A DNA stretch of 41,183 bases from positions 1-41,183 of the forward strand of contig JAEURV010000141.1 of the NCBI GenBank assembly GCA_016788465.1, given 5' to 3'. This document shows positions 1 to 41,183 of this stretch, piece by piece. The number at the start of each line of letters is the position of its first letter. Within the stretch, counting starts at the first letter, position 1. A model generated the notes under the pieces. It made no database searches and was not told the DNA's origin. It worked only from the letters and a program-made list of their open reading frames with translations. This DNA comes from Nitrospira sp. GTDB taxonomy: Bacteria > Nitrospirota > Nitrospiria > Nitrospirales > Nitrospiraceae. Position numbers and translations under genes: made by a program.

Positions 1-61
1 GCTCATGGCGTCGCTCGGATTGGCGTGCTCGTCGAATCGTCGATTTGTGAATTCGGGGCAT
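1..61 (-). CDS. rpsT: 30S ribosomal protein S20, N-terminal part (runs off the window)
   Basis: Only the first 20 codons are in the window. On the minus strand an ATG at 61-59 follows an AGGAGT ribosome binding site with about 5 bases of spacing. The readable start is MPRIHKSTIRRARQSERRHE. The block HKST-RRARQSERR matches the basic amino-terminal helix of S20, which binds 16S rRNA in the small subunit. It is divergent from pyrF, with an 88-base gap. The call rests on a short fragment but the motif is characteristic. Confidence 0.72.
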   Translation of the reverse strand, partial: MPRIHKSTIRRARQSERRHE

Positions 62-149
62 CGATTACTCCTGTAAGTAAAGAAGAAATTTTGTATCATA
101 GGGTCTTGCTGACCGTCAAGGATCAGTTTTGGGGGAGGAGCGAAGGAAG

Positions 150-863
150 ATGACGAAGATCGTGGCACGCGATCGGCTTATGTTTGCATTGGATGTTCCC
201 TCGGCAGATGAGGCTGATCGGCTCTTGGACCGACTCCAGGGGCATCTGACGTTTGTGAAGGTCGGACTTGAACTCTACACGGCAGCGGGACCGGAGATGG
301 TGAAGCGGATCGTGGAGCGAGGCATGCGGGTGTTTCTTGACCTGAAATTTCTTGATATCGAGGAAACAGTCCGTCGTGCGACGAGTCGGGTGGCCGCGAT
401 GGGGGTCGAGTTCTTGACCGTTCATGCCAATCGCAAGGCACTGACCGCCGCCGTGCAAGGGCGTGACGGCTCATCGCTCAAGTTGCTGGCTGTGACCGTG
501 TTGACGAATTTCGACGGCAATGACCTGCGAGAGATGGGGATTCAGCGGACGGTCCAAGACCTTGTGACCGCCAGGGCGTTACTGGCCTCAGAAGTCGGTT
601 GCGACGGTGTGGTCGCGTCCGGTGAGGAAGCCACGGCACTCCGCCGGACCGTCGGGCCGCATTTCACGATCGTGACGCCGGGTGTCCGGCCAGCCGGCAA
701 AGGGGTCGATGACCATGCTCGCGCGACGACGCCTACGCAAACCATTGCCGCTGGAGCGGATTATCTGGTGATCGGTCGACCGATTCGTGATGCGGTAGAT
801 CCTGCTGCGACCGTCGGCGCTATCCTGTCGGAGATGCAAGCGGCATTTGATGCACGTGGGTAG
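150..863 (+). CDS. pyrF: Orotidine 5'-phosphate decarboxylase
   Basis: Catalyses the last step of UMP synthesis, OMP to UMP plus CO2, in the cytoplasm. The 237-residue product is a TIM barrel of normal family length. D15, K37 (FVKVG) and the catalytic array D64-x-K66-x-x-D69 (DLKFLDIEET) are present; many homologues have His-Asp where this one has Leu-Asp. The phosphate-binding end GRPIRDA is near residue 215. The frame is open from a TTG at 129, but ATG 150 is preferred because GGGGGAGGAG lies just upstream and the protein then starts at the usual place (MTKIVARDRL). Confidence 0.95.
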   Translation: MTKIVARDRLMFALDVPSADEADRLLDRLQGHLTFVKVGLELYTAAGPEMVKRIVERGMRVFLDLKFLDIEETVRRATSRVAAMGVEFLTVHANRKALTAAVQGRDGSSLKLLAVTVLTNFDGNDLREMGIQRTVQDLVTARALLASEVGCDGVVASGEEATALRRTVGPHFTIVTPGVRPAGKGVDDHARATTPTQTIAAGADYLVIGRPIRDAVDPAATVGAILSEMQAAFDARG

Positions 864-874
864 CTGGAGTTGAG

Positions 875-904
875 TTGCGATAGCAGTCGGCCCTTTGTTA
901 ATAT
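875..904 (+). promoter_or_regulatory. Possible promoter for tRNA-His
   Basis: TTGCGA at 875-880 and TAATAT at 899-904 are 18 bases apart, after the pyrF stop and about 22 bases before the tRNA. This would let the tRNA be transcribed separately from pyrF. The match to the consensus is only moderate. Confidence 0.3.
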
Positions 905-926
905 CTCGGTTCTTCAAACCCGTATG

Positions 927-1003
927 GTGGGTGTAGCTCAGTTGGTTAGAGCGCCGGATTGTGGATCCGGAGGTCGCGGGTTCGAAACCCGTCATCCACC
1001 CCA
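927..1003 (+). tRNA. tRNA-His (anticodon GTG)
   Basis: A full cloverleaf can be drawn. The acceptor stem GTGGGTG (927-933) pairs with CATCCAC (993-999). The D-arm is GCTC/GAGC, the anticodon stem CCGGA/TCCGG with loop TTGTGGA (anticodon GTG at 961-963), and the T-arm GCGGG-TTCGAAA-CCCGT. The base before the acceptor is G (926) opposite C1000, the G-1:C73 pair that marks tRNA-His. The 3' CCA is encoded (1001-1003). Confidence 0.97.
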
Positions 1004-1234
1004 TCGTTTTCATTCGTCCCTCTCGTTAACCTAAGCCCTTCCAGCCGGTGAGCACTTCCCTACGAATAGGGGCTGGCAAAGGGCGATACCCTGTGTGCTG
1101 CCGATACAGGGATGCAAGTGCAGGGTATAGCGGGGCATGACCCCTCTGATTGTAAATATAAAAAAGTTTGGTGAATTAGGCCGAGTGCGTACATGGCTTG
1201 ACTGTAGATCTTAAATGTGTAACCATCGGTTACC

Positions 1235-1591
1235 ATGGTGGATCGTGATGATATTGCACTCGGTGTCTATCTCAGACAGATAGCTGGTGAACGTCTCGGC
1301 GTGATTGCTGTTGTGCATCAGGTCGGCACCAGTTGGTCCGGTGAATGGTTCTTTCAGGTGCGGTACCTGAGTCGGCCGGCGGGCGTGAATAAGCGAACCA
1401 GTTCAGTATGGAGTGCAAATCTTCGTGAGAGAGATCTGATTCATTTCGAACTCATTGGTGCATGGATTACGGCGCAGGCCTTGTTGGCAAGCGGCCCACC
1501 ATCGCTGAAGTCAAAGAAACCCCCACGGGTGCCAGCTTGGATGCGAGGAATCGGACGGCCGAATCAGCTTCGTTTATTTGAAGATTTCTAG
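1235..1591 (+). CDS. Hypothetical protein, 118 residues
   Basis: I do not recognise this family. The protein is soluble and basic, with no signal peptide or membrane segment. It has a compact first half (residues 1-85, with repeated Trp and aromatic residues around SWSGEWFFQVRYL) and a short basic tail ending in RPNQLRLFEDF. The ATG at 1235 lies inside ACCATGGT, without a strong ribosome binding site. Codon use resembles its neighbours. It stands alone between tRNA-His and a repeat copy. Confidence 0.6.
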   Translation: MVDRDDIALGVYLRQIAGERLGVIAVVHQVGTSWSGEWFFQVRYLSRPAGVNKRTSSVWSANLRERDLIHFELIGAWITAQALLASGPPSLKSKKPPRVPAWMRGIGRPNQLRLFEDF

Positions 1592-1689
1592 TCGCCACCA
1601 TGGCTAGGGAGAGGCTCGAGGCTGTGACTTCTTCGAAGGAATAGATGTCAGATGGTTCCTTCTTGGAGAATAGATCAGCTCTCAACGGA

Positions 1690-1890
1690 ATGTTGACACA
1701 CACATTCTCGATGCGGAACACCTACGGCATTCGCGATCCTCGGCGGAAGCAGAGTGGCCGGTAGGCGGCTCAGAAAGGACGTCCGACAAGGCTGCAGCGA
1801 AGGAAGAGGCTAATCGTAGTCTGTGCTGTACGTTGAACCTCTGAGTGTGGTGAGAACGTCGCCGGTGGGCTTGCCGAGCGACTGTTGAGA
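1690..1890 (+). repeat. Dispersed repeat, copy A (long form)
   Basis: This stretch aligns by eye over its whole length with the reverse complement of 33318-33526; 59 of the first 70 bases match. Its second half (from about 1764) also matches 28836-28954. Shared words are AGCGAA, GAATCGTA or its variant, CCTCTGAG and GCCGG-GGGCTT. It fills most of the 361-base gap between 1591 and 1953 and lies 63 bases past the stop of the minus-strand PilZ gene. No transposase is present. It contains a minus-strand ORF (1894-1682) whose peptide is partly conserved in copy C. Confidence 0.8.
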
Positions 1891-1952
1891 GCATTCGGGT
1901 TTTTCCCCTGAGAGGGGGGTGTCATGAGACCCTGGTTGTGGAGTGGGAAGTG

Positions 1953-2603
1953 TTAATTCTCTGGAACCGGATTTCGACCGGTTTGGCCACGAATAGACTT
2001 GATTGTGAGCATGCGCCGAACAATGGAGCGTGCCTCACTCCAGATTTTCTCAGGCACATCGTCGATAGGCATGCTGATCTCACTCTGGGGAAGGTCTGAA
2101 TTGCTATTCCGATGTGCTTTCGCTGTCATCATGGTCGAAGCGAGATCGGCTGCAGCGACTCGGCGGAGGATCTCTTCCAGGGATGGAAGCGAAGGTTGTG
2201 GTGGAAGGGGTTCACCACGGGATTGCGTCGCTCTGATCTGATGTGAAGGCTCTTGGTCAGTGGTCTGCGACATCCATATAAGTCCGAGTTTTTGCTGAAG
2301 GAACTCGGTAACCCAAGCTTGATCCTCCTGGGCGATCTCGTTTGCTTCAATGGCAAACTCCTGCTCCTTTACCCATAGCACGATTGCACGGTGAATGCAG
2401 AGCGGGGTGGCCCTGTCCGGGATTGACACCTTCAAAGTCAGTTGCATGCCTGGTGCGACTGGTATTGATCCTGCCACCCGCCAACCACGAGCAGTCAGAT
2501 CCAGGACTGTCCCTTCCGCGAGAAATGCCCCATCTCCGTACAACGCAGGCCAGCTCACTGGAAACCGACTATGTCGCCGCATGGGATCGGTTCTATTACT
2601 CAT
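1953..2603 (-). CDS. PilZ-domain protein, probable cyclic di-GMP receptor
   Basis: The 216-residue protein has a PilZ domain in its first 110 residues. RRHSR near residues 9-13 fits the RxxxR c-di-GMP-binding arm. DLTARG near residues 35-40 fits the second motif D/NxSxxG, with Thr in place of Ser, so binding is likely but not certain. The rest (about 115-216) is proline- and serine-rich and then helical, with no named domain. It is cytoplasmic and has no signal peptide. It stands alone on the minus strand, with a repeat copy just beyond its stop. A diguanylate cyclase lies in the same window (27514-28761). Confidence 0.78.
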   Translation of the reverse strand: MSNRTDPMRRHSRFPVSWPALYGDGAFLAEGTVLDLTARGWRVAGSIPVAPGMQLTLKVSIPDRATPLCIHRAIVLWVKEQEFAIEANEIAQEDQAWVTEFLQQKLGLIWMSQTTDQEPSHQIRATQSRGEPLPPQPSLPSLEEILRRVAAADLASTMMTAKAHRNSNSDLPQSEISMPIDDVPEKIWSEARSIVRRMLTIKSIRGQTGRNPVPEN

Positions 2604-3084
2604 GGACGCTCCCTGTATTTGTGCCCATCAGATCGTTAATCCAAGGGTAGCGGAGAGAGTAGCTGAGCGCCTTCCTCAAAATATTTACCTCAAAGGAGGG
2701 GGATGCGGTTCTGAGCAAACTGCTCTGCTCCCCACTTCCCTCTGCTTTAGAGAAGTCTGAAGTCTGTGAGAGCGGATATTGCATTGTTCGGATGCTTGAT
2801 GGCAAGGCCGCCAGGATCAATGAAGCCTTGTTCGCTATACGAAGTGGTAGAAGAGGGGGATATATATCGAACATGGCGTGACTTTTACGATGTAAGATCG
2901 AGCCCATTGCGTATGCAGTGGGTCAAAGAATTGATGAGGCTTCTGCGAATAGACGAAGTGAGCCCGGAGGCCTCGTATCCTGGTAGAATGACCGGCAAGA
3001 TTCGATGATCAGAGAACCTATCACCAGTCATGATCTTCGTGCAGTGACTCACCGTGAGCACATGAGTTGAGAGGAGATGTAGCC
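2604..3084. other. Gap of 480 bases with no convincing gene
   Basis: Short open frames occur on both strands (2766-3008 plus, 2907-2596 minus). They overlap each other, lack good ribosome binding sites and show no family features. AAAGGAGGGGGATG at about 2692-2705 looks like a start site, but the frame closes after three codons. The gap holds the upstream regions of the divergent PilZ and 3085 genes. Confidence 0.4.
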
Positions 3085-3375
3085 ATGAAGACGCTTGTAC
3101 TCCGAATAGTGGGAGTTCTGATGTTTTTTGCAGTAACGGTGGGTAGCATGCCCAGTTCTGTTATTGCGCTTCCCCCAGTCCAAGGAGAAGTGATTTCGCT
3201 GACAACAGGGATTCCAGGAACCATGGTGATTCGGGACGATAAAGGGCAACTTCATATCCTGAACCTTACTCAACAGACTCAACTTGGGGCCCGGTTCAAG
3301 GTGGGTGATAAGGTGTTAGCCTTTTTCAGTCCCTATGGTGTCAGTGCAGTCCAACTTCAGGGAGGGAATCGATAA
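3085..3375 (+). CDS. Small exported protein, 96 residues
   Basis: I do not recognise the family. ATG 3085 has the ribosome binding site GAGAGGAGAT 6-15 bases upstream. The first 30 residues (MKTLVLRIVGVLMFFAVTVG then SMPSSVIALPP) form a signal peptide with a likely cut after the SSVIA stretch, so the 65-residue mature protein should be periplasmic. The mature part is rich in beta-branched residues, with GEVISL, GTMVIRD and GQLHILNL, and resembles a small beta-barrel that might bind a ligand; this is inference. Confidence 0.7.
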   Translation: MKTLVLRIVGVLMFFAVTVGSMPSSVIALPPVQGEVISLTTGIPGTMVIRDDKGQLHILNLTQQTQLGARFKVGDKVLAFFSPYGVSAVQLQGGNR

Positions 3376-3437
3376 GAAGGTTCATATGATGAACCCACCA
3401 GAGATCAGGGCGTGCTCTTCCCATGCAGTTGCTTGCC

Positions 3438-3656
3438 TCACCGGCGAGTTGCAGTTAGAACTCCTCCAAAGCCAAGGAGTATCCCTAGGATGGTTAAGAA
3501 TGAGGATGGGTCTGGCAGGCTGGTATCTTCAGGTGGTGACCAGTCGACGAAAATGCCCAGTGCGATCAAGATGGCACTTAGGGTCAGCATCATCTTCCAG
3601 CGTAGCATGAAGCGGTGACTGTTCTCGGCCGTGTCTTCCCCTTGTTCTACAGGCAT
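3438..3656 (-). CDS. Small membrane protein, 72 residues
   Basis: The frame extends to 3824, but the start chosen is ATG 3656 because TAGGAGGG lies just before it. The protein has a charged N-terminus (residues 1-20), a first membrane segment near 22-38 (MMLTLSAILIALGIFV), a short loop with WSPPEDTS, and a second segment near 53-68 (FLTILGILLGFGGVL), ending in TATRR. Function is unknown. It converges with the 96-residue exported protein, whose stop lies 62 bases away. Confidence 0.62.
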   Translation of the reverse strand: MPVEQGEDTAENSHRFMLRWKMMLTLSAILIALGIFVDWSPPEDTSLPDPSSFLTILGILLGFGGVLTATRR

Positions 3657-3796
3657 TGGCCCTCCTAGGCTGAAAAACCGACAGCATGGCGAATGGAACC
3701 AATGAGGGTCAAGGCAAAGTGTTGCCCTTGTCGGAGGCAACTCCAAGAGCGTATCTTTAAGATCGATCAAGTCAATGGAACCAAAATGAGCGTTAC

Positions 3797-4621
3797 ATGG
3801 AGAGTCTAAAAAAGGGTTGGACATGGTTCTGGCGGCAAAGTCTTCTCAGCAAGGTCGCCATCCTGGGTCTTATTGCTGCCTTTGTCCCCTTCGTGCTTCC
3901 TACGGTTGTGGCTTGGTTTAGGCCGACGATGATTCATGTTGGAGTGTCGTTCTATACCTACGAACGGGGTGTTCAGCCACAGGGCATGAATACACTCTAT
4001 TTCTTTGAACGACGTAATCTGGTTTCGGACTGCAGTATCCGACGGGAGGAGCAATCTGTCTCGAACGGACGGGCGAAGACGCTCGATCCACAAGGCTGGG
4101 TGCTTATCAAACTCCTGCTTGAAAACGTGTCCAGTCGTGACCTGACGAGCCTTCGGGTTGGCGTGCGGTCTCCTGCCATCAATGAGACAACGCAGCTGGG
4201 GGCCGCTCCCACCTTAGTTGTCTCGGGTAACAAAGAAGCACCGCCAGAGGTAAAGCCCTTGTATGTGATTTCGATTGCGACTTTGCCCGCGGAGAGTTCG
4301 GTAGTCATTACGTTGAAGACACCTATAGACGACAATCTCCGCGACTTTGTTTATGTCAAACGTCGTCCTGTAACCATCCAAGTGCCGTATGTTGCTGCGG
4401 AGCAATTCAGAGACTATCCCCCGATTGTTTCACGCATGAATGCGGTTAAGATGTTGAATCGGGAGGGAGTCTTACGCGCTCGCAATGACGGCTTTTCTGA
4501 CGAAAGGCTTCAGGTCACGATTTTGCCTTCGAACGAGCCAACCCGGGAGGATGGAGAGATCATGTATCGTCCTCTCCCGAGAGCAAAAACATGTTCGGAA
4601 GCGGAAGCGGGTGTGTGGTGA
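3797..4621 (+). CDS. Membrane-anchored hypothetical protein, 274 residues
   Basis: I do not recognise the family. ATG 3797 opens with MESLKKGWTWFWRQSLLSK, then one membrane segment near residues 19-41. The rest is a soluble domain, probably periplasmic. Around 100-190 it has the look of an immunoglobulin-like beta-sandwich (VLIKLLLENVSSRDLTSLRV, ESSVVITLKTP), a fold often used for protein contacts; this is inference. The C-terminus is charged. The gene converges with the flavoprotein at 4663, 41 bases away. Confidence 0.62.
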   Translation: MESLKKGWTWFWRQSLLSKVAILGLIAAFVPFVLPTVVAWFRPTMIHVGVSFYTYERGVQPQGMNTLYFFERRNLVSDCSIRREEQSVSNGRAKTLDPQGWVLIKLLLENVSSRDLTSLRVGVRSPAINETTQLGAAPTLVVSGNKEAPPEVKPLYVISIATLPAESSVVITLKTPIDDNLRDFVYVKRRPVTIQVPYVAAEQFRDYPPIVSRMNAVKMLNREGVLRARNDGFSDERLQVTILPSNEPTREDGEIMYRPLPRAKTCSEAEAGVW

Positions 4622-4662
4622 TCGTTGCCGTGAACGATTGATACGGTTTACAAGAGAAAGCG

Positions 4663-5961
4663 TCATTCGAATGATGAAGCAGCATGACCGGGGGAGGTAC
4701 CGTTGAGAACACTTCTTGATGCTGATTCTCCAGCCAGCCACCCGGTTGCCCAGGCCCATTGAAAATTGAATCCTCCGATTCTGCCGTCACAATCGAGTAT
4801 TTCTCCGAGAAGATAGAGCCCAGGAACCAGTTTCGATTCCATTGTCCGATAGTTGATTTCTTCCAATGGAACTCCACCTGCAGTGACTTCTGCCACATTC
4901 CATCCACGGTCACCGATAACTGGAAACTGAAACCGGGTCAGTACATCCAATAACTGATCTCGATGGAGGCGCGTGGTCTGGGCTACCGCTCTCTGCGGTT
5001 CACAAGCCTGGTGACGACAGAGGGATTCGGCAAAGCGATCAGGGACCAGGGCTGAAAGCGTTCGAACCAGTGAGCGTCTCGGATGCTGTGCCGCCTGGGC
5101 AATGAACCAATCTCGAAGCGCATCAGCCGACTGTCCGGGAACAAAGTTGCCGTATATTTCCACAGAGGCACCTTGTTTTGTTGCTAGGGTCCAGAACCGG
5201 CTGGCGTCTAGAACCACGGGACCACTGATTCCAACATGGGTCCATAAGAGGCTTCCCGTGCGGCGGTCGACTTCTCGTCCCTCTATCCGTGTGATGAGTT
5301 CTACATCGTGGGAAAGGCCTGAGAGGGTAGTCTGGAACATAGAGCGGTCAAGGACGAGTGGAACCAAGGCCGGTGCGGTCGGAGTGATCTGATGCCCAAG
5401 CCGGTGTGCCAGGTGGTATCCGAATCCGTCACTTCCACTTTTGGGCAACGACTGACCACCGGTGGCAAGCATGACACGTGAGGCATGCGTGATACCGTGG
5501 CTGTGTTGCACCAGAAACCCTGTCTTGGTCTGAGAAATCTCCCGCACGCGGTGGTCTGGACAGATCATCACTCCGGCGCGTCGAGCGTTGTCGATCAATG
5601 CGTTAAGCACCGTGCGTGCCTTATCAGTTGTAGGAAAGAGCTTGCCCGTCGGTTCACGCTTTAACTCAACTCCCATTGAGGCAAACCAGGCGATCGTTCG
5701 TTCTACAGGAAATGTTGCCAGCACATTTCGGATGATGTTGCGATTGCCGAAAAAATCCTTCGGTGTGACGACGTCGTGCGTAATGTTACAGCGTCCACCG
5801 CCTGACACCAGAATCTTTGCTCCAATCTGCTTCGCGCCATCGAGTAGAAGGACGCGGCCGTCGATCTGTTCGTGTGCAAACCTCTGCGCTGCAGCGATCG
5901 CGCTGGTCAGGCCTGCCGCGCCCGCACCCACGATGACGATGGCAGCAGAGTGATCAGTCAT
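4663..5961 (-). CDS. HI0933-family (BaiN/YhiN-like) FAD-dependent oxidoreductase
   Basis: The 432-residue protein starts with a Rossmann FAD-binding motif, IVIVGAGAAGLTSA (residues 9-22). It carries the family signature SGGGRCNITH near 54-63, TGKLFPTTDKA near 105-115, the second nucleotide-contact stretch LATGGQSLPKSGSDG near 165-180, and a C-terminal GGFNFQWAWATGWLAG. Homologues are cytoplasmic flavoproteins of mostly unproven substrate; one bacterial group reduces bile-acid intermediates, which does not transfer here. Length is normal. It is monocistronic, facing the hypothetical gene at 3797-4621. Confidence 0.88.
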   Translation of the reverse strand: MTDHSAAIVIVGAGAAGLTSAIAAAQRFAHEQIDGRVLLLDGAKQIGAKILVSGGGRCNITHDVVTPKDFFGNRNIIRNVLATFPVERTIAWFASMGVELKREPTGKLFPTTDKARTVLNALIDNARRAGVMICPDHRVREISQTKTGFLVQHSHGITHASRVMLATGGQSLPKSGSDGFGYHLAHRLGHQITPTAPALVPLVLDRSMFQTTLSGLSHDVELITRIEGREVDRRTGSLLWTHVGISGPVVLDASRFWTLATKQGASVEIYGNFVPGQSADALRDWFIAQAAQHPRRSLVRTLSALVPDRFAESLCRHQACEPQRAVAQTTRLHRDQLLDVLTRFQFPVIGDRGWNVAEVTAGGVPLEEINYRTMESKLVPGLYLLGEILDCDGRIGGFNFQWAWATGWLAGESASRSVLNGTSPGHAASSFE

Positions 5962-6172
5962 TTGATCTCCGCTTCTTTATGGATCAGCACAGTCTCATGG
6001 GTCATTTTCGCAGGCACGGAGCGTTGTGTTTTGGTGAAGACACATGATGAATTTCGTGATGATGTTTGTGGATAAAATACTTGTAGCTCTGTGCAAGGCT
6101 CTGAAAACAGAGGGTGAATTTCCATTTCTCCGAGAGAGACCAGAAAGGACATTAGATGGTTTTAACTGACCG

Positions 6173-6187
6173 TTAACACGATGTTAA
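6173..6187. promoter_or_regulatory. Operator-like inverted repeat TTAACA-cga-TGTTAA
   Basis: A perfect 6+3+6 dyad lies 51 bases before the microprotein at 6238. Two further half-sites flank it: TTTAAC at 6161-6166 and TGTTAA at 6196-6201. Regularly placed half-sites suggest a dimeric regulator. No regulator can be assigned from the sequence. Confidence 0.45.
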
Positions 6188-6237
6188 TGTTTCAGTGTTA
6201 AGAAAGACGGGTCATCATTATCGGGAGGAGGAACTCC

Positions 6238-6393
6238 ATGACCTGTCGAAAGTGTAAAGGGTTGATGATTCAAGAACGGCAACCAGCGGTGTCTTCCAGT
6301 ACAGTCATTCTTCGTTGTCTGAATTGTGGTTTGATCATTGACCCATTGATCGAGCTAAATCGCAGCAACCACATGCGAGCAAAGGCCGCGTAG
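6238..6393 (+). CDS. Zinc-ribbon microprotein, 51 residues
   Basis: ATG 6238 follows GGGAGGAGGAACTCC, a very strong ribosome binding site. The peptide has two CxxC knuckles, CRKC (residues 3-6) and CLNC (28-31), so it should bind one zinc ion as a treble-clef or ribbon fold. The segment between is polar and the tail (SNHMRAKAA) is basic. It could be a small nucleic-acid- or protein-binding factor; the partner is unknown. A strong start site, intact knuckles and an upstream dyad support a real gene despite its size. Confidence 0.78.
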   Translation: MTCRKCKGLMIQERQPAVSSSTVILRCLNCGLIIDPLIELNRSNHMRAKAA

Positions 6394-6457
6394 CGAGACC
6401 ATGCATTCCAATTTTTTGGAATAGCTGGTCCGGATGGGGTGGGTGTCGCGTGCGCGG

Positions 6458-7231
6458 TCAGATCGAAAACTCTGCCCACAAAAACGTATGGTCGGACGGT
6501 TCCTTCGCTCGTCGCGGCTCGACATCCACATCCGCCTTCACGCATTTTTCAGCCAGCGGTGGAGTTGCCATCATATGATCAATGCGCCATCCTTTGTTGG
6601 CTGCCAGTGAGCTGGGCGCGCGATAGTCCCAAAATGTGTACTGCTGACGAGTCGGGTACAGTTTGACAAAGACATCCTCGAATCCCCAGGCAACAGTCTG
6701 TTCGTATGCTTTCCGTGCCGCTTCGTGGTAGCAGACATGATTCAAATGCTTCTCCGGGCTGTGAACATCCATTGGGCGTGGGGCCACGTTCATGTCTCCG
6801 CACCAGATAGCGGGAGCCTGCGGTGAAAGATGTTTGGTAAAGTAGTTCCGCAGCCGCTCATACCAACCTAGTTTGTAGGCATATTTGGGTGAGTCGATTT
6901 CGAATCCCTGCGGCACATACGTATTGATAATCGGAATTCCACCAATGATGACTCTCAGCAAGCGAGAGTCTTCCGGTTCTCCACCGTCATCGAATCCGTA
7001 AAAGACTGCCTCCGGTTTGTGACGACTGAGAATCGCCACGCCGTTATAGGACTTCATGCCGCGAAAGGTAATGTCGTATCCACTGGGTGTTAATGCCTGT
7101 AATGGGAACTCGCTATCTTGAACCTTGGTCTCTTGAAGACAAAGGACATCCGGCTTATGTTGTTCGAGCCAAGCAAGCACGATCGGAAGCCGTTTGCGCA
7201 AGGAATTGGCGTTGAACGTGGCGATTTTCAT
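6458..7231 (-). CDS. xthA: Exodeoxyribonuclease III / AP endonuclease
   Basis: A 257-residue Mg-dependent nuclease of base-excision repair that cuts at abasic sites and degrades 3' ends. Family motifs are all present: N7/N9 in ATFNANSLRKR, the metal-binding E34 in LQETKV, YNGVAIL near 62-68, the INTYVPQG Tyr region, the catalytic WCGDMNVAP near 144-152, WRIDHMM near 216-222, and the C-terminal SDHTFLWAEF with the catalytic Asp-His pair. Start ATG 7231 gives MKIATFNANS, the usual beginning. It runs in the same direction as oxyR, 84 bases downstream of it. Confidence 0.95.
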   Translation of the reverse strand: MKIATFNANSLRKRLPIVLAWLEQHKPDVLCLQETKVQDSEFPLQALTPSGYDITFRGMKSYNGVAILSRHKPEAVFYGFDDGGEPEDSRLLRVIIGGIPIINTYVPQGFEIDSPKYAYKLGWYERLRNYFTKHLSPQAPAIWCGDMNVAPRPMDVHSPEKHLNHVCYHEAARKAYEQTVAWGFEDVFVKLYPTRQQYTFWDYRAPSSLAANKGWRIDHMMATPPLAEKCVKADVDVEPRRAKEPSDHTFLWAEFSI

Positions 7232-7315
7232 TGAAAGGTTCTCCGATCGACGTGTCGCATCCTAACAAAAGCACTCCAGGGGCAACAAGCGGAACCAGGG
7301 GGCCGTCAAACCTGA

Positions 7316-8224
7316 TTATTCGTCCACCATGCTGAGTCCAGGAATCTTTAAGGCTCTAACGGATGCCCGTAGGATCTCAATCACTTGTGGGCGGGTGTAC
7401 CCACGCCGCCACGCAAGACCGATACGGCGGCCAGGTACGGGTTCCGCCAGCTTGATGGTGATCAGGCGCTTATTCTGATGTTTGGAGGTGAGAGCGCTGC
7501 AGGGCATCACAGTGATTCCGAATCCGGAGACCACCATCTGCCGGATGGTTTCCAAAGAGTTTCCTTGCCATCCTTCTGTGTCGGAACGACTGAGTTCCGG
7601 ACATGCCTCCAGGACTTGCTGTCGGAAGCAGTGGCCGGCATGGGGCAACAAGACTTTCTCCGTACTTAATTGTCGAGAATCGAGTAGCTTCTTTTTCTGC
7701 CAGGGGTGTCCGACGGGGACCACAGCCTGAAACGGTTCATCATAGAGGGGGGTGGTGAGGATGCCGGATTCCTCGAAGGGAAGGGCAATCATGATGACAT
7801 CGAGCTTTCCGTTCTTCAGCATGCCTGCCAAATTTTGTGTCAGGTTCTCCTCTAGCTCCAAGGGCATCTTTGGCGCACGCGCATTGAGCCGCGGGACGAG
7901 ATCGGGGAGAATATAGGGGCCAACTGTCGAAATAACCCCCAACCGTAACAGCCCATTCAGCTGGTCTTTGCCCTGGGCTGCCAGGATTTTCACTCGCTCG
8001 GCTTCCTCTAACACGCGCTGAGCCTGATGGATGATTTGCTCACCTAACGGGGTGAGCTCCACCTTGTTCTGGCGCCGTTCAAAGATCGTCACTCCTAAGT
8101 CGTCTTCCAACTTCTTGATCGCCAGGCTCAGCGCCGGCTGAGTCACGAATACTCGCTCGGCAGCTCGGCCGAAGTGCCGTTCTTGTGCGACGGCCACAAC
8201 ATATTGCAACTCAGCCAGCGTCAC
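7316..8224 (-). CDS. oxyR: OxyR-type hydrogen-peroxide-sensing LysR regulator
   Basis: The 302-residue LysR protein has a winged helix-turn-helix at residues 1-60 (FGRAAERVFVTQPALSLAIKKLE) and a periplasmic-binding-like sensor domain at 90-300. C199 and C208 (GHCFRQQVLEAC) fall at the same numbers and spacing as the peroxide-sensing pair of E. coli OxyR, so this is OxyR rather than a generic LysR protein. Start is GTG 8224 behind GAGAGGAGAG. It is divergent from the cytochrome c peroxidase gene at 8611, a likely target given that both respond to H2O2. Confidence 0.9.
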   Translation of the reverse strand: MTLAELQYVVAVAQERHFGRAAERVFVTQPALSLAIKKLEDDLGVTIFERRQNKVELTPLGEQIIHQAQRVLEEAERVKILAAQGKDQLNGLLRLGVISTVGPYILPDLVPRLNARAPKMPLELEENLTQNLAGMLKNGKLDVIMIALPFEESGILTTPLYDEPFQAVVPVGHPWQKKKLLDSRQLSTEKVLLPHAGHCFRQQVLEACPELSRSDTEGWQGNSLETIRQMVVSGFGITVMPCSALTSKHQNKRLITIKLAEPVPGRRIGLAWRRGYTRPQVIEILRASVRALKIPGLSMVDE

Positions 8225-8610
8225 CCGTTCTCTCTCCTCTCACCCGATAAATACGACTTATGTCAGGACAATACATTATCAATTAGACTAAGTACAGCAG
8301 ACAGGGTATCTTCCACCTACGCCTGCGGATAGATGTTCAAATTTTCTAGCTCATGGACCAGGATGTTTGCAGATGCTCATCGGTGGGTGTAAGGAGCGAT
8401 AGCTCCAGAGAGTGATGCTTCTGCTCATGATCAACCGATTGAGTCGATAGGACGAGTCATGGTATGACAAGCTCCAGCTGCAGTCTGGGTAAGTACTCGC
8501 AGTGGTCTGGATGGCCGTCGAGCATGAGGAGCCGGACCGAGCATGATGGAGTGAGTAGTCCAGGGGTGGGCATAAACACACACATCAATGTGTGCAGAGA
8601 GGAGGATGTG
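8225..8610. promoter_or_regulatory. Divergent oxyR / peroxidase control region
   Basis: A 386-base gap. The stretch nearest oxyR (about 8245-8300) is A+T-rich with imperfect short dyads and is the natural place for LysR binding. I could not fit a full four-half-site OxyR sequence. The rest is unremarkable up to the inverted repeat at 8579-8594. Confidence 0.4.
8579..8594 (+). promoter_or_regulatory. Inverted repeat CACACAT-CA-ATGTGTG at the peroxidase start site
   Basis: A 7-bp perfect dyad with a two-base centre, ending two bases before the AGAGGAGG ribosome binding site of the gene at 8611. It could be an operator. As RNA, the stem would need a slightly larger loop and could hinder ribosome access. 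Confidence 0.4.
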
Positions 8611-9693
8611 ATGACGCAGAAGAAGATATTGAGAAACGGATTGGTGACAGGGACTTTGGCCTTCGGACTAGTGCTGGCCATGCCGCTCGTCCCTTTGACC
8701 GGAGAAGGCGGACAGGGGCACGGGGCGTTTGCAGGAGAGCCTGTGACCTTGCCGACGATCACGGGATTGGAGGATCCGAATACCTATGTCCCGGCGGACA
8801 ACCCGCTCACGAAAGAGAAGATTGAATTAGGACGGGCCCTTTTCTTCGATAAGCGCATGTCAAAGGATAATACGATTGCGTGCGCCAGTTGTCATATGGC
8901 GAAAAAAGGATTCGGGGATGGGATGCCGGTGTCGACCGGAATCAAGGGCCAAAAGGGTGGCCGGAGTGCGCCTGTGTCGTTCAATCGCGTGTATAGCAAG
9001 GCTCAGTTCTGGGATGGCCGAGCAGCGACACTGGAGGATCAGTCCATCGGGCCGTTTGCCAACCCGATCGAACACGGGTTCGCCAGCCATGATGAAATGG
9101 TTGCGAAAATGAAGAAGATGCCTGGTTATCGGAAGCTCTTTCAAGAGGTCTTTGGCGGAGAGATTACGATTCAGGATGTCGGACGAGCCGTTGCCAGCTT
9201 TCAGCGAACGATACTCTCTGGGAACAGCGCGGTGGACAAGTACGACCTCGGTGGAGATCAGAATGCTTTGAGCGATTCCGCCAAGCGTGGACTTGAACTG
9301 TTCCGCGGGAAAGCGCGTTGTACGCGGTGCCATTCCGGGTTCAACTTTACAGATGAGAAGTTCCACAATCTAGGAATTGGTTGGGACGACAATAAGGTCG
9401 ATCTGGGCCGATATATGGAGACGAAAAATCCAGAGGATATCGGGGCTTTTAAGACACCGACGTTGCGCGAAATTGCGCGGACCGCACCTTATATGCATGA
9501 TGGGCGGTTCAAGACTTTGGAAGAAGTGGTGAAGTTCTACAACCAAGGTGGGGTAAAGAACCCACATCAGGACAACACGATCATTCCGCTGGAAATGACG
9601 GATGAGGAGCAACAGGATTTGGTGGCCATGCTCAAGTCGCTTAATGGCGAGGGATGGCAGCATGTTTCCCCGCCGAAGTCGTTTCCAAAATAA
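8611..9693 (+). CDS. Dihaem cytochrome c peroxidase (CcpA/MauG family)
   Basis: Reduces H2O2 to water in the periplasm with electrons from small cytochromes. The frame is open from 8464, but ATG 8611 has AGAGAGGAGG upstream and gives a proper signal peptide (MTQKKILRNG then a hydrophobic stretch to about residue 30, cut near AFAGE). Two haem c sites are seen: CASCH (91-95) and CTRCH (237-241). The linker carries WDGRA and NPIEHG near 134-155, and the C-terminal half has TLREIARTAPYMHDGRF, both typical of the family. It is divergent from oxyR and followed by a strong terminator. Confidence 0.94.
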   Translation: MTQKKILRNGLVTGTLAFGLVLAMPLVPLTGEGGQGHGAFAGEPVTLPTITGLEDPNTYVPADNPLTKEKIELGRALFFDKRMSKDNTIACASCHMAKKGFGDGMPVSTGIKGQKGGRSAPVSFNRVYSKAQFWDGRAATLEDQSIGPFANPIEHGFASHDEMVAKMKKMPGYRKLFQEVFGGEITIQDVGRAVASFQRTILSGNSAVDKYDLGGDQNALSDSAKRGLELFRGKARCTRCHSGFNFTDEKFHNLGIGWDDNKVDLGRYMETKNPEDIGAFKTPTLREIARTAPYMHDGRFKTLEEVVKFYNQGGVKNPHQDNTIIPLEMTDEEQQDLVAMLKSLNGEGWQHVSPPKSFPK

Positions 9694-9725
9694 TCTGAAC
9701 TGGTTACGAGGATAATGAGCTAGGG

Positions 9726-9757
9726 AAAGGGCCATCGCAAGATGGCCCTTTTCTTTT
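9726..9757. terminator. Rho-independent terminator, bidirectional
   Basis: AAAGGGCCATC (9726-9736), the tetraloop GCAA, then GATGGCCCTTT (9741-9751) and TTCTTTT. The 11-bp stem carries T-runs on one side and A's on the other, so it can end both the peroxidase transcript and the facing mscS transcript, whose stop codon overlaps it. Confidence 0.92.
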
Positions 9758-10604
9758 AGATTTGAGGCACGGGCTTGGAATTGCTCATGTGGAGAAGATA
9801 GCGACGGAGGATGGCTTGCTCAATGCGGGAGCGCCCTCGATCTGGGGCCGGGAATCGCAGCACTAGATGAATTTTCCCGGATTCCGGCAGTTGAATGGTG
9901 ATACGCGGCTCCGGGGAAGGGGCCTCCAGCAGATTTGCTTGTTCTAAAAGCTTCATTTGCCGGGCTGCTTCTTCCATGAACGGCGCACATTCGAGTTTTG
10001 CGGCCTCCAAGAGTACGCGCTCTGATCGCTGCCACTCGTCGTCGTGCTTAATCGGCACGACGACCGTATACAGCCCGTACTCCTGTTCGGGGTTTTCTTT
10101 CATCAATGGGTTCGTGAAGAGCAGGCTGTTGGGGAACACGGTCACACGTCCGGTATACAGATGCGCAGATTGCCCAGGGCCGATTTCCAATAACTTCGTA
10201 GCGAACATATCGTGGTCCAGTACTACCCCGCGGTGGCCCGCGATCTGAATTCGATCGCCGACGGCGTAGACCTTGCCACCAACCCGAAGGGCCGCACCGC
10301 TCCAACAGAGAATCAGCTCTTTGGTCGCCAGGACCATAGCAGCGGCCAGAGCGACCAGTGATACTGCAAAAGCCTGCAGTTCGTGCGCCCAGATCATGAC
10401 CAGGCCAATGAGGAAGGCAAAAGCGGCGGAATTTCTGGTCGTCACCACCCATCGACGCTTCGATTCCATCGAGAGTGTGGGGTTCCCGGCGATCCATCGC
10501 ACGATCAGCGTTCTAGCAGCAATCAAGGTCAGCAGTAGGACCAGCGATTTCAAGCTGTCCAGCGCCACCACGCTGTCGACGGGGAACCATTGGTTCTGGG
10601 GCAC
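9756..10604 (-). CDS. MscS-family mechanosensitive ion channel
   Basis: The 282-residue membrane protein has hydrophobic segments near residues 18-36, 57-75 and 78-105. The last one (FAVSLVALAAAMVLATKELILCWSG) is in the place of the pore-lining TM3. A beta domain follows (YAVGDRIQIAGHRGVVLD, then VTVFPNSLLFTNPLM), the standard MscS core. The C-terminal cytoplasmic domain is at 170-282. It is expected to relieve hypo-osmotic stress or move small ions. Start is GTG 10604 behind AGAGGA, nine bases after the stop of the lipoprotein gene, so the two are probably co-transcribed. Confidence 0.85.
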   Translation of the reverse strand: MPQNQWFPVDSVVALDSLKSLVLLLTLIAARTLIVRWIAGNPTLSMESKRRWVVTTRNSAAFAFLIGLVMIWAHELQAFAVSLVALAAAMVLATKELILCWSGAALRVGGKVYAVGDRIQIAGHRGVVLDHDMFATKLLEIGPGQSAHLYTGRVTVFPNSLLFTNPLMKENPEQEYGLYTVVVPIKHDDEWQRSERVLLEAAKLECAPFMEEAARQMKLLEQANLLEAPSPEPRITIQLPESGKIHLVLRFPAPDRGRSRIEQAILRRYLLHMSNSKPVPQI

Positions 10605-10613
10605 GGGTGTCCT

Positions 10614-11060
10614 CTATTTGGCGGTCAGTGTCTCACGGGTACCAGGAACGCACTCTTCGCGATTCCAGGTCTTCAGAGTCTTCTCTTCGGAGAAGGTCAA
10701 GGTATAACGGTAACAGTAGAGCGTTGGCTTGGCGGACTCCGCTCCTTTGCCCATCATGCTGCTGATTGAATTGGAGGCGTCACCGAGCATGGAGGACCTC
10801 CATGAAGTCAAATCCTGCTCGCTGAGTGGGAAGCGATAGGTCCAAAGGCTGTCTCCCCCAAGCGCAGGTGTCTTCGCGGTGTGTGGAGGGCCAAGCCGTT
10901 CACGAATGTCTTCCTGTGTCAGCCGGCCAACGCCTTTTTTGAGATACGTGTCACGCCATGGGCCGCCACATCCAGACATACTCATCACGAAGGTGATGAC
11001 GAGGGTCCATAGGAAGAGATAGGAACCGGTATTGTTGATGGAAAACGTCGAACCAGGCAT
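10614..11060 (-). CDS. Putative outer-membrane lipoprotein
   Basis: The frame is open from 11141, but Met 11060 places a hydrophobic segment (SYLFLWTLVITFVMSMSGC) at the start, with lipobox MSGC near residues 28-31. That predicts lipid modification of this Cys. The mature part holds GRLTQEDIRERLGPPH, which recalls small lipoproteins of the SmpA/BamE kind, where this stretch is followed by a short beta-sheet; here WTYRFPL and CYRYTLTF could supply it. That assignment is tentative. It is the first gene of a pair with mscS. Confidence 0.6.
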   Translation of the reverse strand: MPGSTFSINNTGSYLFLWTLVITFVMSMSGCGGPWRDTYLKKGVGRLTQEDIRERLGPPHTAKTPALGGDSLWTYRFPLSEQDLTSWRSSMLGDASNSISSMMGKGAESAKPTLYCYRYTLTFSEEKTLKTWNREECVPGTRETLTAK

Positions 11061-11203
11061 GCTGGGGCCTACGCTACACCGGACGGTTGCCAAGTGCAAC
11101 TCTCTTGGAATCTTCTGTGCAGGATCAATCTTGAGGGGCACACATCGCTAGTAGACTGGATTTATCGACGGCTTTTCGGTACCTTACTCCGCGAAGGGAA
11201 GCA

Positions 11204-12163
11204 ATGAGCGCACTACGAATTCTTACCGTGTTCCTCGCTGGGTGTGGTTTTCTGCTTCTGCCTGATCAATTTACTACGGCGACTGAAAGCCGGGCCATGA
11301 AGCGAGATGTTCCGTCATTGATCTTTTTAAAGCCAGAGATGCATCTCACGCAGGGAAAACCACAGGATGTCAATGGCGGGAACAGCGAAATCAAACTCGG
11401 AGACAAAGGGAGGTCTTCAACCACGAGACCTACCACCTCCTTCCCCGAACTGCATGGGAGGGATGGAGCACCAATGATGCTGGTGCCGGCTGGAGAATTT
11501 ATCATGGGAAGCGATAGGGGAGATGAAGATGAAGCTCCTATCCACCGGGTGTATCTGAATGCATTTTACATCGATAAGTTTGAAGTGACGAATGCCCGGT
11601 TTGCGAAGTATGTCGAAGCGATCCAAAGTGAGCCGCCGTGGGGATTTTCTGATAAGGACACCCCGGTCGTCCATGCCGATCGTCCGGTGCGCTGGGTGAG
11701 TTGGATGGATGCGATGGGGTACTGTCTTTGGGTCGGAAAACGGCTTCCCACGGAAGCGGAGTGGGAAAAAGCTGCGCGTGGGACGGATGAGCGTGTGTAT
11801 CCGTGGGGAAACGATCCGCCGACTCCGGTGCATGCCGTCTATGGGCTCAAGGAAGGTGGTGCGGAGACGGTATCGGTCATCGGCAATCACCATATGGGGC
11901 AGAGTCCATACGGAGTCCAGGACTTGGCCGGTAATCTCTACGAATGGGTGATGGATTGGTACGCGGAAGATTTTTATTCCAGCTTTATCAATAGCCCTGC
12001 CATCAACCCCCGTGGTCCGAGCGAAGGGACGGCAAAAGTCCAGCGGGGCGGATCATACATCAACACTCCCTATCGGCTGCGATCATCGTTTCGCACCAAA
12101 GGGGATCCGACTGAACAGGATCCGAACGTCGGTTTCCGTTGCGCGCAGAGTATTCCCAAGTAG
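11204..12163 (+). CDS. Formylglycine-generating-enzyme-like (SUMF1/FGE-sulfatase domain) exported protein
   Basis: The 319-residue protein starts at ATG 11204 behind GAAGGGAAG. Residues 1-28 form a signal peptide, then a low-complexity stretch to about 80. The FGE-sulfatase fold runs from MMLVPAGEFIMGSDRGDEDE (about 90) through FEVTNARFAKYV, PVRWVSWMDAMGYCLWVGKRLPTEAEWEKAARG and VQDLAGNLYEWVMDWY to GFRCAQS. The two cysteines that bind copper in true formylglycine-generating enzymes, normally after RGGS, are absent (RGGSYINTPYRLRSSFR). It is therefore probably a binding or structural member, not a sulfatase activator. Confidence 0.85.
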   Translation: MSALRILTVFLAGCGFLLLPDQFTTATESRAMKRDVPSLIFLKPEMHLTQGKPQDVNGGNSEIKLGDKGRSSTTRPTTSFPELHGRDGAPMMLVPAGEFIMGSDRGDEDEAPIHRVYLNAFYIDKFEVTNARFAKYVEAIQSEPPWGFSDKDTPVVHADRPVRWVSWMDAMGYCLWVGKRLPTEAEWEKAARGTDERVYPWGNDPPTPVHAVYGLKEGGAETVSVIGNHHMGQSPYGVQDLAGNLYEWVMDWYAEDFYSSFINSPAINPRGPSEGTAKVQRGGSYINTPYRLRSSFRTKGDPTEQDPNVGFRCAQSIPK

Positions 12164-12255
12164 CCCACGCCTCGAACCGTCCTGATTGCTCAGCAGCATA
12201 TCGTGTGGAATTGTCACGCTAGGACTCTGTGATCACGACCACAAAGGAGGGGCCT

Positions 12256-13074
12256 TTGAAGCGATATCGGGTGAAGCCGGGTGGCAAGCTCTCATTGAAG
12301 CGGTACGATCCGGATGACACCGGGGACTATAAGAAAAACGATCAAGGCAAGGAAAAGGCTAAAGCGGAGACAGCCAAACTCATTGCCGTCCTGGATGGCT
12401 TACAAGAACGATTGTACGCCAACGCGACTCGATCCCTCCTCATTGTGCTGCAGGGAATGGATACAAGTGGAAAGGACGGAACCATCAAGAGTGTGATGTC
12501 CGGAGTGAATCCGCAGGGCTGTAAGGTGGTGGCGTTCAAGGCGCCGTCCAAGGATGAATTGGCTCACGATTTTCTCTGGCGCGTGCATCGAGAGGCCCCT
12601 CCCAAGGGCTACATCGGAATATTTAATCGCTCCCACTACGAAGACGTCTTGATTACTCGGGTGCATGGATGGGTCTCTGAGAAAGTGGCCAAGCATCGCT
12701 TCGAGCAAATCAAGGAATTCGAGGAGCTGCTGACCGAAAGCGGCACGGCTGTACTCAAGTTTTTCCTCCATATCTCGAAGGACGAACAGAAAGAGAGGCT
12801 CGAAGCCCGTATTGCCGATCCGGAGAAGCGCTGGAAGTGGAATTCGGGGGACCTAGAGGAACGCAAGTTGTGGGATGACTATCAGCGAGCGTTTGAGGAC
12901 GTCATTTTGGCCACGAGCACCGACTGCGCCCCTTGGTATATCGTTCCGGCCAATCGGAAATGGTATCGCAACCTTGTGGTCGCCGATCGCATCGTGAATG
13001 TATTGGAGGATATGAAACTCAAGACGCCTCCAGCGCCGAATGGCGTGGACTTCTCTAAGCTCAGGATTCTGTAG
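12256..13074 (+). CDS. ppk2: Polyphosphate kinase 2, probably class III
   Basis: Transfers phosphate from polyphosphate to nucleotides (AMP and/or ADP). Motifs are the Walker A-like GMDTSGKDGT, FNRSHYEDVL (Walker B region) and the lid DPEKRWKWNSGDLEER. The N-terminus KRYRVKPGGKLSLKRYDPDD and the overall pattern resemble the Meiothermus ruber class III enzyme. The frame is open from GTG 12229, but TTG 12256 follows AAGGAGGGG and matches the family start, so it is preferred (272 residues). It is cytoplasmic and stands alone downstream of the FGE-like gene. The substrate class is inference. Confidence 0.9.
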   Translation: MKRYRVKPGGKLSLKRYDPDDTGDYKKNDQGKEKAKAETAKLIAVLDGLQERLYANATRSLLIVLQGMDTSGKDGTIKSVMSGVNPQGCKVVAFKAPSKDELAHDFLWRVHREAPPKGYIGIFNRSHYEDVLITRVHGWVSEKVAKHRFEQIKEFEELLTESGTAVLKFFLHISKDEQKERLEARIADPEKRWKWNSGDLEERKLWDDYQRAFEDVILATSTDCAPWYIVPANRKWYRNLVVADRIVNVLEDMKLKTPPAPNGVDFSKLRIL

Positions 13075-13203
13075 CGGCGTTCAGGGGCGCAGGTGGCAAG
13101 TTGAGTGGCGCAGAGTACGGCTGGTCGTACAGTGATGTACAAACTGGGGAGGAGTGTGGCGTAAACGTCACGCGGCTCCCTCTTGCTTACGCGGGAGTGT
13201 TCC

Positions 13204-13632
13204 TTGAGTTGGGTCGTGTTGACTTGGTGTTGCCGCCTCTTGGTCGGGGGAGTGCTTCTCGCCTCCGCCCTGGGGAAGTCGCTCGATCTGAGGGGATTCG
13301 TTGACGTGTTGGTCACCTATCGTCTGTTCCCAGACTGGTCTCTCTGGTTCCTGGCATTTGGGATCACGGGCATCGAGTGGGGGCTGACCACGTGGATTCT
13401 TGTCGGATGGCAATTGCCGACGGGAGCACTGCTGGCGATGATGTTGAACGGTCTCTACGCCATGGGACTCATCCTCACGCTCCTTCGCGGCATTGACCTT
13501 CCAAACTGTGGATGCTACGGCGTATTTTTCCCCCAACCCTTGCGCTGGTATTCACCTCTTGAAGATCTCGCACTGGTTGGCCTCGGTTATGTCCTGTATG
13601 TAAGCGCAAAGAAGGGGCGAGACAACTCTTGA
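13204..13632 (+). CDS. MauE/DoxX-type membrane protein
   Basis: The 142-residue protein has four hydrophobic segments (about residues 6-25, 43-60, 64-90 and 118-136). A loop with LPNCGCYGVFFPQPL lies between the third and fourth. That CGC motif and the layout fit the MauE/DoxX redox-associated membrane family, whose members help make disulfides or feed electrons to quinones. TTG 13204 is chosen over TTG 13183 because GGGAG lies 7 bases upstream. No partner thioredoxin-like gene is adjacent, so its role here is unknown. Confidence 0.72.
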   Translation: MSWVVLTWCCRLLVGGVLLASALGKSLDLRGFVDVLVTYRLFPDWSLWFLAFGITGIEWGLTTWILVGWQLPTGALLAMMLNGLYAMGLILTLLRGIDLPNCGCYGVFFPQPLRWYSPLEDLALVGLGYVLYVSAKKGRDNS

Positions 13633-13759
13633 CAAGGTTTTCTAATAGGCGTAGGGAAGAAAGTGCGGCCCATCTATCAGTCGAAGTTCGAGGGATCGGG
13701 TAGACCGCGCGGATGCCATCCAGGTCTCTCGATGACTTCATTAAGAGAGGAGGGTGGAG

Positions 13760-13831
13760 ATGGACGACACAACGCCACCTGGCCCATCAGGCCCACCGAT
13801 GCCGGAGTGGGTTTCTCATCGGTTCTGCTGA
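13760..13831 (+). CDS. Micro-ORF, 23 residues, possibly the front half of a broken gene
   Basis: ATG 13760 follows GAGAGGAGGGTGG, one of the best ribosome binding sites in the window. The peptide is proline-rich (MDDTTPPGPSGPPMPEW, then VSHRFC). It ends at TGA 13831. In another frame, translation would continue to 13899 as LLTDFFAGRAIEAQGVLHEK, which has a protein-like look. So either this is a true micro-ORF or one indel has split a gene of about 50 codons. Confidence 0.4.
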   Translation: MDDTTPPGPSGPPMPEWVSHRFC

Positions 13832-14046
13832 CCGACTTCTTCGCGGGGCGTGCCATTGAGGCACAAGGTGTCCTTCACGAGAAGGCCAACACCCATTGAG
13901 CGGAGAAATCTTCGGGGGCAGCAAGCAGGAAATCGCCAGGGAGTGAGGAGGTCTTCCCTGGTAGGAAACCCAAGGATCCCAACTATCGCGTGGGTCTTGT
14001 GGGCCGTGACAAAACAGAATAATGTCGGCGTCCTAAGCGCCAAGTC

Positions 14047-14092
14047 ACGGGCGGCCTCCCACCTCAGTGCAAGGTCGCCCGTTCTTTTTTTT
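14047..14092 (+). terminator. Rho-independent terminator
   Basis: ACGGGCGGCC (14047-14056) pairs with GGTCGCCCGT (14073-14082) across a 16-base loop with one mismatch, then TCTTTTTTTT. It ends whatever is transcribed from the 13633-14046 region, 90 bases before the ParB-like gene. Confidence 0.82.
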
Positions 14093-14182
14093 GAAACCTC
14101 ATCAGACACACATCTTAATCGACGCACACGATAGCCTCCAGTAGGCGGTTCTTTTTTCGGACAGCTGTCCGACCATGGTGCG

Positions 14183-15180
14183 ATGACTGAGAAGAGGCCC
14201 AAGAAATCACAGTCGTCCAAGAGGATCACGCGCCGCCGAAAACCAGTCGGAGTCTCTACTGGCTTGGCTGCTGGTGAGCTCCAGGTTGCGGCCCCACCTG
14301 GAGCTGTGGCTGAGGTTCATCAGCAGATAGAAACCGATGGAGGGAGAGTGCTCTCGGTTTACCGGGAACCGTATGGCGGACGTTGGCTGGTCTTGGCTGC
14401 CCTCCCGATCGAGTTAGTTGAGCCGACACCCTATCAGCGCAACATCTCCGACACGCATGTGCGAAAGCTGGAAGGGGTGATCGGCAAGATCGGGCGCTTT
14501 CTCGATCCCATCATCGCCGTTCGAATTGCACAGTCTGATTATGCGGTGAAATATTGGACACCGAACGGTAACCATCGCTTGTCTGCGATGCGGACCTTGA
14601 GAGCGAGGAGCATCATCGCCATCGTCGTTCCCGAGTCTTCAGTAGCCTATCAGATCCTCGCGTTGAATACGGAAAAGGCCCATACCCTTCGCGAGAAGGC
14701 GTTGGAAGTCATCCGCATGTATCGTGAACTCGCGCAACTCGATGGCGCAACGGAAGAGACCTATGCCCTGGAGTTCGAAGAGCCGGCGCTGATCACGCTG
14801 GGCCTCTGTTATGAAGAGCGGCCTCGATTCAGCGGCGGGGCCTATCATCCTGTGCTCAAGCGCATCGATAAATTTCTACAGAAGCCGTTCAGACTGCACT
14901 GAGCGTTCGTCTACAGCGTGCGAAGGCGGTATTGGAATTGGACGATCTGATCGTTAAACAAGTCGAGGCCCTCAAGGCGAAGGGACTAACCAGTCCCTAT
15001 CTGAAAGCCTTCGTCGTGGCCCGTGTGAATCCCCTTCGGTTCCGGCCTAAAGATGCTTCGCCCTTGTCGTTCAATGAGGCGCTCGACCGCATGACCCAGT
15101 CTGCCACTAAGTTCAACCCCGATAAGGTTAAGCTGGACGATCTGGCCAAATCAGGCGGAGCGCCTGAAGACACGGAGTAA
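14183..15180 (+). pseudogene. ParB-like nuclease-domain protein, split by a one-base frameshift
   Basis: The first part (14183-14902, 239 residues) has a ParB/sulfiredoxin-like N-terminal domain: PIELVEPTPYQRNISDTHVRKL, then YWTPNGNHRLSAMRTL, the equivalent of the ParB GERR box. It reads into a stop after KPFRLH. The other frame continues as KPFQTALSVRLQRAKAVLEL and on to 15180 (VEALKAKGLTSPYLKAFVVARVN), which looks like the true C-terminus. One missing C near 14888-14891 (TTCAG for TTCCAG) would restore a protein of about 331 residues. It may be a sequencing error or a real lesion. Its role in segregation is unproven; such orphan ParB-like proteins are common outside par operons. Confidence 0.8.
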
Positions 15181-15262
15181 CTGACGTCCCCTCTGTTCGT
15201 CTTGTTTCTACCGTAAACGCCCATTTACAATACCCTCTTGGTTCTACTTCTAAGGAGGACTT

Positions 15263-15613
15263 ATGGGCCTTGCTGATCATAAATGTGTTCCCTGTCGCGG
15301 CGGTGTCCCGCCGGTACCGAATGATCGTGCTCAAGCATTGTTAAAAGAACTGGGCCGGGGGTGGTCGCTGAATGGGCAGGGACATCTCGAACGACTCTTC
15401 ACGTTCCCAGATTTTGCGCAGGCGTTGGCGTTTGTAAACAAAGTAAGTGCCATTGCGGAGGCCGAAGGCCACCATCCCGATCTCTATCTCGCCTGGGGCA
15501 AGTGTAAAGTGGAGATTTGGACGCACAAGATCAACGGCCTGACAGAGAGCGATTTCTATCTGGCGGCCAAAGCGGATCGAGAATTCGAACCGTTTAGATC
15601 AACGACTGGCTAG
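15263..15613 (+). CDS. phhB: 4a-hydroxytetrahydrobiopterin dehydratase (pterin-4a-carbinolamine dehydratase)
   Basis: Recycles the pterin cofactor of aromatic hydroxylases by dehydrating 4a-hydroxy-tetrahydropterin. The 116-residue protein is of normal family length. The catalytic signature is clear: EAEGHHPDLYLAW with the two His, then VEIWTHKINGLTESD with the third His and the Asp. A short N-terminal CVPCRGG extension occurs in many homologues. ATG 15263 has TAAGGAGGA upstream. No aromatic hydroxylase is in the window, so it may act in another pterin pathway. Confidence 0.93.
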   Translation: MGLADHKCVPCRGGVPPVPNDRAQALLKELGRGWSLNGQGHLERLFTFPDFAQALAFVNKVSAIAEAEGHHPDLYLAWGKCKVEIWTHKINGLTESDFYLAAKADREFEPFRSTTG

Positions 15614-15653
15614 TCCCTACACAATTTTCTGCCATGAACTTATGAGGCATTGA

Positions 15654-17504
15654 ATGAGCGACGGAGCACAGGTGGCGCTCGTCAATATGCCGTTCAGCTA
15701 CGCCAAGTATCCTTCCATCCAACTTGGCACGCTATCCACGCTGCTCAAATCCCACGGCATTCCCGTCGATTGTCACCACTTGAACGTGCGGTTTGCCCAC
15801 CTGATTGGGGTTGAATTACACGAGAGTATTTGCGAGAAACGGGCGCTTTTTGGCGAGTGGCTATTTTCCTCCTTGCTGTTTAAGGAGAATCCGAAATGGG
15901 CGGAGTATCCGCAGATTTTCAAACCCGTGTTTGAGCATGCGGCCCGTGAGAGTGGCAAACCGGTAGGCTATTTTGAAGAGGTTGCAACGCGCATTGCGCC
16001 TCAGTTTTTGACTTGGGCGTTGCGCTCCATCGATTGGGGACAATACAAGCTGCTCGGTTTTACCTCGACGTTCGACCAGAACGTGGCCAGCCTGACGCTC
16101 GCCAAATTAATCAAGGATCTCTATCCGGAGATTACGATTGTGTTCGGCGGCGCAAACTTCGATGGAGAAATGGGACTTGAGCATCTGCGGGCTTTCCCCT
16201 TTATCGATTATGTGGTGATCGGGGAGGGTGAGCAGACCTTTCTCCCGTTTGTCCGCCAGATTTTGGACGGCCACATGGACCATATTCCTGACGGTGTTGC
16301 CTATCGGCAGGAAGGACAAATCCGGTTCACGCCGAATCAGGGGCTCTTTTCGGATTTCGCGAAGACCGGCCCACCCGATTACGATGACTACTATCATCTG
16401 CTTGCAGAGCTTGGCCAGACGGCGCAGGGGTTGGATCGTATTCTCTTGTACGAAGGCTCACGAGGCTGTTGGTGGGGTGAAAAGCATCATTGTACATTTT
16501 GTGGGTTGAATGCTCAGAGCATGAAATTTCGTGCGAAAGCTCCGGAGCAAGTGCTGAATGAGATTGCCGACCTCTCGCAACGCTATGATGCTGTTCGGTT
16601 TCGATTGGTCGATAACATTATCGATATGGGCTATATCGATCATCTGTTCGGTAAATTGGCGGAGAGTCATTGCGACTTGGATGTGTTCATCGAGACCAAG
16701 AGCAATCTGCAGAAGAAGCAGATTAAGACCTTGGCTGCGGGTGGTGTGAAGTGCATGCAGCCTGGGCTGGAAAGCCTGAGCCTGAATCAGCTGCGCGCGA
16801 TGGACAAGGGTGCCACGCCGATGCAGAACATCGTCTGCTTGAAGTGGAGTCAGTACTATCTTGTGATGGTGTCGTGGAATATCTTGCTGGGGTTCCCAGG
16901 GGAGACCAACGAGGATTACCAACGCCAACTCGATCTGATTCCCTCCCTGCTCCATCTACAGCCACCAGAAGCGACAGGCAAGTTTTGGCTACAGCGGTTC
17001 AGTCCCTACTTCACCAGGCCACACGAATATGGAGTCCGCATCACTGGACCAGGGATGGCTTACGAATATGTGTATGATGCGAGGCAGGTCGATCTGAAGA
17101 AAATCGCCTATGATTTCGAGTACGAACTCGACAACTGGCGGGTCGATCCGCACCTGTACCAGGAACTCGTCGCTGCGATCGAGGTCTGGCAGCGAATGCA
17201 CCAGTCAGGCGATAAGCCGTTCCTCTATTATTCCAAGGCGCCCACCTACGTGACGGTCTACGACGGGCGCAATCCAAGAGAGCCTACGCGGCGGCGGTAT
17301 GAAGGGCTGGCAGCGTTGGTGATTGAGATCTGCAACGAATCCGCGAAAGGTATAGAGCAGATTCGTGCCGCAGTAGCAGGTCGAGCAGTCTGCGAGGACA
17401 CGGTTCTCGTTCCAATCGTGAATGACCTCACCACGCAGCATATCTTGTACGAAGAGCGTGGCAAGTACTTCACGTTGGCGATTCCGGAAAATCCGCACCT
17501 CTGA
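15654..17504 (+). CDS. B12-dependent radical SAM protein, RiPP-maturase type (TIGR03975-like)
   Basis: The 616-residue protein begins with a cobalamin-binding-like domain (residues 6-200: VALVNMPFSYAKYPSIQLGTL, VFGGANFDGE, YVVIGEGE). A radical SAM domain follows. Its cluster site is C272-x7-C280-x2-C283 within SRGCWWGEKHHCTFCGLN, the spacing and wording of the family annotated as ribosomal-peptide maturation radical SAM protein 1 / C-methyltransferase. Residues 480-616 form an extra C-terminal domain. Family members modify peptide precursors. No precursor, transporter or protease is adjacent, so this looks like an orphan. It lies 40 bases after phhB and ends back-to-back with the gene at 17505. 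Confidence 0.88.
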   Translation: MSDGAQVALVNMPFSYAKYPSIQLGTLSTLLKSHGIPVDCHHLNVRFAHLIGVELHESICEKRALFGEWLFSSLLFKENPKWAEYPQIFKPVFEHAARESGKPVGYFEEVATRIAPQFLTWALRSIDWGQYKLLGFTSTFDQNVASLTLAKLIKDLYPEITIVFGGANFDGEMGLEHLRAFPFIDYVVIGEGEQTFLPFVRQILDGHMDHIPDGVAYRQEGQIRFTPNQGLFSDFAKTGPPDYDDYYHLLAELGQTAQGLDRILLYEGSRGCWWGEKHHCTFCGLNAQSMKFRAKAPEQVLNEIADLSQRYDAVRFRLVDNIIDMGYIDHLFGKLAESHCDLDVFIETKSNLQKKQIKTLAAGGVKCMQPGLESLSLNQLRAMDKGATPMQNIVCLKWSQYYLVMVSWNILLGFPGETNEDYQRQLDLIPSLLHLQPPEATGKFWLQRFSPYFTRPHEYGVRITGPGMAYEYVYDARQVDLKKIAYDFEYELDNWRVDPHLYQELVAAIEVWQRMHQSGDKPFLYYSKAPTYVTVYDGRNPREPTRRRYEGLAALVIEICNESAKGIEQIRAAVAGRAVCEDTVLVPIVNDLTTQHILYEERGKYFTLAIPENPHL

Positions 17505-17837
17505 TTACATCGACAGTTTCTCAGCTATGTTGCGCATCTGCACACCGTGGATGAGCGAGGCGCCGCCGCGGATGGCGCAAGCGACGTGGATGGCTTCGGT
17601 CATCTCTTCGACATTGGATCCCTTTTCAAGCGACGCTTGTGTGTAGGCATCAATGCAGTAGGGACATTGCACGGTGTGGGCGACGGCGAGGGCGATGAGC
17701 GTTTTCTCCCGTTCGGTCAGGGCACCTTCAGCAAAGACGGCGTCGTAGTAGCCCTTGAACTTTTCCCACAAAGCCTTATTGCCCTTCCCAATATCAGCAA
17801 ACTTCCCTAAATCATGCGAATGATAATACGAATCCAT
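17505..17837 (-). CDS. Peroxidase-like carboxymuconolactone-decarboxylase-family protein (arsenosugar-associated type)
   Basis: The 110-residue all-helical AhpD-like protein has the redox pair C58-P-Y-C61 in AVAHTVQCPYCIDAYTQ, and the stretch HVACAIRGGASLIHGVQM. The wording MDSYYHSHDLGKFADIGK and EGALTEREKTLIALAVAH closely fits the family annotated as arsenosugar biosynthesis-associated peroxidase-like protein. That family normally accompanies radical SAM and methyltransferase genes of arsenosugar synthesis; none is in the window. ATG 17837 follows GAGGAGGTTCCC. The stop is adjacent to that of the radical SAM gene. Confidence 0.85.
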   Translation of the reverse strand: MDSYYHSHDLGKFADIGKGNKALWEKFKGYYDAVFAEGALTEREKTLIALAVAHTVQCPYCIDAYTQASLEKGSNVEEMTEAIHVACAIRGGASLIHGVQMRNIAEKLSM

Positions 17838-17894
17838 GGGAACCTCCTCTTTCGATTCGGATATGAAGAGAAAAGAGAGCGGGCAGCGAAACGG

Positions 17895-18176
17895 TCAGGC
17901 ATTGCCGGGAGGGGTCGGGTCGACCTGAGCCAGGGCTTTGGAGAATCGCTCACCGACGATATCGGTTGCCTTGGCCATGAGGTCGACCACTTCTTGCCAT
18001 TCAGCGGGCAGCAGGTCCTGTTTCAACTGCGGATGGATGGCCCATTGGGCTTCAACCTGAGTGCCTTTGCGGCTGACCAACACGCGGAGCAACTCTACTT
18101 CCCAGGCCTGGTCGTTCGGATTGTCGCTGGAAGCTGATGTGTTCGGTTGTTCGGAAGGAGGAAGGGCGCGTGCCAT
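17895..18176 (-). CDS. Hypothetical protein, 93 residues
   Basis: I do not recognise the family. The frame opens at 18209, but ATG 18176 has AAAGGA 7 bases upstream and is preferred. The protein is soluble and acidic: a flexible Ser/Pro/Asn-rich front (about 1-25), then a compact core (WEVELLRVLVSRKGTQVEAQWAIHPQLKQ) and a helix (WQEVVDLMAKATDIVGERF). It lies upstream of, and in the same direction as, the peroxidase-like gene (57-base gap), so co-transcription is possible. Confidence 0.58.
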   Translation of the reverse strand: MARALPPSEQPNTSASSDNPNDQAWEVELLRVLVSRKGTQVEAQWAIHPQLKQDLLPAEWQEVVDLMAKATDIVGERFSKALAQVDPTPPGNA

Positions 18177-18254
18177 GAGATCCTTTGTCGGTAAGTCGTT
18201 CGACAGCATACCGCATCTTCTGTCGTATTGTATATCTGCGTCACGGACATGCTT

Positions 18255-19079
18255 CTATAGAGGTGATTGGTTCAGCACGGCGAGCATCGCTTCGTGGATC
18301 CATCCGTTGCTGGCCACGAGTTCCTGCCCATAGATGGAGAGGGTCTTCCCGCTGAAATCGGTCAAGCGCCCGCCGGCTTCACGGGCGATGACTGAGCCGG
18401 CTGCCATGTCCCAAGGGCTGAGCCGCACCTCCCAGAATCCGTCAAAACGCCCGGCTGCCACATAGCACAGGTCTAACGCAGCCGATCCCGTTCGTCTCAA
18501 CCCTTGAGCTTTCAGAGCAAACTTCACGAAGTGATCGAGGTTGTTCCGCTTGGTTTCTCGGATGTCGTAGGCGAAACCGGTGACTAAGAGGCTGCCGTCG
18601 AGAGTCTGTGTCGCGGATACATGGAGAGGCCGACCGTTTACGTGTGCTCCGCGACCTTCAATAGCTGTGAACAATTCATTCCGTGAAGGGTCGAAAACGA
18701 CACCGATGATACATCGTCCATCGTATTCCAAACCAATGGAGACGCAATAAGTGGGATAGCCATGCGCAAAATTCGTGGTTCCATCGAGTGGGTCAATAAT
18801 CCATCGATAGGGGGAAATCCCGGCATCGTCGGGCCCCCGCTCTTCGGCCAGGATGTGATGATCAGGAAAGCGAGTCTTCAGGTGATCGATCACGCACTGT
18901 TCTGCGGCACGGTCGGCATCGGTGACCAGATTGATGGGGTTCTTGTATTCGATCTGAAATCCGGTTGCTGCATAGCGAAGTAAGAGGGATCCGGCTGCTT
19001 GACTAGCTTCAACTGCAGCTTGAAGCAGGATATCTTGTGAGGGTGATTCATGAGGACTTGGCACGCCCGATTGTAACAT
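18255..19079 (-). CDS. suhB: Inositol-1-monophosphatase family protein
   Basis: A Mg-dependent phosphatase of the FIG superfamily; in bacteria these hydrolyse inositol phosphates or related sugar phosphates and may assist rRNA transcription (SuhB). Metal-site motifs are present: LAEERG with the metal Glu, WIIDPLDGTTNFAHG, and the C-terminal WDMAAGSVIAREAGG. The frame is open to 19139, but the extension is hydrophobic and has no family match, so ATG 19079 is chosen (274 residues). Substrate cannot be read from sequence. The upstream region is shared with the divergent HARE-HTH gene. Confidence 0.9.
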   Translation of the reverse strand: MLQSGVPSPHESPSQDILLQAAVEASQAAGSLLLRYAATGFQIEYKNPINLVTDADRAAEQCVIDHLKTRFPDHHILAEERGPDDAGISPYRWIIDPLDGTTNFAHGYPTYCVSIGLEYDGRCIIGVVFDPSRNELFTAIEGRGAHVNGRPLHVSATQTLDGSLLVTGFAYDIRETKRNNLDHFVKFALKAQGLRRTGSAALDLCYVAAGRFDGFWEVRLSPWDMAAGSVIAREAGGRLTDFSGKTLSIYGQELVASNGWIHEAMLAVLNQSPL

Positions 19080-19188
19080 ACCCGAACTTGCAGCTAACAA
19101 GAAACCTGCTACTCTTGACAAGACAAGCCTTATGATCACCGATCATTCAAGGATTACTTGCTTGCAAGAGACAGAAATGAATAGACAA

Positions 19189-19208
19189 TGTATTATTCGA
19201 ATAATACA
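19189..19208. promoter_or_regulatory. Perfect 20-bp palindrome (operator candidate)
   Basis: TGTATTATTC followed directly by its reverse complement GAATAATACA. It ends two bases before the -35 box of the promoter at 19211. Position and perfection suggest the binding site of a dimeric regulator that acts on this promoter and perhaps on the divergent phosphatase gene. Confidence 0.7.
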
Positions 19209-19210
19209 AG

Positions 19211-19239
19211 TTGACAAGGTTTATATGCAATGATATAAA
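19211..19239 (+). promoter_or_regulatory. Near-consensus sigma-70 promoter for the HARE-HTH gene
   Basis: TTGACA (19211-19216), a 17-base spacer, and TATAAA (19234-19239) preceded by TGA, an extended -10. Transcription should start near 19246, giving a leader of about 20 bases before GTG 19266. It is the best promoter I see in the window. Confidence 0.82.
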
Positions 19240-19265
19240 GCAAGCATGCTTTATGTGGGGGTCTT

Positions 19266-19781
19266 GTGGAGGAGTTGAGAGATATTCTCGTTGGTCTGGA
19301 GCAACGGATCAGCGCCTATAAGAGTCGGTATCAGGAGCTCGAGAAGAAGCGTCGCCGGCTCGATGACGAGATTGCCACCATCAAAAAGTACCTTGAACTT
19401 GCTGAAACCCTCTATCGTGTCGAGGCCGACAAGGCCAAGCTTGCCAGTCTTTCCAACCAGATTATTACCACGGATGATTCCAAGGGAATTCGGCCGGTTC
19501 CTGTTATGGATGTGACCGATCAGTCTAGAGAAATTCTACTTGGACGGAGTAAGTATGTGGGGAAGAGTGTTCCGCAGGCTGCCTATGAAATACTCCGGGA
19601 ATCCAATCGAGCCATGCATGCAAAGGAGCTCGTTCAACGGTTGATCGAAGGGGGGTTGCAGATTAAAGGGAAAACCCCGCTGACGTCGATCGCTACCTCG
19701 CTCAAGCGTGACAAGCGCTTTAGAAAGGTCGGACCCAATACGTTTGAAGCGTTGGACGACATGTTGATTCAAGCCGTCTAA
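19266..19781 (+). CDS. HARE-HTH (winged-helix) protein with N-terminal coiled coil
   Basis: The 171-residue protein has a charged coiled coil at residues 1-60 (LEQRISAYKSRYQELEKKRRRLDDEI), a linker, and a C-terminal winged helix at about 98-165: KSVPQAAYEILRESNRAMHAKELVQRLIEGGLQIKGKTPLTSIATSL, with DKRFRKVGPNTFEA. This pattern is the HARE-HTH domain found in bacterial RNA-polymerase delta factor, restriction systems and eukaryotic chromatin proteins. It probably binds DNA or polymerase. GTG 19266 follows GGGGG. The promoter and palindrome upstream suggest tight, perhaps self, control. Confidence 0.8.
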   Translation: MEELRDILVGLEQRISAYKSRYQELEKKRRRLDDEIATIKKYLELAETLYRVEADKAKLASLSNQIITTDDSKGIRPVPVMDVTDQSREILLGRSKYVGKSVPQAAYEILRESNRAMHAKELVQRLIEGGLQIKGKTPLTSIATSLKRDKRFRKVGPNTFEALDDMLIQAV

Positions 19782-19832
19782 GTGGTTGGTACTCATGGGC
19801 CAAACTTGACAATGCGAAGGGGGGTGAGACTC

Positions 19833-19874
19833 TTGGCAACGAAGAAGGCAGCAGCAAAGAAGAAGAAGAAGTAA
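19833..19874 (+). CDS. Lysine-rich micro-ORF, 13 residues
   Basis: TTG 19833 lies 8 bases after AAGGGGGG. The encoded peptide is MATKKAAAKKKKK, then TAA. An in-frame ATG at 19812 would give a 20-residue form. The composition recalls the alanine/lysine tails of bacterial histone-like proteins. It sits 51 bases after the HARE-HTH gene and before a strong hairpin, so it could be the last unit of that transcript. A remnant of a longer basic protein is the alternative. Confidence 0.4.
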   Translation: MATKKAAAKKKKK

Positions 19875-19890
19875 CCCCAATGTGATGTGA

Positions 19891-19924
19891 TACGCCGAGG
19901 GTGAGGTTCCTCACCCTCGGCGTA
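19891..19924. terminator. Strong hairpin, probable bidirectional transcript end
   Basis: TACGCCGAGGGTGAGG and its reverse complement form a 16-bp stem around two central T's, between the HARE-HTH unit and the facing lpxC gene. There is no T-run on either side, so it is either a non-canonical terminator or an RNA-stabilising stem shared by both 3' ends. Confidence 0.6.
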
Positions 19925-20008
19925 CCATCCTACGATGTCTCTGATTATCTCGTGCGAGTAGTCCTACCAAAACAACGACAATTCGCTGAACAGAAGAAGT
20001 TCTGTAAG

Positions 20009-20938
20009 CTAAGACGCCTGCAGTGCCACAGCTGGTTGGAGTGGAGTACTATACGGGGTGGCACGTACTTCTGCCTCTGAAGAATCAGTGTTCAGCAACG
20101 TCCACTTGTCTGGCTGAGACAGGATTTGTTGGACCAGCCTGGTATGGAGGGCATGCCCTGACCGATCTGCAACAATGTGCCCAATGAATGGCATTCCTAA
20201 GAGCGAAAAATCACCGATCAGGTCCAGGATTTTGTGACGGACGAATTCATCGTCAAATCGGAGGCCGGATTGATTGACGATACCGTCACCCGAGAGGACA
20301 ACCGTATTATCGAGTGTCCCACCTTTTCCAAGTCCACGAGCCCACAAGGCTTGAACCTCTTGAAGGAAGCCAAATGTCCGGGCCTCCGCAATTTCATTCT
20401 CAAAGGTACCGACTGAGCAATCATAGTCATACGTCTGCGTTTTGATCAGAGGGTGATCGTAGTGAATTGAATATGTAATACGGGGCGTCGTGGATGGCTC
20501 AATTCGTACCCGCTTTGAGCCGTCGGTGATTTCAATCGGAGCCATGATCTTGAGAAATGACTGCTTCCGTTCTTGGGACACTACGCCGGCAGACTGAATC
20601 AGCCTGACGAATGGCGCAGCGCTTCCATCCATGACCGGGACCTCGGCGGCCGTCACCTCAATGAAGGCGTTGTCGATATCCATGCCGGACAGGGCCGCCA
20701 GTAAATGCTCAATAGTTTGGACCTGAAATCCATTTCCTTTGATGGCGGTGCACAATTCCGTTGGGATCTTATGCTCGATGGAAACAGGTAGATAGGCATC
20801 AACGTCCGAAGTGCGGTTGACGAAAACGATGCCGGTGTCTGGCGGCGCAGGCCGCAGCGTGATTGACGCAGATTGGCCTGAGTGGAGCCCTACTCCGGAA
20901 CAAGTGACCGCTGATGCTAAGGTTTGTTGATTCCGCAC
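20009..20938 (-). CDS. lpxC: UDP-3-O-acyl-N-acetylglucosamine deacetylase
   Basis: The committed zinc-dependent step of lipid A synthesis, which shows an LPS-bearing outer membrane. The 309-residue protein has the two repeated domains of LpxC. Zinc ligands are H78 in TIEHLLAAL and the His/Asp pair in FVRHKILDLIGD; VTAAEVPVMDGSAAPF and a late HALHTRLVQQI with the catalytic His are also seen. Start is GTG 20938 behind GGGAGGA, giving MRNQQTLASAVTCSGVGLHSG, the usual opening. It is monocistronic and faces the HARE-HTH gene. Confidence 0.96.
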   Translation of the reverse strand: MRNQQTLASAVTCSGVGLHSGQSASITLRPAPPDTGIVFVNRTSDVDAYLPVSIEHKIPTELCTAIKGNGFQVQTIEHLLAALSGMDIDNAFIEVTAAEVPVMDGSAAPFVRLIQSAGVVSQERKQSFLKIMAPIEITDGSKRVRIEPSTTPRITYSIHYDHPLIKTQTYDYDCSVGTFENEIAEARTFGFLQEVQALWARGLGKGGTLDNTVVLSGDGIVNQSGLRFDDEFVRHKILDLIGDFSLLGMPFIGHIVADRSGHALHTRLVQQILSQPDKWTLLNTDSSEAEVRATPYSTPLQPAVALQAS

Positions 20939-21479
20939 AAGTCCTCCCTCGTTAGAATCTCATTCCCAAGGCACCATTCGCCCAAAAAGATATCAGCAAT
21001 TAATGTGCCACGGTATAATTATCATAACAGCATGATTTTAAATGTAAAGTATTAATTCTGAAAAATATCAATCTGTATCTAAAAAGACACATCTGTGTGT
21101 TTCGCAAGGCTCAAGGTGTAGACAAATATTAATTTCGTCATCATGAACCAAGGATTATGGGGCATCCGATAAAAAGTGTCGGTGTCTTAGGTGACTCTGA
21201 GTTCTCCTGGAAAGGTGATGAGTAGAGCGGACCCCTCTTTCGGAAGGCACAATCATCAGCCAAATTCACACGGGAGCTCACTGGACCAGCATTTGTGTGT
21301 TGCGACCTGTGAGGAGATCGTTGATCTATCACGATAGTTGGGAGATGGGAGAGATGAGTACATGAATCATGAGGATGTGGAGCAAGGGGAAACGCGATTC
21401 CGAGGGATAGACCGGGTCTTAACTTCCTTGGGCGGGAAACCGATTAAGAATAGGAAAACCGCATAACGGCTAAGTGATC
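20939..21479. other. 540-base divergent gap upstream of lpxC and the kinase array
   Basis: The part at 20985-21140 is clearly A+T-rich, with TATAAT at 21014-21019 and a CACA-TC-TGTG dyad near 21092-21101, so promoters for one or both sides are likely here. I found no matching -35 box. A 15-codon frame starts at 21362 (MNHEDVEQGETRFRG) without a good start site. No known riboswitch was recognised. Confidence 0.4.
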
Positions 21480-23390
21480 ATGAATGTCAGTCCCCTTGTT
21501 TGGATCAGTTTTGGTCTGATGAGTCTCACGCTCAGCCTTATGCTGGCCGGCGATGCCTTGGTAAATCTGGTCCCTAACCGTGATTATCAGGACTTTGAAT
21601 ATCGTCGCGATGTGGCCGAGGCCTTGGCGGTTCAATATTCAGCCTTGGCAGAGCATGATCAGGTTGGGACCATCAAACTGTCAATGGAACGGTTCGTTCA
21701 GCGGAATCCTGACATCCGCTCGTTGGCGCTAATTCTTAAGAGTGGAGATGTTCTTGCACAGATCGGTGATCATGCTCACACGTGGGTACAGTCATCCGGT
21801 GACGCATCATCACTGGAGTTTCTCCAAGTCCCGATCTTTGCCGGCGACCGGCCGTGGGGTGTGCTTCAGGTCGCGTTTCGCAAATCGGATGTGTCAGCGG
21901 CAGAGCGTTTCCTGAGCGATCCTTGGGTGCGCTTCCTCGCCTTCGTCAGCGTGATGGGCTTTATCGGTTATCTGATCTTCATGAAACGTACCCTGCGCCA
22001 GCTGGATCCTTCCGGCATAGTTCCCTCCCGAGTAAAAGCCGCATTGGATGCCCTGACGCAGGGTGTGGTCATGATCGATACCCGGGACCTCATTGTGCTC
22101 ACCAACGATGCATTTAGCCGAGCAGTGGGCAAATCGGTCCAGGCGTTGATCGGAACCGATCTTGGATCGCTTTCATGGAAATCCGTTCATGCGACAGAGA
22201 GAACGTCGGTGCATCCATGGACCCAAGCAGTCATGGACCGACAGCCGCATGACAATATTCCGTTACTGCTGACGCAGCCAAACGGCGAGCTGCGGAAATT
22301 TATCGTGAATACAGTGCCGATTATGGATGACGGGATAATCGTGCGAGGGGCGTTGGTTTCGTTTCACGACGTCACAGAGCTGGATCGGGCCAATTCGCAA
22401 CTGAAGGAAGCCAATACTGAGTTAGAGGTGTCCCGCGTTCAGATTCTCAAGAAGAATCAGGAGCTCGAGGTGACCAACACGAACCTGCATATCGAGATGG
22501 ATCATCGAAGAAAAGCGGAAGCGGAAAAGGAAAAGCTCTATCAGCAACTTATGAATGCTTCACGCCAGGCAGGTATGGCGGATGTGGCCTCAAGCGTACT
22601 TCATAACGTCGGTAATGTGCTCAACAGTATCAACGTCTCGACGGATACGTTGCTGAAGACGCTCAAGAAACCGATGGTGGGGGATGTCTGTCGCATCGCG
22701 GCATTGTTCAATGAGCATCAGAACAATCTGCAGTCATTTCTGACGGCTGATCCAAAGGGGAAGCAAATTCCTTCTTATCTGGGACTGGTTGCCGAATCGC
22801 TCAGTGGAAGCCATCAGACGATCCAACAGGAACTCGACTCGCTGGTCAAAAAAGTCGATCACATCAAGCAAGTGATTATGTCGCAGCAAGATATTGCGCG
22901 TGCGGGGAGTATTCGGGAGCCTGTCTCGGTTGAGGATATGATGGAGCAGGCGTTGGTGATGGCGATGCCGGAGCCGGAGAAGTATGACATTCAGGTGCTG
23001 CGAGAATATCGTCCTATCCCTACGATCATGACGGATCGACATCAGGTGCTGCAGGTCTTGGTGAATCTCATCACTAATGCCAAGAATGCCATGGTTGAGC
23101 ATCCGGATAGTACACGCCGTCTCACTTTAAGACTGGGGGTGCCGACCGGCAGTGCCTTCGCGCGATTGGAAGTGGTCGATACCGGTGGGGGGATCAAGGC
23201 TGAAAACCTCCCGAAACTGTTTGCGCAGGGCTTTACCACGAGAAGGGCTGGTCATGGGTTGGGGCTGCATAGTTCCGCCATTGTCGCCAAGAATCTCGGG
23301 GGTGCGTTACAGGCGCAGAGTGCCGGTGAAGGACAGGGTGCGACGTTCACACTGGATCTGCCGCTGGTCCTTGTCGAGTCTGCGGCATGA
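21480..23390 (+). CDS. Membrane-bound PAS sensor histidine kinase
   Basis: About 636 residues (numbers here count from GTG 21474; ATG 21480 is preferred, no strong ribosome binding site for either). TM1 is near 8-28, then an extracytoplasmic sensor region (30-150) and TM2 near 152-170. A PAS domain follows (about 188-305, LDALTQGVVMIDTRDLIVLTN) and a coiled coil (305-365). The dimerisation/phosphoacceptor helix holds H377 in MADVASSVLHNVGNVLNSI. The HATPase has LVNLITNAKNAM, VVDTGGGI and GHGLGLHSSA. It overlaps the next gene by ATGA, so it should be the input of the receiver array that follows. The ligand is unknown. Confidence 0.9.
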   Translation: MNVSPLVWISFGLMSLTLSLMLAGDALVNLVPNRDYQDFEYRRDVAEALAVQYSALAEHDQVGTIKLSMERFVQRNPDIRSLALILKSGDVLAQIGDHAHTWVQSSGDASSLEFLQVPIFAGDRPWGVLQVAFRKSDVSAAERFLSDPWVRFLAFVSVMGFIGYLIFMKRTLRQLDPSGIVPSRVKAALDALTQGVVMIDTRDLIVLTNDAFSRAVGKSVQALIGTDLGSLSWKSVHATERTSVHPWTQAVMDRQPHDNIPLLLTQPNGELRKFIVNTVPIMDDGIIVRGALVSFHDVTELDRANSQLKEANTELEVSRVQILKKNQELEVTNTNLHIEMDHRRKAEAEKEKLYQQLMNASRQAGMADVASSVLHNVGNVLNSINVSTDTLLKTLKKPMVGDVCRIAALFNEHQNNLQSFLTADPKGKQIPSYLGLVAESLSGSHQTIQQELDSLVKKVDHIKQVIMSQQDIARAGSIREPVSVEDMMEQALVMAMPEPEKYDIQVLREYRPIPTIMTDRHQVLQVLVNLITNAKNAMVEHPDSTRRLTLRLGVPTGSAFARLEVVDTGGGIKAENLPKLFAQGFTTRRAGHGLGLHSSAIVAKNLGGALQAQSAGEGQGATFTLDLPLVLVESAA

Positions 23391-24262
23391 CCATGGATCG
23401 AGACGCGAGCAACCGTCGGATCTTAATCGTTGACGACAATGTCAATATTCACGAGGACTTCAGGAAAATTTTGTCCCCGCCGATAGAATCGGGAGCACTG
23501 GACCACGCCCGGGCGGCCCTCTTTGGGGAAGGTCCGACCATCCCTACCCAGATGTCGTATGAATTGGATTTTGCGACTCAAGGACGAGAGGGATTTGGTC
23601 TGGTCCAGACCGCGCATCAGAGAGGGATGCCTTATGCGGCAGCCTTTGTCGACATGCGCATGCCTCCTGGCTGGGACGGGCTCGAGACCATCGAGCATCT
23701 TTGGTATGTCGACCCGGAGATCCAAGTTGTCATCTGTTCGGCCTATTCTGACCATCCATGGGAAGACGTGAGTCGTCGCATTGGCGATACCGACAAGTTG
23801 CTCATCCTGATGAAACCGTTCAACAGCATCGAGGTCGTCCAAATGGCCAATGCTCTGACGAAGAAATGGAACTTGGCGCGTGCGGTGAAGCAACAGATTG
23901 AGGGTCTGGTACAGAGCGTGAGCCAACGGACGGCCGACGTACGTACCGTGAATCAGCGGTTTCAAGAGCACATTGCCAGCCGAATGACCGGATCCGGTTC
24001 GGACGATGTGCGGGAACCGGTTGGAGCGATGCTCCGTCAGAAGGAAGAGTTCCTGGCAATCATGAGTCATGAAATCCTGACACCGATGAATGAGTTGGTT
24101 GCGAAGGTGACCCTGTTGCTTGATAGCCCTCTAAATCCCGTCCAGCGTCAGCATGCATCGACTCTCGAGCGCTGCGCACAGGATCTGCTTTCCTTGATCA
24201 AGGATATGCATGAGTTCTTGGACAGTCGAAGACAGCAGACCGAAGTGAGCGATCAGCTTTGA
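23387..24262 (+). CDS. Array unit 1: receiver domain fused to a HisKA helix only
   Basis: The 291-residue protein has a receiver at 1-165 (RRILIVDDN, D16/D17; phosphoacceptor D89 in [19 protein letters not shown]; Lys in LILMKPF). There are 72 residues between the acidic pair and D89, about 28 more than in CheY. A coiled-coil linker and a HisKA-like helical hairpin follow (EEFLAIMSHEILTPMNEL, His kept, the usual Arg replaced by Leu). No ATPase domain follows: the frame ends at 24262. It can be phosphorylated in two places but cannot make phosphate itself, so a phosphorelay or dimer partner is likely. The start ATG overlaps the kinase stop. Confidence 0.85.
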   Translation: MTMDRDASNRRILIVDDNVNIHEDFRKILSPPIESGALDHARAALFGEGPTIPTQMSYELDFATQGREGFGLVQTAHQRGMPYAAAFVDMRMPPGWDGLETIEHLWYVDPEIQVVICSAYSDHPWEDVSRRIGDTDKLLILMKPFNSIEVVQMANALTKKWNLARAVKQQIEGLVQSVSQRTADVRTVNQRFQEHIASRMTGSGSDDVREPVGAMLRQKEEFLAIMSHEILTPMNELVAKVTLLLDSPLNPVQRQHASTLERCAQDLLSLIKDMHEFLDSRRQQTEVSDQL

Positions 24263-24301
24263 TGGTTGGGCGCGCTCGAAGGAGAGCAGGTAGTCAATCA
24301 T

Positions 24302-26176
24302 ATGGATAACCACGGCAAGAATCCGCGAGTCTTGATCGTCGACGACAATCAGTCGATCCATGAAGATTTTCGGCGGATCCTTCAATCTCAACCAGAAGAC
24401 GAAAGTCTGAATCACGCGCGTAGGGATTTGTTTGGTGGGGCGCCGCTTGTAGAGGCGCTCGCTCGCTTCGAGTTGGACTATGCGGTTCAGGGGCAGGCTG
24501 CTCTCGCATTGGTGCAGATGGCGAGGTTAGAGGGTCGCCCCTATGCCGTGGCATTCGTCGATATGCGGATGCCGACGGGGTGGGATGGCCTGGAAACGAT
24601 TGAACGACTCTGGGAGGTCGATGGTCGGATTCAGGTCGTGATCTGTACGGCCTATTCGGACCACTCGTGGGCAGAAATCGCGGCACGGTTGGGTATGAGC
24701 GATCGGTTGTTGATCTTGCGCAAACCGTTCGATTCGATCGAGGTTCAGCAGATTGCCGCCGCACTGACGCGCAAGTGGGAGTTGGGGCGCGATGTCCGAT
24801 TACAGATTGAAGATCTTGTAGCACAGGTGAATGCCCGTAACAGAGAACTCCAGGCTACGAACCAACTTCTTGAGCAGCAGGTGGCTGAGCGGACCGCAGA
24901 GCTTCAACGGCGTAACGAAGAGTTACAGAGAACAGTGGAGGCGCTCAAAGATGCCAAGGCGGAGGCAGACGATGCTAGCCAGGCCAAATCGCAGTTCTTG
25001 GCCTGCATGAGTCACGAAATCCGCACGCCCATGAACGGTATGCTCGGTATGAATGAGCTGCTTCTCTCAACTGCCTTGACGGATCAGCAGCGTCATTTTG
25101 CTGAAACCATCAATAATTCCGGCGAGCAGCTGGTTCAGATCGTCAACGACATCCTTGACTTGTCCAAGATCGAAGCCGGTCAGATGGATCTCCACATCGC
25201 TGGGTTTGACCTGGTAGCTACTGTGCAAGCGGTCATCGCTGGGTTCTTCGCGCCGGCGCAGAAAAAAAGACTCAGTTTCGAATGTCAGATCGACCCCGAG
25301 TTGCCCGCCGTGTGGCGAGGAGATGTCGCACGATTCCGGCAGATTCTGACCAATTTGGTGGGGAACGCCGTGAAGTTTACGGAACAAGGTGGCATCCTGA
25401 TTCACATTGAGCGTATTCAGGATAACCATGACAACGCCTTATTCAAAGTTACGGTATGCGATACGGGAATAGGTATCCCTCTCGATTCGCAGCAGAAGAT
25501 CTTCGATCCCTTTGCCCAAGCGGATGGATCAATGACGAGGCGGCATGGGGGAACAGGGTTGGGACTTGCGATCGTCAAACGGCTCGTCGCATTAATGGGT
25601 GGAGACATCGGCTTCAGCAGTACTCCCGGAAGGGGTTCCACGTTTTGGTTTACGGTCTGTCTTGAGAAGCAGAGGATGAGCGAAGGCATTGGGGAAGAGT
25701 GGAAGCGGGTGGATTCGTGCGCGACTCTTGACGCATCCCTCACTAAGGGGCCCGGAGGAACTCCCTCGAAGCTACGGTCGCGTGCACGTATCCTTTTGGC
25801 CGAAGACAATTCGACGAATCAGGAGGTGTTCCGTGGCATGCTGGAGCTCTGCGGCGAATCAGTCGACGTGGTCAGTACAGGTAGAGAGGCGATTGATGCG
25901 ATGGAACGGTTCCGATACGACCTCGTTCTTATGGACTGTGAAATGCCGGAGATGGATGGACTCACCGCCACTGCTGAAATTCGCCGACGGGGATTTAGAC
26001 GAACAGATGGCAAAAGAGTCCCGATTATCGCGTTGTCAGGCTACGCGTTCAGCAGCCATCAAGATGCCTGCGTTGCAGGCGGTATGGACGGCTTTCTCTC
26101 GAAGCCTGCGGGCCTAAAAGAGATTCGCAATATGCTGCAACAGTGGTTGCCAACCACCGAGTCACTGGCTGCGTAA
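24302..26176 (+). CDS. Array unit 2: hybrid histidine kinase, REC-HisKA-HATPase-REC
   Basis: The 624-residue cytoplasmic protein has the shared receiver (residues 1-165, [10 protein letters not shown]87 in [18 protein letters not shown]). A long coiled coil follows (165-230, [26 protein letters not shown]), then HisKA ([18 protein letters not shown]) and HATPase ([34 protein letters not shown]). A second, standard receiver at the C-terminus has [20 protein letters not shown] and LSKPAG. The frame is open from TTG 24266, but ATG 24302 gives the same N-terminal length as its paralogues. It lacks any sensor, so it probably takes its signal through the first receiver. Confidence 0.88.
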
Positions 26177-26212
26177 CGAACAGGATCGTTTATTCCGTGT
26201 GATCGAACAACC

Positions 26213-27478
26213 ATGACTACAAAGCGAGCGGATCATTCGGAAAATCGTCGACTCTTGATCATCGATGACAATGTACAGATCCACGAGGATTTTCGAAAGA
26301 TCCTCCAGCCAGGGAATGATACGCAGCGATTGGATGAAGCCCGTGCAGCAGTGTTTGGGGGTAGCCCACGCCTGAAGCCGCCGATGGAGTTTGAATTGGA
26401 GTGCGTGGATCAGGGGCAAGCCGCATTGGCCTTGATTCAGAAGGCGCGCCAGGAGAACCGGCCCTATGCCGTGGCGTTTGTCGACATGCGCATGCCTCCG
26501 GGCTGGGATGGGTTGGAGACGATCGAGCATTTCTGGGCTGTCGATCCAGATATTCAGACGGTGATCTGTACGGCATACACGGATCATTCCTGGGAAGACA
26601 TCATCCATCGACTGGGGCATGACGATCGCCTGCTGATCCTACAGAAGCCGTTTTCCAGCGTCGAAGTCTCCCAACTGGCAATGTCTCTCACGACCAAATG
26701 GAATTTGGCACGCCAGGCCCGTCAACGATTAGAAGCTGCTGAGGCTGCCAATGCTGCCAAGTCGGCGTTCCTTGCCAATGTCAGCCATGAAATTCGCACA
26801 CCGATGAACGGAATTATTGGAATGAGTGAACTCTTGCTGCAAACGGCTCTCAACGACAAGCAACGCCGGTATACGGAAATCTTGAACAAATCCGGGACAG
26901 CTCTGCTTCAAGTGATCAATGATATTTTAGACATTTCAAAGATCGAGGCAGGCAAACTGAAGTTGGAATCTATCGCCTTCGATCTGCGGCAGCTTGTGAA
27001 TGATGTCTTGGATCTCTTTCTCGGTCCTGCCCAGACCAAGGGGCTCAAACTGGCTGCAATCCTCCCTGACACCCTTCTCCCGGAATATGAGGGGGATCCT
27101 GTCCGTATTCGACAGATCCTGACCAACCTGATCGGTAACGCCGTCAAGTTTACTGCCCAGGGGCATATCACATTGTATGTCACGGTTGCTGAAAACATTG
27201 CTGGAGAGACGATGCTGTGTTTGAAAGTGCAGGATACGGGGATCGGCATCGATCCGATGATTCAATCGCAGCTTTTTAGACCATTTACACAGGCTGATGG
27301 GTCGAGCACACGGAAGTATGGTGGTACGGGACTTGGGTTGGCCATCGTGAAACAGCTGGCGAATTTGATGAGTGGGACGGTGGGTGTCGACAGTGTTCTT
27401 GGGCAAGGGTCGACATTTTGGTGCACGATGCGGGTCAGGAAGCCGGTCGCGCAGTCGCTGCGTGCCAAAGCAAGTTAA
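26213..27478 (+). CDS. Array unit 3: REC-HisKA-HATPase histidine kinase
   Basis: The 421-residue protein has the shared receiver (RRLLIIDDN, D18/D19; D91 in [18 protein letters not shown], again 72 residues after D19). A short helix without the long coiled coil of units 2 and 4 leads into HisKA ([22 protein letters not shown]). The HATPase has QILTNLIGNAVKFT, VQDTGIGI and [13 protein letters not shown], and ends near residue 412. It has no C-terminal receiver. Its kinase core is very like that of unit 2, supporting duplication followed by loss or gain of the last domain. The stop TAA overlaps an ATG of the next frame (TAATG). Confidence 0.88.
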   Translation: MTTKRADHSENRRLLIIDDNVQIHEDFRKILQPGNDTQRLDEARAAVFGGSPRLKPPMEFELECVDQGQAALALIQKARQENRPYAVAFVDMRMPPGWDGLETIEHFWAVDPDIQTVICTAYTDHSWEDIIHRLGHDDRLLILQKPFSSVEVSQLAMSLTTKWNLARQARQRLEAAEAANAAKSAFLANVSHEIRTPMNGIIGMSELLLQTALNDKQRRYTEILNKSGTALLQVINDILDISKIEAGKLKLESIAFDLRQLVNDVLDLFLGPAQTKGLKLAAILPDTLLPEYEGDPVRIRQILTNLIGNAVKFTAQGHITLYVTVAENIAGETMLCLKVQDTGIGIDPMIQSQLFRPFTQADGSSTRKYGGTGLGLAIVKQLANLMSGTVGVDSVLGQGSTFWCTMRVRKPVAQSLRAKAS

Positions 27479-27513
27479 TGTCTCATGTTGAGGAATTGTC
27501 GGAGGGTTGCCGG

Positions 27514-28761
27514 GTGACAGGCGAGGAGATCAATCGGCGTATTCTGGTCGTGGACGACAATGTGTCGATCCATCATGACTTCCTGAAGATTCTGCAGCCA
27601 AGCAGAGGATCAGAGGCCATGAAGCAGGCACGGGCCTCCTTGTTCGGTGAGCCCGACTTGGTTCAGACCTGTGATCAATTTGTCGTCGACTATGCAGATC
27701 AAGGGGCCACAGCACTGGGTCTCGTTGAAGCGGCAGGTAGGGGTGGGAACCCATATGCGATGGCATTCGTCGATATGCGGATGCCGCCGGGTTGGGACGG
27801 GCTTGAGACGATCGAGCGTCTCTGGCGAGTTGACGCAGAGTTACAGGTTGTGATCTGTACCGCCTACTCCGACCAGCCGTGGGATGAGATCAGGGAGCGA
27901 ATTGGGCGAACTGATAAGTTGCTGATTCTCCAGAAGCCGTTCAATAGTGTCGAGGTATTGCAGCTTGCGACTGCGCTCTGTCGGAAATGGGATCTCGCAA
28001 GAAACGTTGCGGGACAAGTTACTAAGTTGAGCCATCTTGTTGATGAACGGACTGCGGAACTCCGACAGGCGAACCGACAGCTGACGGAATTCAATGAAGC
28101 ACTGATGCGGACGGTTGCAAGCCTGGAGGCCGCACAGACTGAAATTTTACGGCAAAACGGGGAACTGGAACGTCTGGCTTCACGTGATGCGTTGACGGGA
28201 TGTCTCAATCGCCGTGCATTTTATGCTCGCTTTGAGGAGGCGTTTGCGGAGAGGCGTGAGCAGGGGAGTGAGCTGTGCTGTCTCATGGTCGACATTGACG
28301 ACTTTAAGCGTGTCAACGATGAATTTGGGCATGCCGTGGGAGATCAGGCGATTCAAGCCGTCGCGGACTGCCTTCAATCCGGGGTACGACTGACAGATAT
28401 GATGGGACGTTATGGAGGGGAAGAATTCTGCCTGCTGTTCCCGCGTACGGCATTGGGTGAGGCGACGGTGTTAGCGGAACGGCTTCGAGCCCGTGTGGCT
28501 GCGGAAGCCGGTAACCGTGTGCGGATGGCTTCCGGTATGACCCTGACGGTGAGTATCGGCGTGTCGACCAGCGCGTTCGGAGCGCGAGCCCCACTGGAGT
28601 TGATCGATCAGGCCGATAAGGCGCTGTATGCTGCGAAGGAGAGCGGCCGAAACTGTGTCATGGCAATGGATGTCCTGGTCCCAGGGCTCAATCCTTCTGA
28701 ACAGCTTGAGCTTCAGGTCCGTCGAGTCACCCCGCGCGAGTCGCCTCATCTCGCCATCTAG
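27514..28761 (+). CDS. Array unit 4: receiver-diguanylate cyclase (REC-GGDEF)
   Basis: About 415 residues. The shared receiver (RRILVVDDN, D15; D87 in [18 protein letters not shown]) is followed by a coiled coil (LVDERTAELRQANRQL) and a GGDEF domain (RDALTGCLNRRAF, MVDIDDFKRVND, active-site GGEEF). It should make cyclic di-GMP. RLTD lies exactly five residues before GGEEF, the product-inhibition site. GTG 27514 is chosen: GGAGGG lies 7 bases before it and it gives the same N-terminal length as the other units. ATG 27478, overlapping the previous stop, is the alternative. Confidence 0.9.
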   Translation: MTGEEINRRILVVDDNVSIHHDFLKILQPSRGSEAMKQARASLFGEPDLVQTCDQFVVDYADQGATALGLVEAAGRGGNPYAMAFVDMRMPPGWDGLETIERLWRVDAELQVVICTAYSDQPWDEIRERIGRTDKLLILQKPFNSVEVLQLATALCRKWDLARNVAGQVTKLSHLVDERTAELRQANRQLTEFNEALMRTVASLEAAQTEILRQNGELERLASRDALTGCLNRRAFYARFEEAFAERREQGSELCCLMVDIDDFKRVNDEFGHAVGDQAIQAVADCLQSGVRLTDMMGRYGGEEFCLLFPRTALGEATVLAERLRARVAAEAGNRVRMASGMTLTVSIGVSTSAFGARAPLELIDQADKALYAAKESGRNCVMAMDVLVPGLNPSEQLELQVRRVTPRESPHLAI

Positions 28762-28835
28762 CGGCATGTTGACGAATCCTGCTCTGTTTTCAAAATGGAG
28801 CGGTGTGCATGGAGACCAACCGGATTGAGATGCTC

Positions 28836-28954
28836 TGCAGGCTGTTCAAAGCGGTCGTTCTGCAAGGCTGCAGGGAGCGAAGAGGCGAATCGTACTCCGG
28901 CCCGTATGGTGAGCCTCTGAGCGACGCTGGCGGCCGTTATCAATAACCTGCTAG
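28836..28954 (+). repeat. Dispersed repeat, copy B (short form)
   Basis: It matches the second half of copies A and C: TGCAGGCTGTTCAAAG, AAGGCTGCAGGGAGCGAAGA, GGCGAATCGTACTC, GAGCCTCTGAG, then the end CCTGCTAG. An internal segment is missing before the end. The outer half that holds the conserved peptide frame in A and C is absent. It begins 75 bases after the diguanylate cyclase stop. Confidence 0.75.
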
Positions 28955-29178
28955 ACGATCAGCGAATGTGGGGAATTGTATCGACGGCATTGTCATCATT
29001 GCGGATGTCTGCACCGCTCCTCCTTCACATTATTCTGATTAGGTTTGGCACAGCAAACAGGGTGTCTCGGGGTTTGGGGTGCCGCGGTTGCTGCATGGTC
29101 GAATATCGTGTCCCTTTTATTCAAGGTTGTAAGCTGTGAGGTGGTCCGATGAACTGCTCGTTCGCTCATGGTTCATTG

Positions 29179-29184
29179 TATAAT
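29179..29184 (+). promoter_or_regulatory. -10 box very close to the sdhC start
   Basis: TATAAT ends 8 bases before ATG 29193, so transcription would begin at or next to the start codon. No -35 match and no ribosome binding site are seen. This suggests a leaderless mRNA; another promoter further upstream is possible. Confidence 0.4.
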
Positions 29185-29192
29185 GCCCCTTG

Positions 29193-29870
29193 ATGGTACG
29201 CCGCTTCAGTCATTTCCAATCTTCTGTCGGGAAGAAGATGGTCATAGCCCTAACCGGGTTAGGCCTTGTGGTGTTCGTTGTCTTTCATATGCTGGGGAAT
29301 CTTCAGTTGTTCGAAGGGCCTCTCGCGCTTAACAGGTACGCTGCCGTTCTGCGCGATATGCCGATCCTGCTCTGGGCCGTTCGAATCGGATTGCTAAGTA
29401 TGGCGGTGTTTCACATCGGGCTCGCACTCCAGCTGAGCATGCAAAATCGTCGTGCTCGTCCCCTTGAGTACACGATTCACCGATATCGAAAGGCGTCGAT
29501 CGCTTCCCGCACGATGGCGATCTCCGGGATGGCCCTGTTGCTGTTTGTCGCTTTCCACCTCTTGCATCTCACGGCAGGAGTCATCGATCCTGGATTCGCT
29601 GATCGTCGCGATCCTGAAGGTAATCGGGATGTCTACACGAAGGTGGTGCATGCCTTTCAAAATCCTTTCGTGGTCATCCTCTACCTCGTCGGCCAGCTGG
29701 GGCTTGGTCTTCATCTGCGCCATGCGATTGCCAGCAGTGTCCAGACGATGGGGTTTGAGCATGCCGGGTTGAATCGTCTGTTGAAAGCGCTCGGTCCTGT
29801 AATCGGGCTGATCGTGGTTCTAGGGAATGTTGCGATCATCCTCGCCGTCTTTCTAGGGATCGTGCACTGA
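29193..29870 (+). CDS. sdhC: Succinate dehydrogenase/fumarate reductase cytochrome b subunit (B-type)
   Basis: The 225-residue membrane anchor has five hydrophobic segments (about 16-40, 58-82, 106-130, 158-180 and 200-222). His residues in them (H32, H74, H122/H125, H174/H177) can ligate two haems b, as in the B-type single-subunit anchor. It passes electrons between SdhB and the quinone pool. The start is ATG 29193, after an in-frame TTG at 29190. The stop overlaps the sdhA start (ATGA). With no separate sdhD, the operon is C-A-B, the order usual for the B type. Confidence 0.9.
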
Positions 29871-31783
29871 TGATGAAACTGGATGCGAAAATTCCGTCCG
29901 GACCTCTGGAAAGTAAATGGGACCGGCATCGGTTCAGTGAAAGGTTGGTCAGCCCCAATAACAAGCGGAAACTTACCGTGATCGTCGTCGGCACCGGCCT
30001 TGCCGGTGCAAGTGCGGCATCGACGTTGGGGCAACTCGGTTACCACGTGGAGTGCTTTTGTTTTCACGATAGTCCGCGTCGGGCTCACAGTATTGCAGCA
30101 CAGGGGGGAATCAACGCAGCGAAAAACTACCAGGACGACGGCGATAGTGTCGGGCGATTATTTTATGACACGATCAAAGGCGGTGATTTCCGCTCCCGAG
30201 AAGCCAATGTGTATCGGCTTGCTCAGGTGAGCACGCAAATCATCGACCAGTGTGTGGCACTCGGCATCCCCTTTGCCAGGGAGTACGGTGGGCAATTAGC
30301 GAACCGGTCATTCGGGGGCGTTCAAGTCTCCCGGACGTTTTACTGTCGGGGACAGACAGGACAACAACTCCTGCTGGGTGCCTATTCGGCGCTTTGTTGG
30401 CAGATCGAACGTGGTCAAGTCACCATGCATCCGCGTACGGAACTGCTCGACCTAATTTTGGTCGATGGTCACGCTCGAGGCATCGTGGCGCGGGATTTGG
30501 TCACCGGACGCATCAGTGCTCATATGGCCAATGCCGTGGTACTGGCCACGGGTGGGTACAGCAATGTGTACTATCTCTCGACCAATGCGAGCGGATGCAA
30601 CGTGACGGCGACCTACCGGGCATGGAAGCATGGGGCGGCGTTCGCGAATCCCTGTTTTACCCAAATTCACCCGACCGCAATCCCACCGGGTGATGCTCAT
30701 CAAGCGAAGTTGACCCTCATGTCTGAATCGCTGAGGAACGACGGCCGGTTATGGGTGCCGAAGGTACCGTCGGATCAGCGATCACCAGGCGATATTCCTC
30801 CGATAGAGCGCGATTATTTTCTGGAGCGACGATACCCACGGTTCGGGAATCTTGCCCCGCGGGATATTGCCTCGCGTGCGGTGAAGGTCGTGTGCGATGA
30901 AGGCTATGGTGTCGGACCAGGCGGTCAGGGCGTGTATCTGGATTTTTCGGACGTCATCGATCAACAGGGGCTAGAAGTGGTCCGTGAGCGTTATGGCAAT
31001 CTCTTCGACATGTATCATCGGATCACAGGCGAGGATGCCTACCAGGTTCCTATGCGGATTTACCCGGCTCCGCACTATACGATGGGAGGGCTCTGGGTGG
31101 ATTACAATTTGATGAGCACGATCCCGGGACTCTTCGTCATCGGTGAAGCAAACTTCGCGGACCATGGTGCCAACCGGTTGGGTGCGAGTTCGTTGATGCA
31201 AGGGCTGGCCGACGGCTATTTTATTCTACCGTATACAATCGGCCATTACCTGGCAACGGCAACGCTCCCGCCTATCCCGGACGATCATGCGGAAGCGCGT
31301 GAGGCGATACAGCGCGTGACGATGCGGATCAATCGGCTACTGACGGTAAAGGGGCGTCGGACCGCCGCCATGTTTCACCGAGAGCTCGGGACGCTCTTGT
31401 GGAATCACTGCGGCATGTCGCGCAACGAAGGTGGGCTTGCCTCGGCATTGCGGTCGATTCCCAAGCTTCGTGAGGAATTTTGGCATGATGTGATGGTGCC
31501 AGGGTCTGGGAGTGCTTTTAATCAGGAGTTGGAGTATGCGGGGCGGGTAGCGGACTATCTCGAATTTGCCGAATTGCTCTGTCACGACGCCCTCCATCGT
31601 CTCGAGTCATGCGGTGCGCATTTTCGCGAGGAGTATCAAACAGAGGATGGTGAGCCACGGCGCGACGATGCACACTTTGCCTACGTGGCGGCCTGGGAGT
31701 ATCGGGATCGAGCTGTGCCGGTTCTCCATAAGGAACCGCTGACGTTCGAGTTCGTTCCTCCGACCAGGAGAAGCTATCAGTAG
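29870..31783 (+). CDS. sdhA: Succinate dehydrogenase/fumarate reductase flavoprotein subunit
   Basis: Interconverts succinate and fumarate on a covalently bound FAD. The 637-residue protein has the dinucleotide fold [14 protein letters not shown] (about 38-51). The FAD-linking H73 is in [18 protein letters not shown]. Active-site stretches QIHPTAI and [12 protein letters not shown], and late [20 protein letters not shown], are present. ATG 29870 overlaps the sdhC stop; ATG 29873 is equally possible. In an organism using the reductive TCA cycle the complex may run as fumarate reductase; the sequence does not decide direction. Confidence 0.95.
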
Positions 31784-31844
31784 CCGGTAACAGGTGGGAG
31801 CGGTCAGGGGTGAAAGGACAACGAGTCGGATTGCAGCACATGTT

Positions 31845-32633
31845 ATGACATTTACCTTGAAGATTTGGCGGCAGAATGGTCCGCACGAGCGGGGTCGGTT
31901 CGTCACCTATGAGGCGTACGATGTGAGCCCGGGCATGTCCTTTCTGGAAATGCTCGATGGTATCAATCAGAGGCTGATTGGTACTGGTGAAGAGCCTGTG
32001 GCATTCGAGCAGGATTGTCGGGAAGGGATTTGCGGGAGTTGCTCCCTGGTCATTAATGGGATCCCCCATGGCCCTGATCAAGGCATCACGACCTGCCAGC
32101 TGTACATGAGACGGTTTTCTGATGGGGCAAGCATTACGATTGAGCCGTGGCGGGCCAACGCCTTTCCAATCCTGAAAGACTTGGTGGTCGATCGCAGTGC
32201 GCTGGATCGTATCATGCAGGCAGGCGGCTATATCTCCGTCAATACGGGTGGCGCCGTCGACGGGAATGTGCTCTTGATCGGGAAAGATCAAGCCGAAACC
32301 GCGATGGATGCGGCGTCGTGTATCGGCTGCGGAGCCTGTGTGGCGGCCTGCAAGAATGCTTCGGCCATGCTGTTTGTTGCGGCAAAGGTGTCGCACTTAG
32401 CGACCCTTCCGCAAGGGAGGCCGGAACGGGCGCGCCGTGTGAGTGCAATGCTGAAGGCCATGGACCAAGAAGGGTTCGGTTCTTGCGGCAATCAGTATGA
32501 GTGCGAGGCCGTGTGCCCCAAAGGCATCAGTGCTCGTTTCATCGCCAATCTCAATCGTGAGTACCTTCGGGCAGGCATTGTCGAATCCGGCTGTCCCAGT
32601 GAGCCGGAGTCTCCACATGCGGAATCCGCATAG
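31845..32633 (+). CDS. sdhB: Succinate dehydrogenase/fumarate reductase iron-sulfur subunit
   Basis: The 262-residue protein carries three Fe-S clusters. The [2Fe-2S] site is C58-REGI-C63-GS-C66 with C84. The other two use [13 protein letters not shown] and [15 protein letters not shown]. The frame is open from 31794, but ATG 31845 gives [12 protein letters not shown], the normal start of the ferredoxin domain; the ribosome binding site is weak, so coupling to sdhA (61-base gap) is likely. The C-terminal 20 residues ([13 protein letters not shown]) are an unconserved tail. Confidence 0.93.
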
Positions 32634-32751
32634 CCGAACCTTTGAAGACGTCAAAGCGGTTCAAGTCGAACGCCTGATGGCGGGACATCCGGACGGACGG
32701 TACCTGCGCCAGACGGCAATGAGCTTGACTGTGAAGGAAAGGCCTTTATAG
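32617..32751 (+). CDS. Possible small protein overlapping the end of sdhB, 44 residues
   Basis: ATG 32617 follows CCGGAGTCTCCAC and overlaps the last 17 bases of sdhB in another frame. The peptide is charged ([20 protein letters not shown], then [18 protein letters not shown]) and ends 45 bases before the PilZ gene. I do not recognise it. It may be real, because the composition is balanced and the gap would otherwise be empty, but the support is weak. Confidence 0.35.
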
Positions 32752-32796
32752 TGCGATCAAGGGCCGTGAAGAGGTTTGTGTACGTCGGAGCGTATC

Positions 32797-33321
32797 ATGG
32801 GGCGACAGATCGTGTGTCCGCAGTGTCGACAGGCCAAGGCGGTTCGTGTGCAGGCGCGGTCGCCACGTGAATTTGTTGCGTCGCTGTTCCGGATGGTGCC
32901 CTTCCAATGTCAGCGCTGTGACCACCGGTTTCTTGCCCGTCGTCTGGGTCCCGCCATCGGCTCACAGCCTACCGAGCGTCGAGAATACATGCGTATTCCG
33001 GTCAGGCTCTGTCTCTCATTTTCCGGGGGGCGCGTTCGGGGGGAAGGCATAGTGTTGGACCTATCGTTAGGGGGCTGCATTATACAAAGCGAGGCCCATG
33101 TGCAGGTTGATGATATCTTTTACCTCGAGATCAGCCTTGCCAAGGACGAGCCGCCCGTCGAGGCCGCAGCCATTGTTCGCTCCGTCAGCGCGCGCGGGAT
33201 TGCGTTCAAGTTCTTGCGCAGAGCGCAGGAGGACAAACGCTTGACGGCATTTATCCAAACACGTGCTGGGTCCAACACGTCGGTTTCGGTTGAGGCTGCC
33301 CAGTCATCTCTCTCCAGCTAG
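32797..33321 (+). CDS. PilZ-domain protein with N-terminal zinc ribbon
   Basis: The 174-residue protein starts at ATG 32797 behind GTCGGAG. Residues 6-44 hold two knuckles, CPQC and CQRC, spaced for one zinc ribbon. The PilZ domain follows: RREYMR near 60-65 (RxxxR) and DLSLGG (DxSxxG), both complete, so cyclic di-GMP binding is likely. The joining of a zinc ribbon to PilZ suggests a c-di-GMP-controlled contact with protein or nucleic acid. The stop codon TAG lies inside the first bases of repeat copy C, so the repeat abuts or slightly trims the gene. Confidence 0.85.
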   Translation: MGRQIVCPQCRQAKAVRVQARSPREFVASLFRMVPFQCQRCDHRFLARRLGPAIGSQPTERREYMRIPVRLCLSFSGGRVRGEGIVLDLSLGGCIIQSEAHVQVDDIFYLEISLAKDEPPVEAAAIVRSVSARGIAFKFLRRAQEDKRLTAFIQTRAGSNTSVSVEAAQSSLSS

Positions 33322-33526
33322 CAGGCTGCTGGCAAAGCTCGCCGGCGGAGTTCTTGCCTCACTCAGAGGCTCAACGCATGGCACAGAGTACGATTCGCCG
33401 GTTCGTTCGCTGCGGCCCTGTCGGACGGTTTTTCTCTAAACAGCCTGTAGGCCACTGTGCTTCCGTTGAGGATCGTGAATGTCGTGCGTGGTCAGCATCG
33501 AGAATGTGCTTGTCAACATACTGTAG
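33318..33526 (-). repeat. Dispersed repeat, copy C (long form, inverted)
   Basis: The reverse complement aligns with 1690-1890 along its full length. It begins with CTAGCAGGCTGCTGGCAAAG overlapping the PilZ stop and ends with CATACTGTAG. A plus-strand frame here (33354-33560) encodes GHCASVEDREC, matching GHSASAEDREC on the opposite strand of copy A. The rest of the gap to 33703 shows nothing but the LemA ribosome binding site. Confidence 0.8.
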
Positions 33527-33703
33527 TTTCTCTCTTCGCCGCCATGGACACCCCCTGTGAGATCAGCCGGTTCGAGCAAATGACGCACTACTCGGCATGG
33601 GGCCACTTGACCGGCATATCTTCATGATTATCCCTCATGATAGCATGCAAGCAGGATTGGGAGGCGAGGCAGCGTCCTGAGAGTATCACTGAAGGAGGAA
33701 ACA

Positions 33704-34306
33704 ATGGGACGTAGTTGGTGGCAGACGACGGCGATCACAGCAATAACAGTCACGGCATTGTCTGTCTCCGGGTGCGGGTACAATGATTTGCAAGGTTTGG
33801 ACGAAGACACAAAGGCAGCATGGAGTGAAGTGATCAATCAATACCAGCGTCGTGCAGACCTCATCCCCAACCTCGTGGCGACGGTCAAAGGGTATGCCGC
33901 TCATGAGAAAGAGACGCTGGAGGGTGTTGTCAACGCCAGAGCCAAGGCAACCGGAATACAAGTGACCTCAGAAATGCTGAAAGATCCAGCTGCATTCGAG
34001 GAGTTTCAAAGGGCTCAAGCGGGATTAGCCTCGGCGTTGGGGCGGCTGATTGCGATCGCCGAAAACTATCCCAACCTCAAGGCCGACCAAAACTTCAGAG
34101 ACCTTCAGAGCCAGCTGGAAGGAACCGAAAATCGCATTGCTGTGGCTCGGAAGCGGTATATCGATCGAGTGGCGGACTACAACAAGATGGTTCGATATTT
34201 CCCGACGAACCTGACCGCGAAGTTTCTCTTACATTTGGAAGAGAAACCCAACTTTACGGTGGCCGACGAAAAAGCCGTGGCGAAACCGCCGGAAGTGAAG
34301 TTCTGA
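33704..34306 (+). CDS. lemA: LemA-family lipoprotein
   Basis: The 200-residue protein starts at ATG 33704 behind GAAGGAGGAAAC. It has a signal sequence with lipobox SVSGC (C24). The mature part is the LemA long-helix bundle: WSEVINQYQRRADLIPNLVATVKGYAAHEKETLEGVVNARAKA, then AIAENYPNLKADQNFRDLQSQLEGTENRIAVARKRY, both hallmark stretches. Members are membrane-bound coiled proteins whose genes commonly sit next to TPM-domain genes, as here (34487 and 35397). The biochemical role is not established. Confidence 0.92.
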   Translation: MGRSWWQTTAITAITVTALSVSGCGYNDLQGLDEDTKAAWSEVINQYQRRADLIPNLVATVKGYAAHEKETLEGVVNARAKATGIQVTSEMLKDPAAFEEFQRAQAGLASALGRLIAIAENYPNLKADQNFRDLQSQLEGTENRIAVARKRYIDRVADYNKMVRYFPTNLTAKFLLHLEEKPNFTVADEKAVAKPPEVKF

Positions 34307-34315
34307 CTCGGTTAA

Positions 34316-34340
34316 TGCATGAACGCTACACGTTCATGCA
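34316..34340 (+). repeat. Perfect hairpin after lemA
   Basis: TGCATGAACG, a five-base loop, then CGTTCATGCA: a 10-bp stem beginning 10 bases after the lemA stop. There is no T-run, so it more likely protects the lemA mRNA end or weakens read-through than ends transcription fully. Confidence 0.6.
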
Positions 34341-34375
34341 ACACGGTCAATCAGCAGACTCATTGCCCATCGGCT

Positions 34376-34455
34376 GGCTTCGACAGTGTACTTCGCACCT
34401 GCTCAGGGTCAGCCCTGAGCGGAGGCCCGACTCTGACGGGGCCGGAGTCGAAGCC
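34376..34455. repeat. REP-like nested palindrome
   Basis: Outer arms GGCTTCGAC (34376-34384) and GTCGAAGCC (34447-34455) enclose GCTCAGGG-TCAG-CCCTGAGC (34401-34420) and CGACTC/GAGTCG (34428-34433 and 34445-34450). The wording (TTCGAC, CTCAGGGTCAGCCCTGAGC, GTCGAAG) resembles widespread intergenic repetitive palindromes. Only one copy is in the window. Confidence 0.6.
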
Positions 34456-34486
34456 CGAAGGGCGCATGGCTCACGACTCGTGAATA

Positions 34487-35416
34487 ATGCGGGCTAAAGA
34501 GGCTCGTGCCGAGGGTATGGTTGTGGAGCAGAGGTGTGCGACTCGATCGGTGCAGAGGGTAGTTGTTGGAATTGTCGTCGCCCTTATCGTTACTTCAGTC
34601 CTTCCCGTATCTGCACTTGATATCCCTCCGGTAACCGGGCGGGTCGTCGATCTGGCTCATGTATTGCCGCCTGCCACCGTGCAGTCGCTCACGGCCAGCC
34701 TGGAGGCGCACGAAGGCCGGTCCAGCAATCAAGTCGCCGTACTGATCGTTCCTTCTCTCGAGGGTGAATCTCTCGAAGAATTCACGCATCGCGTTGCTAC
34801 CGCCTGGAAGCTTGGCCGGAAAGGGACCGACAACGGAGTGCTTTTGTTGGTGGCGATCAAAGAACGTAAAGTACGCATCGAAGTCGGGTACGGGTTAGAA
34901 GGCGTCTTGACCGACATTCGATCGGCCCAGATCATCAGAAATGAGATCGTTCCTCGCTTTCGAGCCGGTGATATGTCCGGGGGAATCCTGGACGGAACCG
35001 ATGCGATTTTGAAGACCATTGAAGGAACCTATCAGGCCACCGAACACGTTCCTCCTCGGCATGAGAGTACCGTCATCGAGCAGATTGTGATGGCGATCAT
35101 TGTCGGAGTATTCGTCGGACTCTTGTTCACGAGCGTTCATCGATTCATCGGCCCGATCGCCGGTGCAGGGATTTCCACGCTTCTGGCGCCTTGGGTGGGG
35201 CCTGCATTGATTGCAAGCGGCGTGACGGTGGTCTTGCTGCTGCTTCTTGGTGCGGCGGGAGCGGGAAGTCGTGCCACTCGATCTCGTGGGCCGGATGATT
35301 GGATGTGGTATAGCAGCCGCAGTGGCGGATGGGGCGGAGGGTCATTCGGTGGCGGGGGAGGATTCAGCGGTGGTGGAGGCGATTTTGGGGGAGGGGGTGC
35401 CAGTGGAAACTGGTGA
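34487..35416 (+). CDS. TPM-domain (YgcG-like) membrane protein with glycine-rich tail
   Basis: The 309-residue protein has an N-terminal signal or anchor (about 24-44) and a periplasmic TPM domain at 48-190 (VTGRVVDLAHVLPP, NQVAVLIVPSLEGESLEEF, KGTDNGVLLLVAIKERKVRIEVGYGLEGVLTD). Two hydrophobic segments follow (about 205-225 and 235-265), then a tail of Gly, Ser, Phe and Trp (GGGSFGGGGGFSGGGGDFGGG). This layout is usual for YgcG-like partners of LemA. The start is uncertain: ATG 34487 or ATG 34517, neither with an ideal ribosome binding site. Confidence 0.87.
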   Translation: MRAKEARAEGMVVEQRCATRSVQRVVVGIVVALIVTSVLPVSALDIPPVTGRVVDLAHVLPPATVQSLTASLEAHEGRSSNQVAVLIVPSLEGESLEEFTHRVATAWKLGRKGTDNGVLLLVAIKERKVRIEVGYGLEGVLTDIRSAQIIRNEIVPRFRAGDMSGGILDGTDAILKTIEGTYQATEHVPPRHESTVIEQIVMAIIVGVFVGLLFTSVHRFIGPIAGAGISTLLAPWVGPALIASGVTVVLLLLLGAAGAGSRATRSRGPDDWMWYSSRSGGWGGGSFGGGGGFSGGGGDFGGGGASGNW

Positions 35417-36065
35417 ACGCCTTGAGCTGACGAAGGAAGAGCGTGAGCGGATCAGCCTGGCTGTGCATGCGGCTGAGCAGAAAACCAGCGCCGAGATCGT
35501 TCCTATGATCGTCAGTCGGTCAGGACTCTACCGCGATACCCGGCATCGCACCGGGTTAGTCTTCTCTCTAGTGATCCTGACGCTCATGCTCACCACGGAA
35601 ATATTTTGGCTGCCTTGGGGATGGCATGGCTCCAACGCGGCGTGGCTCGTCTTGGCAACGACTGCGGCCTATGGCGTCGGCTCCTGGCTGGGGACATTGC
35701 CTCGGTGTATTCGCCTACTGACTCCAAGAGATCGAATGCATCATAAAGTACGACTTCGGGCCGAACGAGCCTTCACGAAATATGCCGTCTCGCAGACACG
35801 TGAGCGCACGGGAGTGTTGATCATGGTGTCATTGTTGGAACACCAAATCTATGTGTTGGCCGATCAATCCATTACCCAGCGAGTTCCGTCGGAGCGTTGG
35901 TCCTCGGTCGTTGAGGCTGCAGTCAGCAGATTGACGACGGGGGATATCGTCGGCGGGTTGTGCCAGGGGATCCAGGCATGTGGCACGTTGCTTGCCGAGG
36001 TCTATCCCAGCCGTTCAGGCGACAATCCTGATGAATTATCGAATGAATTGGTCATAGAGTCATAA
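35397..36065 (+). CDS. Second TPM-domain membrane protein
   Basis: About 222 residues. Residues 8-30 are acidic/helical (LTKEERERISLAVHAAEQKTSAEIVPMIV), the start of a TPM domain. It is interrupted by two membrane segments (about 45-64 and 72-92), then continues with RAERAFTKYAVSQTRERTGVLIMVSLLEHQIYVLADQSI. The frame is open from 35247, but that part is antisense-like to the glycine tail of the gene before. GTG 35397 or GTG 35403 is the likely start, using the GGGGGAGGGGG of the upstream Gly codons as ribosome binding site. It overlaps the previous gene by about 20 bases, so expression is coupled. Confidence 0.82.
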   Translation: MPVETGERLELTKEERERISLAVHAAEQKTSAEIVPMIVSRSGLYRDTRHRTGLVFSLVILTLMLTTEIFWLPWGWHGSNAAWLVLATTAAYGVGSWLGTLPRCIRLLTPRDRMHHKVRLRAERAFTKYAVSQTRERTGVLIMVSLLEHQIYVLADQSITQRVPSERWSSVVEAAVSRLTTGDIVGGLCQGIQACGTLLAEVYPSRSGDNPDELSNELVIES

Positions 36066-36178
36066 GCCGCCCGTCTCCATTCACTGCCACTCAATAAAAC
36101 ATCGTGATCAGCCGATAGAGAAGAGACTCGCGGGGCTGCGTGTCTGGCCAGACCAATTTGATAAGGAGGGGGTATACG

Positions 36179-36694
36179 ATGTGGAAACAGGAGGAGGCGG
36201 TAGGCGGCGAGATGGAGCGAGGAAAGGAGCGGGAACAAGAGCGGTGGGTCGAGGACCGGCGTAGTTCGTTACCGAAGCACAACGGGCCGATTCTACCGGA
36301 CGAGGTTGCGTTTGTCGGTAAAGACGTCCAGTTCAAAGGGGTCATCACGTATTCAGGGACCGTGCGAATCGATGGGGCATTGGATGGAGAAATCCACACC
36401 GACGGTGGGTTGCTCGTCGGTCCTGAGGCCGTGATTAAGGCTAAGGTGACGGCTGGCGCTGTCGTCTGTCACGGACATATCACAGGAGACATTGAGGCGA
36501 CCAGCCAGATTGTGCTCTGTGCTCCGGCGGTTGTGGACGGTAGCCTCACGACCCCGGTGCTTTCGATGGAAGAGGGCGTGGTGTTCAATGGAACATTAGA
36601 GATGAAACCTCAGGCCAAGGTCCAAGTATTGCGTGACACGGATGCGAATTCTACGAGCCTGACCAGTCGGCCACCCATTCGACTGGCGGCGTAA
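36179..36694 (+). CDS. Bactofilin (polymer-forming cytoskeletal protein)
   Basis: The 171-residue protein starts at ATG 36179 with AAGGAGGGGG upstream (spacing about 6). The N-terminal 40 residues are charged and flexible. The bactofilin beta-helix spans about 42-150: VAFVGKDVQFKGVITYSGTVRIDGALDGEIHTDGGLLVGPEAVIKAKVTAGAVVCHGHITGDI, with regular GxI/GxV turns. Bactofilins self-assemble into filaments at the inner membrane and position cell-wall enzymes. The next gene is murJ, a lipid II flippase, which fits a cell-wall role. A structured 160-base gap separates them. Confidence 0.92.
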   Translation: MWKQEEAVGGEMERGKEREQERWVEDRRSSLPKHNGPILPDEVAFVGKDVQFKGVITYSGTVRIDGALDGEIHTDGGLLVGPEAVIKAKVTAGAVVCHGHITGDIEATSQIVLCAPAVVDGSLTTPVLSMEEGVVFNGTLEMKPQAKVQVLRDTDANSTSLTSRPPIRLAA

Positions 36695-36695
36695 A

Positions 36696-36790
36696 CGACC
36701 GCTCGAAGACTCCTGGCGTAATGTGCAGCGTGCGTCAGGAGTTTATCGTTCGCTTGAGTGAGCGGTCGTGCGGCATGTCGCCGCACGACC
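36696..36790 (+). promoter_or_regulatory. Two mutually exclusive RNA structures between bactofilin and murJ
   Basis: Structure 1: CGACCGCTC (36696-36704) pairs with GAGCGGTCG (36760-36768), enclosing ACTCCTG/CAGGAGT (36709-36715 and 36736-36742). Structure 2: GGTCGTGCGGC (36764-36774), loop atgtc, GCCGCACGACC (36780-36790). Bases 36764-36768 are used by both, so only one can form. It ends 66 bases before murJ, with no T-run. Confidence 0.55.
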
Positions 36791-36856
36791 AGCAACCGGC
36801 GCAGACGAAGTTCACTTCCATAGACGTCCCACAATTGTTCCGCTAGAATCCGGTCC

Positions 36857-38470
36857 ATGTCAGAGCCGACCGCGTCCTCCGCTGCAGGACCGACACAACA
36901 GGACGAGAATCAATCAGTCATTAAATCAGCCGGTATCATCGGCGTCGCGACCTTTTCCAGCCGCATTCTTGGATTTATCCGCGACATGGTCATCGCACGG
37001 CTGTTTGGCGCGACGCCGGCTGCGGATGCATTTTTTGTGGCCTATCGGATTCCGAATCTGCTCCGTGAGCTTTTTGCCGAAGGCTCAATGTCCGCCGCGT
37101 TTATTCCCGTCTTCACGGAATACCACACGCTGAAATCGAAGAACGATGCGTGGGAATTGGCGAGTGCCGCCTTCACGACGCTCCTGACGATCGTGACCGG
37201 CATTACCCTCATCGGGATTATGGGATCGGCGGGCATTGTGTGGCTCGTGGCGCCGGGTTTTCATGACGATCCGACGCGACTGGAAATGACAACGATGCTC
37301 ACGCGCATCATGTTCCCCTATCTCATCTTTATTAGTTTGGCGGCCCTGGCCATGGGCGTGCTCAATTCATTGCGAGCTTTTGCGGCTCCGGCATTTTCAC
37401 CGGTCTTTTTTAATCTGTTCATTATCGGATGCGCGCTGTTTCTGGCACCGACCATGCCGGAACCCATCATCGGGGTCGCGATTGGCGTGGTGGCCGGAGG
37501 CGCTGCCCAGTTTGCGATGCAACTACCGGGGCTCAGGCGACGTGGCATGCTGTTCGGGTTCACATTCAATCCGGGCCATCCAGGGGTGAAGAAGATTGGG
37601 CGGCTGATGATTCCGTCGCTGCTTGGGTTGTCGGTGACACAGATCAATATCACCGTGAGCACGATCCTGGGCTCGTTCTTTGCCGGTGGGCCCACCTATC
37701 TCTTTTACGGCATGCGATTGATCCAATTTCCGCTTGGCATCTTCGGCGTGGCGTTGGTGACGGCCATCTTGCCCACCTTGTCGGCGCAAGCGGCACGGGG
37801 TGCGATGGACGAACTGCGTACGACGCTTGGGTTTGGACTGCGCATGATCATCTTCATCATGCTGCCGGCCATGGTGGGGTTGATCGTGCTGCGGATACCG
37901 ATCGTGCATCTGGTGTTTGAGCATGGGACGTTTACGGCGCACGATACTGCCGAAACGGCATTTGCCGTACTGTGCTATTCCGTCGGGCTATGGGCTTTCG
38001 GTGGAGTGCGCATCATCGTCTCGGCATTCTATTCGCTGAAGGACACTACGACGCCGGTTATTTCAGCGGCAATTGCGGTGGTGGCGAATATTCTCTTCTC
38101 CTTGGTCTTGATGTCGCGTTTGGGGGCGGCTGGGCTTGCCCTTGCCACGGCTCTGGCGGCAATGGTCAACGGCGGAATCCTCGTGGCTGTGCTCAATCGG
38201 AGACTCGGTGGTGTCGACTGGTCTTCGATCCTCCGTTCGGGTAGTCGCGTCGTGGTTGGTTGTGCGCCGATCCTATTGGCTTGCTGGTGGGTAGCCGGAG
38301 CAGAGATCTGGACCCGTCCGAATGAGTGGATTGAGAAAACAACAATGCTGGTGGGTGCGGTGGGAGCGAGTATCGGTGGGTATTTGGCCGTGCATGCCAT
38401 GTTTCGGTCGGAAGAACTTGGGGTCCTCTGGTCGATCGTTCGAAGAAAACTGGGCCGAGTGTTGGGATAG
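36857..38470 (+). CDS. murJ: Lipid II flippase MurJ
   Basis: Moves lipid II across the inner membrane for peptidoglycan synthesis. The 537-residue protein has about 14 hydrophobic segments. Its opening matches the family: SAGIIGVATFSSRILGFIRDMVIARLFGATPAADAFFVAYRIPNLLRELFAEGSMSAAFIPVF. Functionally important Arg residues in the first helices (SRILGFIRD) and in YRIPNLLR are present. The ATG at 36857 lacks a clear ribosome binding site. A short N-terminal extension (residues 1-22, SEPTASSAAGPTQQDEN) is not conserved. ogt begins 13 bases after its stop. Confidence 0.95.
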   Translation: MSEPTASSAAGPTQQDENQSVIKSAGIIGVATFSSRILGFIRDMVIARLFGATPAADAFFVAYRIPNLLRELFAEGSMSAAFIPVFTEYHTLKSKNDAWELASAAFTTLLTIVTGITLIGIMGSAGIVWLVAPGFHDDPTRLEMTTMLTRIMFPYLIFISLAALAMGVLNSLRAFAAPAFSPVFFNLFIIGCALFLAPTMPEPIIGVAIGVVAGGAAQFAMQLPGLRRRGMLFGFTFNPGHPGVKKIGRLMIPSLLGLSVTQINITVSTILGSFFAGGPTYLFYGMRLIQFPLGIFGVALVTAILPTLSAQAARGAMDELRTTLGFGLRMIIFIMLPAMVGLIVLRIPIVHLVFEHGTFTAHDTAETAFAVLCYSVGLWAFGGVRIIVSAFYSLKDTTTPVISAAIAVVANILFSLVLMSRLGAAGLALATALAAMVNGGILVAVLNRRLGGVDWSSILRSGSRVVVGCAPILLACWWVAGAEIWTRPNEWIEKTTMLVGAVGASIGGYLAVHAMFRSEELGVLWSIVRRKLGRVLG

Positions 38471-38483
38471 CAAAGAGTTCACC

Positions 38484-39002
38484 ATGCGCCAGGTCCTGAT
38501 TTTTCACTCACCATGGGGCTGGATGGGAGTGGTCGAATCCTCCAGGGGGATTCAAGCGATTGTCTTGCCGAAGCGTTCGAAACGAGCCATCGAATCTGAA
38601 CTCATCGAACAATCAAACGAACCGGTGCAGCGTGGAGAGTCCATACGACTCGACGCGGCACGGCGTCAGCTGCTCGACTATCTTGCAGGTACGCGGCAGA
38701 CCTTTGATGTGCCGCTCGATCTTTCTCAGGGGACGGCCTTCCAGCGACAGGTCTGGCGGGTGCTTCTCCGCGTACCGTACGGCAAACTCCGTTCGTATCA
38801 GTGGATTGCCGAACGTGTGGGCGGACCACAGTATGCTCGCGCGGTCGGTAATGCGGTCGGTGCGAACCCGATACCCATCGTGATTCCTTGTCACAGGATT
38901 GTTGCTCAGGATGCCACGCTTGGGGGGTTCTCGGGAGGGCTACCCATGAAGCGCAAGTTGCTGTCGCTGGAGGGGACATTGTCCATGCTGGGGAGCAAAT
39001 GA
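38484..39002 (+). CDS. ogt: Methylated-DNA-protein-cysteine methyltransferase
   Basis: Repairs O6-alkylguanine by taking the alkyl group onto its own cysteine, and is used once. The 172-residue protein has a short N-terminal domain and the DNA-binding/active domain FQRQVWRVLLRVPYGKLRSYQWIAERVGGPQYARAVGNAVGANPIPIVIPCHRIV, with the acceptor C136 in PCHRI. The frame is open inside murJ from 38322; ATG 38484 is the natural start just after the murJ stop. AAAGAG upstream is a weak ribosome binding site, so coupling to murJ is likely. Confidence 0.95.
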   Translation: MRQVLIFHSPWGWMGVVESSRGIQAIVLPKRSKRAIESELIEQSNEPVQRGESIRLDAARRQLLDYLAGTRQTFDVPLDLSQGTAFQRQVWRVLLRVPYGKLRSYQWIAERVGGPQYARAVGNAVGANPIPIVIPCHRIVAQDATLGGFSGGLPMKRKLLSLEGTLSMLGSK

Positions 39003-39013
39003 CAAATAGCGGA

Positions 39014-39027
39014 TGGCGTATGGCGTA
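39014..39027 (+). repeat. Short tandem repeat TGGCGTA x2
   Basis: Two adjacent copies of TGGCGTA followed by TAG, in the 88-base gap between ogt and dtd. Similar short runs occur between genes of many bacteria. It has no visible role. Confidence 0.3.
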
Positions 39028-39090
39028 TAGTCCAAACAAGCTGGTTTCGCGAGAGGTTTCTGTCATGTGCCATAAGCCTTTGGTATTCCG

Positions 39091-39558
39091 ATGAAGGCAG
39101 TCATTCAACGTGTCACCAGTGCCTCCGTCGAGGTCGATGGGCAAGTCGTCGGTGAAATCCGACATGGTTTGATGGTGCTGTTGGGTGTCGCGAAAGGCGA
39201 TGCCGAGTCGGACATTCGTTATCTGATCGACAAGATCCGGAGCCTCCGCATCTTCTCGGATGAACAAGGGAAGATGAATCGCTCACTGGTAGACGTAGGC
39301 GGAGCCGTGCTGCTGGTCTCTCAATTCACCCTGTTGGGCCGGACGGCGAACGGTCGTCGTCCGAGTTTTGATGATGCGGCCCCTCCTGAGCTGGCCAAGA
39401 GACTCTATGAACAGGTCGCGACTGGTCTGCGAGAGAGTGGGACGGTGGTTGAAACAGGGATCTTTGCTGCCCATATGAAGGTGGCGTTGGTGAACGATGG
39501 GCCGGTGACCTTTGTGTTGGATAGTCAGGAAGGAGGATCCTCGCGACTCAAGATCTGA
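39091..39558 (+). CDS. dtd: D-aminoacyl-tRNA deacylase
   Basis: Frees tRNA from wrongly attached D-amino acids. The 155-residue protein is of normal length. The first motif is [17 protein letters not shown] (usually SQFTLYAD-T-KGRRPSF) and the second is the cross-subunit Gly-Pro motif in [29 protein letters not shown] is the standard opening. ATG 39091 has no strong ribosome binding site. The two family motifs are intact, so activity is expected; homologues work as homodimers. Confidence 0.94.
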
Positions 39559-39655
39559 CGCATGAGTTCCGATAGATCGACAAGAGTGAAAACCCGTTCC
39601 AGGTCAGGATTTGGTATACTGACCGTAAGCCTCGGTGAATTCACAGGAGGTGGAG

Positions 39656-40222
39656 ATGGGAGCTCAAGTTCCTCTTCAGCATCCGCTCCGGCAACTGTTT
39701 GGTGCCCTGACCGAGAAGAGCTTCACGGAACATCTCGGTTGGCCCGATACCAAGGTCACGTCCTACCTCTCCAATCTGCTTGTGGATTTCACCCGTACCG
39801 ATCAGCTGTATAAGATCAAAAACCGGGAGAATCAGCCGGTCGACTCGGTCGTCGATCTGCTGTTCGAGTCGGAGGTGATGCTGGAAGCGCAGTCGTTGGA
39901 TCGAGAGCGGGACGTTCATCGACATATCGGGGATTTCACGTTGTTTATGGCCGGGCTGTTTCCCGAATATCTTCGTCGCCTGAAAACGGCGGGGCGGATT
40001 TACCACAAGGATTTCCTCGTCGATTATATGAAGACCGGCAAGCGCTCCTACGGAATCGTTGCACAGATCGGTCGTGAGGATGCGGACACCAGCCTGCCGT
40101 TGTTCAGAAAGCTCTCGGAGAACTTTGAACTCTGCGTCACAGGCCTGGGCTTTGTGCGATCCGATCTCGATCGGATGCAGAATCCTGCCTACCAGAGAAC
40201 CAGGGATGTGCTCTTGAATTGA
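39656..40222 (+). CDS. Conserved hypothetical protein, 188 residues
   Basis: I do not recognise a named family. ATG 39656 follows ACAGGAGGTGG, a near-perfect ribosome binding site. The protein is soluble and mostly helical. Notable stretches are FTEHLGWPDTKVTSYLSNLLVDFTRTDQLYKI, DRERDVHRHIGDFTLFMAGLFPEYLRRL, and YMKTGKRSYGIVAQI. His and Asp residues in DVHRHIGD could bind a metal, but this is a guess. TATACT near 39615-39620 may be part of its own promoter. The stop overlaps the TTG start candidate of the next gene. Confidence 0.75.
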   Translation: MGAQVPLQHPLRQLFGALTEKSFTEHLGWPDTKVTSYLSNLLVDFTRTDQLYKIKNRENQPVDSVVDLLFESEVMLEAQSLDRERDVHRHIGDFTLFMAGLFPEYLRRLKTAGRIYHKDFLVDYMKTGKRSYGIVAQIGREDADTSLPLFRKLSENFELCVTGLGFVRSDLDRMQNPAYQRTRDVLLN

Positions 40223-41115
40223 AGACCACCCGCCCCATGATTCTCGCGCACGGGGGTGCGGGTTCCCGTGCCATGACATCCCCACAAGCAGCCTGTCTTC
40301 GCGCAGCTCTGCACGTCGGCCATCATCTCCTGGATCGAGGCGGTTCCGCCCTCCTTGCTGTTGAACAGACGATCCGGGTGCTTGAACGGAGTGGGCTCTT
40401 TAACGCCGGCAAAGGCGCGTATCGTCAGTTGGACGGAGTCCGAAGGATGGATGCCTCCATCATGGAAGGGGAGAGATTGCATGCCGGGGCCGTGGGATCC
40501 ATCGAGGGTATCGTCCATCCGATCACGGCCGCCCGCCACGTTATGGAGGCGACGGAGCATGTGTTGCTTGTGGGGCCGATGGCGACGAAGTTTGCCGAGC
40601 ATTTCAAGATGGAGCGGCATCGGCAACGCGTTTCATCAAGCCGGCTGTCTTACGGTGCGATGCTCCGCAAGATTCAGAAAAGCATCGCGACAGGAGATCG
40701 CCATGGAACGGTCGGGGCTATTGCTGTGGATCAGACCGGCACGGTTGCTGCCGGTGCGTCGACCGGGGGGATTGATCGGATGTTGCCCGGGCGAGTCGGC
40801 GATACGCCGATCATCGGCTGCGGGGTGTATGCCGACAACGAGGCCGGAGCCGTATCAATGACAGGTTGGGGAGAGAGCATCATCCGCCTGGCAGTGGCGA
40901 AAGAAATCTGTGAGCGACTTAGACACGGAAAGACACCGGCATTGGCAGTCCGAGAGGTTTTCAGACGGCTTGTGGCAAAGGTACAGGGATCCGCTGGTGC
41001 GCTGGTGCTCACTCCGAAGGGACGATTTGCCATCGCGCATGTGACCGCCAACATGGCGGCTGGGTGGTGGGATGGGAGAGGAGAACCGACAGTGAAGGAT
41101 ACGTTCCGGTATTGA
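40219..41115 (+). CDS. Isoaspartyl peptidase / L-asparaginase (Ntn hydrolase)
   Basis: The 298-residue precursor cuts itself before T164 in GDRHGTVGAIAVD, the new N-terminal nucleophile of the beta chain. The alpha chain opens with MILAHGGAGS and includes GLFNAGKGAYRQLDG and RRMDASIMEG. The beta chain has GASTGGIDRMLPGRVGDTPIIGCGVYADN and SMTGWGE, all family marks. It hydrolyses isoaspartyl dipeptides and asparagine. TTG 40219 overlaps the previous stop; ATG 40237 is an alternative start that fits MILAHGG. The previous gene probably shares its transcript. Confidence 0.92.
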   Translation: MKTTRPMILAHGGAGSRAMTSPQAACLRAALHVGHHLLDRGGSALLAVEQTIRVLERSGLFNAGKGAYRQLDGVRRMDASIMEGERLHAGAVGSIEGIVHPITAARHVMEATEHVLLVGPMATKFAEHFKMERHRQRVSSSRLSYGAMLRKIQKSIATGDRHGTVGAIAVDQTGTVAAGASTGGIDRMLPGRVGDTPIIGCGVYADNEAGAVSMTGWGESIIRLAVAKEICERLRHGKTPALAVREVFRRLVAKVQGSAGALVLTPKGRFAIAHVTANMAAGWWDGRGEPTVKDTFRY

Positions 41116-41118
41116 GCC

Positions 41119-41183
41119 ATGCCCACCCGTAAGGGGCGAAAGCCCAAACCCTACAGCCAAGCCGCGCGCATGAGCCTTCTGGC
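41119..41183 (+). CDS. N-terminus of a probable DNA-binding regulator (runs off the window)
   Basis: ATG 41119 begins three bases after the peptidase stop and stays open to the edge. The readable start is MPTRKGRKPKPYSQAARMSL. The basic arm followed by YSQAAR- resembles the beginning of WYL-type helix-turn-helix regulators, but 21 residues are too few to be sure. Confidence 0.45.
   Translation, partial: MPTRKGRKPKPYSQAARMSLL

Follow-up and report, generated by a model that had tools for sequence, protein, structure and literature searches.

A putative two-gene unit of a HARE-HTH protein and a very small lysine- and alanine-rich micro-ORF in Nitrospirales, with a lineage-specific palindrome at its promoter

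In a 41,183-nucleotide stretch of Nitrospira sp. DNA (hereafter the window), a perfect palindrome next to a promoter is ordinary in itself, and the more interesting content is a micro-gene that follows a HARE-HTH gene and often outlives this partner. We propose an order-wide transcript that would carry the HARE-HTH gene and then the micro-ORF and would be ended by a hairpin. A strong TTGAC-N17-TATAAA promoter would drive the HARE-HTH protein, followed by a tiny, basic peptide rich in lysine and alanine. If the AT-rich segment holding the palindrome has a function, it most likely works in the manner of an UP element. The most likely targets of the HARE-HTH protein are GCAAGC/GCTTGC half-sites over the -10/+1 region (GCAAGCATGCTT), from which it would repress its own promoter. 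Taken as a whole (UP-like palindrome segment, two-gene unit, autorepression through the 12-mer, and action on the nucleoid), this is the account towards which we lean, with appreciable weight left to other readings.

The features concerned are as follows, with positions counted in the window.

18255 to 19079, - strand: divergent inositol-monophosphatase (IMPase) gene (PF00459, 246 bits), a conserved divergent neighbour
19149 to 19168, + strand: AAGGATTACTTGCTTGCAAG block, containing GCTTGC and conserved only in the close Nitrospira group
19189 to 19208, no strand: perfect palindrome TGTATTATTCGAATAATACA, in an AT-rich, UP-element-like position upstream of the -35 box
19211 to 19216, + strand: -35 box TTGACA, its TTGAC invariant in 90/90 loci
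19234 to 19239, + strand: -10 box TATAAA, its spacer exactly 17 long in every one of the 90 aligned loci
19240 to 19251, + strand: GCAAGCATGCTT (the 12-mer), candidate operator spanning the discriminator and the putative start site, which would lie inside it at about 19246
19266 to 19781, + strand: HARE-HTH gene, GTG start, 171 aa, with a predicted coiled coil (2-69), a linker and a predicted winged helix (about 83-170)
19816 to 19828, + strand: strong Shine-Dalgarno region GAAGGGGGGTGAG
19833 to 19874, + strand: micro-ORF, TTG start, MATKKAAAKKKKK, 13 aa, rich in lysine and alanine
19893 to 19922, + strand: conserved hairpin, probably a terminator, with convergent genes on either side
20009 to 20938, - strand: convergent lpxC (PF03331, 353 bits)

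A preliminary description of this DNA had a near-consensus promoter driving a HARE-HTH winged-helix gene, and this was borne out: the product of 19266-19781 matches PF05066 (40.7 bits against a curated cut-off of 25.9, residues 103-160), and TTGAC is found in every one of the orthologous loci compared. The layout given there, TTGACA-N17-TGATATAAA, needs correction, since the 17 bp of the spacer lie between TTGACA and TATAAA and include TGA; the promoter is TTGACA-N17-TATAAA with a TGN extended -10. It was missed by a promoter scanner that wants T at the last -10 position, where TATAAA has A. The comparison covers 90 orthologous loci, 30 returned by a family profile search (our own included) and 60 full-length loci picked from the rest. 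Aligned on the -10 box, these sequences show the promoter and the 12-mer to be conserved: the columns of GCAAGCATGCTT hold 1.4-2.0 bits, and at least 11 of its 12 bases are kept in 87/90 orthologues (mean 11.66 in intact loci). At two loci, L083 and L069, the 12-mer is eroded with the HARE-HTH gene intact. The 12-mer belongs to a dyad, ATAAAGCA-N4-TGCTTTAT (19235-19254), and beyond it GCAAGC or GCTTGC occurs 37 times in the 90 Nitrospiraceae promoters against 9.3 expected. The AAGGATTACTTGCTTGCAAG block may supply a second site with GCTTGC or belong to the promoter of the divergent IMPase gene.

The 12-mer was also considered as a regulon motif, and this was rejected. At up to two mismatches the 18-mer TATAAAGCAAGCATGCTT has a match in 39 of 60 genomes, one in each and never more, and off-locus matches to the 14-mer AAGCAAGCATGCTT at one mismatch are not above a reversed control. 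From these searches, which returned no further sites, we take the 12-mer to be a local site.

Loci in which the HARE-HTH gene is no longer intact bear on what this site may do. Among the family genomes, 25 are without a HARE-HTH match; the micro-ORF pattern is present in seven and absent in 18, and because 12 of these 18 also lack lpxC, the locus is probably missing from those 12 assemblies. In genomes G014, G005 and G015 the HARE-HTH match is either partial or broken, and a micro-ORF adjoins it. Altogether lpxC is present and the HARE-HTH gene not intact in 16 genomes, and the micro-ORF is kept in 11 of them, namely the seven pattern-positive genomes, the three just named and G004. In G004 the TTG of the micro-ORF has become TTA, with an ATG two codons further on, the sole start-codon exception seen. 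Both genes are absent from the remaining five (G123, G001, G002, G141 and G173), so the peptide is not universal. In G123 lpxC directly adjoins the IMPase gene, a clean deletion; beside lpxC in the other four there is no trace of the unit, and other neighbours stand there. As judged by comparing these genomes, the micro-ORF often outlives its HARE-HTH partner.

Eight of the 11 keepers (L102-L109) entered the promoter comparison. They were found through the micro-ORF pattern, so the presence of the micro-ORF in them is no evidence by itself. In these loci the HARE-HTH frame is plainly disrupted; remnants of it can still be recognised in L103, L104, L106 and L107, and upstream lies promoter-like sequence with a spacer of 17 and 9-12 of 12 matches to TTGACA/TATAAA; the 9/12 matches in L102-L104 could be scan chance, and the argument there is the position just before the start of the remnant. 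The 12-mer, by contrast with the intact loci, retains 3, 5, 5, 6, 6, 8, 8 and 10 of its 12 bases. At L110, where the gene is frame-shifted and otherwise fresh, it is still 12/12. Seven of the decayed loci have an IMPase, and on a 68-row IMPase tree they require four losses, at least three of which are forced by well-supported branches. This erosion after HARE-HTH decay suggests autoregulation, at a site other than the palindrome. The co-loss is suggestive and unproven, because a sign test on independent losses has three supported pairs (p 0.25) and cannot reach 0.05. The promoter would persist after HARE-HTH loss because it still drives the micro-ORF. The self-regulation raised as one option in the preliminary description is still our best guess, with its site moved from the palindrome to the 12-mer over -10/+1, the better candidate operator.

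Other readings of the 12-mer have to be weighed here. It might be an intrinsic part of the promoter, a discriminator and initial transcribed region serving, for example, growth-rate control. We regard this as possible and rather unlikely: GCAAGCATGCTT does span the region from just after the -10 box to about +6, in a strong promoter with an AT-rich block upstream, but it has eroded where HARE-HTH was lost even though the promoter still had a micro-ORF to drive. The extra GCAAGC copies in the promoters, and inverted repeats with N9 spacing in a sister family, also fit this reading poorly. Alternatively, the site could serve a different transcription factor that has nothing to do with the HARE-HTH product. 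This appears improbable to us; while co-loss with the gene does not alone name the binder, a factor with other targets would unusually have to be without further sites in 60 genomes.

The palindrome was correctly described as a perfect 20-bp palindrome beside the promoter: TGTATTATTCGAATAATACA has no spacer, is exact at 19189-19208 and ends two bases 5' of TTGACA. Locally this is unusual, for dinucleotide shuffles of the 185-bp intergenic region give a perfect palindrome of at least 20 bp in 1/4000. Once the whole window is scanned it is unremarkable: 30 whole-window shuffles contained three such palindromes in all, and base composition alone leads one to expect about 3.9 per 3.7-Mb genome. 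It had been suggested that a dimeric regulator binds here, and the palindrome could be the true operator of such a regulator (HARE-HTH or another), refined in this species only. Besides its local rarity, this idea can draw on the symmetry seen in relatives. Of 52 offsets tried, that of the palindrome axis gives the greatest mean symmetry (4.28/10 over 89 relatives and, with ATTATT..AATAAT partly kept, 6.06/10 over 35 close ones; the next best offsets reach 3.69 and 4.31), and since it tops all the axes tested, an old imperfect dyad may lie there.

The same relatives nevertheless make an operator at the palindrome improbable. At its place the symmetry is perfect in 1/90 orthologous promoters, that of our own genome, with a next best of 8/10 pairs, and it is absent outside the close group although the HARE-HTH protein is conserved there. 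In close relatives the symmetry is not maintained pairwise, and one-sided changes go uncompensated: among 29 distinct close sequences 184/290 cells are paired, against a mean of 188 for re-dealt columns, and 280 cells show 95 one-sided changes, 11 two-sided changes still paired and 11 two-sided changes unpaired. A search of its own 3.7-Mb genome, a check proposed in the preliminary description, gave no second copy with up to three mismatches. The palindrome was thus rejected as the operator of a dimeric repressor; its lack of conservation upstream of orthologues is an outcome that the preliminary description itself had named as refuting. Control of the divergent phosphatase gene was the other option; the IMPase gene is a conserved neighbour, but nothing links the palindrome to it. 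(The conserved IMPase start is probably the ATG at 19079, where the alignment of relatives starts; the open frame continues to 19139.)

In 57 of the 90 orthologues, perfect palindromes within the upstream 200 bp reach a maximum length of 10 bp. Locus L013 has an unrelated perfect 22-bp palindrome, AGCCTTGTACATGTACAAGGCT, which precedes the HARE-HTH start by about 157-136 bp, and L020 and L023 have CTTGTACCGGTACAAG near that place. What is conserved at the palindrome's place is AT-richness: the AT fraction is 0.76 against 0.59 further upstream and is greater in 85/90 loci, a comparison whose test value overstates independence, as the loci are related. This conserved property is why an UP-element-like role suits the region, which is best read from its composition as a lineage-specific UP-element-like stretch, AT-rich directly upstream of the -35 box. 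In the account that we favour, the palindrome would be an accidental, lineage-specific perfection of this AT-rich segment.

An overlooked micro-ORF with a strong Shine-Dalgarno region lies downstream of the HARE-HTH stop in 90/90 intact loci, and its start is TTG in all 90 (the script allowed ATG, GTG and TTG). At L044 the script gave a longer in-frame reading that encloses the same micro-ORF. The commonest form in relatives has 12 aa, MATKKAAKKKKK; lengths in Nitrospiraceae range from 11 to 21 aa, with the frame kept as the length varies between 36 and 66 nt. The identical 12-aa peptide occurs in 55 of 100 loci (90 intact, eight decayed, L110 and L111, none dropped) and is encoded there by 29 DNA variants. 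When 31 distinct 39-nt micro-ORFs are compared in pairs, the differences number 0, 90 and 1569 at codon positions 1, 2 and 3, in a comparison that searched TTGGC starts by construction. The micro-ORF is thus shown by sequence comparison to be conserved and under coding selection, with both a synonymous pattern and conserved initiation signals, and it is probably translated into a peptide.

As a DNA pattern the micro-ORF is found in 149/175 family genomes, with zero matches for a reversed control. Eight genomes have a HARE-HTH match and no pattern match; six of their micro-ORFs could be read directly (L069, L070, L072, L074, L075 and L087), and in the other two, G005 and G015, the micro-ORF was found beside lpxC. 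In a sample of the phylum the pattern is present in 72/79 family genomes and 0/216 others, and it misses the longer form of the sister family. Additional copies were also seen. At locus L111 (genome G132, contig C17), near position 2013 when the locus is reversed, a second micro-ORF, LATKKAAKKKTAKKKK, stands alone, with its own hairpin and no adjoining HARE-HTH gene; the HARE-HTH promoter of the same genome is that of L083, with the eroded 12-mer. Contig C82 of genome G009 has tandem micro-ORF copies (6357-6392 and 6529-6564) behind one HARE-HTH gene.

The hairpin at 19893-19922 has 1206/1230 cells paired over 95 distinct rows, and 10 of its 13 pairs show at least two Watson-Crick types. It is without a following T-run in our own genome and many of the genus, unlike in several other genera. 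Rfam on 18900-20100 gave three matches only, all far below gathering scores. It is very improbable that the micro-ORF, instead of being a peptide gene, arises only as a side effect of a conserved RNA or terminator element. In favour of that reading, a covarying hairpin follows it, the peptide has only 12-13 aa and no Rfam family reaches its gathering score; the differences by codon position, the kept frame, the conserved Shine-Dalgarno region and start, and the longer sister-family protein all argue against it.

The HARE-HTH protein was found by profile search in 150/175 family genomes; relatives found among public records belong to Nitrospira (N. moscoviensis and Candidatus N. defluvii). The profile matched 0/14 genomes of another class of the phylum, in a search run without a positive control. 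Locus L114 (genome G077, contig C13) has two full units of HARE-HTH gene and micro-ORF about 7.7 kb apart, one open frame of which extends upstream into a response-regulator-like stretch, perhaps through assembly artefact or recombination. The AlphaFold2 model of the protein (mean pLDDT 81.6, pTM 0.45) has a predicted winged-helix fold at about 83-170, for which the best structural match is the HARE domain of RNA-polymerase delta (2m4k; Z 8.3, rmsd 2.8, 72 aligned). Linker-histone globular domains are among the fold matches (1ust, Z 7.6; 5nl0, Z 7.5), and the first Foldseek match is the Rok DNA-binding domain (E 3.8e-3). Matches at Z of about 8 or below are common for winged helices, and the model singles out no one relative, because many unrelated winged helices have nearly equal Z. 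A PDB sequence search with the HARE-HTH alignment returned only designed coiled-coil fusion peptides (E about 0.01).

In the sister family of the order, 36/40 genomes have the HARE-HTH gene, and a 24-64-aa ORF rich in lysine, alanine and proline follows it in 20/22 loci by script; in the remaining two, L201 and L206, the ORF begins alike by eye. GCAAGC or GCTTGC occurs 21 times in the 22 promoters against 1.8 expected, including inverted repeats such as AAGCAAGC-N9-GCTTGCTT. The 64-aa ORF weakly matches the NCBIfam model hist_H1_lk_Burk (NF038053; E 5.7e-4, 20.2 bits, short of the cut-off of 80) and has a weak match to Pfam HC2; the 12-13 aa form is too short for a profile scan. By its composition, the sister-family counterpart of the micro-ORF is a histone-H1-tail-like protein of 24-64 aa.

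We propose a nucleoid-associated pair because of the fold likeness to Rok and H1 and the H1-tail-like ORF of the sister family; the HARE-HTH protein would act in a Rok-type manner and the peptide like a histone H1 tail. A more specific version, which we offer as speculation and think unlikely to hold in full, sees a two-gene analogue of linker histone in Nitrospirales: a DNA binder with coiled coil and winged helix (HARE-HTH) would work with a co-transcribed Lys/Ala(/Pro) tail, a separate product supplied in trans. In Nitrospiraceae that tail would have shrunk to about 12 residues and would be the more firmly retained when the winged helix is lost, and the winged-helix protein would set both levels through its own promoter.

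Nitrospira are major nitrite oxidisers, and to our knowledge their chromatin proteins have been little studied. If our account is right, it gives the order Nitrospirales a candidate nucleoid system, and the micro-ORF, nearly always started by TTG and likely missed by length-limited annotation, is among the smallest evolutionarily conserved bacterial genes. The several natural losses of the regulator would also provide a test of autoregulation. More generally, reading a perfect palindrome at a promoter from one genome can mislead. In the literature searched we found neither MATKKAAKK nor a lysine-rich small protein of Nitrospira. Among the matches listed for nucleoid-associated or histone-like proteins of Nitrospira, none was about Nitrospira by title. 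As far as the listed records show, matches for HARE-HTH with histone H1 in bacteria concern eukaryotic chromatin, and the sole match for Nitrospira with HARE-HTH concerns polymorphic toxins.

Several known systems share parts of this arrangement. The delta subunit of RNA polymerase (RpoE) has PF05066 in common with the HARE-HTH protein; however, delta carries its HARE domain at the N-terminus, followed by an acidic tail, whereas in the Nitrospira protein a long predicted coiled coil precedes a C-terminal HARE domain, and the delta equivalog model TIGR04567 scores 13.4 bits against a cut-off of 42. Rok of Bacillus subtilis has an oligomerisation region at its N-terminus and a winged helix at its C-terminus and binds the minor groove of AT-rich DNA, according to passages of PMC6212790. 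PMC11841835 was searched for Rok autoregulation, and no passage on it was found. The HARE-HTH protein may share this layout, with its predicted coiled coil at 2-69 and predicted C-terminal winged helix, but Rok prefers AT-rich DNA and the candidate site here is GCAAGC; we found no sequence-family relation between the two. Nor are we aware that Rok has an H1-like partner.

Bacterial histone H1-like proteins (AlgP, Hc1/Hc2, BpH1) have repeats rich in lysine, alanine and proline. Their likeness to the unit lies in the Lys/Ala/Pro richness of the sister-family ORF, at a score far below the curated cut-off, and in contrast to them the Nitrospiraceae peptide has only 11-21 aa and its gene accompanies that of a winged-helix protein. 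Eukaryotic linker histone H1 has both elements, a winged helix plus a Lys/Ala-rich tail; the fold match seen here is generic for winged helices, the likeness is one of fold and not of sequence, and the two elements are encoded in Nitrospirales by two separate genes.

Follow-up and report, generated by a model that had tools for sequence, protein, structure and literature searches.

A conserved Nitrospira gene array with four sister receivers and four different outputs behind one membrane kinase

What could a single membrane sensor kinase achieve when it is followed by four genes that begin with the same type of receiver and end in four different ways? This question is raised by contig JAEURV010000141.1 of Nitrospira sp. 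(assembly GCA_016788465.1), analysed here as a window of 41,183 nucleotides on the forward strand. The source genome is amoA-positive, which identifies it as a comammox Nitrospira MAG. Open reading frames and Pfam domains agree with the arrangement described in the earlier note, namely a kinase (HK) followed by four genes (R1 to R4) sharing one receiver type and ending in HisKA, HisKA-HATPase-receiver, HisKA-HATPase and GGDEF, respectively. The system and its neighbours are as follows:

21480..23390, + strand: membrane sensor kinase HK, with TM, WalK/CitA-like extracytoplasmic PAS/Cache, TM, PAS, HNVGN-type dimerisation/phosphoacceptor domain and HATPase (Pfam PAS and HATPase_c; motif conservation; sensor model)
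23387..24262, + strand: R1, receiver and HisKA without HATPase (Pfam; 35 orthologues)
24302..26176, + strand: R2, receiver-HisKA-HATPase-receiver, a hybrid kinase with an N-terminal receiver (Pfam; orthologues)
26213..27478, + strand: R3, receiver-HisKA-HATPase, a receiver-gated kinase (Pfam; orthologues)
27478..28761, + strand: R4, receiver-coiled coil-GGDEF diguanylate cyclase (Pfam GGDEF, E 5.5e-42; motifs)
20009..20938, - strand: lpxC, conserved left neighbour outside the system (Pfam LpxC; position kept in many relatives)
29190..32633, + strand: sdhC-sdhA-sdhB-like genes, conserved right neighbour outside the system (Pfam Sdh_cyt for the first gene; position kept in many relatives)

Both gene overlaps reported earlier are present, the R1 start sharing ATGA with the HK stop and the R4 ATG (27478) sharing TAATG with the R3 stop. 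HK starts at ATG 21480 (the ORF list puts a GTG start 6 bases further upstream), and R2 most likely starts at ATG 24302, with TTG 24266 upstream given by the ORF list. Because its H-box is of the HNVGN type, HK has no Pfam HisKA match; nevertheless, the HNVGN motif, the N-box and the DTGGG/GHGLGLH glycine boxes are invariant or nearly so among 21 homologues, and HK thus has the intact HATPase expected of the first histidine kinase of a phosphorelay. A model of its sensor domain matches WalK/CitA domains with Z 10-11 in structure comparison. Pfam assigns two Response_reg domains, HisKA and HATPase to R2, and one Response_reg domain followed by HisKA and HATPase to R3, so that both represent the second kinase with an N-terminal receiver that is expected of NmpRSTU/RedCDEF-like systems. 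In R4 (Response_reg and GGDEF), GRYGGEEF and the RxxD I-site, as known from PleD and WspR, are invariant across 35 orthologues, which makes a c-di-GMP branch through this protein plausible. The DNA-binding response regulator that characterises NmpRSTU- and RedCDEF-type loci is missing, a domain search having found no DNA-binding output domain among the five products.

The complete HK-R1-R2-R3-R4 order is intact in 14 loci, most of which sit between lpxC and sdhCAB, while further loci are reduced or broken by contig ends. Some of the array-bearing contigs are hundreds of kilobases to megabases long, and with many independent genomes showing this order, misassembly, chance and the oddity of a single genome are ruled out. 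The ATGA overlap of HK and R1 was found in 21 of the 21 relatives checked, and R1 comes first after HK wherever both genes are intact. HK and R1 form a near-invariant core, not recognised in the earlier note, around which R2, R3 and R4 have been gained or lost among loci; the minimal clusters are HK-R1-R4 and HK-R1-R3. Clusters of R2-R4 without R1 (L082 and L154) and an HK-R4 cluster (L073) also occur. The presence of these receivers is associated with amoA (Fisher p 0.0012, relatedness not corrected for), but the array is not a strict marker of comammox, as amoA was undetected in 4 of the 24 receiver-positive genomes and present in 14 of the 35 receiver-negative ones. Searches of the open-access literature turned up no account of such an arrangement in Nitrospira.

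The motif [16 protein letters not shown] is common to all four receivers, and the R2, R3 and R4 receivers share 59-60% identity with the R1 receiver. No further strong copies of this receiver type exist in the genome, the next matches having E values of 1e-6 and 1e-5. In the receiver tree, each of R1, R2, R3 and R4 forms a separate clade representing an old lineage, and their separation predates the split of the genus. Jointly, the four group in a single, moderately supported clade restricted to Nitrospira (76/83), instead of falling into distant clades. Since each position is a clade of its own and all four together are one, the sequences support duplication with exchange of outputs. Duplication with swapped outputs, as suggested in the earlier note, thus held up in the tree, and the layout is conserved across many genomes. 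Other Nitrospirales have different multi-receiver arrays built from the same receiver/kinase family, which the earlier note had missed; use of the family in several copies is therefore not peculiar to the five-gene layout.

Residues relevant to phosphotransfer are well preserved in these receivers. The phosphorylatable Asp, the acidic pair and the Lys are found in nearly all of the set, and the Ser/Thr in all but one, while the kinase-facing helix alpha1 has I21, H22, D24, F25, I28 and L29 in all four paralogues. Where a Tyr/Phe switch residue is usual, all receivers have Ile/Val; in R4 this residue, three before the conserved Lys, is Ile in 36 of 36 sequences instead of the aromatic residue of the PleD/WspR type. 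Compared with the CckA FxSGY/FATGUY motif (PMC9981736) they carry CTAY/CSAY, which we judge too widespread among regulators to place these receivers in a shuttle class. In 59 of 73 loci, a receiver of this IHEDF type has a same-strand HNVGN-type kinase no more than 8 kb away, and a further 9 loci are truncated by a contig end.

R1 is a histidine-kinase stub without its motor. Pfam finds Response_reg and HisKA, beyond which there is just a helical linker, and HATPase is absent from all 35 copies. The phosphoacceptor His of its HisKA, H228, is kept in 33 of the 35 orthologues, the adjacent Glu is likewise conserved, and dN/dS of the domain is 0.017-0.036 against the five nearest relatives. The missing HATPase is a selected trait, with the HisKA under strong purifying selection; the earlier note had not recognised it as such. 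The R1 receiver retains the acidic pair, Asp, Ser/Thr and Lys expected of an intermediate receiver in a phosphorelay, and at the sequence level its HisKA offers the second, not self-phosphorylated His. Recent loss of HATPase from a copy of R2 or R3 is unsupported, as the R1 HisKA is about 32-49% identical to theirs. A whole-R1 fold search, based on a low-confidence model (pLDDT 61), gave weak full-length matches (PorX) and ordinary receivers. R1 is dispensable in some loci: in L066 and L067 the gene is retained with Tyr in place of His, and in L094 it resembles a pseudogene.

We lean, with modest confidence, towards a branched phosphosignalling module encoded in one operon, in which HK would serve four sister receivers with different outputs. 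HK would sense an extracytoplasmic cue, autophosphorylate on the HNVGN histidine and phosphorylate each of the four paralogous receivers on its Asp; these receivers have a common ancestor and a common kinase-facing helix. Phosphorylated R4 would alter c-di-GMP synthesis, whereas the receivers of R2 and R3 would gate their own cytoplasmic kinase cores in an NmpS-like manner, with final targets elsewhere in the genome. R1, with its motorless phosphoacceptor HisKA, may join HK in phosphoryl exchange or phosphatase action and thereby set the phosphate share of the other branches. We infer each phosphotransfer step, the direction of control and the role of R1 from the shared order, the ATGA/TAATG coupling and the fixed chromosomal place, the proximity of receivers to a same-strand HNVGN-type kinase, the single receiver clade with its invariant alpha1 residues, the retention of phosphorylation residues and of the GGDEF active site and I-site, selection on the R1 HisKA, and precedents in NmpU-NmpS (PMC11841059), RedCDEF (as cited in PMC3018481) and PhyT (PMC5898713). 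The branched module is weakened by the lack of a DNA-binding regulator in the operon, by the moderate support for the four-receiver clade and by the loci with a lost His or a pseudogene-like R1; moreover, classical output regulators have Tyr/Phe at the switch position, so that R4 may not be activated in the customary way.

Rather doubtful is a serial phosphorelay in which phosphate would pass from the HK His to the R1 Asp, then to the R1 HisKA His and finally to the receivers of R2, R3 and R4, direct transfer from HK to these being minor. R1 would then unite the roles of Spo0F and Spo0B in a single protein. The place of R1 directly after HK and in both minimal clusters, its conserved His and Glu, and the Ile/Val switch residues are consistent with such a relay, as are Spo0B, ChpT and PhyT (PMC5898713) and Red (as cited in PMC3018481); without HATPase, the R1 His could receive phosphate solely from an Asp or from a separate kinase acting in trans. 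However, four receivers derived from one ancestor would be expected to accept phosphate directly from the same kinase, and the clusters lacking R1 and the His-to-Tyr replacements also argue against it. Equally tentative is our suggestion that R1 may be a self-contained Asp-to-His relay hub sharing HK phosphate among its three sister receivers, in a family whose Ile/Val residue would reflect adaptation to shuttling, not to classical allosteric output.

Unlikely, in our estimation, is that the R1 HisKA remains unphosphorylated and instead acts in dimerisation, as a decoy or as a phosphatase helper, inhibiting or pairing with the DHp domains of R2, R3 or other kinases in a RetS-like manner. DHp domains are dimerisation modules, that of R1 resembles those of RetS and its relatives in the PDB, and the gene outlived its His in two loci; yet the His is otherwise retained under very low dN/dS, and R1 persists in clusters without R2 and R3. 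A general phosphatase role is disfavoured by replacement of the HExxT Thr, tied to phosphatase activity, in several orthologues. It is very improbable that the four regulators serve different kinases and merely inherited their order: their ancient divergence and the independent loss of parts would fit, but the kinase-facing helix has not diversified, order and coupling are strict, and among strong matches the genome has just one other kinase with an HK-like sensor and H-box, with no IHEDF-type receiver nearby. Hardly credible, finally, is R1 as a decaying remnant or assembly error, for although truncated kinases are common decay products and the L094 copy looks like one, 35 distinct HATPase-less copies, a clean C-terminus 39 bases ahead of the R2 start and the low dN/dS exclude a truncated pseudogene, and decay is ruled out at the level of the whole clade because it would need relaxed HisKA selection in most genomes.

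The closest known systems are NmpRSTU, RedCDEF, CbbRRS and PhyT. In NmpRSTU of Myxococcus xanthus, several components share one operon, and phosphate goes from the first kinase to the N-terminal receiver of another kinase as well as to a further receiver protein (PMC11841059). The Nitrospira array is likewise multi-component, and R3 has the same receiver-HisKA-CA build as that second kinase, but NmpRSTU ends in an NtrC-like DNA-binding regulator, its NmpT consists of two receivers alone, and NmpU is a soluble cytoplasmic kinase whereas HK is a membrane kinase; NmpRSTU lacks the GGDEF branch, the CA-less receiver-HisKA and the set of four sister receivers. RedCDEF of M. xanthus, also a multi-component locus, has according to PMC3018481 a kinase-like transmitter that apparently cannot autophosphorylate and obtains its phosphate from a receiver, as R1 is proposed to do; its layout there is T1-R1R2-T2-R3, the second transmitter lacks a fused receiver, and that account mentions no diguanylate cyclase fusion. 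The same paper describes CbbRRS of Rhodopseudomonas palustris, where, alongside a kinase and one more regulator, CbbRR1 resembles R1 in joining a receiver and a phosphotransfer part, but that part is classed as P (Hpt) instead of HisKA, a hybrid kinase stands at the top, and tandem sister receivers do not feature.

For R1 itself, PhyT, Spo0B and ChpT show that a DHp-type domain can be a phosphotransferase without kinase activity (PMC5898713). R1 shares with them a DHp-type domain, for which a similar use is proposed. These proteins keep a degenerate CA domain, whereas R1 is wholly without a CA part, and, to our knowledge, none of them has a fused receiver. Archaeal regulators such as AF_1472 combine REC and HisKA without HATPase and may have a phosphoacceptor, phosphotransfer or phosphatase role; according to the 2018 paper, none had been studied (PMC5847659). 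R1 matches this class in its receiver, its HisKA with a conserved His and its absent HATPase, but members of the class are archaeal, carry PAS/GAF domains, which R1 lacks, and have no fixed kinase partner described. R4 resembles PleD and WspR in its receiver, GGEEF active site and RxxD I-site, and differs in its single IHEDF-type receiver, an extra segment after alpha1 and the Ile at the switch position.

Judged from sequence, the conserved array is a real variant of familiar bacterial signalling. HK-R1-R4, HK-R1-R3, HK-R1-R3-R4 and the full five genes form a natural series, mostly found at one and the same chromosomal site, in which a single kinase appears connected with two, three or four sister receivers. 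How branched two-component pathways expand and are pruned back can therefore be examined stepwise. R1 adds a bacterial member, with an adjoining kinase, to the ATPase-less receiver-HisKA class, and the hosts include comammox Nitrospira, in which little is known of how c-di-GMP and attachment are controlled.

The five open reading frames read from the sequence alone in the earlier note were all found where it had placed them, and the receiver motif that it took to be common is present in all four window receivers. They comprise a membrane sensor kinase gene with an HNVGN-type H-box (HK) and, 3′ of it, four genes sharing one receiver type and carrying different outputs (R1–R4), with the following starts and Pfam domains:

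HK, start ATG 21480: PAS and HATPase
R1, ATGA overlap with the HK stop codon: receiver and HisKA
R2, start most likely ATG 24302: receiver, HisKA, HATPase, receiver
R3, start 26213: receiver, HisKA, HATPase
R4, start 27478 (the ATG within TAATG): receiver and GGDEF

The R2–R4 receivers are 59–60% identical to that of R1, and a genome search showed that these four are the sole strong copies of this receiver type in the host genome (G000), a 3.7-Mb assembly of 380 contigs whose near relatives bear the name Nitrospira sp. Because an amoA-family gene was found in it, G000 is a comammox Nitrospira MAG. The receiver type occurs in 34 of 99 relatives and in 48 of 396 genomes sampled across the phylum, nearly all of them from two families, f1 and f3, that belong to one order. 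Within the genus (G000–G058), amoA was found in 20/24 receiver-positive versus 14/35 receiver-negative genomes, counts that ignore kinship. One locus record labelled Nitrosospira (L094, CAADGK010000056.1) is probably misnamed, since it groups inside Nitrospira throughout.

Scoring the domain order of every fetched locus with profiles made from the window proteins, we found the same synteny well beyond this assembly, as the earlier note had proposed to check: HK-R1-R2-R3-R4 is intact in 14 loci (the window, L038, L039, L040, L042, L044, L045, L048, L049, L053, L054, L057, L121 and L155). A gene is split in two further full-order loci (L050, L052); six more are cut by contig ends, and their visible part fits the full order. 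Gene order is unchanged in the reduced forms, namely HK-R1-R4 (L047, L055, L056, L058, L059, L133), HK-R1-R3 (L061, L063, L064), HK-R1-R3-R4 (L066, and L153 with its R4 some 8 kb further on) and HK-R1-R2-R3 (L159). The few exceptions to the HK-R1 core are L082 and L154 (R2-R4 alone), L073 (HK-R4) and L094 (R1 pseudogene-like). Where contigs extend far enough, the module is mostly flanked by lpxC and sdhCAB, and the HK/R1 ATGA overlap recurs in 21/21 relatives checked. In L043 and L115, two HK copies, each with an R1, stand between lpxC and sdhC, separated by N runs; either duplication or a scaffolding error would account for them. Other Nitrospirales carry different arrays of the same receiver/kinase family (L079, L080, L083, L086, L098, L136, L141): lone receivers with an HNVGN kinase on either side, fusions of a receiver with an HNVGN kinase, and proteins that join a receiver to a HATPase.

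In a maximum-likelihood tree of 123 receivers, R1 (100/98) and R4 (100/99, with one extra protein inside) each form one clade, the main R2 set has 99/90, R3 forms one lineage, and R2, R3 and R4 cluster jointly (90/88). All 88 module receivers lie on one side of a branch that no sequence from outside the Nitrospira relatives shares, which suggests that R1–R4 arose by duplications within this lineage. The duplication claimed in the earlier note thus holds as regards a single Nitrospira-relative clade, but the node uniting all four receivers (76/83) is not firmly supported. The presence of R1, R3 and R4 in the sister genera g16 and g18 makes the duplications older than the genus, and the branching order favours losses rather than earlier stages as the source of the reduced sets. 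The R2 HisKA-HATPase core of the window (24983–25657) is 91–92% identical to L038, L044, L065 and L076 and only 74–76% identical to L040 and L042, although HK, R1 and the R2 receiver group the window with those two, a pattern suggestive of recombination or allelic replacement of the core.

R1 ends cleanly past the second DHp helix, and a HATPase is present in 0/35 copies. Its phosphoacceptor His is kept in 33/35, with Tyr instead in L066 (7650–8585) and L067 (755–1690); the following Glu is invariant among 24 aligned proteins, and the Thr of HExxT is substituted in several copies. Against the five nearest relatives (counting method, some dS near saturation), dN/dS is 0.017–0.036 for the HisKA (60 codons) and higher, 0.046–0.080, for the receiver. 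Judged by these ratios, R1 is a protein under selection and no remnant. The predicted model (pLDDT 61) shows a receiver in which an additional helix follows alpha1, together with one long helix and a hairpin of two helices. The L094 copy (9509–9955), with a disrupted receiver part and changes in the HisKA part, looks like a pseudogene.

In the R1–R4 receivers, the acidic pair and Lys are kept in every sequence with letters there, and Asp and Ser/Thr each in all but one. The switch position (Lys minus three) is Ile or Val nearly throughout the receiver family; Tyr/Phe coupling there is the activation route of terminal receivers, with some intermediary receivers varying (PMC9981736). With active residues kept and this switch, the receivers are equipped for phosphorylation but may signal outside the textbook mode. 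An HNVGN-type kinase lies near such a receiver in 59/73 loci (9 others are cut by contig ends), and exact HNVGN occurs in 107/136 kinase matches. In its predicted fold the HK sensor part resembles WalK and CitA, specifically their extracytoplasmic PAS/Cache domains (Z 10–11, rmsd about 3, 99–115 residues). RxxD and GRYGGEEF are kept in every R4 orthologue. A second kinase (G000 contig C6, L164:2352–4292), alike in sensor and H-box type and 42% identical, stands alone, with no such receiver nearby and different, apparently unrelated downstream genes.

Beyond the anatomy, order, orthology, selection and intact active sites observed here, we infer that HK would phosphorylate all four receivers, given their common ancestor and the same retained kinase-facing helix. 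The chief rival is a serial relay via R1; the minimal sets HK-R1-R4 and HK-R1-R3 are compatible with both readings. Under the branched reading, R4 would produce c-di-GMP under HK-driven control, R1 would exchange or remove phosphate, and R2 and R3 would act as second kinases, each gated by its receiver as proposed for NmpS (PMC11841059); the endpoints of their branches lie outside the operon.

Foci of more than two genes make up just 2.4% of two-component foci (PMC3018481), and in RedCDEF and CbbRRS, complex cases as cited there, the middle component is a transmitter or receiver-phosphotransfer protein. PhyT, Spo0B and ChpT are phosphotransferases derived from kinases (PMC5898713), and archaeal receiver-HisKA proteins without HATPase have been described, none studied at that time (PMC5847659). 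Searches of the open-access literature found no account of this layout for Nitrospira, in agreement with the earlier note, and we place the module among multi-component two-component systems, outside the Nmp, Red and PleD families, as an undescribed form.
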